DNA of 64,000 nucleotides. Source: Gordius sp. MW1 (Eukaryota; Nematomorpha; Gordioida; Gordea; Gordiidae). Under the pieces are notes generated by a model, which was given only the letters and a program-made list of their open reading frames with translations, was not told the DNA's origin and made no database searches. A program made the position numbers and the translations under genes. Of the stretch, positions 1 through 64,000 are shown one piece after another. The DNA lies in assembly GCA_964036665.1 (NCBI GenBank), contig OZ038528.1, positions 21,315,245 through 21,379,244 on the forward strand, written 5' to 3'. Every line of letters begins with the position of its first letter. Position 1 is the stretch's first letter.

Positions 1-470
1 TCCAGTTTGTTTGTGTTGGCTAAAGACGGTCTAACCAAAAATATTGTAAACTCCATAGCACTTAGAGATTAATTCTGAAGTAAAACGGATCAGGGATTTT
101 TTTTATCGTTTCGGTAAGTATATCAATACATTATAGATGATTTAATTAAGATAAACTTTAAATATTTAAAATATTGTATCGATTATGTTATACAATAATC
201 GCATCCATTTATAGGACGGTTGCGTGAAGAGGAGGAATGGCGTAACGGATCAGGGATTTGTTTTAGGTAAGTATCCCAATACAATATAGATGATTTAATT
301 ATGTTAAAACTTTAAATATTGGAAATATTATGTTGATTATTGTATATTATTTTAGATCAATTAAAAGGACGGTGGGGTGGAGAGGAGGGATGGCGGGTTA
401 TAAACGGATCAGGGATTTGTTTTAGGTAATTATATTAACACATTATTTAATTATGTTGTTATCAATATAA
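1..470. repeat. Tandem array, ~160-bp unit (about 3 copies)
   Basis: The motif ACGGATCAGGGATTT recurs at about 85, 245 and 404, so the unit is about 160 bp. Each unit also carries a TTTAGGTAAGTAT-like stretch, an AT-rich run with TTTAAATATT, and a purine-rich GAGGAGGGATGG segment. The array probably continues left of the window. About 140 bp downstream the string GCCGGGTCAGCTAG (606-619) is followed by T, which resembles the CTAG|T end of Helitrons, but no convincing hairpin precedes it. No coding potential seen. Confidence 0.7.
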
Positions 471-599
471 TAATTTTAAATTTATATTTTTTAAATTGCT
501 GGCCAGCATTCCATTTTTTATTTAAAATTATAAGATTCTGACTCGAAATTAGAAGATGTTATAAAATATATAACTAACGAATGTACATTTAGCAAAACA

Positions 600-2160
600 A
601 CGTTTGCCGGGTCAGCTAGTTTCCTATAAAAGTAATTATTTTTGTTAGGCATATCAATTAACTCTTCTTCATCTTAATCTACTGTTAACTACTCTCAGAT
701 TTATGACTACTCATGTAGATATAATCATAGAATTATCAAGAATACTTGATAAAATGTTATAACTGTTATTACATACCATCTTTAGACGAAAAACTATCAA
801 AAATACTGCACTTTTTAAGATAAGACATACTAAAAAATCAAAAAATGTGGGAAAAAATACCACGAGGAAAAATTATCACGTTAAAATCAGAGTTTAAAAT
901 TTGAATATTTTCAATAAAAAGCAATATATACAAAAAATTTCTTCACAAATGGGTTTACAATAATGGGTTTTAATAATACCTTTCAAAAAAAATGTTAAGT
1001 TTTTTTTTCTTTCATTTTATGGAATTTGGGGTCGTGGAAGACCTCGGGCATATAAAACACTCTCTATCTTAAAAACTATTTAATAAAAACTAGCCAAATT
1101 TTGAAGAGATATTCTAAAGTAAATTTTGCAAAGCTACTGAAAAAATGAAATTGTAAATTCACTAATTTATTTTGTACAACATTTTTAAACTGCTTGGGGT
1201 CATTGTGACCCCACCCGACCTACGAAGTGTTAATTAATTCATTAGAATGGAAAGCATGTTAAAAAGGAAATTACACCTCACTTGCACAGTTTATTAAAAA
1301 GATATGGAAGTTAATATCCTATTTTACTGTTTAAAAAAGGGTAAAATACCTTTCATAAGGTACTAAACAATTTGTCTAATTCTTACACTAGACCTAAAAA
1401 AGAAAAGTTCAAAGCTTAAATTTATTCCTTTCCCTTTTTTTATTGTACCCATTTTAAAGAAAGTCTTGCTAATGATATATGTGTCCCTGCAAATGTAAAG
1501 ATCAAAGAATGTCTGCCATTGTTTTTTTTCTCTTAAAGGGGGTGTTTTTAATATTAGTTTTAGGGGTGGCGATACTTTTTGAAAGCATTGGTTATGTTGA
1601 GGATAAAAACAATTACGCCATAAAATCTGTAATTTATCGCTTTACCGTTAAAAGTGTGTTACCAATTTGTGATCAATAAAAGGTTCGTACACGTTTAGCT
1701 GGTTTCTATTAGCTTTCTATTTTATTATGGAAATAATAGATTGGTTTTAAACTCTAATAATAAGTAATACTTTCAGGCACGCCATGCGATGCAGAGCGAT
1801 AACAATTTTTTTTCTAACATACAAAATTATGGCTCCTCAGTTTAATCCTGGAAATATGACAGCTTTAGGTGACATAAATCATAAATTGATTGCGAGTGGG
1901 GGTGAAACCACTTTGCAATTTAATTACTAAAAATTGGTTATCACATTCACTTATAACTCGTGATATAATAGAAAAAGCATGTATAGAGTTGGTTACTTTT
2001 CAATTGTATAATAAATTGAACAAATAGTTAGTGATGAATCATTAGAGGAATTTGTAAAACAAGCACTAATATATAGAGCGCAAAATTTATCACAACTAAT
2101 TGGAATTTAGTAAATAATATAATTTAAATTAAATTAATATGTATGGTATAAAAAAAATTA
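600..2160. other. Non-coding AT-rich stretch
   Basis: No gene is supported here. The one short open frame (1479-1679) begins in low-complexity sequence and shows no recognisable domain. Nothing structured beyond A/T runs was seen. Confidence 0.5.
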
Positions 2161-2280
2161 CATACACGACTAAAAAATATAAAAACGCGCTATAACTTAA
2201 CGGATGGCATTGATCGGTGTATGGAAATCGTGTTGGATTTAACGATTTCCATTGTGATCTTTTGCCTGATAAAAAAGTAT

Positions 2281-2994
2281 TCATTGGGATCGTGAGTAAT
2301 CGAGGTTATATATTTTGAAATTTGTTATAGGAATTGGCTGCCCGGGACCTAAGTTACCGAGGGTCGTAGCTACTACTGGTACGTAAATAATATTGCTTAG
2401 GTATTTGTATTTATCCTCTTTCTTTCTCTCAGTAGAAGAGATGAGGTCGGGAGAGGCGTTAGATTTGGCGAATACGTCCACTGTAGTGAAGTCCCAGCAG
2501 GCGTTTAGGCCACGAGCCCACGGGATGATTGTTACTCCATCTGGTCTTTTCCCGTCAGTTGAGCTTAGGCCAGTGGGTTCTATTGTATTGGGAAAGCCGG
2601 CTTTCTTCAAAGATTGACCGATTATTTTATTTATTGTGTCATGACGGGGATGCCGCCCCTTGCTGTATTGGCAGTGTAGAGGATGATGGCCGTTTGCTAG
2701 AACGGGTTGGCGACAAAGGTCGCAGTTGAATGGGGACATAATGTCGCAGCCGAGGCGTAGGCCTACAGCTATTCGGAGTTCTTCGCCCGACAGGTGTAAC
2801 CCTAGGTTTTGGCCTGGTAGGGCCTCGAGCCATCCGTAACCCCCGGAGGATGCCCAATTGAAGTGGAGATTTCCCAAAGATAGGTTGTTCGAAGTGAGAT
2901 AAGCTACGGAACGTGCTATCAGTGGTAAGTCCCATTCCTTTTGGGTGGTTCCAGGTGGGTGAGTTGCGGAATCAAGTTTGAAGTCTTCCCACCC
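2281..2994 (-). pseudogene. 5'-truncated LINE: C-terminal Zn-knuckle + RLE-like domain
   Basis: An open frame runs from a stop just above 2994 down to the TGA at 2281-2283, about 237 codons with no break. It starts mid-protein (KLDSATHPPG...) and has no proper ATG, so this is the 3' end of a retrotransposon ORF, as left by 5' truncation. Visible in order: LARS-type and WLEALPGQNLGLHL segments, a CDLC...H...C zinc knuckle, GRHPRHDTIN, GKRPDG, WDFTTVD, and KYKYLSNIIYVPV. The CCHC followed by RPD, WDxTxxD and KYxxL is the arrangement of restriction-like-endonuclease (PD-(D/E)XK) C-termini of R2/NeSL-type non-LTR elements and of related invertebrate LINEs. Homology stops abruptly at about 2995. 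The probable 3' UTR continues to about 2160 and contains a GGAAATCGT...AACGATTTCC stem. Clade assignment is tentative. Confidence 0.7.
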
Positions 2995-4449
2995 CTAAAG
3001 TTGTACAAATTTAATTAATATACAATAAATTTGAACAAATTAGTACATCAAAGTTTTAATAACTGTAAAACTACATTGTTGAGAGTTTTCTGTTAGTGTA
3101 AACGTGATCTAGATTGACATATATTACGAGAGGTAGGCCGGTCTTTGTCACAATTTAAGCATAGTCTATTATGTATTTCAAATCTAAAGTTTAAATTATT
3201 TTTGTATTGTCCAGGCAGGAAATGTGTAAGAACTATGCAGCTTAATATTTTCAAAGCCCTGTAATCAAATTTTCAGCTAAATCAAGTTGACTAGCTTAAC
3301 ATGATATATAGAGTTACTTAAATTCAAATAAATTGTAAATTTGGGGTGGGCAAATGGAAAATTATAATTTTTCAATCTAATCTAAAAAGTACTCGATTTT
3401 ATTGAGTATAAAATAAAAATGGACCATGTCAATATCAATTAAGGTATTAATAATTTAACTAATTAATTTTATAGCTTATACATGCTCAACAAAATATTTA
3501 CTAAAAGTGTGTATAACCTTGTCGTAACACTTTAAAGCAAATGGTTTGTTTAATAGGTGATGGCAAAGCCTTTGACCTTGTTATTAAATAAGATTTTAAA
3601 TTATTTAATGAATTTTACACCTAATTTGGTAAATAAATAATGCATATTACATTATTTTTTCCATACCAACAAGACAAAAAATATTAAAAGTTCAGGCACC
3701 ATTTGTAAATATTTAAAAAGAACGAAATTACTATCCCTTAGGGTATTTTAGATGCAAAGTATCATTTTCCATTTATAGCAAATAACACTCATGCAATATA
3801 ACAATTTACAAAATATATATAACGTCCTGCTAACCATTTCATTAAAATAATTGCGAAACGTTCAATAGTTTTAAAAGCTAGCCACGATCGTTAATAAAAG
3901 GCACATTTTTACGCATCCTCAACTAAGCCAGGCTTGTTAAGGCGTATAAGATTATTGTGCATACATAGATAACTACATTACATTTAATTAATTACTCTTT
4001 TAATATTTTAATCACGATCGATAGATTACTGAATTTTCTAATTTTCTTAATGGAAAATTGTCATATTGTGGTATGCTATGACATATGTGATGACCTACTG
4101 ACATATTCTAAAGTGCCTCAAATTTTAAAATGTATTTATATAAATTAATGGATATTATTTTACAGAGCTAAAAATGTACAAATATATGAACTTTCCTTCG
4201 GATTATAACAGAGTAGAGAGTTTTTAATATATCAACTGCGTTCTATATTTCATGAGCACGTTTTTTACATTAGTAGTTATGTCACTTAATTTATGGTATT
4301 ATATATAGTCGCTATGTCTAAAATAGACTAAATTTTTTAGTTTAACTAATTTTTCCTATAATTTGGTTGCTTTAGCGTCAACTAAAAGCTATAAATTAAT
4401 TGTTGCAAAATTGTGGGTTCAGAATTATTTAACTATATTAAATGGTTAT

Positions 4450-4600
4450 TTGGCTTGGCGTAGCCAGGGTTGTTGAGGAGTTAATAGTGCTTTAGGGAGG
4501 GGCAAATTTTTTTAGAATTTAAGCCATAATTATAATAAAATTTTAAGAATTTACGGATTTAGTGGGAGGCAGCCGCCCCTCACTGCCACCCCTAGCAATT
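4450..4600. mobile_element. MITE relic with GGCGTAGCCA end
   Basis: The sequence opens with TGGCGTAGCCAGGG, has a shared middle (GGGAGGGGCAAA..., AAGCCATAATTATAATAAAATTT) and ends in GGCAGCCGCCCCTCACTGCC. The same middle and right part recur at 7560-7800, 23170-23345 and 59290-59540. The other copies end in TGGCTACGCCCATG-type sequence, the complement of the left end here, so this is a short inverted-repeat family. No transposase and no clear target duplication seen in this copy. Confidence 0.55.
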
Positions 4601-7559
4601 ATTTTGCTATCAAATTTAATATTCTTAGGTAACGGTAAATTAAATTATGCTGTTGATCCTAACATCTGAACTCTACTAACCCTTATTACATAGATTATAT
4701 TTATGATAACAACCTTGTACAATTTAGTCTTAAAAAGAAGTAATTAAGTTTAAAAAGGTTAGGTAATATTTAAAAGCTTAATTTTAGTTTAAAGAGGATT
4801 AAAAATGTTCTAACGGTATTGTACCATATTAGATAGAAAAGCCTAATTGTGTGTGTGTTTGGAGGAAATGAAAGAGGACAAAAAGAGGCACTGACCCATT
4901 ATCGATTAATTAAGGATACACAGTGCTCTTGTATGAATATAACCACATACTCATTTTGATCCCCTAAATGTTGTATTTTAGTTGCGGCAAACTTTAAATT
5001 TTTTTTAGATATAAGCCCTTTCCCCCCTTTGGAATGCTTGAATTTAAATATATTGGGTGTACAACATGACTACAGCTATTCCTAAACAAACCACAAAGCA
5101 ATACAACCAGTAATCTATTACGATTATCGCACAATATAAGCTTAGGGGATCGAAGTCCCTAACTAATAATTTATAAATCCTTAATCTCCAACATCCTTTC
5201 CTATAGCGAAAATTGCGAACTACATGACGACCAGCACGAGCATATAATAGAATGGAAAATATCGCTCGCATATATTGGCAGACTTCTTAAATGACGCAAA
5301 CACCTATGATAACATCATGTATGAGGACTATTTTTGACTTCTCCACGACACCTTTATACAACGACGGGTTTAGGGAAAGCTTTTAGCTAAATTGTATTTC
5401 AAATAAATTCTATGACGAAGTTAGGATGTTGTTAGGTTTTATATTTTCAAATAAATGGGACATTTTAACAGCATGATATTCAAATATCCCGAACTCGCCG
5501 TTTTTCCTTATCATAGATACCATTTACTTGCATGTTCGTCCATACCTTCCAGCCTCCATAAAAGTAATCTATATATTTGGTCGATATATAATTGAGAAGT
5601 GGAAAACCTTCTTATTGCCTAATATTCCACCTACATAATATTTTAGGATCCTTTGCATCACCTTGCACCATCCAAAAAAACTTATACTCGATTCTTAAAA
5701 CGGCATAGTGATTATATATCTTAACATAGCAACACATACCTGGTATTCATAATATAATAGTTACTTCTCTACAAGGTAAATATTTATTTAATCAAAAAAC
5801 AATTATACTTTCTTTACACATTGCCCATTAGTTAATTTAAAGTGTATTGATATTAAAATAGTTTAAGTGTACTTTAATTAAATATTCTTAACCTAATCCT
5901 GCTTGAATTTAAAATTATACTATTTAATATGAAATTGAATAAATTGGTCATTTAATCTCAATTTATCTATCATCGTATCTTATTTATATGATAAAACTAA
6001 ATATGAGAGCTAAAACCATACAGTATTGGTTTGCATTTACTCGAACAGTAAAATGTTTGAATGCAAGTTACTCTAATTTTTGCCAATCATTTTTTGTAAT
6101 AAGTCTTTGGCACAAGTGGAGTAACCCCTAACTATTGTTCAGCTTTTTGAATGGATTAAGGCAAGCTAGAAAAGAATTTTACAAGGCATAAATTGTTCAA
6201 GATCGATATTCCAATATTTCTTTTTGATGTATATACCAATAATATTTTTATTTGTCCTTATAAAATTTAAACAATTTTTAAGCGTCATTTGTAATATCTT
6301 TTATAACGCCTTTAATGCAAATTTTTACTGTGACGATAAATTTGTTACAAAACTTATTGCAGCTTTTAGATATAACTATAAGGATATACATGCTGCCAAA
6401 AAGTCAAATTATTAAGCACTAACAAGGGCCTTATTAATTAGAAAAAATATAATACATTTTTTACAACAAGTTATTTAGTCATTAAAGAGTTGATAGGACT
6501 GACCTTATGCTAGATATTTTAAATGTTAATTAGTGACATATGGGACCACTAATTATTGCGTCCAAACAATGTTATTTTTGTCATTATATTAGAACATGAC
6601 TTACTCATTAAGCTAATGTATTGTATAAACCTTGCTTCTCATGAATAATTCATAGTAATATAATCATTAAAATAACTCATAAAATACAAGATTGCTTTCA
6701 TTTATTAATGATCATATCCCCTTTTTGCTAAATAATATCTTTATTTTTAATGATACATTACCCAAGGGCCTATATAGGGGCTAAAATATGTATGTCTTTA
6801 CGCTATCTTATTCATCATTGAATGGTAAAACAGTGTAGTCACACAACCCCGAAACATGTTTGTAAATTTATTAAAAATTCAGGCGGTGTAAGAATTTTGA
6901 ATATAACATTTGCATCCACAACAATATTATAAACTGATTAACCTTACACTAAATCGATTATCCAACATTGCACGCATCAATCTTTACGATGATGGATTCA
7001 TAAATTAATATTTTAATAATATATGTAATATAGAGAATATTAAGAGAATCAAACAACTTTGTTTTGTATTAGTACGCATAAATATTATATAGCAATTGTA
7101 TTTTTTATATATAAAAGTCAAAAGGATAAACAATTACAAACATAAGTCAAGTAGGCCCAATTCTTCCACATTTTTGATAAAATTATTGAAGGCTTAAGCT
7201 AGACTTAGACTAAAATCAGTGAACGCTGAAAAAAGGTCAGAAATATGTGTTAATTAGAATAAATAATATTAATTAATCAAACTACGCTAGGTATTTGCAT
7301 TTCTAATGCTGGGCAAATTTATATATAACTAAAGGCATATATGGTAGCATTAACCTACACTAGTGATGTTTTTAAATAATTTAAATGTTGCTTTTTGGTA
7401 AAAGTTACACCTTATATACTTAAAACTTATAGACGCTATTACAAATAATACTAAGTAGTGGTTGGAAGTTATACACAAGAGCTAGCTGGGGATGTGAATC
7501 AACGGGCGGCAAGAAATTTAAAAAGGATTAAAATTTTCGAATTTTTTACTGTAGTTTCA

Positions 7560-7800
7560 TTACTCTTTGGAAAATATTTTAAATTAGAGGGGGGGTAGCT
7601 GCCCGTTCCTGCTTCCATGGGCGCAGGCAGCATTGGAATTAGAGGGGAATGATTAAGGAAGGGGCAAAATAAACATTTTTTTTGAAATTTTGGACATAAT
7701 TTTAATAAATTTCTGGATTTAGAGGGGGACAGGGCCTTCTTGGCGACGCCCATGCCTGATTACCGGTGGCTACGCCCATGTCTGTTCCCGTGGCTACGCC
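7560..7800. mobile_element. MITE relic, TGGCTACGCCCATG family
   Basis: Shares GATTAAGGAAGGGGCAAAAT and ATTTTGGACATAATTTTAAT with the copies at 4450 and 59290, then ends in two closely spaced GTGGCTACGCCCA repeats (about 7763-7804). An open frame across it (7499-7753, minus) is only the translation of the repeat. Confidence 0.55.
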
Positions 7801-10800
7801 CACGAATGTTTGGACTGCTACGTTCACTCATTTCCTGCGTTACTAGATAATATAAATAAATAAATTTAACGCTGCTATACGTGCATAACAAGTTACCACA
7901 GAATCCTATGATGTTTAGGAGGAATATATTAACAAATAATAAAACTAGTCAGAGGGAAAAAATTAAAGCCACCTACTGAGTTAGAAGGAATATATTTTAA
8001 ATTAATTGCCAACACACATTTTTAATACAGTCTTCTTGTATCTTAAGCCTAAATCATACTTGTCATCGTTTGACATTCGGACAATTTGTTGCATTGTTTT
8101 TAATTATCTCCTTTAATAGGTAAGAAGCCCTTTAATGCCTTTAAGTTCTCCCACGTCAGTCAATAATCACACCTACGTTAAATGTTAGGTATATAAATTA
8201 ATAGGTTTATATAAATTGGCAATATCATTAATAATTAAAGAAGTAATATATAATAACATTGCAAGGGTCAAGTTTTGCCTCATTAAAATATACTATTTGA
8301 TTAAAATTATTTATAAGATTGAGAATAGTGTAAACACGTCAGAGTATTCTTAGTAAAATATATTATACTATTTATGAACATGATTATCGACAATACCAAT
8401 CGCTCTGATCTCTTATTTAAATTAGTTTTAATTCTAATTATTTTTAAAGCATACGCCACAAAATTCCATTCTATTAATTTACAGAAATAAAAGTAAGTGA
8501 TTTCATTAATACTGTGTCATTTGAGTTTGGCTTTGATTTTAAACAGAAAACAGTTTGGCGCAACCTTCAGACATTGAATGTAAATTGATTATAACAATAG
8601 TTCCGTAAAAATGGCTCTGCATTTTTTAGCATAACCATCCACCTTTCATAAATTTCAAATCAACTTTTACTCAATTCAAATACATTTTCTTTGTTTGCAT
8701 ATTAATTGTATAAAAAGTCTTTATATTATTGTTCTTCCATGTTCAATTGTAACTGAAGGATGTTATTCACCTAGATGGCGAAACAATTGGAATTAATAAT
8801 GTATTCTAAGCTTCCAAACTTAAGGGTTACAATATAAGCACCGCCATGATGTTATATTTTGGACTAAAGGTCGTATCTAGATTATTGATATTATTATCTA
8901 TAATAAGCATGAATTGATAACATAATATCCATGTTTCACTCTATATAGTTTGTATCAATAATCGTATTTATTTAATCACAAGAATTCATAATATTAATAC
9001 ACTACAAAATTGAGTAACAAAAGTTTTTCCCAACACTATATTGTGGAAAAATTTCAACCGCAGAGTGTTTTATTACTTATCAACTTTATATGAATTCCAA
9101 TTTATCCGAATATATACGATAATCTGCCTAATCTCAAGGCTACCTCTCAAATAGCATTAGAAGTGTTAGTAGGTCAGTTATCTATCAAAACACGCATTGA
9201 TGGATTCGATTGCCTACTTAGGCATTGCCCTTTCAATTTGAACTTTGACCAATGTATTATTACGCATTTATATGTGTATCGATTATCGATAAGTCATCCT
9301 ATCTAAAAATTATTATAACATTTAAAAAATACTGTCGAGTTTTCATATAAAAATCACATAGACTTAAGTGCGAGCATAATGCTAAATATTAAAGGAATGC
9401 GAATTTAATTGTCCTCTTGCGTTCTGGCAAGCAAATTTGATTTACCCTTTAAAGCATGACATTAAATTAATGAGTTTACTTGGTGCTTAACTCATAGGTA
9501 GTAAAGTGATTATAATGACATCAGTTTAACTTTATTTGGGAGGAGATGATTTGAAAATATAACTTGACTGATGAGTCTAACATAGGCATAATAAAGTTTT
9601 ATAATAGTTTGTCAATTAAGTCAAACATAAGATGAAAAATGTGCTTCCAATAATTCTAAGTTGATTAAATTAATTAAACTTTACTCAAATTCCGTTCCAA
9701 GTTAAGCTAATTTTGCCAATATAATTATATTTTATAGTAAAATGTTTTGTTTTAACCCTACTTATATTAATTTTAAATCCCTAAAGTTAGCGTTTTCAAC
9801 CTGTTCTCAGACGTGACCCCGCTGCAAACCTAAATAACATAAGGCCGAACACACATAATTATTAAATAATGCAATCGTAAAAGGGGAAACGGAGAGGGCC
9901 TGAAATGTGTAAATCGCTTTTGTTTTAAAAATCAATAAATATTTTTTAATGGCACGACACAAAGCCATATATTTTTATTTTGTTAACCGCGTGCTCATGG
10001 TTTGGGATGAGGAGAGGATAGGCGTTTGATTAATTTGTTGAATTCCTACATGTCAACTTTAGATATCTATCTCGATTAAACTATCGAATTGGCGGATGTA
10101 ATGTTTAATATTCAAAATCCACACTCCCATTAAATCAATGTTACAGGGTGTGAAAAAACACATACCAAACATGATTCGATGATTAATTATTAGGAAGCGC
10201 AAGGGTTAGATTTAATAGAATTATCAGGCGCAGACCAGTCACCTCAAGTTGTAGTTATTTGGTAATATAGCCTGGCAAATATTTTAGAGGTTTTAAAGTT
10301 AATTTATGAACTTTAAAAATAAATTCAAATATATATAAAAATAATTTATTATATTGCTTGCATAAAATATAAATTTCAACTTTTGTATTAATTGCTATGC
10401 ACCCTACATATAAAATATTAAAATAACTTTTAAGATTAGTTATTTAGTATTATTATTAAACATTTCGAATAGGACAATATATATATTTTGGAAGTCTATC
10501 TTTGCCTTATGACTTAAGCTTTTACTTATTATAAAAGTTTAACTAGTATCTGCAAACCCCATGACTCTGGGACCAAGTATACCATAAAATAGAAGATAGT
10601 TTGACCATAATTAAATTTTTAATTAAATTCACTGACAAAGTACACAAGTATTTAAATATTTAATATATACTTAAAAATATTTTTTTACAATTCTTTCCCA
10701 TCCAATTTTACATAAAATTAAAGTAAATCTTAGTTTAATATAAAAATGGTCAGCATAAATAATTTAATGACCTTTGAATAAACCTCTCAATTTCTAACTG

Positions 10801-11493
10801 ACACATTAGCGTGACATAATATAATATGTTCAATGCAGCTCTTAGTTGAATTTCCATTTTCTAAAGTACCTAGTATACCTAAGGTCAAAACCCTCCTTAC
10901 ATTAAAATATGTTAACGTGCATGTCGGCCACCAACATTAAGATGTATTTATGGAGTTTGGGAAAAAGTGGCTGGTCTTAGATTAAGTATCTCGATGTCAA
11001 GCTTAGTCCATAAATTACGATTTCTAATGGCTTTGTAAATGAATTAATACCACGTAATAAATAAAATCATTCATGTGGAATAAGGTATACTGCATAATCC
11101 TGATGGCATTATCATATTTATCCTTAGGCAGCTTATGGGGTCCGTTTATAATAAATGGCCCGCTATTAGTTTTTTTCAAAGGATTTTCTTTAACTCGAGA
11201 TAAGGTAGACATCGTTGTAAATTATAGGTTTGAAAACATAGTGTACATAGGATTTGGTCATTTTTGATATAAATTGTATATGCAAATATATTTTTACCCG
11301 CATAACAAATTTCTAGTCTGCAAATCATTTACATCTATTTATTTTGACCCTTAAATTCCCTTTTAATCGAGATAACGTAAACAACAACATTTAATATTGG
11401 ATTAAATTAGCTATTAATAAGGTGGCAGTGGTTGAATGGTAAAATATGTCACATTTAAATGTTTATATTTTAATAAAGTTTTACATATCATAG

Positions 11494-11904
11494 CTGCGTC
11501 AACTAGGAAGTAGCGGTTGTGGTCCCGTTTTTCCTTACTTAACCTTCCTGTTACCATCATCACCCAACAAATCTTCCCTCACGATTCATACCTTATCCAA
11601 CCCTAGTCCCGCGGGCCGTAAGGCGTCGTCGACTCGAAAAAGAGAAGACCCTTACAAAATTAGTTTTACGGATTTGGAGGACAAGTCTGAACGACCAACC
11701 CAAGCCGCACCAAATCGAAGTGAAGTGCAAAAAGGGCATAGCTTAGATCGAGAGGATAATAGCGATGATGCACGCGATGTGGGCAAAGCGGAGAAAAATA
11801 GCGATGCTACAGGTAAAGGGGAACTGGCAGTCGCAATTATAACGTCTGATGGCGCTAGTCCTAGGCTTAACTCTACCAGTACCGGTTACTACTATTCCTA
11901 CTTG
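11494..11904 (+). other. Open frame in phase upstream of Di-Ras start
   Basis: From the TAG at 11491-11493 to the Di-Ras ATG at 11905 the Di-Ras frame stays open for 137 codons without any ATG. The region is less AT-rich than its surroundings and its translation is polar and low-complexity (D/E/S/N-rich, for example [16 protein letters not shown]). A pyrimidine-rich tract ending CCAACCCTAG at about 11606 could be a splice acceptor. It may be 5' UTR or an N-terminal extension fed by an unseen upstream exon. Confidence 0.45.
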
Positions 11905-12691
11905 ATGCCGGAGCAAGGAAGTAATGATTATCGTGTTGTTGTATTCGGGGCGGCCGGAGTGGGAAAATCATCACTAGTCCTGAGATTCGTGAGAGGAACC
12001 TTTAGGGAATCGTACGTCCCTACGGTAGAAGACACTTATCGCCAAGTCATCACGTGCAACAAAAACGTATGTACGCTTCAAATCACAGATACCACGGGGA
12101 GTCACCAATTCCCAGCTATGCAACGCTTAAGTATATCGAAGGGACACGCTTTTGTTCTGGTTTATAGCGTCACTCGACCCGAGTCCCTGGACGAACTAGC
12201 CCATATTTACTCCTCCATAAATGAAATTAAGGGTAAATTGCCGAATATATTATTATTATTATTAGTGTTCTAACATCCTCTATCAGGATATTACATTTTA
12301 TTCGTTTTAATTGTTTATGACCCCACTCCCATTATTATATTAGCAAATGTGTGTTATTCAAGGTGCCGATGCCATGGAACACGTTCCTATTATGTTGGTG
12401 GGTAACAAAGTTGATGCCGAACCTGGTGAGAGAAGAGTGAGTTCGGAAGCGGGAGCTGCACAAGCCAAATCTTGGGGTTGTGCTTTTATGGAAACTAGCG
12501 CAAAAACAAATCATAATGTACAAGAAGTGTTCACGAGCCTCTTTCAAATGGAGAAAAGGCGAAACGTAACTTTACAAGTACAACAGTCCAAACAATCGTC
12601 TTCGGAAGACAAACGCTACAAAACTACCCTAACGAAAAAACGAGACGTTACGAATAAGTATAAAAAAAGTGGAAAGTGTATAGTTATGTGA
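11905..12691 (+). CDS. Di-Ras family small GTPase (2 exons)
   Basis: Exons 11905-12232 and 12363-12691 with a 130-bp GT-AG intron (phase 1) join to 218 residues; human DIRAS1/2 are about 200. The start is chosen because [15 protein letters not shown] is the conserved Di-Ras N-terminus. Nucleotide-binding motifs are all visible: GAAGVGKSS (P-loop), YVPTVEDTY (switch I), [12 protein letters not shown] (the Di-Ras form of G3, in place of the usual DTAGQ), NKVD (G4) and ETSAK (G5). The protein ends KSGKCIVM, a CAAX box for prenylation, preceded by a lysine-rich stretch, so membrane attachment is expected. Di-Ras proteins are Ras-like GTPases, mostly neuronal in animals, with altered switch II and low intrinsic GTPase activity. 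The linker before the CAAX is longer and Q/S/K-rich. The frame is intact. The frame is also open upstream without an ATG (see 11494-11904). Confidence 0.93.
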
Positions 12692-12699
12692 AATAGTTA

Positions 12700-14600
12700 A
12701 ATTTTGTAATTTTACGTGAATATAATAGCAAGGAGTGAAAATTAAAAAATTTTCGACACGTGTTATTGTATTGAAGACTATTTATAAGTGTTATTTTAAA
12801 GAGATATTGTATTACATTGTTTTTGTTTATAAAAAATGATACAATAATATATACTGAAAATAAACTTTTGTTTAATAGAAATATCAAGTTAATACCTAAT
12901 ACAGAAGTCAGATAAATTTTTATGTCCTAACCTCCAGCAAAATATCAAGAAAACAATATATTAACAGCTTTTTAACATACCAATAAAAAAATATTTAAAT
13001 AGACATAATTATAATTTTCTCTAAATAATTTTGTGCGGGGTCACAAAAATACCATTTTTTTCATTTATAAACAGATCGAAAATTAATAATCTCACAACCT
13101 CGTAAGTTTATTAATGTTATTTTCATACTTTATAAATTTAGGATACATTGGTGTCACTGGCTTTCAAAGTTTTTATACAAGTAACTATAACAACAGTTTG
13201 CAAAGTATATGAGGTTAAAGGGAGGGGAAGTAAGTGGGTTGAAAATCACAGTATTTGAACCCGGGACCATGGGATATTTATCCAATAATATTCTACATGA
13301 AATCTAGACAAATATAAAAAAGCAATGGTTAACAAAAAATTGCACAATTTTTTTTTAAACATTGAAAAAGTAGTTGTGAAAAAATATCCTATTTTTAATA
13401 TATTCGAGGTTTATATTTCTTATATGATAATGTGTGATAAACTACTTATAAACGCTTTGCTTAGTAACCACTATATAATACATATGATTTCAAAGTATTT
13501 GATTATCACAAATGATCGGTGGTGCTCTAAGATTAGCAAATTTAAATTACAGCAAGTTTATTAAACTATTTTCCAGAAATGACTGAAAGTACAAATTCAA
13601 AAATAAATTTCATAAAATATATAGTATATGTTTTATTAATACGCACACTAAAAAACGCAAAATGCAGCTTTTATCTATTATTTTAAATTGCAGTTGGCTC
13701 CCTTTTTAATCTGTTGAACACAAATTGCATATAAATTGAATTAAATCGTGTCCTTTCTGTCTAAGTAGACGTGTCAATTTTATCGGATATTGGCAAAATT
13801 TGCGACTAATAAAAGAAAATACAATTTCCATTTTCTCTTTTTTACTTAAAGAAAATAATTATTGGTTAAAAATAATTGATTACGGATGAAGACCGCAGAC
13901 CTGGGAATACCAAAAAATCAGGCCCAACCCTAACCCAAAAGTGTTTTATTTTTATCGAACTTGACCCGCCCTTCGTTTATCCCGACTTGTCCAAAGGTTT
14001 TATCATTTTATATAGTGTCTGGCCCAGCTTGCCAAATAAAAAAATGCGCGATATATAAGGATCTAACAAAATTGTCGATTTTTTATAATCATAATTTATA
14101 AATCACATTTAATAAAAGATTTTAAAATGAGTAAGTCAGTCATAGGAACAACCGAGAACCTTTTTTTAACAGACTCTCGAGTTGGCTCGAAACAATTAAC
14201 AATGAAAAAATCTTCATATGTTTTCAGACTCGTGATGCTGGTTTCTAAATGTATCATGCTCCAGGAAAAATTTACAATCATTATAGCATTTCCTCCCAAT
14301 CACAGCGAGACTAATAAAAGGTCATAAAAATAAGGTTTAAATGAAAGAAGATGCGCTGACAAGTTATTTAGCAATACCGGTTGCTTTAATATTTTGTAGT
14401 CAACCCGAACTTGAAGCAGTCAGGGTCCTACCAGACCTCTGGTGGTTGATGAGTCTTCCCAAATGTACAAGCTTAGTATTTTAGTCTAATGACATTGAAA
14501 CCAAGCGGTAAGTAAATAATCTCTTTATTAAAATAGATACATATTTCTGTCAAGTATAACATGTCCACATCTAAAAATCTGTTTAAATGTAATAATCGCC
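12700..14600. other. Intergenic, no gene recognised
   Basis: Contains the presumed 3' UTR of Di-Ras (an AATAAA-like signal at about 12860) followed by AT-rich DNA. Open frames at 13325-13564, 13876-14058 and 14096-14327 (both strands) have no recognisable content and are judged chance. Confidence 0.5.
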
Positions 14601-14855
14601 AAAATAGGGGAGACCGGGGCTATCGTGTCCATAAAATTTCAAAGAGGCCTGGACAAAACATATTAACCTATTTTTATATACTTTTTTCAGAAAAATGTTC
14701 TTGTCAGCAGTGTTTATAAAGGGGAAAAAAATTATAGCAACACAGTTAATAGATTTTTAGTAATAAGGTTTAAAAAAAAGACAACTTGTATAAATTCGAA
14801 AAATGCCCGGGGCTATTCCTATCCCTAAGCGGGGCTATATTATCCTTTGTATTAA

Positions 14856-15314
14856 AACTTAATAAACCTTTGATTAAAAGAAATTAAACTCCTAAATTAA
14901 CAAAATTATGACCACACACATTGTTTAAAATGCTTTTTCTATTGTTTATAATTTTGAAAAATATCATTATTGCAACAAGATCCATGTGCTTTTGTAATGT
15001 TTTGTATTTAAACTTAATAAACCTTTGATTGAAAGATATTAAACTCCTAAATTAACAAAATTATAACCACACACATTGTTTAAAATGCTTTTTCTATTGT
15101 TTACAATTTTGACATATAAAAAATATCGTTATTGCAACAAGATCCATGTGCTTTTGTAATGTTTTGTATTTAAACTTAATAAACCTTTGATTGAAAGATA
15201 TTAAACTCCTAAATTAAAAAAATTATAACCACACACATTGTTTTAAATGCTTTTTATATTGTTTACAATTTTGACATTTAAAAAAATATCATTATTGCAA
15301 CAAGATCCATGTGC
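14856..15314. repeat. Tandem repeat inside Tigger element (3 x ~155 bp)
   Basis: AACTTAATAAACCTTTGATT begins units at 14856, 15011 and 15173. Each unit contains ACCACACACATTGTTTAAAA, a TGCTTTTTCTATTGTTTA-like stretch and GCAACAAGATCCATGTGC. The units are near-identical, so the amplification is recent relative to the decay of the transposase. It sits between the left end and the 3' end of the transposase. Confidence 0.85.
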
Positions 15315-15344
15315 CCACATGGAGCAACTTCTGCAGGTAAATCA

Positions 15345-16930
15345 TTATTCATTCTGATGATTATTCTTATAGTCTTTGGCACAGATTATGCAGATTTCTT
15401 TAAACAAAGTAATCCCTTTCTTAACTTTTGTAATTGATTTGTTTTGTATTCTTTCAATAACTTTTCTTTTATGTGGTGATGAATTTAAGAAAGTGGAGGT
15501 CTGCTGCCTCTTAGAACTAACTCTGGATATTATAGGATGAGGATTGATAATTTCAGGATCAAATTCGCTTAATACTGAGGTATTACTACTCACTAGTTGA
15601 TCCTCATTAATAATTTCACTTAGAACTGATTGAGAAGTTGTCATTAAAAATAATGGATTAGTAGTTTCATTGTTAAACACTTTTGGATTAAAAGGCCACA
15701 TTCCACATGATTCAAATCCTTTTTGAATGTTTAGAGTTGATGCTGCCTTTGGGAGCACTTCCTTTATGACTCCTGGGATGTCATAAACAGTGAATGACCA
15801 GGATTCATTCGCATCCATGAATCCACAGAAGAATTATAATATTTCTTTAATGGCCCAAAGACTGCTACATCCAAAGGTTGTAGCTTATGTGTGCAGTGGG
15901 GGGGGGGGGGGGTGGGGTATGGTCAACAGATCTATTCCATGTTCATGGCAGAGATCTATCACTTCAAGGCATTGATGAGATTGATGGTTGTCAAGGATTA
16001 ATAAGACTTTTTTCTGTTTACTTGGTTTAGTATATTTTACGAAATGTTTCAAATAAAAAATGAAATCATCTTTTAGCATCCATCTGGAGCCATTGGAAAG
16101 CCCCACAGATCCAACTGACCCATCCCGTAGATAATGATCATAGTATTTTTTCCTGGGATATATAAACATGGGTGGGACCATGTTGCCAAAGGCATTAATA
16201 GGTAAGGCTAAAGTCATCAAAGTGCCTCTTTCCCCAGAAGTGATAGATCCCACTTGCTTTTCCCCCTTCTGGGCAATAAACTTATTAGGTTTTATCAAAA
16301 TATATAATATGTTTTAAGTACCTGTTTCATCCATATTGTATATATCACCAGGTAAATAGCCACAGGAGGCTAAAAGTGATGAATAATTTTCAAAAAAACA
16401 ATTGATATTTTGCTCATTAAAACTTGTGGCCCTTAATATGCTTGTTGCTTCAGGGGTCTTTAATAATATCTGAGGATTTCTTTTAACAAAAGATGTAAAC
16501 CAATCAGCTCCTGCTGATTTATATTTAGCCCATGAATCTGGCATTGTTAAATTATATTGTTGTGCCATCTGGAAAGCCAAATACCTAACCTTAACCAATA
16601 TGAGAATATATAATTAGTAATATTACTTGTTTAGAGGTCAAACCTGAATATAATTTGGCTCCTTTGATTAGGTAGGATGCTAACTTCTCCTCTTGCTCCT
16701 TATTAAATATGGCTCTTGTTTTGCGTTCCTTGATGAAAGACTCTCCTCTTTTAAATTTACGGTGATATTTTTTTAATGGTAGCTGAACTTAGTTTGGGAA
16801 GCTATATCTTTCAAGCTGATCTTCTTATTCATAGCATAAAGAACGTCTTTCTTGATTTCATTATTCTTTACAAAATTTGTTTTGCGCTTGTAATTTCGCA
16901 TCATTTCAAATGAATGAATGAATTAGAGAT
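15345..16930 (-). pseudogene. pogo/Tigger DDE_1 transposase, disrupted
   Basis: Reading from about 16905 downwards: an N-terminal RNYKRKTNFVKNNEIKKD start and helix-turn-helix-like region, a second DNA-binding part (DWFTSFVKRNPQILLKTPEA), then the DDE core. Catalytic residues can be placed at YNMDETG (first D), LILDNHQSH (second D) and, in another frame, HKLQPLDVAVFGPLK (third D), followed by YDIPGV, GFESCGMWPFNP and a C-terminal CIICAKD. That order and those motifs are typical of Tigger/jerky-type DDE_1 proteins. The copy is not functional as read: a stop follows DETGT near 16315, a run of 15 G (15898-15912) breaks the frame just before the third D, a further frameshift lies near 15810, and the N-terminal part has more stops. 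Confidence 0.88.
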
Positions 16931-17989
16931 ATTATAGCCCCGCTCTCAATAGCCCCGTCGTTAAAAAAAATTTTGCGAGTTGATTTAAGATAGTCATCTT
17001 TAAAAAAATTATATATTTTAATTTAATTATTATAGAAAAATTCACACTTTTTAACCTAAAATAAGTTTGGAACTGAAACATTATATACTTTTAAAGTTAT
17101 TAGCAAAATAGAAAAATAAAAAAGGAGCTTTTAGCCCCCAAAAATCTTATTTTTACTATAATTTTTTTTCTACTAAATTTTTTAAATTTTTTTTATACCT
17201 GGGATGCGTCTATAAAAAGTACAAATAATATATAAATTTGACTGGGTACAAATCAATAGCTTGGAAATTATTTGAGAGGATACGTATAGCCCCGGTCTCC
17301 CCTACTGATAATACAGCTTTTTAAGAGAATACTAGCGATTGGCAAAATCGATAATCAACATTTTATTAAAAATATTTAATCTTTAGGACACCGTCCATGG
17401 TTTCGTTAATTGTTGTTGTTGACGAAAATTTAACGCTCCCTTAGCACGCATAAAAGTTTTAAATTATATAAAAAAATGCAATAAATCTAGGCGTTTCACA
17501 TATTAATTGCTATGCAATTTATGGGATCGTTTTTTGGTGTCCGTCGTCCGTCGTCCGTCGTCCGTTACCCTCCCTATCTATTTGCATTGGGTATATTAGG
17601 TTATCGCTTTTTTAAATTAATGCATGAGAAAGAGGTGCCCCACCCCTCATCTCTATCTCCCTCGGTGTGTTATATATAAGATTTGTTAAATTATCTATTA
17701 TATAATAAACATAGATAAAAGTTGTTTACTTTTAATGCTATGCAATTTAACTAGTTATATAATAAACATAAATAAAAGTTGTTTACTTTTAATTGCTATG
17801 CAATTTAACTAGTTTTGGTTATATAATAAATATAGATAAAAGTTGTTTACTTTTAATGCTATGTAATTTAACTAGTTATAAATAAACATAAATAAAAGTT
17901 GTTTACTTTTTAATTGCTATGCAATTTAACTAGTTTTGGGGTTGGAATCCCGGAGTATTTTTTGACTCTTATGATTGTTCTTGTTACTA

Positions 17990-19060
17990 TCATTGATAAT
18001 AAGAATTTTTGGCCGTCCGCTGGCTGCTGACCAATGAAAAAAATGACCATTGGCCAAAATGTGAATCGAAATTATTTTTTTCGTTTTTTTTGACTATTAT
18101 GATTGTTCCTGTTTCTACCATTGCTATTATGACTTTTTGGCCGTCCGCTGGCTGCTGACCAATGTTATATAATAAACATAAATAAAAGTTGTTTACTTTT
18201 AATTGCTATGCAATTTAACTAGTTTTTGGGTTAGAATCCCGGAGTTTTTTTTGACTTTTATGATTGTTCTTGTTACTATCATTGATAATAAGACTTTTTG
18301 GCCGTCCGTTGGCTGCTGACCAATGAAAAAAATGACCATTGGCCAAAATGTGAATCCGAGTTTATTTTTTCGTTTTTTTTGACTATTATGATTGTTCCTG
18401 TTACTACCATTGCTATTATGACTTTTTGGCCGTCCGCTGGCTCCTGACCGATGGAAAAAAATGACCATTGGCCAAAATGTGAATCGAAATTATTTTTTTC
18501 GTTTTTTTTGACTATTATGATTGTTCCTGTTCCTACCATTGCTATTATGACTTTTTGGCCGTCCGCTGGCTGCTGACCAATGGAATAAAATGACCATTGG
18601 CCAAAATGTTATTCGAAAACTTTTATTTCGTTTTTTTTGACTATTATGAATTTATATCCACTTTTATTGTGTCCTGGCTGCTGACCAATGGAAAAAAATG
18701 ACCATTGGCCAAAATGTGATTCGAAATTTTTTTTTTCGTTTTTTTTACTCTTGTGAATTTATATCCACTTTTACCGTGTGCTGGCTGCTGACCAATGGAA
18801 AAAAATGACCATTGGCCAAAATGTGAATCCGAGTTTATTTTTTCGTTTTTTTTGACTATTATGATTGTTCCTGTTACTACCATTGCTATTATGACTTTTT
18901 GGCCGTCCGCTGGCTCCTGACCGATGGAAAAAATGACCATTGGCCAAAATGTGATTCAAAAATTTTTTTTTTCGTTTTTTTTTGACTTATGAATTTATAT
19001 CCACTTTTACCGTGTCCTGGCTGCTTACCAATGAAAAAAAATGACCATTGGCCAAATTTT
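17990..19060 (+). repeat. Central tandem units of HINE copy 1
   Basis: About eight units. Each holds GGCCGTCCGCTGGCTGCTGA, CCAATGG-A-rich loop-CCATTGG, CAAAATGTGAATCGAAATTA, a TTTTTTCG-T-rich run, and TTATGATTGTTCCTGTTACT or a TATATCCACTTTTACCGTG variant. Two unit subtypes (the TTCCTG and the ATCCACTTT kinds) alternate by blocks. Open frames called in this stretch (18199-18959, minus) are translations of the repeat and are not genes. Confidence 0.85.
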
Positions 19061-19084
19061 ATATATAACCTAAAAATTTATTAT

Positions 19085-19215
19085 AGATGGTCTAACAGAC
19101 AGCCAACTATGTAATATATATTTTTAACCTTATAAATGCATATATATTTTTTTATTGGGTTAATATATTTCATTTAATTAGATTGTGATTTCATAGAAAA
19201 CCTAAAAAGTAATAT
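19085..19215 (+). repeat. Segment duplicated in inverse orientation at 23452-23565
   Basis: The stretch with GACAGCCAACTATGTAATAT ... GATTGTGATTTCATAGAAAA matches the reverse complement of 23452-23565 over more than 100 bp with few differences. It lies just outside the tandem units of HINE copy 1, and its partner lies within the interval of copy 2. Confidence 0.75.
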
Positions 19216-19794
19216 TTAAAAAAATAATATAGGTATTAGATTCTAATTTACGATAAAATATATCGATAGAAACTAACACAAAATTCGAAACCTCCTTCAA
19301 AGGTATAAGCATAGCCCGTTATTTCTAATTAAATTGAATCTACTATTAAACTCAAACACGAATTGTACTTTATTAGATGGCGCGCGTAAGTTTATATAAT
19401 TAGTAAAATTTTTCTACGTGTCATAGATATTACACCGCACGTGTGGCAGGGAAATGTCCGATATTTTTAAAATGAAAAGGTATTTTAGGAATCTGAAAAG
19501 GTTATTTTACCCCCGGCCGCCCTGGGCACCTACGGGTAAAGTTTCGAGCGAATCGGGCTGGTAGTTTAAGAATTTAGCCCTTTTTTAAAACTAAAAAAAA
19601 CTTTTTTTTTAATTTTTTTTTTACATTAAATTAATATTTTGTTTTTGTTAATACCATTGATAATATGACTTTTTGACCGTCCGCTGGCTACTGACCGACG
19701 AAATATATTGATTTTCTAAACATAAAACACAACTTTATTATTTCATCATCTATATAAATAACATAATAACTTCTACTATTTTAAAGCCAGCATG

Positions 19795-19876
19795 GTATAG
19801 TGGTTATAGCGCAGGCTTGTGAGTTATAGCGCAGGCTTGTGAACTGGAGGTGTAGGGTTCAAGTCAGGGAGGGGAC
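19795..19876 (+). ncRNA. tRNA-like sequence, possible SINE head
   Basis: GGTATAGTGGTTATAGCGC resembles a tRNA D-arm/A box (the TATAGTGGTTA string is that of tRNA-His), CTTGTGAAC resembles an anticodon loop with GTG, and GGTTCAAGTC fits the B box. A 20-bp piece (GTTATAGCGCAGGCTTGTGA) is duplicated in tandem, which lengthens it beyond a tRNA, and the stems pair poorly. It is followed by an A/T-rich tail. Best read as a decayed tRNA or tRNA-derived SINE head rather than a working tRNA gene. Confidence 0.4.
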
Positions 19877-20277
19877 AAATTTTTTTTTTAATTTTTTTAA
19901 ATTAAATTAATATTTGTTCATGTTAATACCAATGATAATATGAATTTTTGACCGTCCGCTGGCTACTGACCAATAAAAAAATGACCATTAGCCAAATAAA
20001 TCGAAATTTTTTTTCGTTTTTGAATTGGTTAACATTGATAATTACCCTATGTCCTCCCCTACAAGGGCCTATAACTAATTAACTAATTATTTTGCATCTA
20101 ATACCCCCTATAGGCATTCTCGCCCTTCCCACCTTTCTCGCCCATAAATTGCATAGCAAATATGCTACGTTTATACGGAGTATAGAAGAGTTCCCCCTTC
20201 CCCTCTTCCCTTCCCCTCTTCCCTTCCCCTACTCCCCTTCCCTTCTCCCCCTTCCCACGAGGGCCGAAGGCCCGAGT

Positions 20278-21119
20278 ATTTTATAATATTATCGAAGACA
20301 CTAAATTTTGTTGTTAATATATGAACAAATGATATTCCCACGAACAACTCTATTTTTATCACCATTTATTGTGCGCAAAGCGAAAATTTGACCATAAAGT
20401 GTGTAAGATATAGTGAATACATTTGGCTTTTTAAAGACTTAATCGAACAAGTTAAAAATAATATATATTTCCCTATTATCAACTCAATGCTTGAACTTTT
20501 TGGTTCGCACCGCTTCGCGCACGTGTAACACTTGTATAATTGCCAGTTGTTTATATTGCATTTCTTCAAATTATTAAACGACTATGTGTTTTTATGTAAT
20601 TATCGTTAAAATTTAAGATTTGTAATAGAAATTAAATAGTTTCATCAGGGATTTTAACTAATAATTCACAGCAAGCGAGATCAAGCTTTAAGAAAAATAA
20701 ATATCCATAAGAGATATATTGATAACACAATTTATTTTAGCACTAGAACAACTTGTTAAATAAAACCAATTTTGTTTAAAGATTGCATTATTAAGGTAAA
20801 AGAACCAATCTATGGCCGGAAGAAAACCGATTGAGGGCAATTAATCTTTGGGAGTTATGAAAAAACACCATTATATTTATTTAAACAAAACACTTAATTA
20901 ATGTAACTATAGATCATTTTAAACAATCAAGAAGATTTTAAAATTTAAAAAAAGGGTCAATCATAAATTATATAGCAAATTAAATATGTAGGGAGAACAG
21001 ATGTGGGGCAACGTCTTTCGCTTTGTTATCTCTAAGTTACAATATTAAAAAAAGCCGTGTACAACTTACATCGGGTTCAAACTTTACACAGGTACTTACA
21101 TTTTTAAGCCTAAGAATTA
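20278..21119. other. Spacer between HINE copies 1 and 2
   Basis: AT-rich, no gene recognised. A GGTTCGCACCGCTTCGCGCAC stretch near 20500 is the only GC-rich island and has no clear identity. Confidence 0.4.
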
Positions 21120-23169
21120 TTAATTGCTATGCAATTTATGGGATCACTTTCCATTTTGTTTGTCCCCCTATTCGGTGTCTTGTCTTGTTTATTCGGTTTG
21201 CATTCGGTATCTTGTTTTGTTTACTTTTAATTTTTGTTAATTTAACCAGTTTTTGGGTTCGAATCCCGGGTTTTTTTTGACTATTATGATTGTTCCTGTT
21301 ACTACCAATGTTATTATGACTTTTTGGCCGTCCGTTGAGTGCTGACCGATGGAAAAAAATGACCATTGGCCAAAATGTGAATCTAAGTTTATTTTTTCGT
21401 TTTTTTTCGACTATTATGATTGTTCCTGTTACTACCATTGCTATTATGACTTTTTGGCCGTCCGTTGGGTGCTGACCAATGAAAAAATGACCATTGGCCA
21501 AAATGTGAATCCAAGTTTATTTTTTCGTTTTTTTTCGACTATTATGATTGTTCCTGTTACTACCATTGCTATTATGACTTTTTGGCCGTCCTTTGGGTGC
21601 TGACCAATGGAAAAAAATGACCATTGGCCAAAATGTGAATCCAAGTTTATTTTTTCGTTTTTTTTCGACTATTATGATTGTTCCTGTTACTACCATTGCT
21701 ATTATGACTTTTTGGCCGTCCGTTGGGTGCTGTCCGATGGAAAAAAATGACCATTGGCCAAAATGTGAAACGAAATTATTTTTTTCGTTTTTTTTGATTC
21801 TTATGATTGTTCCTGTTACTACCGATGCTATTATGACTTTTTGGCCGTCCGTTGGCTACTGACCACTGTAAAAAAATGACCATTGGCCAAAATGTGATTC
21901 GAAAATTTTTTTTCTCCTTTTTTTCGCTAACATTGATTTATAGACCATCTGTTGGTACTGACCAATCAAAAAAAATGCCCATTGGCCAAAATGTGATTCG
22001 AAAATTTTTTTTCATTATTGTTTTGACTATTATAAATTTATATCCACTTTTAACGTGTACTGGCTGCTGACCAATGAAAAAAATGACCATTGGCCAAAAT
22101 GTGAATCCAAGTTTATTTTTTCGTTTTTTTGACTATTATGATTGTTCCTGTTACTACCATTTCTATTATGACTTTTTGGCCGTCCGTTGGGTGCTGACCA
22201 ATGGAAAAAAATGACCTTAGGTAACTTTTTATGTTTGTTATTAAGTTTTATTAATTATATTGTCTGGGTTTCTAAATTTTTAATTGATTTTATTACGTTT
22301 TTCGTTGCTTTTTCTATTTTTATTGTTCAAAATTTATAAATTTTACTCGAAATTTAAATTTTAGATAAATAGCTCTAATCCCATTTCCGAAATTTTAATA
22401 TGAAATTCCAACAATATTCTTCCATTTATAACTACTTCCCTAAAAAAATAACTTTTCAATGGAGAAAAGTAGTAGAAAAGTAGTAGCCAGGGTAATTTAC
22501 AAATTATTATAAATCACTCGAGATTAACATAGAGATCAGGCAGGATCAGGGTTATAATATAAGCTAAATATAAATAGATTCTAGAATCTATTTCCATATA
22601 AAAAGAAAGATTAAGTATTTGTTATATCTTTCTTAGTTAATCGTTCATCTATTTCAGCTAAACCTAATTTAAAAAGGCATTATACAACAACGAGATGTTG
22701 TAATAGGCTTCGGGGCTCAAAAAAAAGCTAATAGATCATTTTTGAATATACCATTTTTGAATATCTATACTATTTTATTTTTAGATATCTTATTAATTAA
22801 TCTAATTATTATTACATCTTATATTTAAAAGTCATATTTTTGAATATCTAACCCATTTTCATATATTTAAATTTTATTTTCAAATTTGCTATGCGGCATA
22901 CACCTCATAAGACATCAAGTACATTTTAGGGTCTAAATTTTTTATTAGCTTTTTTCTGATCATATTTCCTAGATACGCCTATGACAGTAAACAAAAGTAA
23001 GTTTTTAAATTCACTTGACGGCGTCGCGCATCTGTGCATCACATCACATTATCGATTAATTTATTATAAAGGGGAGAGAGGGGAGGGGAAAGGGGAGAAA
23101 CAGTAGAGCCCCTTATAATTCTAATCCTGCTTACGTCATGCAAATAAAATTGTTATTTAGCACAACGCT

Positions 23170-23345
23170 TTCTCCTAAAAATTTTAGCCAAAGTTTTAAT
23201 AAATTTCAAATTAATTATGGATTTAAAGGGGGCAACTGCCCCTCTTTGCCACCCACTGGCTACGCCGATGTTTATTTGTACCTTCAAGGTCGATAGATAT
23301 TAGGCTTATTATCTCTATACATGGGCGAAGCCAGGTTTTGGATTG
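23170..23345. mobile_element. MITE relic(s), GGGCGTAGCCA family
   Basis: Contains TTTTAGCCAAAGTTTTAATA, GGGGGCAACTGCCCCTCTTT and CACTGGCTACGCCGATG, then about 40 bp later CATGGGCGAAGCCAGG followed by a long G run. The family also occurs at 4450, 7560 and 59290. The second motif may be the start of another copy. Confidence 0.5.
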
Positions 23346-23708
23346 GGGGGGGCAAAACATTTAAAAGTAAAAATAATATTTAAACTCATTTATTAATAAT
23401 TATTTATTATTTATACATTAAGGTATATATTTTTTCTTTTTAACTTTCTTTTTAGGGTTTCTATGAAATCACAATCTAATTAAATGAAATATATTAACCC
23501 AGTAAAAAAATATATATACTTTTATAAGGTTAAAAATATATAACATAGTTAGCTGTCTTAGCCAAGGGGGAAACCCTAGTAATTATCCAACCCCCTATAG
23601 GGATTCTAGCCCCTTCTCACCTTTCTCGCCCATAAATTGCATAGCAAATAAGCTACATTTATACGTAGAATAGATCAGTCGTCCCCTCTTCCCTTCTCCC
23701 CCTTCTCC

Positions 23709-23842
23709 GGGGGTCTGGGGGCGGAGCCCCCAGGAGATGGGGGTTTGGGGGCGTAGCCCCCAACGGGGGGTTGGGGGCAGAGCCCCCAGCAGGGGGTTTG
23801 GGGGCGAAGCCCCCAAGGGGGTCTGGGGGCGAAGCCCCCAGG
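23709..23842. repeat. Five GC-rich hairpins, GGGGGCGNAGCCCCC
   Basis: Five consecutive stem-loops of form TGGGGGCGAAGCCCCCA with loop variants (GGA, GTA, AGA, GAA, GAA) separated by short GGGGGTTT-like linkers. The surrounding DNA is about 70 percent A+T, so the block is conspicuous. It stands where other family copies have a single GGGCCGAAGGCCC hairpin, so it looks like a variant, amplified 3' terminal hairpin. The overlapping open frames (23595-23998, minus) are translations of it. Confidence 0.85.
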
Positions 23843-24607
23843 TATTTTTATATCATGAAAGGAGAAATCACGAAAGAAAATTGTCTCATGGGGCATGATC
23901 GAGGCGCTGTCGGCATTGCTTCTAAGATATACTTCTGTCAAAATAGTTGATTTTAAGCCAAGCATTAGTAACGTAGCACCACTCCCTACTTTTAGCATGC
24001 AATCTAATTTTAACAGTGGCCAATTTCGTTATTATCTTAATTTAAATGTTTCTCACACCACTAACAGGTTATAATGCTTACTAAGTTTTTGGATAAGGGC
24101 TTTTTTTGTTCGCACTTTATTACATAGATGTACTATATAAAACACTTAACACTACCTAATATGCGTATTCATTAACATTCTTTTCTAAGAAAAGCTTTAA
24201 TTATATAATGAATTTAAATATATATGCTTTTAATTGACAAACACGTAAAAGCACTGTATATATAAATGTTAATAACATATTTCTTTATTTGACAAGGAAT
24301 AATGAAATCTCTAGCACAACGGATCTTGGTTAAAAAAATGTTTTGCTCTATCAGTTATTCTTATTTCCATAGTTAATCCTGTTTATCATAAAGTTCAACT
24401 TTAACATAAAGCTTAAATATTCAAAGTTTGAGAAGAGAAACATGAGAATAAGTGGAGTATGATTAAATACTGCAAATGTTTATGAAAAAGTCGATATTTA
24501 ATTTAAAAAGGCCTGAATTGTAGGTAAATGAGAAGCCGAACAAGGCTCTTAAGATAAAAGATAAATTAGAGACATAATAACGGCTCTTCTTAATCATTAG
24601 ATGATAT

Positions 24608-24691
24608 TAGTGTTGTAAAAGGGCTAGGTTTTGTTTGGTCGACCTTTGCCAAAGGTCGACGAAACACAACCCAGCCGTTTTTACAACACTA
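24608..24691. mobile_element. 84-bp hAT-type MITE with perfect 8-bp TSD
   Basis: TAGTGTTGTAAAA ... TTTTTACAACACTA form inverted ends, and the whole element folds back on itself (GGTCGACCTTT / AAAGGTCGAC at the centre). It is flanked by exact copies of GATGATAT (24600-24607 and 24692-24699). An 8-bp duplication and TAG...CTA ends fit hAT elements. A larger relative is at 59107-59257. Confidence 0.9.
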
Positions 24692-25129
24692 GATGATATA
24701 TAGCAAATTATTCTTCTTTCTATGACTGTTTATCACCTAAGCTGGTGGTCAGTCCTTGAAAATGTCAAAATTAAAAGGCTCTATATAAACTTAATTCCAT
24801 TAACTGATAAATCAATAAAGACGCATAGACCCAAGGCTGGTAGTTAAACAGTATTCCCGTTGAACATCTAATTCTTACACGATCCTCCCCCCCCCCCTTT
24901 ACCGTTGATTTTCAGAAATAATCACATGTGTCATATAATTAGCATCATCAGAAGCGAGGCCCTGAGGTAAGAGATATGACTCTGACTATAGAGCTCTGGA
25001 TTTACAGCGGAAAAAATTCAATGCAGAACAAATGGATTTCCCCTCGCAAAGTTCCAAATAGGAGGTAAAAACGTTGTTAAAACGTATTGAACTTATTAAG
25101 TGTCTGATATTTATGCTTCGCATATTCTA

Positions 25130-26853
25130 TTAATTGCTATGCAATTTATGGGCTCGTTTTTTGTTGTCCGTCCGTCCGTTGTCCGTCCGTCCGTTACCCT
25201 CCTATCTATTTGCATTGGGTATATTAGGTTATCGATTTTTTAAATTAATGCATGAGAAAGAGGTGCCCCACCCCTCATCTCTATCTCCCTCGCTGTGTTA
25301 TTTTTTAAATTAATGCATAAGAGGTACCCCACCCCTCATTTATATCTCCCTCGCTTTCGGGCGGGGTCGGGTTTTAATTGCTACGTTAAATTAATGCATA
25401 AGTATATCTATTCGTTTTTGAATTGGGTAACATTGATATTAATTGCTATAATTACCCTATGCCCTCCACTACAAGGGCCTATGCCTCTACTGATATGGGT
25501 CCCTGTGCCCCTACAAAAGCCTATGCCTCTATTAATGTGGGTTCCAACCCCGGCGAAGGTTCTGAATTGCTGGTTCGATTCCCGGAGAGGGCAAATTTTT
25601 TTTTTATTTTTTAAATTAAATTAATATATTTTTCCTGTTACTACCATTGATAATATGACTTTTTGGCCGTCCGCTTGTTCCATTAATGTTTCATTTTATT
25701 ATATAATAAACATAAATAAAAGTTGTTTACTTTTAATTGCTAAGCAATTTAACTAGTTTTTGGGTTAGAATCCCGGAGTTTTTTTGACTCTTATGATTGT
25801 TCTTGTTACTATCATTGATAATAAGACTTTTTGGCCGTCCGCTGGCTGCTGACCAATGAAAAAAATGACCATTGGCCAAAATGTGAATCCGAGTTTATTT
25901 TTGACTATTATGATTGTTCCTGTTACTACCATTGCTATTATGACTTTTTGGCCGTCCGCTGGCTCCTGACCGATGGAAAAAATGACCATTGGCCAAAATG
26001 TGAATCGAAATTATTTTTTTCGTTTTTTTTGACTATTATGATTGTTCCTGTTCCTACCATTGCTATTATGACTTTTTGGCCGTCCGCTGGCTGCTGACCA
26101 ATGGAATAAAATGACCATTGGCCAAAATGTGATTCGAAAACTTTTTTTTCGTTTTTTTTTGACTATTATGAATTTATATCCACTTTTACCGTGTCCTGGC
26201 TGCTGACCAATGGAAAAAAATGACCATTGGCCAAAATGTGATTCGAAAATTTTTTTTTCGTTTTTTTTTACTCTTATGAATTTATATCCACTTTTACCGT
26301 GTGCTGGCTGCTGACCAATGGAAAAAAATGACCATTGGCCAAAGTGAGCATCAAAAATTTTTTTTCCGTTTTTTTTTGGCTATCATTGACTTATAGAGTA
26401 TCTGTTGGTACTGACCAATGGAGAAAAAATGACCATTTGCCAAATTTTTGATTTTTTTAATTAAAAATTGTTCAAATTCAACAAAAATTTCTCCCAACAA
26501 TTCTGCAAATTCTTAACATTTTGATGTTTTATAATATAATGTTTGTTAGACCCATAATCACTAAAGGCCATAAAAACTAATGTAATACGCAACTAGATGC
26601 AAACACTAAATCTAACCCTAACCCTTGCCTAAATTACATTTTGCCTATAAATGGAAAATTTGTATAAATGATTAATTAATCATTAGGCATTTAATACCCC
26701 CCTATAGGCATTCTCGCCCCTTCCCACCTTTCTCGCCCATAAATTGCATAGCAAATATGACACATTTATACGAAGTACAGATGAGTCGTCCCCCCTTCCC
26801 TTCCCCTCTTCCCTTCCCTTCTCCCCCTTCCCACGAGGGCCGAAGGCCCGAGT
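25130..26853 (+). mobile_element. Helentron-associated-like element (HINE), copy 3
   Basis: Starts TTAATTGCTATGCAATTTATGGG, with a GTCCGTCCGTTGTCCGTCCG microsatellite at about 25166, a middle with GGGTTCCAACCCCGGCG and GGTTCGATTCCCGG (tRNA B-box-like words), tandem units (25780-26440), a stretch with AACCCTAACCC, the inverted subterminal repeat (about 26737-26752), pyrimidine tract and the GGGCCGAAGGCCCGAGT end. It is 1.72 kb and closely matches copy 4 along its whole length, so these two are the best guide to the element's true ends. Confidence 0.7.
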
Positions 26854-27340
26854 TATTTTATAATGATCTATTTTATGTCCTAATTTGTTTAACAAAATGA
26901 ATCAGATTATGATGAAATGCTTAAGCTCTCAGCACTTTTAATTTTTGAGAAAATTGAAGCAACACTTTTGACATTTCCAATTAGTACAACGCGAGAGTAA
27001 TTAATAAAACCAACAACTTTTACCAGGAATCAAGTATATTTCATACAACTCTTAATGGAGCCTTTATATTATTAGACGTCCAAAAAATATAGGTAAAACA
27101 GTGTACAAGATTTGTTTCATCAAAAAGCCGAAACAGCCTATTTTGTTAAAACCCAGTAAAATTCAACGAAACCTATTAATAGTCTTAAGCAAGCATGCGA
27201 AACGTTAACCACCTCACATCATCCAATTCAAATATCGGTTCAATGACAATCAAATTAATTCACGTGTAAAATCATAACGTCATAATTGGTCTATTAAACA
27301 TAACATATAAATAAGACGACAGTGAATACAAAAAAAACAA

Positions 27341-30300
27341 TCAGGTAAAGTTATCGTCAAATTTGTTGTAGATAGACCATTCTACGATTGAGGCATCCCA
27401 GGAAGCAGTATACAAGCATCCAGGATTCTTAGGGTTAGCAATAACGTTGGTAATATTCCCAAAATGCAAGGCCGATACTGTGTATGGTTCGTCGCGCTTT
27501 TTAGTATCTACTTCAAGTATTTTAATTTGATTTTGACTAGGAATCGATATTAAGTCAGCGCCATATACAAACTTGGAGACCCATTGCCGTTCACCCAGAG
27601 GTATTTGAGGCAAGGACACAAGAGGCTAGTGCAACAATTTTTTAATTATTACAACCGTAGCAGATGTACGGTTAAATCGCGTGTCAGATCAGAATCTATG
27701 CCCTTTGCAATATTCTCCGAAATAAATTAAAAAATTGCAAAGCTTGCTGGATATTTTATTTAGAAATTGAACAATGTTTATTATTAACTTTAATTAGGGT
27801 TAAAATTATTACCATTATATTTAAAAAAAAGGTTTATAAAAATCATCTATTTTCAAAATAACGTTAGAATATTTTATAATTAATACATAAATTCATTCTT
27901 CTTTATTCACTTGTTCGAATAATTTTTGTTATCAAAATTGTGGCATCAATTTAAGCTAATATTAGTTGCATATATTTAACGAATAAGGTCAAATTTTACT
28001 TTTATGGTCGAGTCATGTTAGTGAAAATGCTTGGAAAAAGTTGCAGCGCTCTTAATAAAAAATAATAACACAGGTCTACAAATTTTGACTTGGGATTATT
28101 TCCCATGATCTGGCAAATAATTATGTTAGAGAATTTTACGCTGAACATTCATATGTTTTAGTCTTTTCCCCGGTCGTCCACATTATATGATTTATGAGAA
28201 TAAAGATGCAAAAAATGGCTTTTTAATCGATTCTAAGACTATATCCTCACGTCATTTTAAATTTATTTTGAATAATATGTATATACGATGCTTACTAACA
28301 CACCACTCTCCCCCTTCACTTACTCTCTTCTAGTTCTCCCCTCTCTCCTTCTCTCCCATTCTCAACCCCCTATCAGACAAGCACACAAAAAAGCGGGCGG
28401 GAGTGGAAGAGATGGTGAGTGTGAGTAAGCATCGCATACGGAGTATGTACTAGAGACCTGCAACGGACCTGTTTGGGTCGGTCGGCCCGATATAAAAATT
28501 TGAAAGCCCGAGCCCGTCAAAATATTAAATTATCGGCAGGGAGGCCGAGCCCGTATAAATTCTTTGTATCGAAATGTGTAAACATAATAGTGTTACAAGT
28601 GTTAATAAGATGTAAAACTAATAAATTATTAATAATTTTCAATCAAACATGTCCTCCTATATTTTAAGAGGAAAATTTTTTTCACTAGTGGCACTAGTAG
28701 TCGAGACGAGATATATAAAATTGTATATGCCAAAAATACTTTTAAACCCATATTTAAGGTTACACTGTTACTTGGCTTCTTTACTTTTAACCATTTATCA
28801 TCTCATAATTTTTTGATGTAAATGAGTGATATTTTATAAAGAAATTTTAATATAACTTTCAAAAATTCATTTTTAAAATTGTTAAAGGTATAAAAGCCCT
28901 TAGGTGGATATGGTTTAAAGGTCAAATCGAAAAACGGTATACATGGAAATGAACGTTACAGGCAACCCATCGCTGGATGACCATCTAAAGTACCCAAAAG
29001 TAGACAGGTTTACATACCTCGGGTCGATGATACATCAAGAGGTAGGTTGCGCAACAGTCAATGCCTGGATCGAAAAGGATGGCTTAAATTCTTATGTAAT
29101 GTGCAGCAAGATATGCCAATATGATCGAAGAGCAAAGCTTACAAATCCATCGTAACACTAGTGTTACTCTATGGAAGTGAAACATGGGCATTTAACACCA
29201 CTGAAGAAAAGCTATTACAAGCCTCGGAGATGAGAATAATACGGTGGAGCTTGGGGTATACGAAGCTCAACCATATGACGAATGACTTTCTCATGACAAA
29301 AATGGGTATTTAACCTATGGCGGACATGATTAACGAAAATCGGCTAAGATGGTATAAGCATATCTAACAAGGGACACGAATGACGTAAATCGAAGAGTAC
29401 TGGACATGGAGGTACCGGGGAAGAAGACGACCCCCTGCCAGGTGGAAAGGGCAAGTCGAGAAAGTTATGAAAACAAAAGAGATTAGTCAAGACATGGCAC
29501 TCACCAGGTCAAGATGGAAGAAACATATTAAAACAAACCCCACGACTGTGGGACCAACCAACTGATAAAGAAGAAGATATAGAAACTCTAAAACAACCTT
29601 GTAATAAAGCTTAAATATCAAAATTTATTAGCCTAAAAAACATTTTTTCCCCTTCCTTAAAACATCACTGCCCTCCTCTGATGTATAATTCTGGTTAAGC
29701 CCATCATGAGATTAAGTGTATATGCGCGTTGATGTATTGATGAATGAATTTAGAGAGATATATAATTACATTTTCCTTGTTAATATAATAAAAATCAAAT
29801 AATTATAAATTACTAGAACAATATAAATATATACTTTTAATAATTGGTCTTGTATCGGGCTTTTAGCGGGCCCTCGGGTGTATCTAGGCCCTGCCCGTTA
29901 TTTTATTAATAGAGAAAAACCGTCAGGGTAGGGCTTTTAGACCCGTCCGCGAGCGGGACCGTGCAGGTCTCGAGTATAAAAAAAACTAAATAATATATTA
30001 TTGTTCAGCGTAAAATTCACTATCAAATCTAATTGAGGAATGTTGTTTCTTGAAGACCTGTGTAATTTATATAACCACGTTATAAATAACCGCTTAAAGC
30101 TAATATTTTAATGCTATTAAATCCACCTAATACCTGAATCTCCCAAAACGCAATTATAATTAGGCTTTAAACGTGAATTCTATAAATTACAGCTTTATAA
30201 GGGTTTAAGATGACAGGATCTTTAGTTAAATGTCTGATGTCGTAGATGTATATACTGGAGTCGTTAAGGTACAAGGCTACCCGTAGACCGTCGGGTGAAA

Positions 30301-31748
30301 ATTCCAAGCCTTGTATCGCAATGGGCCGTGATTTATCTGATATAAAGTGTTATATAATTAGACTTTTGCACATGAAGCTCTGGGAGAATGTTACTTTGAA
30401 TTTATTATCCTCATAGGAATACATGTTTGAGTGGTGTTTAATAATAACTTTGTCAAGTTCAGTGTGTTTAAGTACAAATTAAACTTTTAAATAATTGAAT
30501 AAGCAAAAATGTAGTCTACCTGTACTCAAAGACTTAAAAATGAGAATAATTAACTTTGTTTTCATAAAATAGTAAATGCAATGTTTATTGAGAATTGGAT
30601 GGCAAGCTTGATATTAAATAGATTTTTTACCCAATAGCCATAAAAAAATAAGTTTATACAATGCATTTATAGCTTTAAAGTAATGTGCAAGAGGGAGTTC
30701 TGCACCATAGTATGGTAATTAAGATGTAATTTTAAGTGAAAATAGGTTATTAGAATGTAAAGTTTAATAACATAATTCATTATAAAAAAAATTTAAAAGC
30801 ATTAAACTAGACAAAACAAATAAACATTCATATGGCAACAATTAAAGATGTTCAATAAATAATTATAGTTAAAAAATATATACTTAATTTGAATTGTGGA
30901 TTTGGAATGTCTATTTTACCAAGCTGATGCTTAAGTTGCCTTACATCCCAGAGCAAAAGAGTATAATCTTGAACACTTGTTAATATGCCAGTCTCAACAT
31001 TTGACCATTTTACAATATCTATATTTTTGCCAAGAGAATTGGGTAAACTTTGTACATGTGAGCCCACCAATAAATCAACCATATAGATTTTATTAGATGC
31101 AACTGAAGTATAATTAAATAGTCTTCAAAAAAGTACCAGCAATTAAGGGCTGCAAGGAATGAGGTGACATATGATGATGATGAATAGGACTCTCAAATGA
31201 AAAATTCTCAACTTTTTTTAGTCTATTAGTATCCCAGACATGCAAACCATGTGCATAACTACTACTTGTGAATATCCCTGTATCACTAGGGTACCATTGT
31301 ACAATATTAATGGAATGCTTTCTAGAAGCAACTAAAGTGTATAATAGATATGGTTTAAATTTTATTACTCATAAACTTTTGAAATTAAGGGAATAACCCA
31401 TTTGCTATAGACAAATACCTGATTTCCCCCATTTAACCTGATATTAAAATTGGAAATGTTAAAAATTCCAATTTCACCAGATTCTGCACAGGAAATAAGG
31501 CTATTATTATGTATTTAATTATCAAATTTGTGAACTCACTATTGGCCATCTACCATGTCTATATCTATGCAGTTAATTTTAGTAGTGTGATACATATGAA
31601 ACATACAAACATTCGACAAGCTCAATTGTCTTAAATATTTATCAACTTCTTTGGGTATTAGGTTACATTTAAACCCATAAATTCGCTTATTCAATGTTTG
31701 ATAAAAATCTATTTTTTTATGTCATATATCAATAAATGTCTTACCCAT
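27341..31748 (-). CDS. ERCC8: ERCC8/CSA-like WD40 protein (7 exons)
   Basis: Exons (minus): 31745-31748, 31540-31708, 31419-31500, 31137-31317, 30884-31102, 30191-30336, 27341-27625; about 361 residues (human 396). Introns are GT-AG of 36, 39, 101, 34, 547 and 2,565 bp. The start is ATGG|, a four-base first coding exon. Matches to CSA run in order: KINCIDIDMVDGQYLIS, SINIVQWYPSDTGIFTSSS, LHVWDT, HHHHMSPHS, GILTSVQDYTLLLWDVR, GLEFSPDGLRVALYLNDSSI, and a last blade with CLYTASWDASIVEW. CSA is the substrate receptor of the CRL4 (DDB1-CUL4) ligase in transcription-coupled repair; the N-terminal segment before blade 1 would be the DDB1-binding part. The linker before blade 6 is short and the acidic human tail is absent. 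The exon 4 acceptor and exon 5/6 junction are the least certain. The last intron hosts nested transposons. Confidence 0.85.
28451..29973. mobile_element. GC-rich-ended hAT-like element (TAGAGACCTGCA ends)
   Basis: Left end TAGAGACCTGCA, right end TGCAGGTCTCGA. Next to each end are GGCCCG/GCCCGT-rich stretches inside otherwise AT-rich DNA. Flanking 8-mers GTATGTAC and GTATAAAA agree at five positions, a weak trace of an 8-bp duplication. The same ends occur at 42300-44941 and 46099. No transposase coding remains; the interior holds a LINE fragment. Confidence 0.65.
28905..29574 (+). pseudogene. LINE RT C-terminal fragment
   Basis: Decayed frames give KVDRFTYLGSMI, VTLLYGSETWAFN, EEKLLQASEMRIIRWSLG, and MTNDFLMTKMGI, the post-RT C-terminal region of an RTE-like non-LTR element. 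It is colinear with 39020-39712 of the longer copy at 37527 and ends in an AAGAAGAAGAT run. Several frameshifts and stops. It lies antisense in the ERCC8 last intron, inside the hAT-like element. Confidence 0.8.
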
Positions 31749-31866
31749 CAAAGTAAGAGACTAATATCAATGAATACATTGATAACATTTAAATCTGAGG
31801 TCAGAATGAGCCGTATTAGTTAACATTTTCCCAACTAAGTGTCCGAGTGCCCCGATGACAAACAAG

Positions 31867-32179
31867 GCTAATGTTACACGATCCAAATTCATGTACTGTA
31901 TAAGTGATCTGACATTCCATTTTCTTATTCGATCCAAAGAAAGTATTTATGTATCTTAAACCTAAAAAGACCTAATCCTAACTTTACAAAACCTGCCCTT
32001 GCGAGATCGAAATCACAATATGAAAACGTGAGTAAGAAATTTTGTTTATTTCTTACGATTCGTGTTTTTCCGAATCCGAAAAACACAAATCGGCGCTTCG
32101 TTATTTTTTGGAGCGAATATGAAAATGTAATATGAGATCGCTTATACAGTACAAGAATTTGGATCGTGTAACATTGGTC
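31867..32179. mobile_element. MITE with exact 10-bp TSD upstream of ERCC8
   Basis: Inverted ends share AATGTTACACGATCCAAATTC and then TGTACTGTATAA. Exact GACAAACAAG copies flank it (31857-31866 and 32180-32189). The interior has two further palindromes (AAGAAATTTTGTTTATTTCTT and GTGTTTTTCCGAATCCGAAAAACAC, approximately). A 9-10-bp duplication is typical of Mutator-like (MULE) elements. Its near edge is about 118 bp upstream of the ERCC8 ATG. Confidence 0.85.
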
Positions 32180-32261
32180 GACAAACAAGAGCTTAGCTAA
32201 ATCGGCAAGCTTAGATTGAGTCCCATCTGACACCATTGGTCTCGGGTGGAGATGTAGGGGC

Positions 32262-32955
32262 AGAGTCTTGCATGTGCCAGTAAACCCATCAATCCGCCCA
32301 GCCCAGCCAGCCCATGATGAGTTGGGCTGGCTGGGTCGAGGAAAATAAATATTTTAATGGGCTGGGCTGGGTTAAGTAAATAATATATTTTAATGGGCTG
32401 GGCTGGGTTGGGCCTAAATAAATTTGATGGGCTGGGCTGGGAATTGTTGAATAATAAAATTTTAATTTTAAAATTAATATATTAATCCAAATTCTAATTA
32501 AGTTTTGCAATTCTAAATTTTAATTAACATCAAGGAGGTCACGGTTGAGCCCGGAAAATCTAGAATCCATACTATACATCTATCATAATCTAAAACCTGG
32601 GGGTATTTAAAAATTTTATAAGTTATATACTTTTAATTATTTTAAAGGTGAACCAATGGAAATTGATTCTTAAAAGATTGAATTGACACGGATGATTAAT
32701 TTATATCATTTTATTGTATTTTAATATATATTTAATATCAAAATAAATATATTTATACATTGTAAAGTGTGAATTATATCTAGGAAGAAAAAATATTTAA
32801 GATGGGCCGGGCTGGGCTGGGTTTTGTTAGGCACGGGCTTGGTTGGGCTGGGCTTAAAAAAAAGTTTGTGAGCATGGGCTGGGTTGGGCTGGGTCTACCT
32901 GAACATGGGTTGGGTTGGGCTGGGCCGGCAAAAACCGGCCCATGCAGGATTCTAG
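32262..32955. mobile_element. G-rich element with GGGCTGGGCTGG repeats
   Basis: Ends CAGAGTCTTGCATG ... CATGCAGGATTCTAG are inverted and resemble the TAGAGACCTGCA/TGCAGRTCTCTA ends of the hAT-like family seen at 28451 and 42300. Both flanks of the interior carry repeated GGGCTGGGCTGG (32280-32440 and about 32800-32935), with an AT-rich centre. Runs of GGG at regular spacing could form G-quadruplexes. The open frame at 32289-32510 is a shadow of it. Confidence 0.55.
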
Positions 32956-33227
32956 TGGGGGTTACGTGATTAGCTGCCAGTGATTAGTTTGTAAAAGTGT
33001 AATTTATCATTGTGTTTATAGCAGGAAGCAGTATAAAAAGCGAAAGTATATACATGCATGCTACTATTAAAAGCATATAAGTACTAAGGATACGACTCTC
33101 CCTTGAGACCTTGGTAAGAGGACTAAAAGGCTCTCCTTGGGTTACTAGTTGGGGCGTCGGACTCGAACTCGGGCTCACGAATAAATGATGCTATGGTAAG
33201 ATAAGGATGCTGTTGGGTTGTTGGACC

Positions 33228-34922
33228 TGTAGAAGATTAAATCTACTCTTTATTATAACCTAAAAGGAAAATGATTCAAGTGAATAAAATTTATTTAAAA
33301 CATCGTGCTTATATACACATGTAGTGAGGTGAGTGATGAAATATTATGGTTAAGATATATGAATAGTGAGGGTTGTAAATGCTCGAATAATAAAGGTTAA
33401 GTTGTATGAATAGGTAACCAATGATCGAGTTCATATATTCAAATAATAAAGGTTACGTTATTATTTGAAAGAGAAAGGTTACGTTTTTGCATAGGTAACC
33501 ATAGAAATCCCCTCCTATTTGCAAGGAGTGTTAAAAATGAAAGTTAAAATACTTATAAAATTAGTTTCCAATAATGGTAGTTTAGGATTGATAAAATGCG
33601 AGGGTGGAAATGGGTTTAGATATTTCGGTCGTCCAGCGACCATTATCAATAAAAAAAAAAGGTAACTTAGAAGTGATGTGAATTACCAATGAACGAGAAG
33701 GTGTCGACAAGTTTTAATTTATAAACAAAAATAATGAAAACTAGTTAAAATAGGAGGGTATTATTTTTGTTTTTAAATCAAAACTTGTCGACACCTTCTC
33801 GTTCATTGGTAATTCACATCACTTGTAAGTTACCTTTTTTTTATTTTTTTTTTATTGATAATGGTCGCTGGACGACCGAAATATCTAAACCCATTTCCAC
33901 CCTCGCATTTTATCAATCCTAAACTACCATTATTGGAAACTAATTTTATAAATTATAATGGATTGATAGTACATAAATACATTAAAATACTTAGTTGGCC
34001 AATGTTTTAGTGTGCACTATTGTTTGCTGGTGTGGTGACCGAGGTGTGAGTGATGATTGGGAGTTGATGTGTTATCCAATATAATAGTAGATTTGTCGGA
34101 GCAGACATATCTATTTTGGATACGCATTCTTCCCTCAGTTCAATTGGTCAGTATTGGTTAGAACTTTGGTAGTAAGTGTTATTGCTTTGTCGAACGCCGT
34201 CCTTGCTCGTTGCAAGCGGTCATGTGAAGTTGATTAATTTGAGATATGTTTTGTAGTTGGGCCATTGGCAGGGCAGTGGAACATTTTTACGTTCGGTAGT
34301 TGATGTTGTTGCTTGTGTAGAGATGTAATATGGTAACATGGTTTTCTTCGTATTAACAATCAGATAAGTAGGTAGTTTGTATCTTTCACAACAGCCACTT
34401 CGAATTTAGCATTAAGGTCAAAATTGTTTGTTGCAGCTTGATTGTATGCCGGATTGAAAAGATAATGCCCTATATCTGAATTGTTTTATTTTAACTAAGA
34501 AAACCAAACGCCATTACTTAAGGGACTGTTATGGGGAAGAAAAATATATGTCTTTCCCGAAAGTCGGGGTCAATGTGGACCTGGGTTATAAATTTTTAAG
34601 GGGGAGGGAGAAAAAAAAATTCGGCTCCCCGAAAATGCGGGGTCACCAATTTGTAGAAGATTAAATCTACTTTTTATTATAACCCAAAAGGAAAATGATT
34701 CAAGTGAATAAAATTTAGTTAAGACATCGTGATTATATACACATGTAGCGAAGTGAGTGGTGAAATAATAAGGTTAAGATATATGAATAGTGAGGGTTGT
34801 AAATGCTCCAATAATAAAGGTTAAGTTGTATGAATAGGTAACCAATGATCGAGTTTATATATTCAAATAATAAAGGTTACGTTAATATTTGAAAGAAAGG
34901 TTACGTTTTGCATAGGTAACCA
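33228..34922. mobile_element. LTR-like direct-repeat pair without coding interior
   Basis: Two direct repeats, 33228-33501 and 34652-34922, share TGTAGAAGATTAAATCTACT at the start and GCATAGGTAACCA at the end, with TG...CA termini and about 90 percent identity by eye. The interior is non-coding and includes a foldback (33554-33952). The size and lack of ORFs fit a TRIM or a deleted LTR element. A primer-binding site was not recognised and no clean target duplication was found, so other origins are possible. Confidence 0.55.
33554..33952. repeat. Near-perfect ~180-bp inverted repeat (foldback)
   Basis: The left arm (33554-33735, from TTATAAAATTAGTTTCC to ACAAAAATAAT) is the reverse complement of the right arm (about 33759-33952), with a loop of about 23 bp. 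Arms contain GGTGTCGACAAGTTTTAA and CGGTCGTCCAGCGACC. The arms differ mainly in A/T-run length, so the structure is young or maintained by gene conversion. A transcript through it would form a long hairpin. Confidence 0.9.
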
Positions 34923-34924
34923 TA

Positions 34925-36650
34925 GACCACTTGAAGCTAAATCGGCTGGGAAGGAATTTTGTGAGGAATTTGGAGGTAGGGAAGGTATTCCAATCAGACC
35001 TGTTTTGTATTATGGAGATTATAGAATTCCACACGTTTATAGGATCAGAATTTAGAAAAAGCTTTGTTTTTTGTAACCTCGACATTTTAGTTGGGGGGGG
35101 GGGTTCTTTATGGTATTGATCGCAAGCAAATGGTTAGTTTGTTGCGTCGTCTGGTAAGCTAAGATGTTCCGCTTCCATGTTTTTATTATATTCTTAATGG
35201 GAGGTATTTCATAAAGGGTCAAAAGGTTTGGATTCCTATTTACATCTGGGTAGAATATCTTACAAATTATTCTCAACATTTTGTTTAGTTTGGTTTGGGC
35301 TGCTTTGAGATTCGGCCCTTTTAGGGACCATGTGTCGCAGCCATAGAAGAAAACAGTTTGAACAGACGTAGGCGGGTTGGCAAGGCCAGTACGTGGGATT
35401 TCCAGATCCAATAGCAAGAATAATATTTTTTGGTGCCTTAGATAGTTTGTCAGCCGCATCTTGGTGGGAATTTACTCTTAAGTAGTTTACCCACTCTGAG
35501 AAGGGGGCTAATGTGTTGATTATAGCAATGGTCGTGTTTTGGTAGGGTAAGCTAATTGAGTGAGAGTATATTAAACTTATTTGGGTTAATCATTCACCCG
35601 GCTTTATTGGTTTCTAAGACGAATCTATCGATAAAGTTCTGTGTTTAAGATTGAATTCGATAAATGCATACGACAGCAAATAGTAGTGAAGATACTTTGA
35701 GGCCGTTCATGTAAATACCATCGCAAGGGAGACTGGATCTTTTTATTATAAGACCCATTGCCGTAATAAATAGCAGAGGCAATAGTAAACATCCCTGTCT
35801 AACTCGTGAATTAACTTGGATTGGATTAGAGCAGTGGCGTAAATGTTTGATGGCCCTTTTCATGTCTTTGTAGAGAAAGAAAATAAGTCGGATAAGTTTT
35901 TTGGGATTCCTATTAGGCATAAAGGTTCCAATATGTAAAAATGTGATGGGAGTCTAAGGCTTTATGAATGTCAACAAATGTTAGGAACAAAAGTGATTTA
36001 GTTTTGGAGGGAATGTTGAGGGTAAGGATGCGTTCGATTGTGGTTTAGATTTACGAAAGCCGGCTTGGTTATTTTTTAAATTGCCATCAATGAACGGATA
36101 TACCCTCCTATATATATTTTTATATGAACCTTGGAAATGTTTTTATGATTGTGATCCCTCTATAATTATTGGGAAGGGATAGATCTCTTTTTTTTAGATT
36201 TTGCGAAGAAGTCCAGTTGATAAAAGATGAGGGGTGATCTCTTGATGCCAGATTTTTAAAAAAGTTGATGTAAGAGTTCGCTGACAGGTGAAATCAGCCT
36301 TAAGGGCTTCAGCTATGATTTTGTTAGCATGAGGAGCTTTATGGAGTTTGAGGGATTTTGGAACACGGCCGGCAGCTTAAAATTTTTTTTCTTTAATTAA
36401 CTGAAAGTGATTCCACACTTACACAAGAAGTGGTCGGTATTTTAAAGTTGTTAATGGAGTCAAGGAATATGTCTGATAAGGGGATTGAAGAAGGGCGATA
36501 TGGAACGAAAAAAAACCAAAGAATCATTAGAGCTATGCTTGCTTTGTATTTATTGTAGTTATGATTATTTGCAAATTTTGCGGTGATGTTCCTGAGAATT
36601 TTGTAATGGGTGTGTGTAGTTAGTGCGAGCAGCTGATTCTGCTTTCTTTA
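34925..36650 (-). pseudogene. Decayed LINE reverse transcriptase
   Basis: Reading down the minus strand: QAGFRKS...VDIHKALDS-like pieces near 36000, then VNSRVRQGCLLLPLLF (RT motif around 35800), IYMNGLKVSSLLF, and after a gap TSVQTVFFYGCDTWSL...LNKMLRIICKIFYPD (35052-35459), the post-RT region. The order is right for a single LINE with many stops and frameshifts. It differs from the LINE at 37527. Confidence 0.75.
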
Positions 36651-36689
36651 ATATGCTTGATAAATATTGACTTTGTGATCACATACCGC

Positions 36690-37526
36690 AATCAAACTAA
36701 TAAATCGGATAGAGAATTTTGCGCTGAAAAATAATATGTTTTTAGTTTTTTTAACAATTACCAGTTTTTTAGGGTATACGAGTTTGAAGGTGCCAAAAAT
36801 GCCCTTTTTAAGCCTATTTGGGGCTATATTTCCACGGTATTTTTAATATTTAGTGAAAAATAGTAATATATTCATGTAGATTAAAGTTTTATGTATAGGT
36901 TCATTAATTTATTTTTTTTGTTACACCTCTATATTTAAATTTATTCGCGTCTTTGTGAACCCCTTCCCCTTGTCAAAATTCGTCCCACTATGTCTGTAAA
37001 AAGGAGTACATTAGAGTACATCCTACACACGCGCTGTTTACTAACACATCTCTCTCTCCCTTTCTCCATCTCTTCCACTCCCGCCCCCATATCTATCCTA
37101 GCACACATGAAGAGGGCGGGAGTGGAGGAGAATGAGAGGAGAGTAGATGAAGGAAGAGAGATATGTGACAGTAAACATCGCGTACGCAGTATAAACTTTA
37201 ATGTACTCCATTTATCAGACATCGTGGGACAAATTTTGATAAGGAGAAGGGGTTTACGCAAACGCGTATAAATTTGAGTATAAGGGTGATATAAAAAAAA
37301 CAAAAGAATGGACCTATAGATAAAACTTTAATTTTTTAATAAATATTAAAAATGGCTGGGCAATATTAGCCTCAAAAAAACACAAAAAGGGCATTTTTGG
37401 CACTTTCAACCTCGTATATCTAAAAAACTGGTAATTGTAGAAAAAACTAAAAACATGTTATTTTTCAGCGCAAAATTATCAGAATTATTGGTCGGATTGA
37501 GGGATATTTTTTTTGTAGACCTGTGT
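36690..37526. mobile_element. Long palindromic (foldback) element
   Basis: Left (TTTTGCGCTGAAAAATAAT, ACCAGTTTTTTAGGGTATAC, GGTGCCAAAAATGCCC...) is matched in inverse order by the right (GGGCATTTTTGGCAC, CTAAAAAACTGGTAATT, TTATTTTTCAGCGCAAAATT). Arms are about 400 bp around a centre near 37090, where CTCCACTCCCGCCC and GGGCGGGAGTGGAGG pair. The right end GTAGACCTGTGT matches that of the element at 28068-30063. Overlapping open frames on both strands (36941-37303) reflect the palindrome. The left end is unclear. Confidence 0.8.
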
Positions 37527-39720
37527 TACTGGGGCGGATTTCAACGAACACGCTGGGAAAGATCGCCTCGGGTATGAACGAAATCATGGAGGCTATGGAC
37601 ATGGTCTGAAAAACAAAGAAGGAAAAACACTTCCTCCCAAACATACGACATGACGATCGTTAGCAACTATTTTCAAAAACGCGAATATCATATTGTTAAT
37701 TATAGAAGCGGGAAGCATTTTAGTCAAATTGACTATCTGCTCTAAAGGCGAAAAGACTCATGGAGTATCAAACATTGCAAAGTAATACCGGAAAAGATAT
37801 CGCCAGGCAACACGTTTACTTGTGATGATATTGAAAGAAGTATTTCCTGAAAGAATAGAATTTATAAACTTCGATTTCGAAAAGAATCGTTAAAGGATAC
37901 TTTGACGAACGAAAAATATCATCAAAAAGACTCTTCACTCTTAGGTGTAAGGAAGTTGCAGCGGGACGTAAACGACAATTGGGACATGTTAACGAAGGGT
38001 ATAAAGGAAACAGCGATTCGGATTCTAGGAGAGAAAGAAGGAGGAAAGCTATGAATAGGGAACTATGGTGGTGGAATCAATCTAGGGATTTCACTAGAGA
38101 AAGAAAAATCAATATAGACGGTGACATAATTCAAAAAAATGAGATAAGCCACGAAAACGGCCGTTCCTATGGCTAATAATGCCGAAACTGGATCTTAAAA
38201 GGAGCGACAAGCTCATGTACAAATTTGCGAGAAGAAAAGTATCGATGTCGGAGTCCTTAAAATAGTCAAAAGCGACAAGGTTCTAACCTTCTTCAAGCCA
38301 AAGAAGGCGGAAGAGATATTTTAAGAAAATTATTAAAAATGCAAATGACAAAGATTCTCTCCCAGATATTAAGCCAAACATATGTATGGGCGAACTCCTT
38401 CAGGAGGATGAAGTTAGGACAGAAATGAACGCTAGAAGGAAAAGCTAATGGCTCAGATGGAAGACCTATTGAAGCATTGCTCAGACGCCAAAATGGAGTC
38501 ATTACCTTGACGACCTCTTTACAAAATATTGGTAGTAGAGGGAAATCCTAATCAATGGAAAGCAACCACAATTATATTCTTATTCAAAGACAAAGGAAAT
38601 AATGTGGCAATTACAGAGGTATCAGGCTAACTTGCCACTCCTTAAAGTTTATGAAACAGATCTTAGTAACACTGAAAAACGAGATGGAAATATCGGCAAA
38701 CAACGACCCAATTCGCACTAAGACAAATGATATATAAATATGATGAAAATAAAAGAGAAGAGACTACATATGGTCTTTATTAAGTTTGAGAAAAGTTATC
38801 TATCCCTCGCGATTTAATATGGTGGTGCTTGAGAAAACAAAATATCCCTGACGCGTATATAGGGTTACGGCTTAAAAATATTTATGAAGCCTAAAATTTA
38901 TGCGTTAGGATGACAGTTAAAGACTACCCTTTTCGGGTTGCTATTGGATTCCATCAAGGATCTGCTCTAAGTTCCTTTTATTTAATATAATTATGGAAAC
39001 TTCAACGAGATTCAAAGTGCTTAGCTGGATATGGTTTAATGGTCAACGGTCGAAGACGGTGTACATAGAGATGAAAGTTAGCACACCCCATCGCCGAATT
39101 ACCTCTAAAGTATCCAAAAGTAGACAGGTTCACATACTTCGGCTCGATGCCACTTCAAGAGGGAGGTTGCATAACAGAAGTCAATGCCCGGTTTCAAAAA
39201 GGATGGCTTAAATGGTAGAGTATATCCGGTGTAATGTGCGACAAAAATGCCAATATGGTTGAAGAGCAAAGCTTACAAATCCATCGTAACACCGGTGTTA
39301 CTCTATGGAAGTGAGACATGGGCATTACTGAAGAAAAGCTTTTACAAGCCACGGAGATGAGAATAATACGGTGGAGCTTGGGGTATACTAAGCTCAACCA
39401 TATGACGAATGATTTTCTCATGACAAAAATGGGTATTCAACCTATGGCAGACATGATTATCAAAAATCGGCTAAGGTGGTATGGGCATATACGAAGAAGT
39501 AAGACATATGATTTAATTCGAAAAGTACTGGACATGGAGGTACCGGGGAAGAGAGGAAGAGAACGACCTCGTGGCACGTGGAAAGGGAATTCGACAAAGT
39601 TATGAAATTAAGAAGAAGAATCAAGACATGGCACATACCCGATCAATATGGAAGAAACTTATCAAAATAAATTACACCACTGTGGGAGCAAATACTTGAT
39701 AAAGAAGAAGAAGAGCGGAC
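37527..39720 (+). pseudogene. Decayed RTE-like LINE (endonuclease + RT)
   Basis: Starts directly at the end of the foldback element with ADFNEHAGKDRLGYERNHGG, the C-terminal half of an AP-type endonuclease, then WWWN (38060-38080), RT fragments (WKATTIIFLFKDKGN, KVDRFTYFGSM), and RRWSLG...MTNDFLMTKMGIQPMADMI, LRWYGHIRRSK, DMEVPGKRGRERPRG at the C-terminus. Many stops and shifts; the 5' half is missing. A shorter sibling is at 28905. Confidence 0.82.
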
Positions 39721-42299
39721 ATCTTAGTAAACTTAATATAAAAAAATAAAAAAATTGAACAAAAAAGTAGAAATGTATAAATACTTAAAGAAATTATTTT
39801 ATCAAGTCTACAATAAGGCTAGCTTTGAGTCTATCAAAAACGAGTCCAATGTTTTCCTCTCAAAGAGAATTTTGTTTAAAACAAACAGATGATCTAAATC
39901 AGAATTAGAATCTATTTGGATTATGTGATGAATATCGCTGTGAAAATATAACAAGCTCTGATGGTATAAAATATTTTGGCACACGCGTTGTAATATATAT
40001 ATTAATGTACGAAGATGTAATACCCGTAATGATCTAATATGGTTATGCGCCGAATACTACAAAATAAGTTTGATGAATCAAATTCCCCACACATAATTCC
40101 TCGTTGTGCTTTGATTAATTTAAATGTTGGTTGTTTAAGATAGTGATAGGAAAACCCCGGGCTTTCTAAACCAAAGTTTTAAGTTAAGTTTTTAAAATTC
40201 TGAGGTTTCAAAAAATATTGACTCAAAACCTGAACTGAGGCTATCCTAAGGACGGTCCGACAGAATGTTTTCTACCACTAGTTTAAGAAAACATCACATC
40301 TGATTAAAAACCATTGCGGGCGAGTCCAAGGTTACTTCTCGTGAAGTTCATGGCTCCCAGGTATTATAGTAGGGGGTGTTGCATTGATTATAAAAAATAA
40401 AGAAAAACATTTTTCTTACCGTCATCGATATAATAAACGCGATCAGAATATATATGCTTACAGCACCCAAAAAAATATTTACCACGCGAAAACGTTGCTT
40501 CTTAAAATACTATGATTATAGTTCTTGTGTGCTAACATGGTGGTCTTAACAAGACAGCAAGCTCAAAATAAATACCGCGTATACAATAAATAACGTGTAA
40601 GCAATAAAAACGCCTAGACATCAATTGGAAAGAGAGGAGAGATGCCTGTGTGTGTGCCCGTTGGGATCCACAAGAAATATAATATATATTACGAGACAAG
40701 TATAGTTTACGAGAAGCAATAGTGTCCAGGGTTTTGGAATTTTGTGATAAGGATACAATTTTTGTTTCAATAATATGGTGTAGATTATTTTAAATCCGAC
40801 AGCGCCTTTCAATTTCTTTGAAAGAGCATGTGCACTAAACATAAAGTGATAGGGCATGAGAGAGTCGATCGGATATAACAATTTTGTATTTGCAGATATA
40901 TGGTAAAAATTTACTTATAACTTAATATAAATATGCATATGTTAAGCAATACATTCAAACCAATGAATACATTCTTATATAAAAAGTATTTATAGAAAAC
41001 TAGTGATTTAAACAAATAGAGAAATTTTAATGATTTTATTAAACCTAAATTCGTTCCATTTGAATAAGTAGGAACATGGAGCTGAATTTGTTCTTAAACT
41101 ACCAAATTTTCTTCTTTTGAGACTTCATCAACTCTTTTTTATGCATTTTAGACATAGGCAAAAATCGACAATACAATTGAATTAATTTTCCGTAGTTGCT
41201 TACGACTGAAAACTTTTGATGTGTACACCTATATTACGGCAAAAACGCTAGCAACTTTTGACTCATGATTCAGAAACTTGATAGGAGAAAAACTAAAAAC
41301 AAATTCGTATTCAGTATAAAGAACTATAATTTGTTAACTTATCCCGGTTGATTAGACCAATGTTTTAATAATGACAAGGCCATTTACCGAATTCCAGTCC
41401 CGTCTGAGCTCGGTTTAAAATATCTCCTACCCACCAGTCCGTCCTGAATATATTCAATTTCAAAGTTCGTTGCCCTTAGACCCGTTGGCTGGTCCATCCG
41501 TACAAATCTCTAATCGTGAGCACTATTATCAATCAATTTTCACGTTGATGAATTTATTAAAGCTTTTTAAATGAAAATGGTGGCTCCTAGGACAATAAAA
41601 GATAAATTGTAAGGTTATCGTCGTCGCAATATAAAAATTTAACCTAAACAATTAATATGTGGAAGATTAAAACGCGCACTTGGCTAATCTTTAATATCAA
41701 AAAAATGATTAAAAAAAAACAGGAAATGCAAATAAATTTCTGAAATTTTTATAGGTATATCAAAAGTGGCGATTCTATTAATTGCTATGCAATTTCAGGT
41801 TTGGTTATAATTATGTATTTAATTTAAAAATCAGAGTGTTTTCACCATTTTCAGTTCAGTCCCTTTTATTCATAGAGTTGTTACTGCATGATTAAATAGG
41901 AATCGCTACAAAAATTTTGTGGAGCGACGTTAAAAATGCTATAAATTAGCTATGATTTGGACAGGATAATAAAATATGATTTTATATGGAGTCTAGATAG
42001 CGAATTCAGCTTTGGCAAGACTTTTACATCAAAAAGTAAACGATACGACACATTATAAGAAAATTGTTTAAGTAAATTAATATGCACTGTAATTCTAATT
42101 AATAACAACACATCTTTAATTTTATTTAATAACTAAGAGCTCTATTACAAATTCCTATTAAAATATTATACTCTCCGATATTATGAACAATAAAACAAGC
42201 TTATTTAAGGTGAATATAAAGTCATTACATTTTAGGGTTACTGAAAAGATTCGATTGAGACTTAATTTTAACTTGAGCTATAGCATAGGTATTTCATTC
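39721..42299. other. Intergenic, no gene recognised
   Basis: AT-rich. A lone TTAATTGCTATGCAATTTCAGG at about 41775 is a fragment of the HINE 5' end. The open frame at 40621-40881 has no recognisable content. Confidence 0.45.
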
Positions 42300-44941
42300 T
42301 AGAGATCTGCAACGGGCCGTTATTAGAAGGTCGGCTCGCCCATACCCGTTTTCAAAAATTCAAGGCCCGTCCGAGCCTGCCAGTAATTTCAAAACTTTAT
42401 GCCCGCCCGAGCCCGTTCGTAAGTTTTTTAGGCCCGTCCGAGCGCGTCCGTAAATTTTCAGGCTCGTTCTTACCCGTTTAGAAAAACGTCAGGCCCGCAT
42501 TTTTTTAAAGAATTCCGCGCCCGGCCCAATTAATCAAAAAATTTTCATATTTTTATTCTTGACTTATTCATAAAATACATCAATAATTATCATGTAAACA
42601 TAATAAATCAACATTATTTCCGCAGGATACACTTAAAAAATTTAAATATTACTATAAAAAATTACATGAGAATATTCCACTTTCAATAATTTTAATTGCT
42701 ATGCAATTTATGGGCTCGGGTTTTGGTTGTCCGTCGTCCGTCCGTTGTCCGTCCGTTGTCCGTTGTCTACCCTCCCTATCTATTTGCATTGGGTATATTA
42801 GGTTATCGATTTTTTAAATTAATGCATGAGAAAGAGGTGCCCCACCCCTCATCTCTATCTCCCTCGCTTTCGGGCGGGGTCGGGTTTTAATTGCTACGTT
42901 AAATCAATGCATAAGTATATCTATTCGTTTTTGAATTGGGTAACATTAATCTAATTGCTATAATTACTCTATGCCCTCCACTACAAGGGCCTATGCCTCT
43001 ACTGATATGGGTCCCTGTGCCCCTACAAAAGCCTATGCCTCTATTAATGTGGGTTCGAACCCCGGCGAACGTTCTGAATTGCTGGTTCGATTCCCGGAGA
43101 GGGCAAAATTTTTTTTTATTTTTTAAATTAAATTAATATATTTTCCTGTTACTACTATTGATAATATGACTTTTTGGCCATCCGCTTGTTCTATTATTGT
43201 TTCATTTTATTATATAATAAACATAAATAAAAGTTGTTTTAATTGCTATGCAATTTAACTAGTTTTTGGGTTAGAATCCCGGAGTTTTTTTGACTCTTAT
43301 GGTTGTTCTTATTACTATCATTGATAATAAGACTTTTTGGCCGTCCGCTGGCTGCTGACCAATGAAAAAATGACCATTGGCCAAAATGTGATTCCGAGTT
43401 TATTTTTTCGTTTTTTTTTTACTATTATGATTGTTCCTGTTACTACCATTGCTATTATGACTTTTTGGTCGTCCGCTGGCTCCTGACCGATGGGAAAAAT
43501 GACCATTGGCCAAAATGTGAATCGAAATTATTTTTTTCGTTTTTTTGACTATTATGATTGTTCCTGTTCCTACCATTGCTATTATGACTTTTTGGCCGTC
43601 CGCTGGCTGCTGACCAATGGAATAAAATGACCATTGGCCAAAATGTGATTCGAAAACTTTTTTTTCGTTTTTTTTGACTATTATGAATATATATCCACTT
43701 TTACCGTGTCCTGGCTGCTGACCAATGGAAAAAAATGACCATTGGCCAAAATGTAATTCGAAATTTTTTTTTTCGTTTTTTTTTACTTTCATGAATTTAT
43801 ATCCACTTTTACCGTGTGCTGGCTGCTGACCAATGGAAAAAAATGACCATTGGCCAAAGTGAGCATTAAAACTTTTTTTCCGTTTTTTTGGCTATCATTG
43901 ACTTATAGAGTATCTGTTGGTACTGACCAATGGAGAAAAAATGACCATTAGCCAAATTTTTGATTTTTTTAATTAAAAATTGTTCAAATTCAACAAAAAA
44001 TTTCTCCCAACAATTCTGCAAATTCACATTGTGATGTTTTATAATATAATGTTTGTTACACTAAAGGCCATAAAAACTAATGTAATACGCAACTAGATGC
44101 AAACACTAAATCTAACCCTAACCCTTGCCTATATTACATTTTGCCTATATTACATTTTGCTTATAAATGGAAAATTTGTATAAATAATTCATTAATCATT
44201 AGGCATTTAATACCCCCCTATAGGCATTCTCGCCCCTTCCCACCTTTCTCGCCAATGAATTGCATAGCAAATATGATACATTTATACGAAGTATAGATGA
44301 GTCGTCCCCCCTTCCCTTCCCCTCTTCCCACGAGGGCCGAAGGCCCGAGTTTACTTTTATTTGATTAATTTAAGTTAATACACGTAAAAAGTTAGAATTC
44401 AGTATTACCATTAAATTAAAATACTTTAATAAAATTACATGAGAATATTATATAGCTTTAATAATCAAAATTATACCATTATGATAAAATTAAGCACAGA
44501 ATTTTTGGTGCATTGTAACTTGTAACTAAGTAATTGAACTTAATTATAAAAGAATATACGAAGCTATAATCTTAAATTATGTAAACGAAAATCTATGGCA
44601 AACAGAATAGTAATGTTTTAGAGTCAAATTTAGCGCTTAAAAAAGGAATGAATGCTACAGGATATACAAAAATTAGAGGTTAAAAAAATTAAGCAATGAA
44701 TAATCTGTATATTTAAAAAAATTATAGATTTATATAATTGTCTGACTTTTAAGGTCCTTTTTAATTTCATAGCCGTTTATAAAAACGTCAGGCCCGTTCA
44801 AGCCCGTTAAAAAAATCTCAGGCCCGCCCGAGCCCGTTCCATTAATTTTTTAGCCCGTCCGGGCCCAGCTCGTTAAAATTTTTATGATACAAAGCCTGTC
44901 CGTACCCGCCCGCGGGCAGGGCCTGCCCGTGCAGATCTCTA
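42300..44941. mobile_element. hAT-like GC-ended element hosting HINE copy 4
   Basis: TAGAGATCTGCA (42300) and TGCAGATCTCTA (to 44941) are exact inverted ends. Flanking 8-mers TTTCATTC and TTTCACTA agree at six of eight positions. Beside both ends lie GGCCCGTCCGAGCCCG-type runs, inverted relative to each other. The interior is interrupted by HINE copy 4 (42692-44350). Confidence 0.75.
42692..44350 (+). mobile_element. Helentron-associated-like element (HINE), copy 4
   Basis: Starts TTAATTGCTATGCAATTTATGGG, with a GTCCGTC microsatellite (about 42728-42768), the tRNA-B-box-like GGGTTCGAACCCCGG and GGTTCGATTCCCGG, about five tandem units (43290-43950), AACCCTAACCC, and the inverted subterminal repeat (diverged to CCAATGAATTGCATAGC), pyrimidine tract and GGGCCGAAGGCCCGAGT end. 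Bordered by T on both sides, as expected for Helentron-type insertion between two Ts. Open frames within (42696-43792) are repeat shadows. Confidence 0.72.
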
Positions 44942-45774
44942 TTTCACTAAACGAAAATATCTTCATGATATTCTTAAAGCGATCCTTATTATGGATACAC
45001 ATATAAATCAGGTGGTAATCCATCCTTTAGTTAGATGCCTAAATTTTAAATGCTATTCACATTTAATGGGAAGGACCCGAAACACCTTTTAGTTAAGTAG
45101 GCAAAAAGGTAGGTATAAATAGAAATGCAAGTCAGGGACTGGCATCTAAATTCTTTTGCTTCTATGCAATGGTTAAAAAATGTTCAAAACATCTTTGAAA
45201 ATAACATATCTCTCTATAATAAGAAATAGAATTTTATTCCCAGCTAAGCATTTTTGAAAAGCATTCTTACTCTGATCTAACCAATTAACCCGCTTGTATT
45301 TGGTACAAACCTCATAATATATAAATAAACAATTTAATAATTTAATAATTTGCAAATTTATTTTTGCACTGCTATATTAAACGCTATCGAATATTTTTGG
45401 AAATTTTTTAAAAATTATGGAATTTTATGCTACGACATTTGCAACACATTAGTTATGATCACTTTTGTATACCAAAGAAGTCAAATTTATATAATTTTAA
45501 TAGGTTTATATGTTTATTTCAGCTCTTCTAGAAAAAGGAATCTTTTAGATATTATAACTCGATGAGTAGATGGAATTGTACAAATAATAAAAGGAAAATA
45601 TAGAATTACTTACCAATTAAATCTTTTAAGATGTTGGACATATTAATCTAATTCTTAGTTTTTTGTAAGCTGAATATATTATATGTTTTTAAACTAATCA
45701 CATATAAAGGTGCTTACTTATGTACACTAATAATTAATTACATTACAACCTATAAACAATGTAACCTGGACAAT

Positions 45775-46575
45775 TAATGGACTTATAAAATCAACCGGAC
45801 ACTGGATTCTGGTAGAGTTTTTATGGTGGACAATATATTTTTTAGTTTTTTCCGATACGTCAAGTTGAAATATTTGCTGTCAAAGTTGCTACTGCTAAAA
45901 CAGCGATTATGGCGTTTTTCAAACGTTAATAACTTGCAAATTAATTGGTAATTTTTTAGTTTAATAAGTTTGATTTGTAACAGGGGACAGGTATACGTTA
46001 AAATTTTTTTTACCCTAGCTCTATTATTTTTTGAAATATATTTAAAATTAACATCTCTATCTTTCTACATTGACAAATTGCATCAGACTTAAGGTTGCTA
46101 GAGACCTGCACGGCCCGGCCGGGCCCGCGAGCCGGACTTAAGCGGGTTTCTGCCTTAAAATGAAACAGCGAGCGGGCCATTATATAAACAACGGGCTCGG
46201 ACCGGGTCTAGATATACTTAAGACCCACCAAAAGCCCGTTACAATATCAATTAGATATGTGTCTTTAAAAGTATAAACAAAGGTTCCATTTTATAATGTT
46301 CCAATTTATAATTATTTGATGTTTATTAATTTACTAGGATTTTATGTATTCCTTTCCCCTTTATTTAGAAATCAAATTTATTAAGTTAAAATTTTACCGA
46401 TTGATTTGCAAGTTATTTACATTTGAAAAAGGCCAAAATCACTGTTTTTAAAATCTTGACAGCAAATATTAAAAAACTTGGCGTATAGAGAAAAAATTAA
46501 AATATATTGGTGTTCACCGCGGAAAACTCTATTAAAATCTGGTTTACCGGTCGATTTTTCTTGTTGAACCGTGAT
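45775..46575. mobile_element. Long-TIR element (>200-bp arms)
   Basis: Left arm (ACCGGACACTGGATT...TAGAGTTTTTATGGTGGAC, ATATTTGCTGTCAAAGTT, AACGTTAATAACTTGCAAATTA) is repeated inverted on the right (TTGCAAGTTATTTACATTTG, TTGACAGCAAATATT, GGTGTTCACCGCGGAAAACTCTA, ACCGGTCG). A hAT-like half-element (46099-46335) lies at the centre. No coding found; borders are approximate. Confidence 0.65.
46099..46335. mobile_element. hAT-like GC-ended element, one end only
   Basis: TAGAGACCTGCACGGCCCGG followed by GGGCCCGCGAGCCGG and an AT-rich part with CAATTTATAATTATTTGATG that matches the inverted interior of the element at 28451-29973. The opposite end is missing. Confidence 0.6.
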
Positions 46576-49500
46576 CTCAACATTAAACGAACTCTCTTAT
46601 ATACGACAGCTCATATAATTTATCTTTTTATCCTCATTGATTATTGAAATTCCACTTTGTGAGTACGATGCTAGTTATTTGCTAATAATTTGATACATTA
46701 AACCTATTAATCCCAGATAAAGATATATCTATGTTCGTAACCATTTATTTCGTGCCAGAATTAATTTCAAACTTTATAAGAAATAGTAAATAAATTACTA
46801 AGTTGATATAATTTAATCCATTATTAATAAAATAAAATTTGTATCAAATTTAATCAAAAATATGTCTTAAACTCTGAAGCTTTTGCCAAACTTTCCCTAT
46901 GTAAGCAAGCATTCAATTGTCAACGTTATAACAAGGTTCAAAACACTTACATAGTATTAGAAAAGTGAATTTAAGTAGGGGATCGAGGGGGGATTAATGA
47001 TATAAATTATATGTTGGCAAATGATTAGATAACATTACGACCTTTTGGACGCATTACACTTTTAATAGATTACCGTCAGTCGATACAACATAGCGTTGCT
47101 ACCCTTCTTGCCTCATTGTTCACGCTGCCTTTCACACTTCCACTCATCCTCAACGCCTGTGTTTTTTATTTAAATATATGCAGCACACAAAACCGCCTAA
47201 TTTATGATGGACCAATACTTTGTGATAGAAAATTTGGGAGGGAAGACTATTGTAGGTTAAAACTAATCATTGCATGAGATGAAATCTGCGCGACAATAAC
47301 ATACGAGGCCCCGTGATTTATTATCTCTAATAAATATAAGACTATAGTGAGCAGCGCTGAATAGGAAAATCGTCAGATTATCACAATTTTAAGGTCTTAT
47401 TAGTGAATTATTAACTAGGGCCATGTTAGCAAAATGTTATTGTGTATATGTATTGATAAATTGAAAAATTGATTTAGTTTGACCCTACTGCTTACGCCTC
47501 AGCAATCAGGGCACCACAATGAGTTATTTATAATAGTATATAAATCATATCTTTACCAGATTTCAATATATTAATTTTGTATGTGACTCCTATGCCAAGC
47601 CGAACCTCGCAGATAAATTGCTTCATTTGACTCCATGAATTCTCTAGATACCATGCAGCTAAGTGTATGGGTGCCTTGAGAGACTGCTGATATTTTAATT
47701 TAGGATGTGATGTAGAAGGATTGTTTATGGGTGATAAATAGTCGTTGTTTCAAGCATTGATTAAGGAGTCGGTGGTGAGAGTGTGAATGAATTCTTTCTT
47801 TGCTTGTATGCCATTTAATACATTACTTACGAGACTATATGAAAGGAATAAATTAAATTAAGCTGGGGTTCAAAAATGATAAAATATCTGCTATTGTTTG
47901 TACTTAATAATACACAAGTAACTATATATGTTATTGAATTTAAAGAAAAATGGCTCATTATTATCTGCTACCAAGTTTAACTTATAATTAGTTGATATAT
48001 AAAACTAATATAAGCAATAACAAAATAATTAATTTTATTTTTCTAATTTTATGGAAGTGAGATGTTTTGGGATAGTACGTTTTATCTAAATCAAATCGAA
48101 TTATTTTGAAAAGTGAAGCCACCACACTTTGAAACAATTCATGCGTTATTCAAACATGATAATAATCAAAGTTTTGCCAGAAATGCTTATATCTTATTCA
48201 CACTTATAGGCTTTATAACCTGATTACGTATTCATAATGACTAGCTGAGGAAAAAACAAGTCAAATTATTTTGGCATTTAAAAAAATCACTGTCGTCATT
48301 TAATTTGCCAGCGCTTTACGGTCCATTAAATTTGGATGAAATAATTTTTGTATAAATATAATTATACGGTCGGTCTTTGAAAAGTTTTACACCACATCTC
48401 TCTTACTACTACAATTATCATCCTTAATAGTAGTATGTAAGGTTGTTTTATTCTTGTTTGAAATCTTCTTTTTTAATCGCTCATATCTTTTCAAGCGAAT
48501 AAACCACGATGATTTAATATGATAATAGAAGTGGTAAAAAACTTTTATTTCAAGCTTCATACCGTTTGAATAATTTGAAAGTAGTGAAAGAAGCAATTTA
48601 ACCTTGTGTCACGTTCATCATCAAAAATTGTTAATTGAAGAAAATTCGTATATTAAGAAACAATCTTGCATTAGTTTACTAGTACATTTTTATAATAATT
48701 AAATACAAATTTATTTCAAATATCGTTGTTAATCAATATTAATTTAGCAAAATTTAATTGGTATCTCGTTAGTTGTACAAACAATAAGTATATAACTGCC
48801 CAAACCTTTTATCAAGGTATATACTAAGGTAATAATATTACTAATAACGGTAATGTAATGTAATGTTTACAAAGTTACGGTCCATATGGAGTTATACCAT
48901 ATACGAATCGGTGTTGTAAAAATATTTTATTCTTAATATTTTATTACAATATGGTACAAGGCGATTTAAAACTGAAGTCCACTAAGTTGCATTTATTACA
49001 TGAATTGTTACCTCGTGAGCAATAAAGTAATTGACCAACAATTAGTGAAATTATTTTGTTTTATTAGAAGTGTTTAGTTATGCAATTATCTGAAATTATA
49101 TATAGACTTTGACAAATTCATTTAATTATCCTGGTAGCCCACAGAATAAGAGTGATATTTTGTCAAAATTATAGGAATCATCATGCGAAAAATAGTGTTT
49201 AAATAAAATCGGATTTAATTTGTAAATATAACTTGAAAGTCAGACCGATTTTTTTGCAAAAAATTATAAAAACTCTTAAATCAAAATTATTTATTAAAAT
49301 AAGCAGACTTCGTCTTAGACATGGTACATAAAGTATTATAAAAATGGTAATGTGCTAGCGAAACAATAAAGGATCAATCAAATACTCTTTAAGAAATATT
49401 ATTTTAAATTTATATTTTGCATGGTTTATTTTAAGGGATTAAAGCAAAATTGGAATTTGTGTTAGTGAGTAGGACAATTGATTTGAACATAGTAATGACG

Positions 49501-50332
49501 CGTAATTATGTGCTATGTGTCTAGGTCATATATTACCTCCTTCATTAAAATTTTTTAAATAATAACATTAAATTTGCTGCCGCTCCTTATGTAAAACATT
49601 ATAAATATATAATAACCTATAGTATAAAGCCAGCCTATTTTTAAATTTGTTCTAAAGATTTTAAATTGACATATATATGATATTCGCTGCTTATATAGAT
49701 ATGAAACATCCAGATTTATATATTAATATGTCAATTTATGATGCCATATTTCTAATTTAATTAAGTCTCGCTACTTAGTTTTTAAAAAGTATTAAGTTTT
49801 TTTCCAATAGTTTAATTTATTAACAGCTTACTAATTAGAGGACGTTACTAAAAATTCATTAATATAATAACGATAAAATATTTGTTATGGATTTTAAAAT
49901 TAAAATCAACGAAATGTAAAAAAGTAAGTTTTATATATTTTCTAGATTAAGATTATTGGAAAAAGTTATCATTTGTGTTTAAGTCTTATTTAAATACGAA
50001 ATAATTTTTTATGATAATAGAGGATACTAGTTACGTGAAGGTTATGATAAAATAATAGCCATATTTTACCGCTTATGTGCAAAAGCCACATATTTTTGTC
50101 AACTATCACTCAAAATATAATGGACATAATGGAGACCGGTGTGTCACAAATTTAAAATATAATTTTGAAACCGTAGTTTTATTTAATTGCTTTAATAACT
50201 TTGCTTAATATTTATTGTTCCCTTAAAATAATGTTATTCTAGTACCGATAATCATAGTTTATGCGTCTATTATCTATAAAATTGTAGCACTCATTTCAAG
50301 ATTATATATGCCAACTATGAGAAGAAACCATT
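46576..50332. other. AT-rich region upstream of the Sox gene
   Basis: No gene recognised over 3.7 kb. Open frames (for example 48387-48596) have no identifiable content. It could hold Sox regulatory DNA, but no specific site can be defended from one sequence. Confidence 0.45.
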
Positions 50333-51148
50333 ATGGCTATGAATAAAAGTAATGCATCCTCGCCAACACAATTAAATGATAGCAGTATGACTACATTAAA
50401 TTCCTTGAAAACGAGCCATATTAAAAGGCCCATGAACGCGTTTATGGTTTGGTCCAAAGGTCAGAGGAGAAAAATTGCTTGCGAAAATCCGAAGATGCAC
50501 AATTCGGAAATAAGTAAACGATTGGGATTGGAGTGGAAGTTGTTAACCGAAAATCATAAAAGACCCTTCATCGACGAAGCTAAAAGACTCAGGTGTTTAC
50601 ATATGAAACAGCATCCAGACTACAAATATAAACCGCGACGCAAACAAAGGGTGGATCACAACCAAAATGGTATTGATTCTGGTTCTAAAAAATTAAAAAA
50701 ATCTCCACGGCTCGAATCACGCGATTTGCATGCAAAGGATACAATCCTGGATCACTCAATTTCAAACTATGCAACTACGCTTGACCATACTTCACCCAAG
50801 TTTCTTTGGCAAACCTGCGAACGCCATCCTAATGCTAAGGATTCCCTATCAGAGTCGAAAGTTTGTGATATAACGTGTAATTTAGTTGGAGCCCACAGAG
50901 AAATATTATCTCTTTCGAGTCCATCAGCACGACAAAATCCTTTAGGATTTGACGTAGCTCTTAAGCAAAGTAACAATCAACGTCTATATTATCCCCAACA
51001 AAATTGGATTCCGCAATGGTTCTCAACTTATTCTGAGTATGCTATTTATAAAGTTTTGTCATCATTCGCTTCTTATTACAATACTAAGCCTATGTGGTAT
51101 CCTTGCAAAGGATGTCCAAATAACGTTTCATCTTGTCTTCCTCAATAA
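50333..51148 (+). CDS. SoxB-like HMG-box transcription factor (single exon)
   Basis: 271 residues, uninterrupted. The HMG box (about residues 30-108) starts [19 protein letters not shown], with the Sox signature RPMNAFMVW, then [32 protein letters not shown] and [11 protein letters not shown], closest to group B (Sox1/2/3/14/21). Sox proteins bind the minor groove at ACAAAG-type sites and bend DNA; SoxB members act in neural and stem-cell programmes. Unusual residues are two cysteines in the box (IACENP and RLRCLH, where group B usually has Q/M and A). Outside the box no group B homology domain was recognised; the C-terminus is S/N/Y-rich, with a Cys/Pro/Trp-containing end ([11 protein letters not shown]). 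Absence of introns agrees with many SoxB genes. The start is the first of two close Met codons, so a two-residue error is possible. Confidence 0.93.
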
Positions 51149-51938
51149 ATGACCCAAACTATATTACTATGTATTGCTAAATATTTGAAGAAAAAATTAT
51201 TTACACCAGTAAAAGATGTTAATAAACTTATATGATTTTAATTTTAAAAATTTATACTAATTCAGCGATATAAACTTCTAGCTTCATACGATATTTTATT
51301 CATTGTTTTTGCCCAGAATAAATTAACTTGTGTTATTCTATTATAATGTGACCATTGGATTATAAAAATATTTTAAGTTATATTGGTTGTTAAACATTAA
51401 TAATTGTAGCCGATTTAAAAGAGTTGGCCAAATTTAAAAATTAATATCTGTTTGATTAAAACTCATAAATTAAAACAAAAGTGCAAGTCAATTAGCATTC
51501 CTTTATACCAAAAGGAGCTTTAAATATATTTATATTTAATATTAAGCATTTATTTGCGTGAACGATGTTGAATAATATTTACTAATTTCATTTGCTTAAT
51601 ATAAATTTTTTAAGGATATTAAATTTTAGAGTCTTATATTTTTATACATTTAAAAATAAATGACTAATATTATGTTTATTTATAAACAGTTTTTTTGATA
51701 TATACCTTAGATATAGAGATCTATGTTTTAAAAAAGTGACTACAATTAGAAGATCGACTTCGTATTATTAATCATAAGCTTTAAAAATTTCAGATTGATC
51801 AATGGGTTATCTCATACTTTTTCTGCAATAAGAACACGATTGATATTTATTTAAGAGAAGTCTTTAATCTATCATTTGTGTTATTATATATAATAAGAAA
51901 GAACATTCAGCTCTATTTGAAAAAGTGTACAATCAATT

Positions 51939-52560
51939 ATGCAAACGAGTAAAGTAAGATATATATATATATTCAATATCAGACAAATATTTGAAATTAA
52001 GGAAAGCGTAGAATTGATGACTAATCAAATAATGGCCGAGGGTGCTAATTTGTTACAGATGATCGAAGATAATACTTTACTTAAAACACCCAAACACACG
52101 TTAAGATTGTTGAGTGAAGCAATTGAAAATTTGTCCACCAACTTTGCACCGGATTATGTATGTGGAAATCCTAAAGCAAATGGTTTCATTAAACTTAAGG
52201 AAAAACTACTGATTCCACAAAAGGAATTCCCCTACATAAACTTTAAAGGTTGCCTCTTAGGTGCTGGCGGAAAAACGTTGAGAAAGATACAAGTTCAATT
52301 AAATAGTTGTGCATTGATATTGTTAAATTTGTTTTGATTAGGAAGAAACTGAAAGTAAAATAATGATTTTGGGGGCTGGTTCTATGAAAAGTGCACAACT
52401 AGAAGAAAGTTTGAAGAAGAGTGGCAATTCTTTGTATAAACATTTAAAAGAACCCTTACATATTTCTATAATTTCCGAAGGTCCTCCAATGATAGCGTTT
52501 ACTAAAATGGGTTTATCTTTGAAGGAAATAACCAAGGTTCATTTAAACTTGACTATTTAG
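51939..52560 (+). CDS. STAR-family KH RNA-binding protein (2 exons)
   Basis: Exons 51939-52292 and 52342-52560, joined across a 49-bp GT-AG intron in phase 0, give 190 residues. A QUA1-like helix pair (ANLLQMIEDNTLL...LLSEAIENL, about residues 33-65) precedes a KH domain: FPYINFKGCLLGAGGKTLRK with a GAGG loop (GxxG), then IQ|EETESKIMILGAGSMKS, SLYKHLKEPLHI and GPPMIAF. The order matches Sam68/KHDRBS-type STAR proteins, which bind U/A-rich RNA and act in splicing and RNA fate. The frame ends soon after the KH domain (KEITKVHLNLTI), so a QUA2 region and the RG/Tyr-rich tail of Sam68 are missing; either this is a minimal member or further exons were missed. Start could be the Met at 52017 rather than 51939. 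Lies 0.8 kb downstream of the Sox gene on the same strand. Confidence 0.85.
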
Positions 52561-52599
52561 TCGATAGTATTCAAAAGCCATTCCCCCTCTTTAGCGCTT

Positions 52600-54179
52600 T
52601 CTTAAATTCATCATTAATTAAAAAATTAGATTAAATGATACTATACAGTTTTTCGTTTATCCACCAATGATTTGATTATTGCCAAGTCTGGTATATTATC
52701 AAAACCGCAACGGCGTAAAATGATAAGCCTTTTGGTAAATTAAATATACTCTAAACTTCTTACTAGATAAGTCATAATATAATAATTAGAAATCATAGGA
52801 GTTTTTATATTCACATAAATTTTGTATATTATCAGTTGGATTAAACCCAGTTTGCACATAGATTTAGCGACCATATTTTACGTAAAAAGAAGCGTGCAGT
52901 GTATTCTTTTTGATAATTAATATTAAGATGGAATTTTATGATGTAATTTAGTTACAATATTTTAAAAGTAGAATTAATTTTATTTCAAAACATCAGGCGA
53001 CCACCATTTCACAATTTTTATTTAATTAGGCAAAACGCTTTTAAATGCAAAATCTTACACCTGCATAATAAAAAGGGTGTATGTTCATAATTTTGACCCG
53101 AGTTGGTATTATAGTCCACCCAGAACATATTAATTATATCGTGGGAAATATAAAAGGTTGTGGAGGGACGAATAATACTATTGTCTATATAAAAAGATGG
53201 GCTCCATAATTTTTACCCTATTTAAAACATGCATTATTGCAATTAAATTCATATTAATGGTCAAAACTATTTCATCAAGCCCTACTGTGTCTGGTCTTTT
53301 CACCAGTTTCTACAATTCAAATATTTTTCTATTTCACAATTTTGCAATACATTGCAAACTTTAAACTATAAGACATCAACCTCACATCACATAGCTTGGT
53401 CATTCTCATTTTACCTTACCCTACTATATATTTGTAACTACAGTTTAGATATAAACATTATTTAACAAACAGGTCTGATATTATTAGCCCAAGTGTAATT
53501 AAAAGAAAATTTCAATAAGTTAAAGGAGTAATTGTTTTTTAAACGGCGCTCGCTTCGAATACATGATATTTAGGGCGTTATTGACTCAAATAGAATGTTT
53601 GGAATGTTGAGCGATCAGGGTGGGGGAAGTGTAGAAAATTAATGGGCCAAATAAAAAATAAATAAAAAATACAAATTTTATTATATTTCATCCTTCTTAT
53701 ATTAATAAACTTGTTACAACCTTAAAATTTCGTTTTATTCTTCAAGTGACGTAAAAAATTAATATATTTATTATACATTTAAATGAATTATACTTAAACT
53801 ATTTAGCTAAAAAGTGGTAAGGGTAACATTTGAAATTGTCAAAACACCCAATTGCAAATTTGTCTAGCTTGTTTACAATTTTAAAATGTTTACAGTTGAT
53901 TAAAACTATATATTAAGATCTAAAAATAATTATAATAAAAAGCTGAAATAAATGTTTCAGAGGCATTTCAAATTTATTATATTAATTAGTTTGTGATTTA
54001 CAATTTTTAATAACAACTTTTCATCTATAACATTTTCTTAATATAAGTTAAACTTCATTTAAATCCGTAGTTATAATAGGCCATGATCGATTGTTTTAAT
54101 AAGTTTTACTAATAATTCTAAGTTATATATTTGAGATTAAATATTATATAAAAAAATTCAGAATTTCTTATCGGCTGTT
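52600..54179. other. Intergenic, no gene recognised
   Basis: AT-rich DNA between the KH gene and the 3' end of the EP400-like gene on the other strand. Nothing structured seen. Confidence 0.45.
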
Positions 54180-54299
54180 ATGGACGATTTACCCATGAAT
54201 GATAAATCCTTGGTGGAGCAAATATGCATGAACATAGAAAAAGTTAGTAAAGGCAAGGAACTAGAATTCACGTGGAACGTAACAAGCAGCAACAATTAA
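54180..54299 (+). CDS. Short open frame, 39 residues, unrecognised
   Basis: ATG at 54180 to TAA at 54297-54299. Translation starts MDDLPMNDKSLVEQICMNIE and ends in EFTWNVTSSNN. Composition is less AT-driven than nearby random frames, and codons for D, E, K and N are mixed. It could be a terminal or single coding exon of an unseen gene, a small peptide, or chance. No domain is recognised. Confidence 0.25.
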   Translation: MDDLPMNDKSLVEQICMNIEKVSKGKELEFTWNVTSSNN

Positions 54300-54786
54300 T
54301 GAAATCCAAGATTAATTTTAAGCAACGCCAGGCATAAACATGATGAAATCAATGATTTTATTTTAATTCACTAATTTACTATTTTCGAGTGAGTCATGTG
54401 TAATATTGATTTACAAATTATATATACAAAGCGAAACCATAAATATACGAGCCAGCGATATAAACTACAATTCTCATATTAGACGTTATACAATATGTGA
54501 AGGGAAGGAATAGCTAGGCACTAATTAAGATTCCGCACGTTTTAAAACAAATTCTAAGGACTCTCTTAATTCCCTGCTTGATATTTTGAATAATTCTGTT
54601 TGATAATCAAAACTAGCTCACATATTTCTATTCTGCAACATGCCACGACCTTAGCATATTTGTTAAGACCTGCAATCCGCTACCTAACTCGATAGCATAT
54701 TTATATATATTGAGTTTTGTAGCTTTTTAGCATCCACTAGACAAGACCATATTAACATCACTACTACCCTAAAGGAAAAAAATGTT

Positions 54787-57700
54787 TTATTTAGTCGTAT
54801 GAGGCGAAGCCACTTGTGATGGTGCATTCGAAAAGGGAGTGGCGAGGGTATTTTTATGAGACAATTTAGGTTGGTTAGGGACCGGCATTTGAGAAATATT
54901 GTAAAATTGAATGGGAGGTCCTGACGTTTGACTCGAGTTTCCAGCATCTTTGCCATGTTGCTGCTGTTGCAAAATGCTCACTAAATTGAGATTAGCACCC
55001 TTAGTATCGCCCGAGCCTTGTTGTTGGGACGGGTTAAAGACGGGGTTAGGGAGGGTTCGGGCTTTGAGAGAATTAGCGTGCTGTTGCAGTAGGTTGTATA
55101 TGTTGGTAGAGGTTAAGTTAATACCCCCCAAACCCGTATCGTTTTGTCCCTGATGACTCAATTGTTGGTGCTGCTGCTGGGTTTGAGATTGATTGTTCAA
55201 CAAAAATTCCAGGCCGGCTATTTTGAAATTGGTAACCACGTTAGACGATGCGGTCCCCGTGCTAGTGAGGACCGGGGCGACAGTGGTCTTGTCCAACTTT
55301 TCAAACCACTTGTTCAGCGTGTTAACCTTGTTGTATATGGCGTTAGACGCGTACAAGTTTTGGTAAACTTGGGATATGGGTAAGGGTATACCCTTGCCTA
55401 TGGAACTAGATTCTAGTGTTGTGCTATCACCGACAGAAGCTGTAAGGACGTTATTGATTAGGTGATGTTGCGCGTAAGAGAGTTGATTGAAGGGAGTACC
55501 CGAGGGGTTGTTGGGTTGTTTGAGAGTGGATGAGATTTTAGTAAAGTTAGTAGAGGAGGCAGTGTTAGAGTTGAACACGGGGGGACCTGATCCCCTTTTA
55601 ATGGGTGCCCCTTCGTGAGTCATGCTAGAAAGCAGGGAATAAACAGCCCCACCACTGCCCGAGCCCCCTACCACTTTGGGAGAATTAGCGCCTAAAACGT
55701 AACTCAAGCCCGAAAAGGGGGTCTGTTGTTGCAAATTTTGCTGGTACAGTATGTTGCCGGACGCGTTAGATGGGAGTGAGACCACGGGTTTGGGTTGAAT
55801 GGAGAGTAGGGGTTGCGTCGTGGCTTGACAATAATTGGCCCGAATGAAGGAAGAATTTACACTGGAATTACTATGTTGTTGGGCGTGGTTGTTATTTGAG
55901 GGAGTGTTGACGATCGATTGCCTCTTTACGTTGCTATTACTATTATGTTCGTTTAGCTGGGCGCCCTGATTTTTAGGACATATTTTAGTGAAGGCTCCAC
56001 CGTTACCCAAAGCAATTTCGACCCCTGCCCCATTATTATTAAAGGAGGGAAAGGTGGTTTTAGTCGCTTGTTGACCTCTCAATTGCTGTACGCTTGGTTG
56101 CTGCACATTTGGCACGAATGGATAAGTGGCTTCGGGAACGATAGGGCCAGGGGCGTATAGTTGCTGGCTCAATTTGTTGCCGTTTTGTAGGCTGGCCGAA
56201 AATTCGGGAACTAAATTTTTTGCCTGCTAAATAGATGTTAAAAATGAAATAGGTATCAAACAAGATTATAATATTATTTTTAGATTAACTGGGAATATCA
56301 AAAAATTGCGAGACTGAATCAAACGAGAGCAAGAGCTAAAACGCCTTAAACCAACACTTAAAGTCTTTCTCCCTACATTCATTCAATTTAAACCCCACAT
56401 TAAGTTTAAGCCGAAGGAATAATTTGTCTTGTTACAAACACCCCAATATTTGTTAAAAGCTAAGGGGCATTAATAATAAAATACAAAATAGTTTAGCTTA
56501 GACACTTTACAAAGTATACACAAGTCAAACATATTGGCCTAAATTTAGAAAATTTAACATTCATTTTTTAAATAGCATCGGGCCAGTCCATCCGAATCAA
56601 AACCACAACGATCAGTTCAAAAACGAGCAAAAGTACCTGTAGTTGTTGATGTTTTTTCTCTCGCACCAGCCTATCTATCTTGCACTTCAACAAGCTGTAA
56701 GGGTCGACGGGGTTAGCGTAGTTAACTCCGTAATTACCAAGGGCTCGGACAGCGCTAATAGTGCTGCCATCCATTGGTGCAGTTTGAGAATTTTCGGAGG
56801 GGATTGGAGATTTGTGTCCTGCCCTGAACCTTTGGTACGTGTGCTTTGAGAGGGGACATTTGTGAGCCAGGATATTGTCGAGCCGTTCTCCGAAATACTT
56901 TTTGTAGCTGTGGTTTTTGTCTTGGACGTACATTTTGTACGTAAGCAAGGGACCCGTCTCCAGCTAAGCGTAGTTAAATTGTGATGTTAAAATTTGAAAA
57001 GAGGAATGAAGGAAATTAAAAGGAAAATTTGTCTTCATGCTATAAATTGTTATTAAAGACTGATTTTGTTTAAGTTTAGAAAAAATTGAATTAATAAAAT
57101 CTGTTATAGAGTTTTGTAAACAAATTTGGCCTTAAATATTGTTTGACCTAATAAGAAAGATAACTAGTCAAATAACACTAAAACCCTCACATATAAACTA
57201 TTTTAAAAATCAAATATCACGAATCCCTTTAAAGTAGCTCAACGAATATAGATGTTTATGCAAAATTAATGGTTTTGAGAAAAACGATAAGAAATTGTTA
57301 TTTAAATCACCTATTGCAAAAATAAAATTCAAGCAACGAACCCAGTCAAAATTAAAACTATTTTTCAAAGTCAGCAACACTAAATCTTAGGAAAAAACCA
57401 CTTCTATTATTGGCTTTGAATTATGATGTGCTGGAAAATATAAAAAATGAAAATTAAGTCATTTTTAAAAGATAACTAGCATAAGAAAAATTACACGAGT
57501 CTAACGATAAAAAAACAAGAGAGAGTGGGTGAAATTTCAGGGGAATATACTTTGTTGAGATGTTTTATCTTGGGTTTCTTGCAATTACTCATGTAATCGC
57601 GGAGGGAAAGGGTATTTTTTTCACGAGGCACAATGATATTTTCGTAATAACTTCGGCACTCCTTCGGTGATCTGTATGTGCAACCGACTGATGTCGTGTA

Positions 57701-60700
57701 TTCGGCGGCAAAATCCCAATTGGGAGTATGGCCCGGTGATAGGACTATGGTACCGAAGTAAAAGCTCTGGTAAAATTTGATGGCCTAAAGGATAAAACAA
57801 ATGTTGAGCACGTATAAATATACATTACTAATTTGTTAAGTAACTTAAACCTCCATTTTGAGTGAGTTTTATATAGTTATGCAAGAAAAATAATCAGAAC
57901 CTTAAAGGACTATCCTTTAATACTTAAGTTTAACATAGAATTTTGCAACAAATAAATAGCGTTTAGTTTACATGGCGACATACACCTTAACATAATAATT
58001 ATCAGCTGTTCGTAGTCAATTATATTTTTAGCATATTAATTAAACGCATTTTAAGATTAGTTGCCCTGGTTTGAAAAAGCTTTAAAGCGAGCGTGAATTT
58101 AATAGTAACGAAATTATTGGACAATTTTAATATTTTACTCAATACTATCATGGGATGGAAATTTTAAAAAACATAAAATTTAAATGTATACTTTATAAAA
58201 TTCGTAAAGAATGTGTTTTTTTATAAACTTGAGAGATAATTTTTATATGATTGTAGGGTCAAGAGATTATATACTATTTCAAAATGTCTGTCATGGATCT
58301 TTAGAATTAAAGAACTAGAAAATTTAAAATTTTATATTGGGAACAAACAAACCTAAGATATACAATTATAAAAAACCTTAGGGGACAAAGTCAGGACACA
58401 AGTGAAGTGGGCGAGAGGAGAAGAGGTCAGTGTGGGGGGTAGTTATGATTTTAGAGATAATCCTTCAAAAACAAATTAAGATTATATATAAAAAGTTTAA
58501 AAATTAACCATAATGCATGTGCCTTGAAGTGCTTATCAATAAGAAAATTATTTTACTCATAATTAATTAAATTTTATATTTAAAATAAATAATGTTTGAA
58601 TGTCCCTTTTTTATAAGTTGCTCTCACAAAACCTTGAAGTGAAATCTTTTATCCAACTAAAGCATCAACATGGCAAATAAACAAGCGAATATACTTTAAG
58701 ATGCAAAAAAATTTGCAGTAAAGCTTTTTCCCTTAAATAAACTTAGATTAATAATCCAATAAATTGCAATTACTAGGATAAACTTTAAATACTTTTTGCA
58801 AAGAGCAGATAGGTTAAAGTTAGACAACTCGGCAAAAGATGTATATAAAAATATTAAATAATTTTTGTAGCTTATTATAAACTCTCACATATCGTTTCTT
58901 TAGCAAAACTGTATTTGTTTCTGGACGTACATATTTTATTAAAGCATATGCCGCGTAAAACATCTGACAATTTTTTAAAGATAATTATATAATAGAAGTC
59001 ATGAAAATGTAAACAAGATAGCCCAAAAACTTCGGGTATAAAAACAAATTCAACAACGAGGTAGATTACATGGACCGGACATAGACGAGGTAGACCGCCT
59101 ACTGGCTAGTGTTGTAAAAACGGCAGGTTCTGTTTGGTCGGCCTTTGGTTTTAGTGGACTAAACATGAACTGACCAAAGATTTTTTGGTCTGTTTATGTT
59201 TAGTCGACTTAAACCACAGTTCGACCAAACATAACCCAATCGTTTTTACATTACTAATATTGGCTTTTAAATAACAAACAATTACAGATTTTAATTAGGG
59301 TAACCCCCCCACCCTCCCTCAAATTTTGGCTGCCAGACTAATAAAACCCAGGGACATTTCTAATGGACGTGGCCAGCATTGGAATTAGGGAGGGGGAGGG
59401 GGGGCAATAATGATTTAGGGAGGGGCAAAATAAACATTTTTCGAAATTTTAGCCATAATTTTAATAAATTTTAACAAATTTTTAGATTTATAGGGGGCAG
59501 CCGCCCCTCCCTGCCCCCCTTCCTTGGCTACGCACATGTGATTTCTAATTGTTTATAAACCAGTCAAAAAAACCTTGATAAGGGCCCAGGCTTCGGTAAT
59601 GATCCATTTGTGGGGTAAGTTAATGTCCGTAATTTTGGGTGAACCTAGGGGATTTATTTTGAAAGCATTTTTGGCTTTGTTCAGGAGTTGAGATTGGAAA
59701 TGAGCTTGACTAGGGTAGAGAGGGCCTTGGCGTTCGATTTCGAATCTTAGATAATTGCTAACTTCTTTCCTCAACTTAACCAAAATGGGTGATGGTTTGT
59801 CGAAGAGAGATTTGGGCTGCTGACACGAAGAGTTATTAAATTCTTCGTAGTCCATCTCTTCTTGAAAAGTTAGATCATCTGGTTTGGGGTTAAATAGCAA
59901 AGTGTTTATAGTACAATTGCAATTTTATACAAAATCAACATAAAACAAGTACGAATGAGAATTTATAAGTTAAATTTCATATTTAATATCATAAATAGAT
60001 ATAAAGGTACAAATCAAAACATAAAGTAAACAAATAAATGCTATGAGTTATATAAATTTCATTGACTTATACAACATTATAATATATCCACTAAATGAGT
60101 TAAATATTATATTAATGATTGTTTAAAAAATATTCAGTCCTGTGAAATAAAACTATTCGATAATGTAATGCAAAGCTCAAGTGTGGTTAGAATAGAATGT
60201 TGTTGCCATTATATTTTGGCTATAAAAGGAGTCAAACAGATAAAACTTTAAATCTGCTAGAAGTTAATATTATTTAAGCATACCTTAATTAATGATCCCA
60301 TTCCTAAAGTATCTACCCCCAAAATGTAATCTTTAAACATACCCTGGCAATGCCAATTTTGCAGAGCTCGTTTGCTGATCAAATTAGGGGCATCTAAGTT
60401 AGCGTTAACTGCTTCAAGTAGATCTTCATCGGATAATATTATCGAGGAATACACTTGATTGATTGAATCTTTATCCTCTTGCAGGTAGCGTTTTGGTGTC
60501 TCTTGAGATATCTTTATCAATAGTTCATATACACTTAAATTTACTCAAAAAATTACATTTTATCTACTAATAAACGGAAAATCACTATTATGCATAAGTA
60601 ACATTTCAAAAAAAAGGAATAAATTTAACAAAGTTCTGATGTTGTAATAAAATTTATGATCTACACAGGTGGATTTGAAAGTGCATTTCATTGGTTTTAT

Positions 60701-62683
60701 GAATATGAAAAAGCATGTCGTCTGTATTGATTTAGAATATTTTAATCATTTTAAGATTTAAAAAGTATGTATTTGAATTTAATCCAAAAGAGGTAAAATT
60801 ATGTAAATATAAAGTTACCAATTTTTCAACCTCATCACGAGTCGCAAGGATCGTCATGCTTGGAAGAACTATGTCAAGTAGTATCTAGCAAATCACAAAA
60901 AATTGTTAGTTGCAATTATTTATTTTGCATTTCATAAAATTTGACAAATTATGAAATGTTGAAAACCTGCTGGTCATCCATATCATCCAAATTTATGAAC
61001 TCTTTCATTAACTTTATCCCGTAATTGATTATAGGTAGTTTCTGTAGGTATAAAATTATAAACTATACAATAAATTACTTTGGCCACAATCTTGTCTTCA
61101 GGGGCCACTTTTTCCTCTTTTTGACATACCTATTGATAAAATAAAAAAATTGTGTTCCAAATTCAGTAAACCCTTAATCAAAAATGTTTTTGACCATCAA
61201 TAATCATAGAGAATTTTAATACAAATAATTTGGGTAATTTGTAAAGTAGATAAGATTTTGTATGCTTTTTGCCTAAGATACTTTTGAGTAATAATCATAT
61301 TTAATAAAATTTAAGTTTTAATTTCCCTTAAAACAATATCTTAATCAATGTTGAAAGCCACATTTAAAATATATTATATATTGGGTAAAAATTAAAAATG
61401 CAATAATAAAATTATACTTTGTAAAATATTTTATTTAAAATAAATTTAATTTTTATAAGAACAATATTAAACAAATAGCATATATGGTAGATATAATTTT
61501 TAAAAAACTCATATAAAATATATCAACAACCAAATTTTGATGTGTACGGTTTAAATGAGAAATACATTGATAGAAGTTACCATTTTAATAACAGAATTCC
61601 AAAATTTTCTAACAAGATCAGCAATATTGCATGAAACTTTAATAGCACCTTTGTTATTTATACCTGAGGAGGATGTTGCTAGTTTTTTGTATTTTGAAGT
61701 TTGATTTATGATCTAAAGTATGTAATCAATCAAAATAAAATTATCATAAATAGCATCTGTAGACATTTCATTTAAACCAAATTGTGTTATAGTTTAATAT
61801 AGTTTTAAAAAATTAACCCCTATGATATCGTTCTTAAAAATAGTTAAATTGAACACACAATTTTAAAACACCAAACAAACAATTTCTGATTTCATTAATA
61901 CTTTAAAATCATGTCATGATAAATATTTTTCTTACTTTAAAGGCCAAAGCTGTTTTCCATTTACGTTCTTGATTAAAATCATATGACATCCATTTGATTT
62001 CGTGCAAAAAATAATCATGTATATATAGGGGATGAGGATATTCAATAACTTTAGGTAGCATACTCGCTGGCCACATACCACATTTCCTCAGTGAGTTTAT
62101 TTTATTGTAAATATCGCAGTCTTGCTGTTTAAATACACATATAAATAATAAATTAACTATCAAGTAAACTTTTTAAAAGCCTATTAAAAATAATAATGCC
62201 CTATGTCAATAATATAATACCAACCATATTGTCTTGGTCATTTTCTAAATTTGAATTATCAATGGGATCAGAATAAGCAACAAATTCATCATGGGTTTTT
62301 AGTCGCTTAACATTATGACTTTCAATATTTTCCTCATAATTTTTAGTTTGATAGTTAATATTACAATTCTCATAAAACTCTTCCTTTAATTCTTCCCTTT
62401 TTATCTTGATAGAGCCTTCCATATATGGAGGCTTAGGTTTTGGTGATTTAAGAATCGACATAGCATCATTGGAAAGGCCCACATGTAATTTTTCTTTAAA
62501 AAAGGTATCAATAAAATTTTGTAAGTCAATAGGAGGTTTTTTCTTCCATATTAAAAGGTCAGTAATAGAATGTCGTGTCATAAGACAATAACTTTCTGTA
62601 AGGTATTCAATAAGCGTTTCTCGTGATATATGCAAAGAAACAATCTTTTTTTCTAACAAAGTTTTTCTTAAAGTTGAACTCAT
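54787..62683 (-). CDS. EP400/Domino-related HSA-SANT protein lacking SNF2 ATPase (Eaf1-like)
   Basis: Exons (minus): 62225-62683, 61936-62124, 61581-61712, 61079-61129, 60967-61041, 60819-60884, 60284-60511, 59574-59855, 57551-57784, 56637-56963, 54787-56226; about 1,160 residues, GT-AG introns all falling between codons, one only 37 bp (61042-61078). Start: first ATG of exon 1. Residues ~164-235 are an HSA domain (LRKCGMWPASMLPK, HDYFLHEIKWMSYDF, QERKWKTA, then NIADLVRKFWNSVIKM). After about 250 residues comes SLFDKPSPILVKLRKE, then the SANT/Myb domain split between exons 8 and 9 (TEAWALIK | AIKFYQS..., SPGHTPNWDF, RSPKECRSYYENIIVPRE), then an EP400-type post-SANT region (YVQDKNHSYKKYF, LGNYGVNYANPVDP, KIDRLVREKK) and a ~480-residue Q/N/S-rich tail. 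In EP400/Domino an SNF2 ATPase lies between HSA and SANT; here it is absent. The layout is that of Eaf1/Vid21, the NuA4 acetyltransferase scaffold. The exon 8 acceptor is uncertain. Confidence 0.87.
59107..59257. mobile_element. hAT-type MITE in an intron of the EP400-like gene
   Basis: Starts TAGTGTTGTAAAAACGG and ends CGTTTTTACATTACTA. Flanking 8-mers CTACTGGC and ATATTGGC agree at six positions. Inside are TTTGGTCGGCCTTTGG and GGTCTGTTTATGTTTAGTCG, arranged as nested inverted repeats. Same family as 24608-24691 but longer and older. It lies in the 1.8-kb intron that splits the SANT domain. Confidence 0.8.
59290..59540. mobile_element. MITE relic, TGGCTACGC family
   Basis: Contains GCATTGGAATTAGGGAGGGG, TTTTAGCCATAATTTTAATA, GGGGGCAGCCGCCCCTCCC and TTGGCTACGCACATG. 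Relatives are at 4450, 7560 and 23170. It is in the same intron, 33 bp from exon 8. Confidence 0.6.
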
Positions 62684-64000
62684 TTTATGATCCAAAAAAA
62701 CAGATGGTATAACAAAAGAAAATCCAGTTAGCTACTAATGCGATTACAAAAAAAAAGTAAGTCGAAAAATAATATTATTAAAATTGTGGGCTCAAGCTTC
62801 TAACACCTATTAAAAATTGGCCAATAATATTCGACGTTCTGACTGTATTGTTTGGACCAATCAGTATGCGATCCCGCATTAATTTTGGAAACGCTTCCAA
62901 AAGATGTACACATACAAAAATAAGTAACATAAAAACTTATATATTATTAAAAAAATAAACAATTTTATGTTAAGTGTTAAGCAAGTATATTGATTGTTGT
63001 TATCAAAGATTACTTACGATTATTACGGAATTTAAAAATAATTTTATTCCGAAAGCATGCATTCTAAATCTGATTTCTATATGTAACGGAATGAAACAAT
63101 AACGCGAAAAGGGAAAAATAACGCATGCAAAATGCAAAACCTTAAAGTACTAATGCGTATCTTTCTCGAGGGAACAGATAGATTCTCTACTCCAAATAAT
63201 GCTAGAGTGATAAATGCGTAATGTGAGTTAATCCCCATCTGGTTTTTGTTTTATCGTAATTAGATGTTATCAAACTCGTTAACTTTCGTAAATACACAAT
63301 TTAATGTTAAATAAGTGGTGTACAACAACGATTGTAAGGGTAAAGGAAAGTAATGTTTACCAGAGGAGGATATAGTGTAATAATTATTGCAAGGGGAGAG
63401 GAGACCGTTATAATGATTGTCAAAGAAGGGGGGAGGATGAAAGACAAACGTATATAATCCACGGCAGAAATAAAAAATTTCAATCAGTTGTTTTTTGACA
63501 TCAAAATAATGAGCTCATTTAAATGACAAAAACAAATATCTTTTGGAGAAGGTAATAACGTTGTTGACAGAGTGGCCCGAGACGAGCCTTGGCCCTATCC
63601 CAAGGACAAAATCATACACCCTTAAATCCCTCAAACGCTAGTTTCAGAGTCAATCCTGTTGGAGCTCCGTTAAATTTAAATTTTCAGTTTCAATTTAAGC
63701 TATTAATTTCCCAAATATATAACTTAAAGTTAATAAAAAGCTGGATATATATGATATTATACTGGTCTCTAATTTTGAGACGACAATTAAATAGAGTACT
63801 TATAACTAGCATCAAGGAGAATTTGTACGATTTTTTTGTTTTGTTTTAAAATGGATTTGCAGATAATATCATTTATCATCAAGGTATGTTTATAATTGTT
63901 TAATAGATAGCATAAAGAGTTTTAATTATCATTTTAGATTCATTCGCGGATTCGTACAGAGCTTATAATATTCTGTATAATTTGTAATATTTTTATTTAT
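62684..64000. other. Upstream region of the EP400-like gene
   Basis: Probable promoter/5' UTR side of the minus-strand gene, but no core element can be defended. The open frame at 63589-63849 (+) is A/T-driven with no recognisable domain and is not called a gene. Confidence 0.4.

Follow-up and report, generated by a model that had tools for sequence, protein, structure and literature searches.

Gene structure and coding signal

The window analysed here is a 64,000-nt stretch of the Gordius sp. MW1 genome, and at its locus on contig C2 lies a relative of EP400 without an SNF2 ATPase, which confirms the central observation of the earlier note. COX1 on the mitochondrial contig of this assembly shares 95% identity with Gordius sp., which identifies the animal as a hairworm (phylum Nematomorpha). 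In our splice model, the gene extends from 62683 to 54787 on the minus strand and comprises 11 exons encoding 1148 aa, as follows.

Exon 1, 62225..62683, minus strand: residues 1-153; ATG and EP400/Domino N-terminal motif (residues 2-57)
Exon 2, 61936..62124, minus strand: residues 154-216; pre-HSA and first part of the HSA (Pfam HSA, tblastn)
Exon 3, 61581..61712, minus strand: residues 217-260; end of the HSA (KFWNSVIK), by profile score
Exon 4, 61079..61129, minus strand: residues 261-277; linker, open, GC 0.43, GT-AG, phase 0
Exon 5, 60967..61041, minus strand: residues 278-302; linker, open, GC 0.32, phase 0
Exon 6, 60819..60884, minus strand: residues 303-324; linker, open, GC 0.41, phase 0
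Exon 7, 60343..60511, minus strand: residues 325-380; linker, open, GC 0.40, end phase 1, donor CAGG/GTATGT (slash, exon end)
Exon 8, 59574..59878, minus strand: residues 381-482; PKSLFDKPSP motif and start of the SANT (WIITEAWALIK)
Exon 9, 57551..57784, minus strand: residues 483-560; bulk of the SANT (SPGHTPNWD...), matching human EP400
Exon 10, 56637..56963, minus strand: residues 561-669; hydrophobic domain, HD (GVNYANPVDP)
Exon 11, 54787..56226, minus strand: residues 670-1148 and stop; N/Q/S-rich tail

All 10 introns are GT-AG with agreeing phases, and the frame is open across the 1148 codons. The GC content was 0.27-0.48 in the exons versus 0.19-0.31 in the introns, and stops were present in 29 of the 30 intron frames. 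By codon usage, the coding frame ranked first of three in 8 of the 11 exons, the exceptions being exons 2, 3 and 6. The donor of exon 1 (GTTGGT) is weak, and further 5' exons may lie upstream. An Rfam search of the window returned no match.

The model agrees in most respects with the exons that had been proposed previously: the HSA coding sequence placed within 61581-62124 corresponds to exons 2 and 3, the SANT exon at 57551-57784 is unchanged, and the four small exons between the HSA and the SANT are present and in frame. The other SANT exon, given as 59574-59855, retains its start; however, its end moves to 59878, 23 bases further. The introns of 451, 37, 82 and 307 bp were reproduced, whereas the one reported as 428 bp measures 464 bp in our model.

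Scaffold domains

The predicted protein carries an EP400-type N-terminal motif, HSA, SLFDRPSP motif, SANT, HD and N/Q/S-rich tail, in that order. The N-terminal motif of exon 1 scored 88.6 half-bits against its profile (shuffle maximum, 49; 5000 shuffles), and when the tick motif was used as a genome query, exon 1 was the sole, weak match (E 0.067, 27% identity). The HSA was detected with Pfam (32.4 bits; cut-off, 23) and by profile (185 half-bits versus 46 for shuffles); exon 2 was 35-46% identical to relatives within the HSA in tblastn, and exon 3 reached 48.3 half-bits (P 0.0004, 5000 shuffles). The SLFDRPSP profile scored 77 half-bits in exon 8, the 99.5th percentile of shuffles being 40, and this exon also matches human EP400. 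The SANT scored 238 half-bits (47 for shuffles), with exon 9 alone matching human EP400 at E 8e-12, and the HD of exon 10 scored 58 half-bits (43 for shuffles). When residues 1-670 were compared with solved structures, human EP400 was best (E 5.3e-35), followed by SRCAP (1.8e-13). The tail (residues 670-1148) contains 10.6% Q, 11.5% N and 12.3% S, versus 4.2, 6.7 and 7.8% in residues 1-669.

At the level of single contact residues, conservation was partial. Three of the six human TRRAP-contact residues are identical in the HD; in the SANT, H2397 is kept, D2406 is replaced by E and R2413 by C; and the pre-HSA residues R807, K809 and H811 are changed to H, L and I, respectively. A genome search for EP400-type SANT domains found the C2 gene only and no second one in the assembly; according to the earlier note, a second intact EP400 could have exposed this copy as a pseudogene.

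The linker exons and the absence of the motor

Both the HSA and the EP400-type SANT with its SLFDRPSP motif and HD are encoded by a single gene, and in the splice model they share one protein that lacks the INO80-type ATPase with its insertion between them. A six-frame ungapped motor scan of window positions 56001-63500 gave at most 36 half-bits, against a mean maximum of 41 in 30 shuffles; the positive controls, the C8 locus described below and the BRM locus, scored 426 and 162 half-bits. Of 51 genomic matches to the SNF2 domain, none is located on contig C2, in line with the earlier claim that no ATPase is present. In profile scoring of the C2 protein, both motor lobes remained under the shuffle levels, and so did the linker. 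The post-motor domain profile scored 39 half-bits versus a shuffle level of 50, although a diverged version may be present.

Profile tests of exon 4 and of exon 5 revealed no significant similarity, and exon 7 alone was not significant either. Exons 6 and 7 together contain EVEKLISQETP-KRY, which resembles the post-motor ELDKLMKQLSPIERY (P 0.013 against that region, 0.068 against the whole profile). Exon 5 was rejected as a post-HSA motif (P 0.80; exons 4-5 together, P 0.55). On visual inspection, the sequence read through past the donor of exon 7 resembles a Walker A motif; tested against the lobe 1 region, it gave P 0.28-0.43.

A separate Swr1/Domino-type motor gene

The earlier note had proposed a search of the genome for a Swr1/Domino-type ATPase with its own HSA, and such a gene was found. 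The genome contains one clearly Swr1/Domino-type motor, located on contig C8, so that a separate Swr1-type motor gene accompanies the C2 gene. It encodes its own HSA, both lobes and an LKPIEKMALRI motif, and stops after a short basic tail; no SANT was found behind the motor, and the usual pre-HSA stretch was not seen ahead of the HSA exon. Compared with tick Domino, 9 of 11 tblastn pieces were 61-88% identical, and the others reached 57 and 36%. Of 24 genomic matches to Domino lobe 1, the top three all fell in this gene. Intron positions within the HSA are shared, one being identical and another offset by a residue.

Origin of the motorless gene

The motor and SANT are fused in one protein in one nematode SSL-1 and in 11 of 13 full-length relatives. 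Since the C2 gene carries EP400/Domino-type parts and these relatives are fused, the loss of the motor is most likely secondary. The description of the locus as an EP400/Domino relative with only the Eaf1-type parts is accordingly supported, with the refinement that these parts are of the EP400/Domino type. A search for motorless relatives gave nine matches among 7989 scored candidates, and none of the four that were scored by profile had an HSA signal; in a further search for relatives, all 23 matches list an SNF2 domain.

Other explanations of the gap between the HSA and the SANT appear improbable to different degrees. Exons 4-7 might be a shrunken motor rather than a new linker, since a global MAFFT alignment places their pieces in order along the motor and exon 7 with its read-through reached P 0.014 when tested on the whole profile. 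This match, however, falls at an insertion position (tick 1687) rather than at a motor motif. Because six tests against the motor regions alone gave P 0.17-0.51, we set this unlikely reading aside; the linker was also under the shuffle levels for both lobes. Decay of an EP400 gene into a pseudogene, which we regard as slightly less likely still, would account for the high divergence (HSA identity of 35-46%) and for the three exons in which the coding frame is not best by codon usage, but not for 1148 of 1148 open codons and ten intact splice pairs, nor for the fact that the assembly yielded no other EP400-type SANT. The least credible explanation is an assembly artefact in which an ordinary EP400 lost its motor exons from the region between exons 3 and 8. 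The model does come from a single assembly; however, a collapse is unlikely because four small in-frame exons, with fitting phases and a GC content above that of the introns, occupy the interval. Moreover, no second Swr1-type motor was found elsewhere in the genome, and the motor on C8 already has its own HSA.

The C2/C8 split may have arisen by fission, by loss, or by duplication with reciprocal loss. We lean, by a narrow margin over even odds, towards the last, in which hairworms reverted the fused animal Domino to a yeast-like pair, one gene for an Eaf1-type scaffold without the motor and another for a Swr1-type motor without the SANT. It is also possible, with a clearly lower probability, that the pair goes back to the old EP400/SRCAP duplication, both copies having been kept in hairworms and the EP400 copy then losing its motor, while arthropods and nematodes lost one copy; the end state would be identical. 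The trees, which the earlier note had suggested, bear on this alternative without dating the duplication. The motor tree groups C8 with tunicate, bat SRCAP and mussel sequences (fork of four, 95/99; with the tunicate, 85/80), apart from the nematode, and the HSA tree places the C2 gene beside the same tunicate (90/38). The HSA branches are, however, very long (3.7 and 3.65), and holding C8 with SRCAP (4.3 log units worse, p-AU 0.157) or with SSL-1 (5.5 log units worse, p-AU 0.126) was not rejected in either case, so that the two placements were not separated. Flies are moreover described with one SWR1-type gene (PMC7239659).

Proposed function

We consider it probable (about 0.7) that the C2 gene encodes an Eaf1-like NuA4/TIP60 scaffold derived from an animal EP400/Domino without its motor and insertion, and that the C8 gene encodes a Swr1-like remodeller. 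If expressed, the C2 protein would most likely build, in the manner of Eaf1, a NuA4/TIP60 acetyltransferase complex lacking its own remodelling motor: its HSA would carry the actin/ARP4/DMAP1 module, its SANT and HD would hold TRRAP, and its N-terminus would hold the TINTIN module. H2A.Z exchange would then fall to the separate Swr1/DOM-B-type gene on C8. Matches to the partner families TRRAP, EPL1, YL1, Eaf7, MOZ_SAS and zf-HIT were found in the genome, those for TIP60, EPC1 and ZNHIT1 being at the family level, with paralogues not separated. In human, the post-motor domain and the HSA tether the acetyltransferase module. The undetected post-motor domain and the three changed pre-HSA contact residues weaken a simple equivalence with Eaf1; the changed R2413 and the absence of a clear match for linker exons 4-7 also count against our explanation. 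The assignment of modules follows the description of the EP400 N-terminus, HSA and SANT/HD as binding the TINTIN, ARP and TRRAP modules, respectively (PMC11995519). According to a fly study, H4K12 acetylation does not need the ATPase of DOM-A, and an experiment cited there found insertion of the Domino ATPase into Eaf1 harmless in yeast (PMC7239659).

Evolutionary removal of the motor in an animal would provide a natural experiment on its role in the acetyltransferase complex. The locus also shows that surveys based on helicase domains can overlook EP400 relatives. A limited literature search returned no paper covering both Nematomorpha and EP400, and among the papers listed, no title or opening of an abstract named a motorless animal EP400; the apparent novelty rests on these limited searches.

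Comparison with known systems

In the usual interpretation, EP400/Domino combines the scaffolds of NuA4 and SWR1 in a single protein. The C2 gene resembles animal EP400/DOM-A in its N-terminal motif, HSA, SLFDRPSP motif, SANT, HD and Q-rich tail, in identical order, but differs in lacking the motor and insertion and in its undetected post-motor domain. It shares with yeast Eaf1 and plant AtEAF1, as these are described, an HSA and a SANT with no ATPase between them and a separate Swr1-type gene (PMC4358907). This likeness to Eaf1 is one of architecture. The solved structures listed as matches were those of EP400 and SRCAP, with none of Eaf1 at E values up to 10, and the nearest structures, together with the EP400 N-terminal motif, point away from direct descent from a fungal or plant Eaf1. 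Plants, unlike the hairworm with its C2/C8 pair, combine Eaf1 with a fused PIE1. The C8 gene resembles Swr1/SRCAP/DOM-B in its HSA, both lobes, LKPIEKMALRI motif and short tail with no SANT found, whereas it differs from DOM-B in being a gene of its own rather than a splice form and in that the usual pre-HSA stretch was not seen. Flies divide DOM-A and DOM-B by splicing, vertebrates have two motor-bearing paralogues, and the hairworm has two genes. If our reading is true, the hairworm pair would represent a third way in which this labour came to be divided, and Eaf1 itself may have come from a fused ancestor through loss of the motor.

Structure of the window gene

Splicing of the minus strand of the window from 62683 to 54787 gave 11 exons and 1148 codons with fitting phases. 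All ten introns are of the GT-AG type (100, 223, 451, 37, 82, 307, 464, 1789, 587, and 410 bp), and stop codons are present in 29 of the 30 intron frames. The GC content was 0.27-0.48 in the exons and 0.19-0.31 in the introns, and codon usage favoured the coding frame in 8 of the 11 exons (the exceptions were exons 2, 3, and 6). Our model matched the coordinates in the earlier note apart from exon 8, which begins at 59878 and follows an intron of 464 bp. The weak points of the model are the exon 1 donor, GTTGGT, and the possibility of additional 5' exons. At window positions 60282-60342, the frame stays open for 19 codons beyond the donor of exon 7, up to another good donor (AAG/GTATGC), where an in-phase alternative splice is possible.

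Domains and the missing motor

We scored the predicted protein with a segment profile made from 16 Domino, SRCAP, and SSL-1 proteins, using the 99.5th percentile of 200 shuffles as the threshold.

Segment scores of the window-gene model (half-bits) and shuffle levels
N-motif: 89, level 46, above
HSA: 185, level 46, above
SLFDRPSP: 77, level 40, above
SANT: 238, level 47, above
HD: 58, level 43, above
Lobe 1: 39, level 53, below
Lobe 2: 32, level 50, below
Post-motor domain: 39, level 50, below

HSA was the sole Pfam match above its cut-off in residues 1-670. Against solved structures, the same residues matched human EP400 twice, over the pre-HSA/HSA and over the SLFDRPSP-SANT-HD part; SRCAP was matched around HSA. 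The protein ends in an N/Q/S-rich tail.

A tblastn search of the window plus 5 kb upstream with 14 full-length relatives yielded 43 matches (E up to 1), and the 40 listed all lay on the N-motif, HSA, SLFDRPSP/SANT, or HD exons. In a six-frame ungapped scan of window 56001-63500, the motor columns scored within the shuffles, and two positive controls stood out. Exons 4-7, which link the HSA and SLFDRPSP/SANT exons (approximately 120 residues), had no clear match; the best paired EVEKLISQETP-KRY with ELDKLMKQLSPIERY of the post-motor domain (P 0.013 when tested on that region, 0.068 on the whole profile). If this resemblance is real, the motor loss would have left the HSA part fused directly to the post-motor part.

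A separate motor gene on contig C8

Our search of the assembly (211.8 Mb, 12 contigs) revealed three HSA places: one on C7 beside a BRM-like motor, one on C8, and the window gene, on C2.

C8, about 26.244-26.261 Mb, minus strand: HSA, post-HSA NAIVGETEKYSD motif, both lobes, LKPIEKMALRI motif, and a basic tail followed by a stop

Among the 11 tblastn pieces shared with tick Domino, 9 were 61-88% identical and the others 57 and 36%. The top three of 24 genome matches to Domino lobe 1 were all in the C8 gene, and the next best by score was CHD4-like (named by eye; 46% identity). The Domino SANT part had just two genome matches, both inside the window gene, and no SANT was found within 9 kb behind the C8 gene (two queries, E up to 0.01). 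One HSA intron is common to the two genes in phase 0 at the same position (after TVARK and LAFK), and a second differs by one residue (after SISR and VIKM), as expected of duplicates; the shared introns could be older than the duplication. Ahead of the C8 HSA exon (L014), the usual pre-HSA stretch LRKxGLW..RLPKV was not seen; the window gene retains it.

Ancestry of the two genes

All eight segments were found in order in 11 of the 13 full-length relatives scored, with scores inflated because all 13 are part of the profile. Trichinella SSL-1 (record marked partial) was missing only the N-motif; its motor is followed in order by the post-motor domain and SANT. Bat SRCAP was without the N-motif, post-motor domain, and SLFDRPSP; it scored 84 for SANT and 73 for HD, in columns that its own row helped to build and against shuffle levels set for 690 residues. 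Nematomorpha is the sister phylum of nematodes. Since the fused state occurs in one nematode, arthropods, a mussel, and a tunicate, the simplest reading is that the hairworm ancestor was fused and that the motor loss of the window gene would be secondary rather than primitive.

The hairworm branches in the HSA tree were 3.7 and 3.65. In the motor tree, C8 grouped with the tunicate, bat SRCAP, and the mussel; constrained trees joining C8 to SRCAP (p-AU 0.157) or to SSL-1 (p-AU 0.126) were not rejected. The pair formed by the window gene and the C8 gene may be young or equal in age to EP400/SRCAP.

Mitochondrial COX1 and other loci

Contig C12 (14,798 bases) is mitochondrial. Its COX1 shared 95% identity with that of Gordius sp. 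VVA-2019, 88% with Gordionus alpestris, and 81% with two more hairworms, whereas the remaining 116 among the matches listed (of 7999 scored) were at 65-70%. These identities make the animal a gordiid hairworm. The COX1 frame (L018, C12 4109-5446) contains only one AGG codon, at a site that is the Lys of HKDIG in three of the four other hairworm proteins and is given as Ser in Gordius sp. AGG may specify Lys in this line. Mitochondrial DNA copies in the nuclear genome look common, since 23 of 24 COX1 matches (L019-L025 and others) were on nuclear contigs and one (C8 2829490-2830827) covered the full profile and carried the same seven TGA codons.

A dispersed repeat occupies window 21136-21855, 26011-26379, and 43400-43891, with minus-strand frames reading HFGQWSFFSIGQQPADGQKVI and variants. 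The window also contains:

11494-12691: Ras-family GTPase, DiRas-like by eye
50321-51148: Sox-type HMG box, 91 bits
51921-52337: KH domain, weak, below its cut-off

Comparison with known complexes

Three HSA/ATPase/SANT architectures are described across eukaryotes in PMC4358907, according to which yeast and human have one HSA-SANT gene each, Eaf1 and the motor-bearing p400. A limited, mostly listing-level literature search found no report of a motorless HSA-SANT gene in an animal.

According to PMC11995519, human TIP60 has the EP400 N-terminus in TINTIN and the pre-HSA/HSA in the ARP module, and its base contains the motor and insertion along with RUVBL1/2, VPS72, and H2A.Z. In the same description, the post-motor domain turns back to the ARP module, and TRRAP is held by SANT and HD. 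Compared with human EP400, the window-gene protein retains the N-motif (the inferred TINTIN-binding part), HSA, SANT, and HD, but is without the base-forming parts.

Genome matches to partner families
TRRAP: one region, on C2
YL1: one region
Eaf7: one
EPL1: two
MOZ_SAS: five regions
zf-HIT: four above cut-off

The sole Eaf7/MRGBP match (L035, C2 21242465-21242695) lies approximately 73 kb below the window start on the contig of the window, which also carries TRRAP.

Some residues argue against a simple Eaf1 equivalence. Human pre-HSA R807, K809, and H811, which touch DMAP1 and the post-motor domain, are H, L, and I in the window gene. In SANT, H2397 is the same, whereas E replaces D2406 and C replaces R2413. 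Three of the six HD contacts are unchanged, two carry V in place of I or L, and the last has Y instead of I, in a mapping that omits H2464 and K2469. Since the post-motor domain was undetected, the acetyltransferase tether would be held otherwise, or the domain would have diverged.

According to PMC7239659, DOM-A and DOM-B of flies are splice products of one gene, and H4K12 acetylation does not need the DOM-A ATPase; the paper also names two C-terminal isoforms in four other insects and a spider. In the hairworm, the roles of DOM-A and DOM-B would be divided between two genes.
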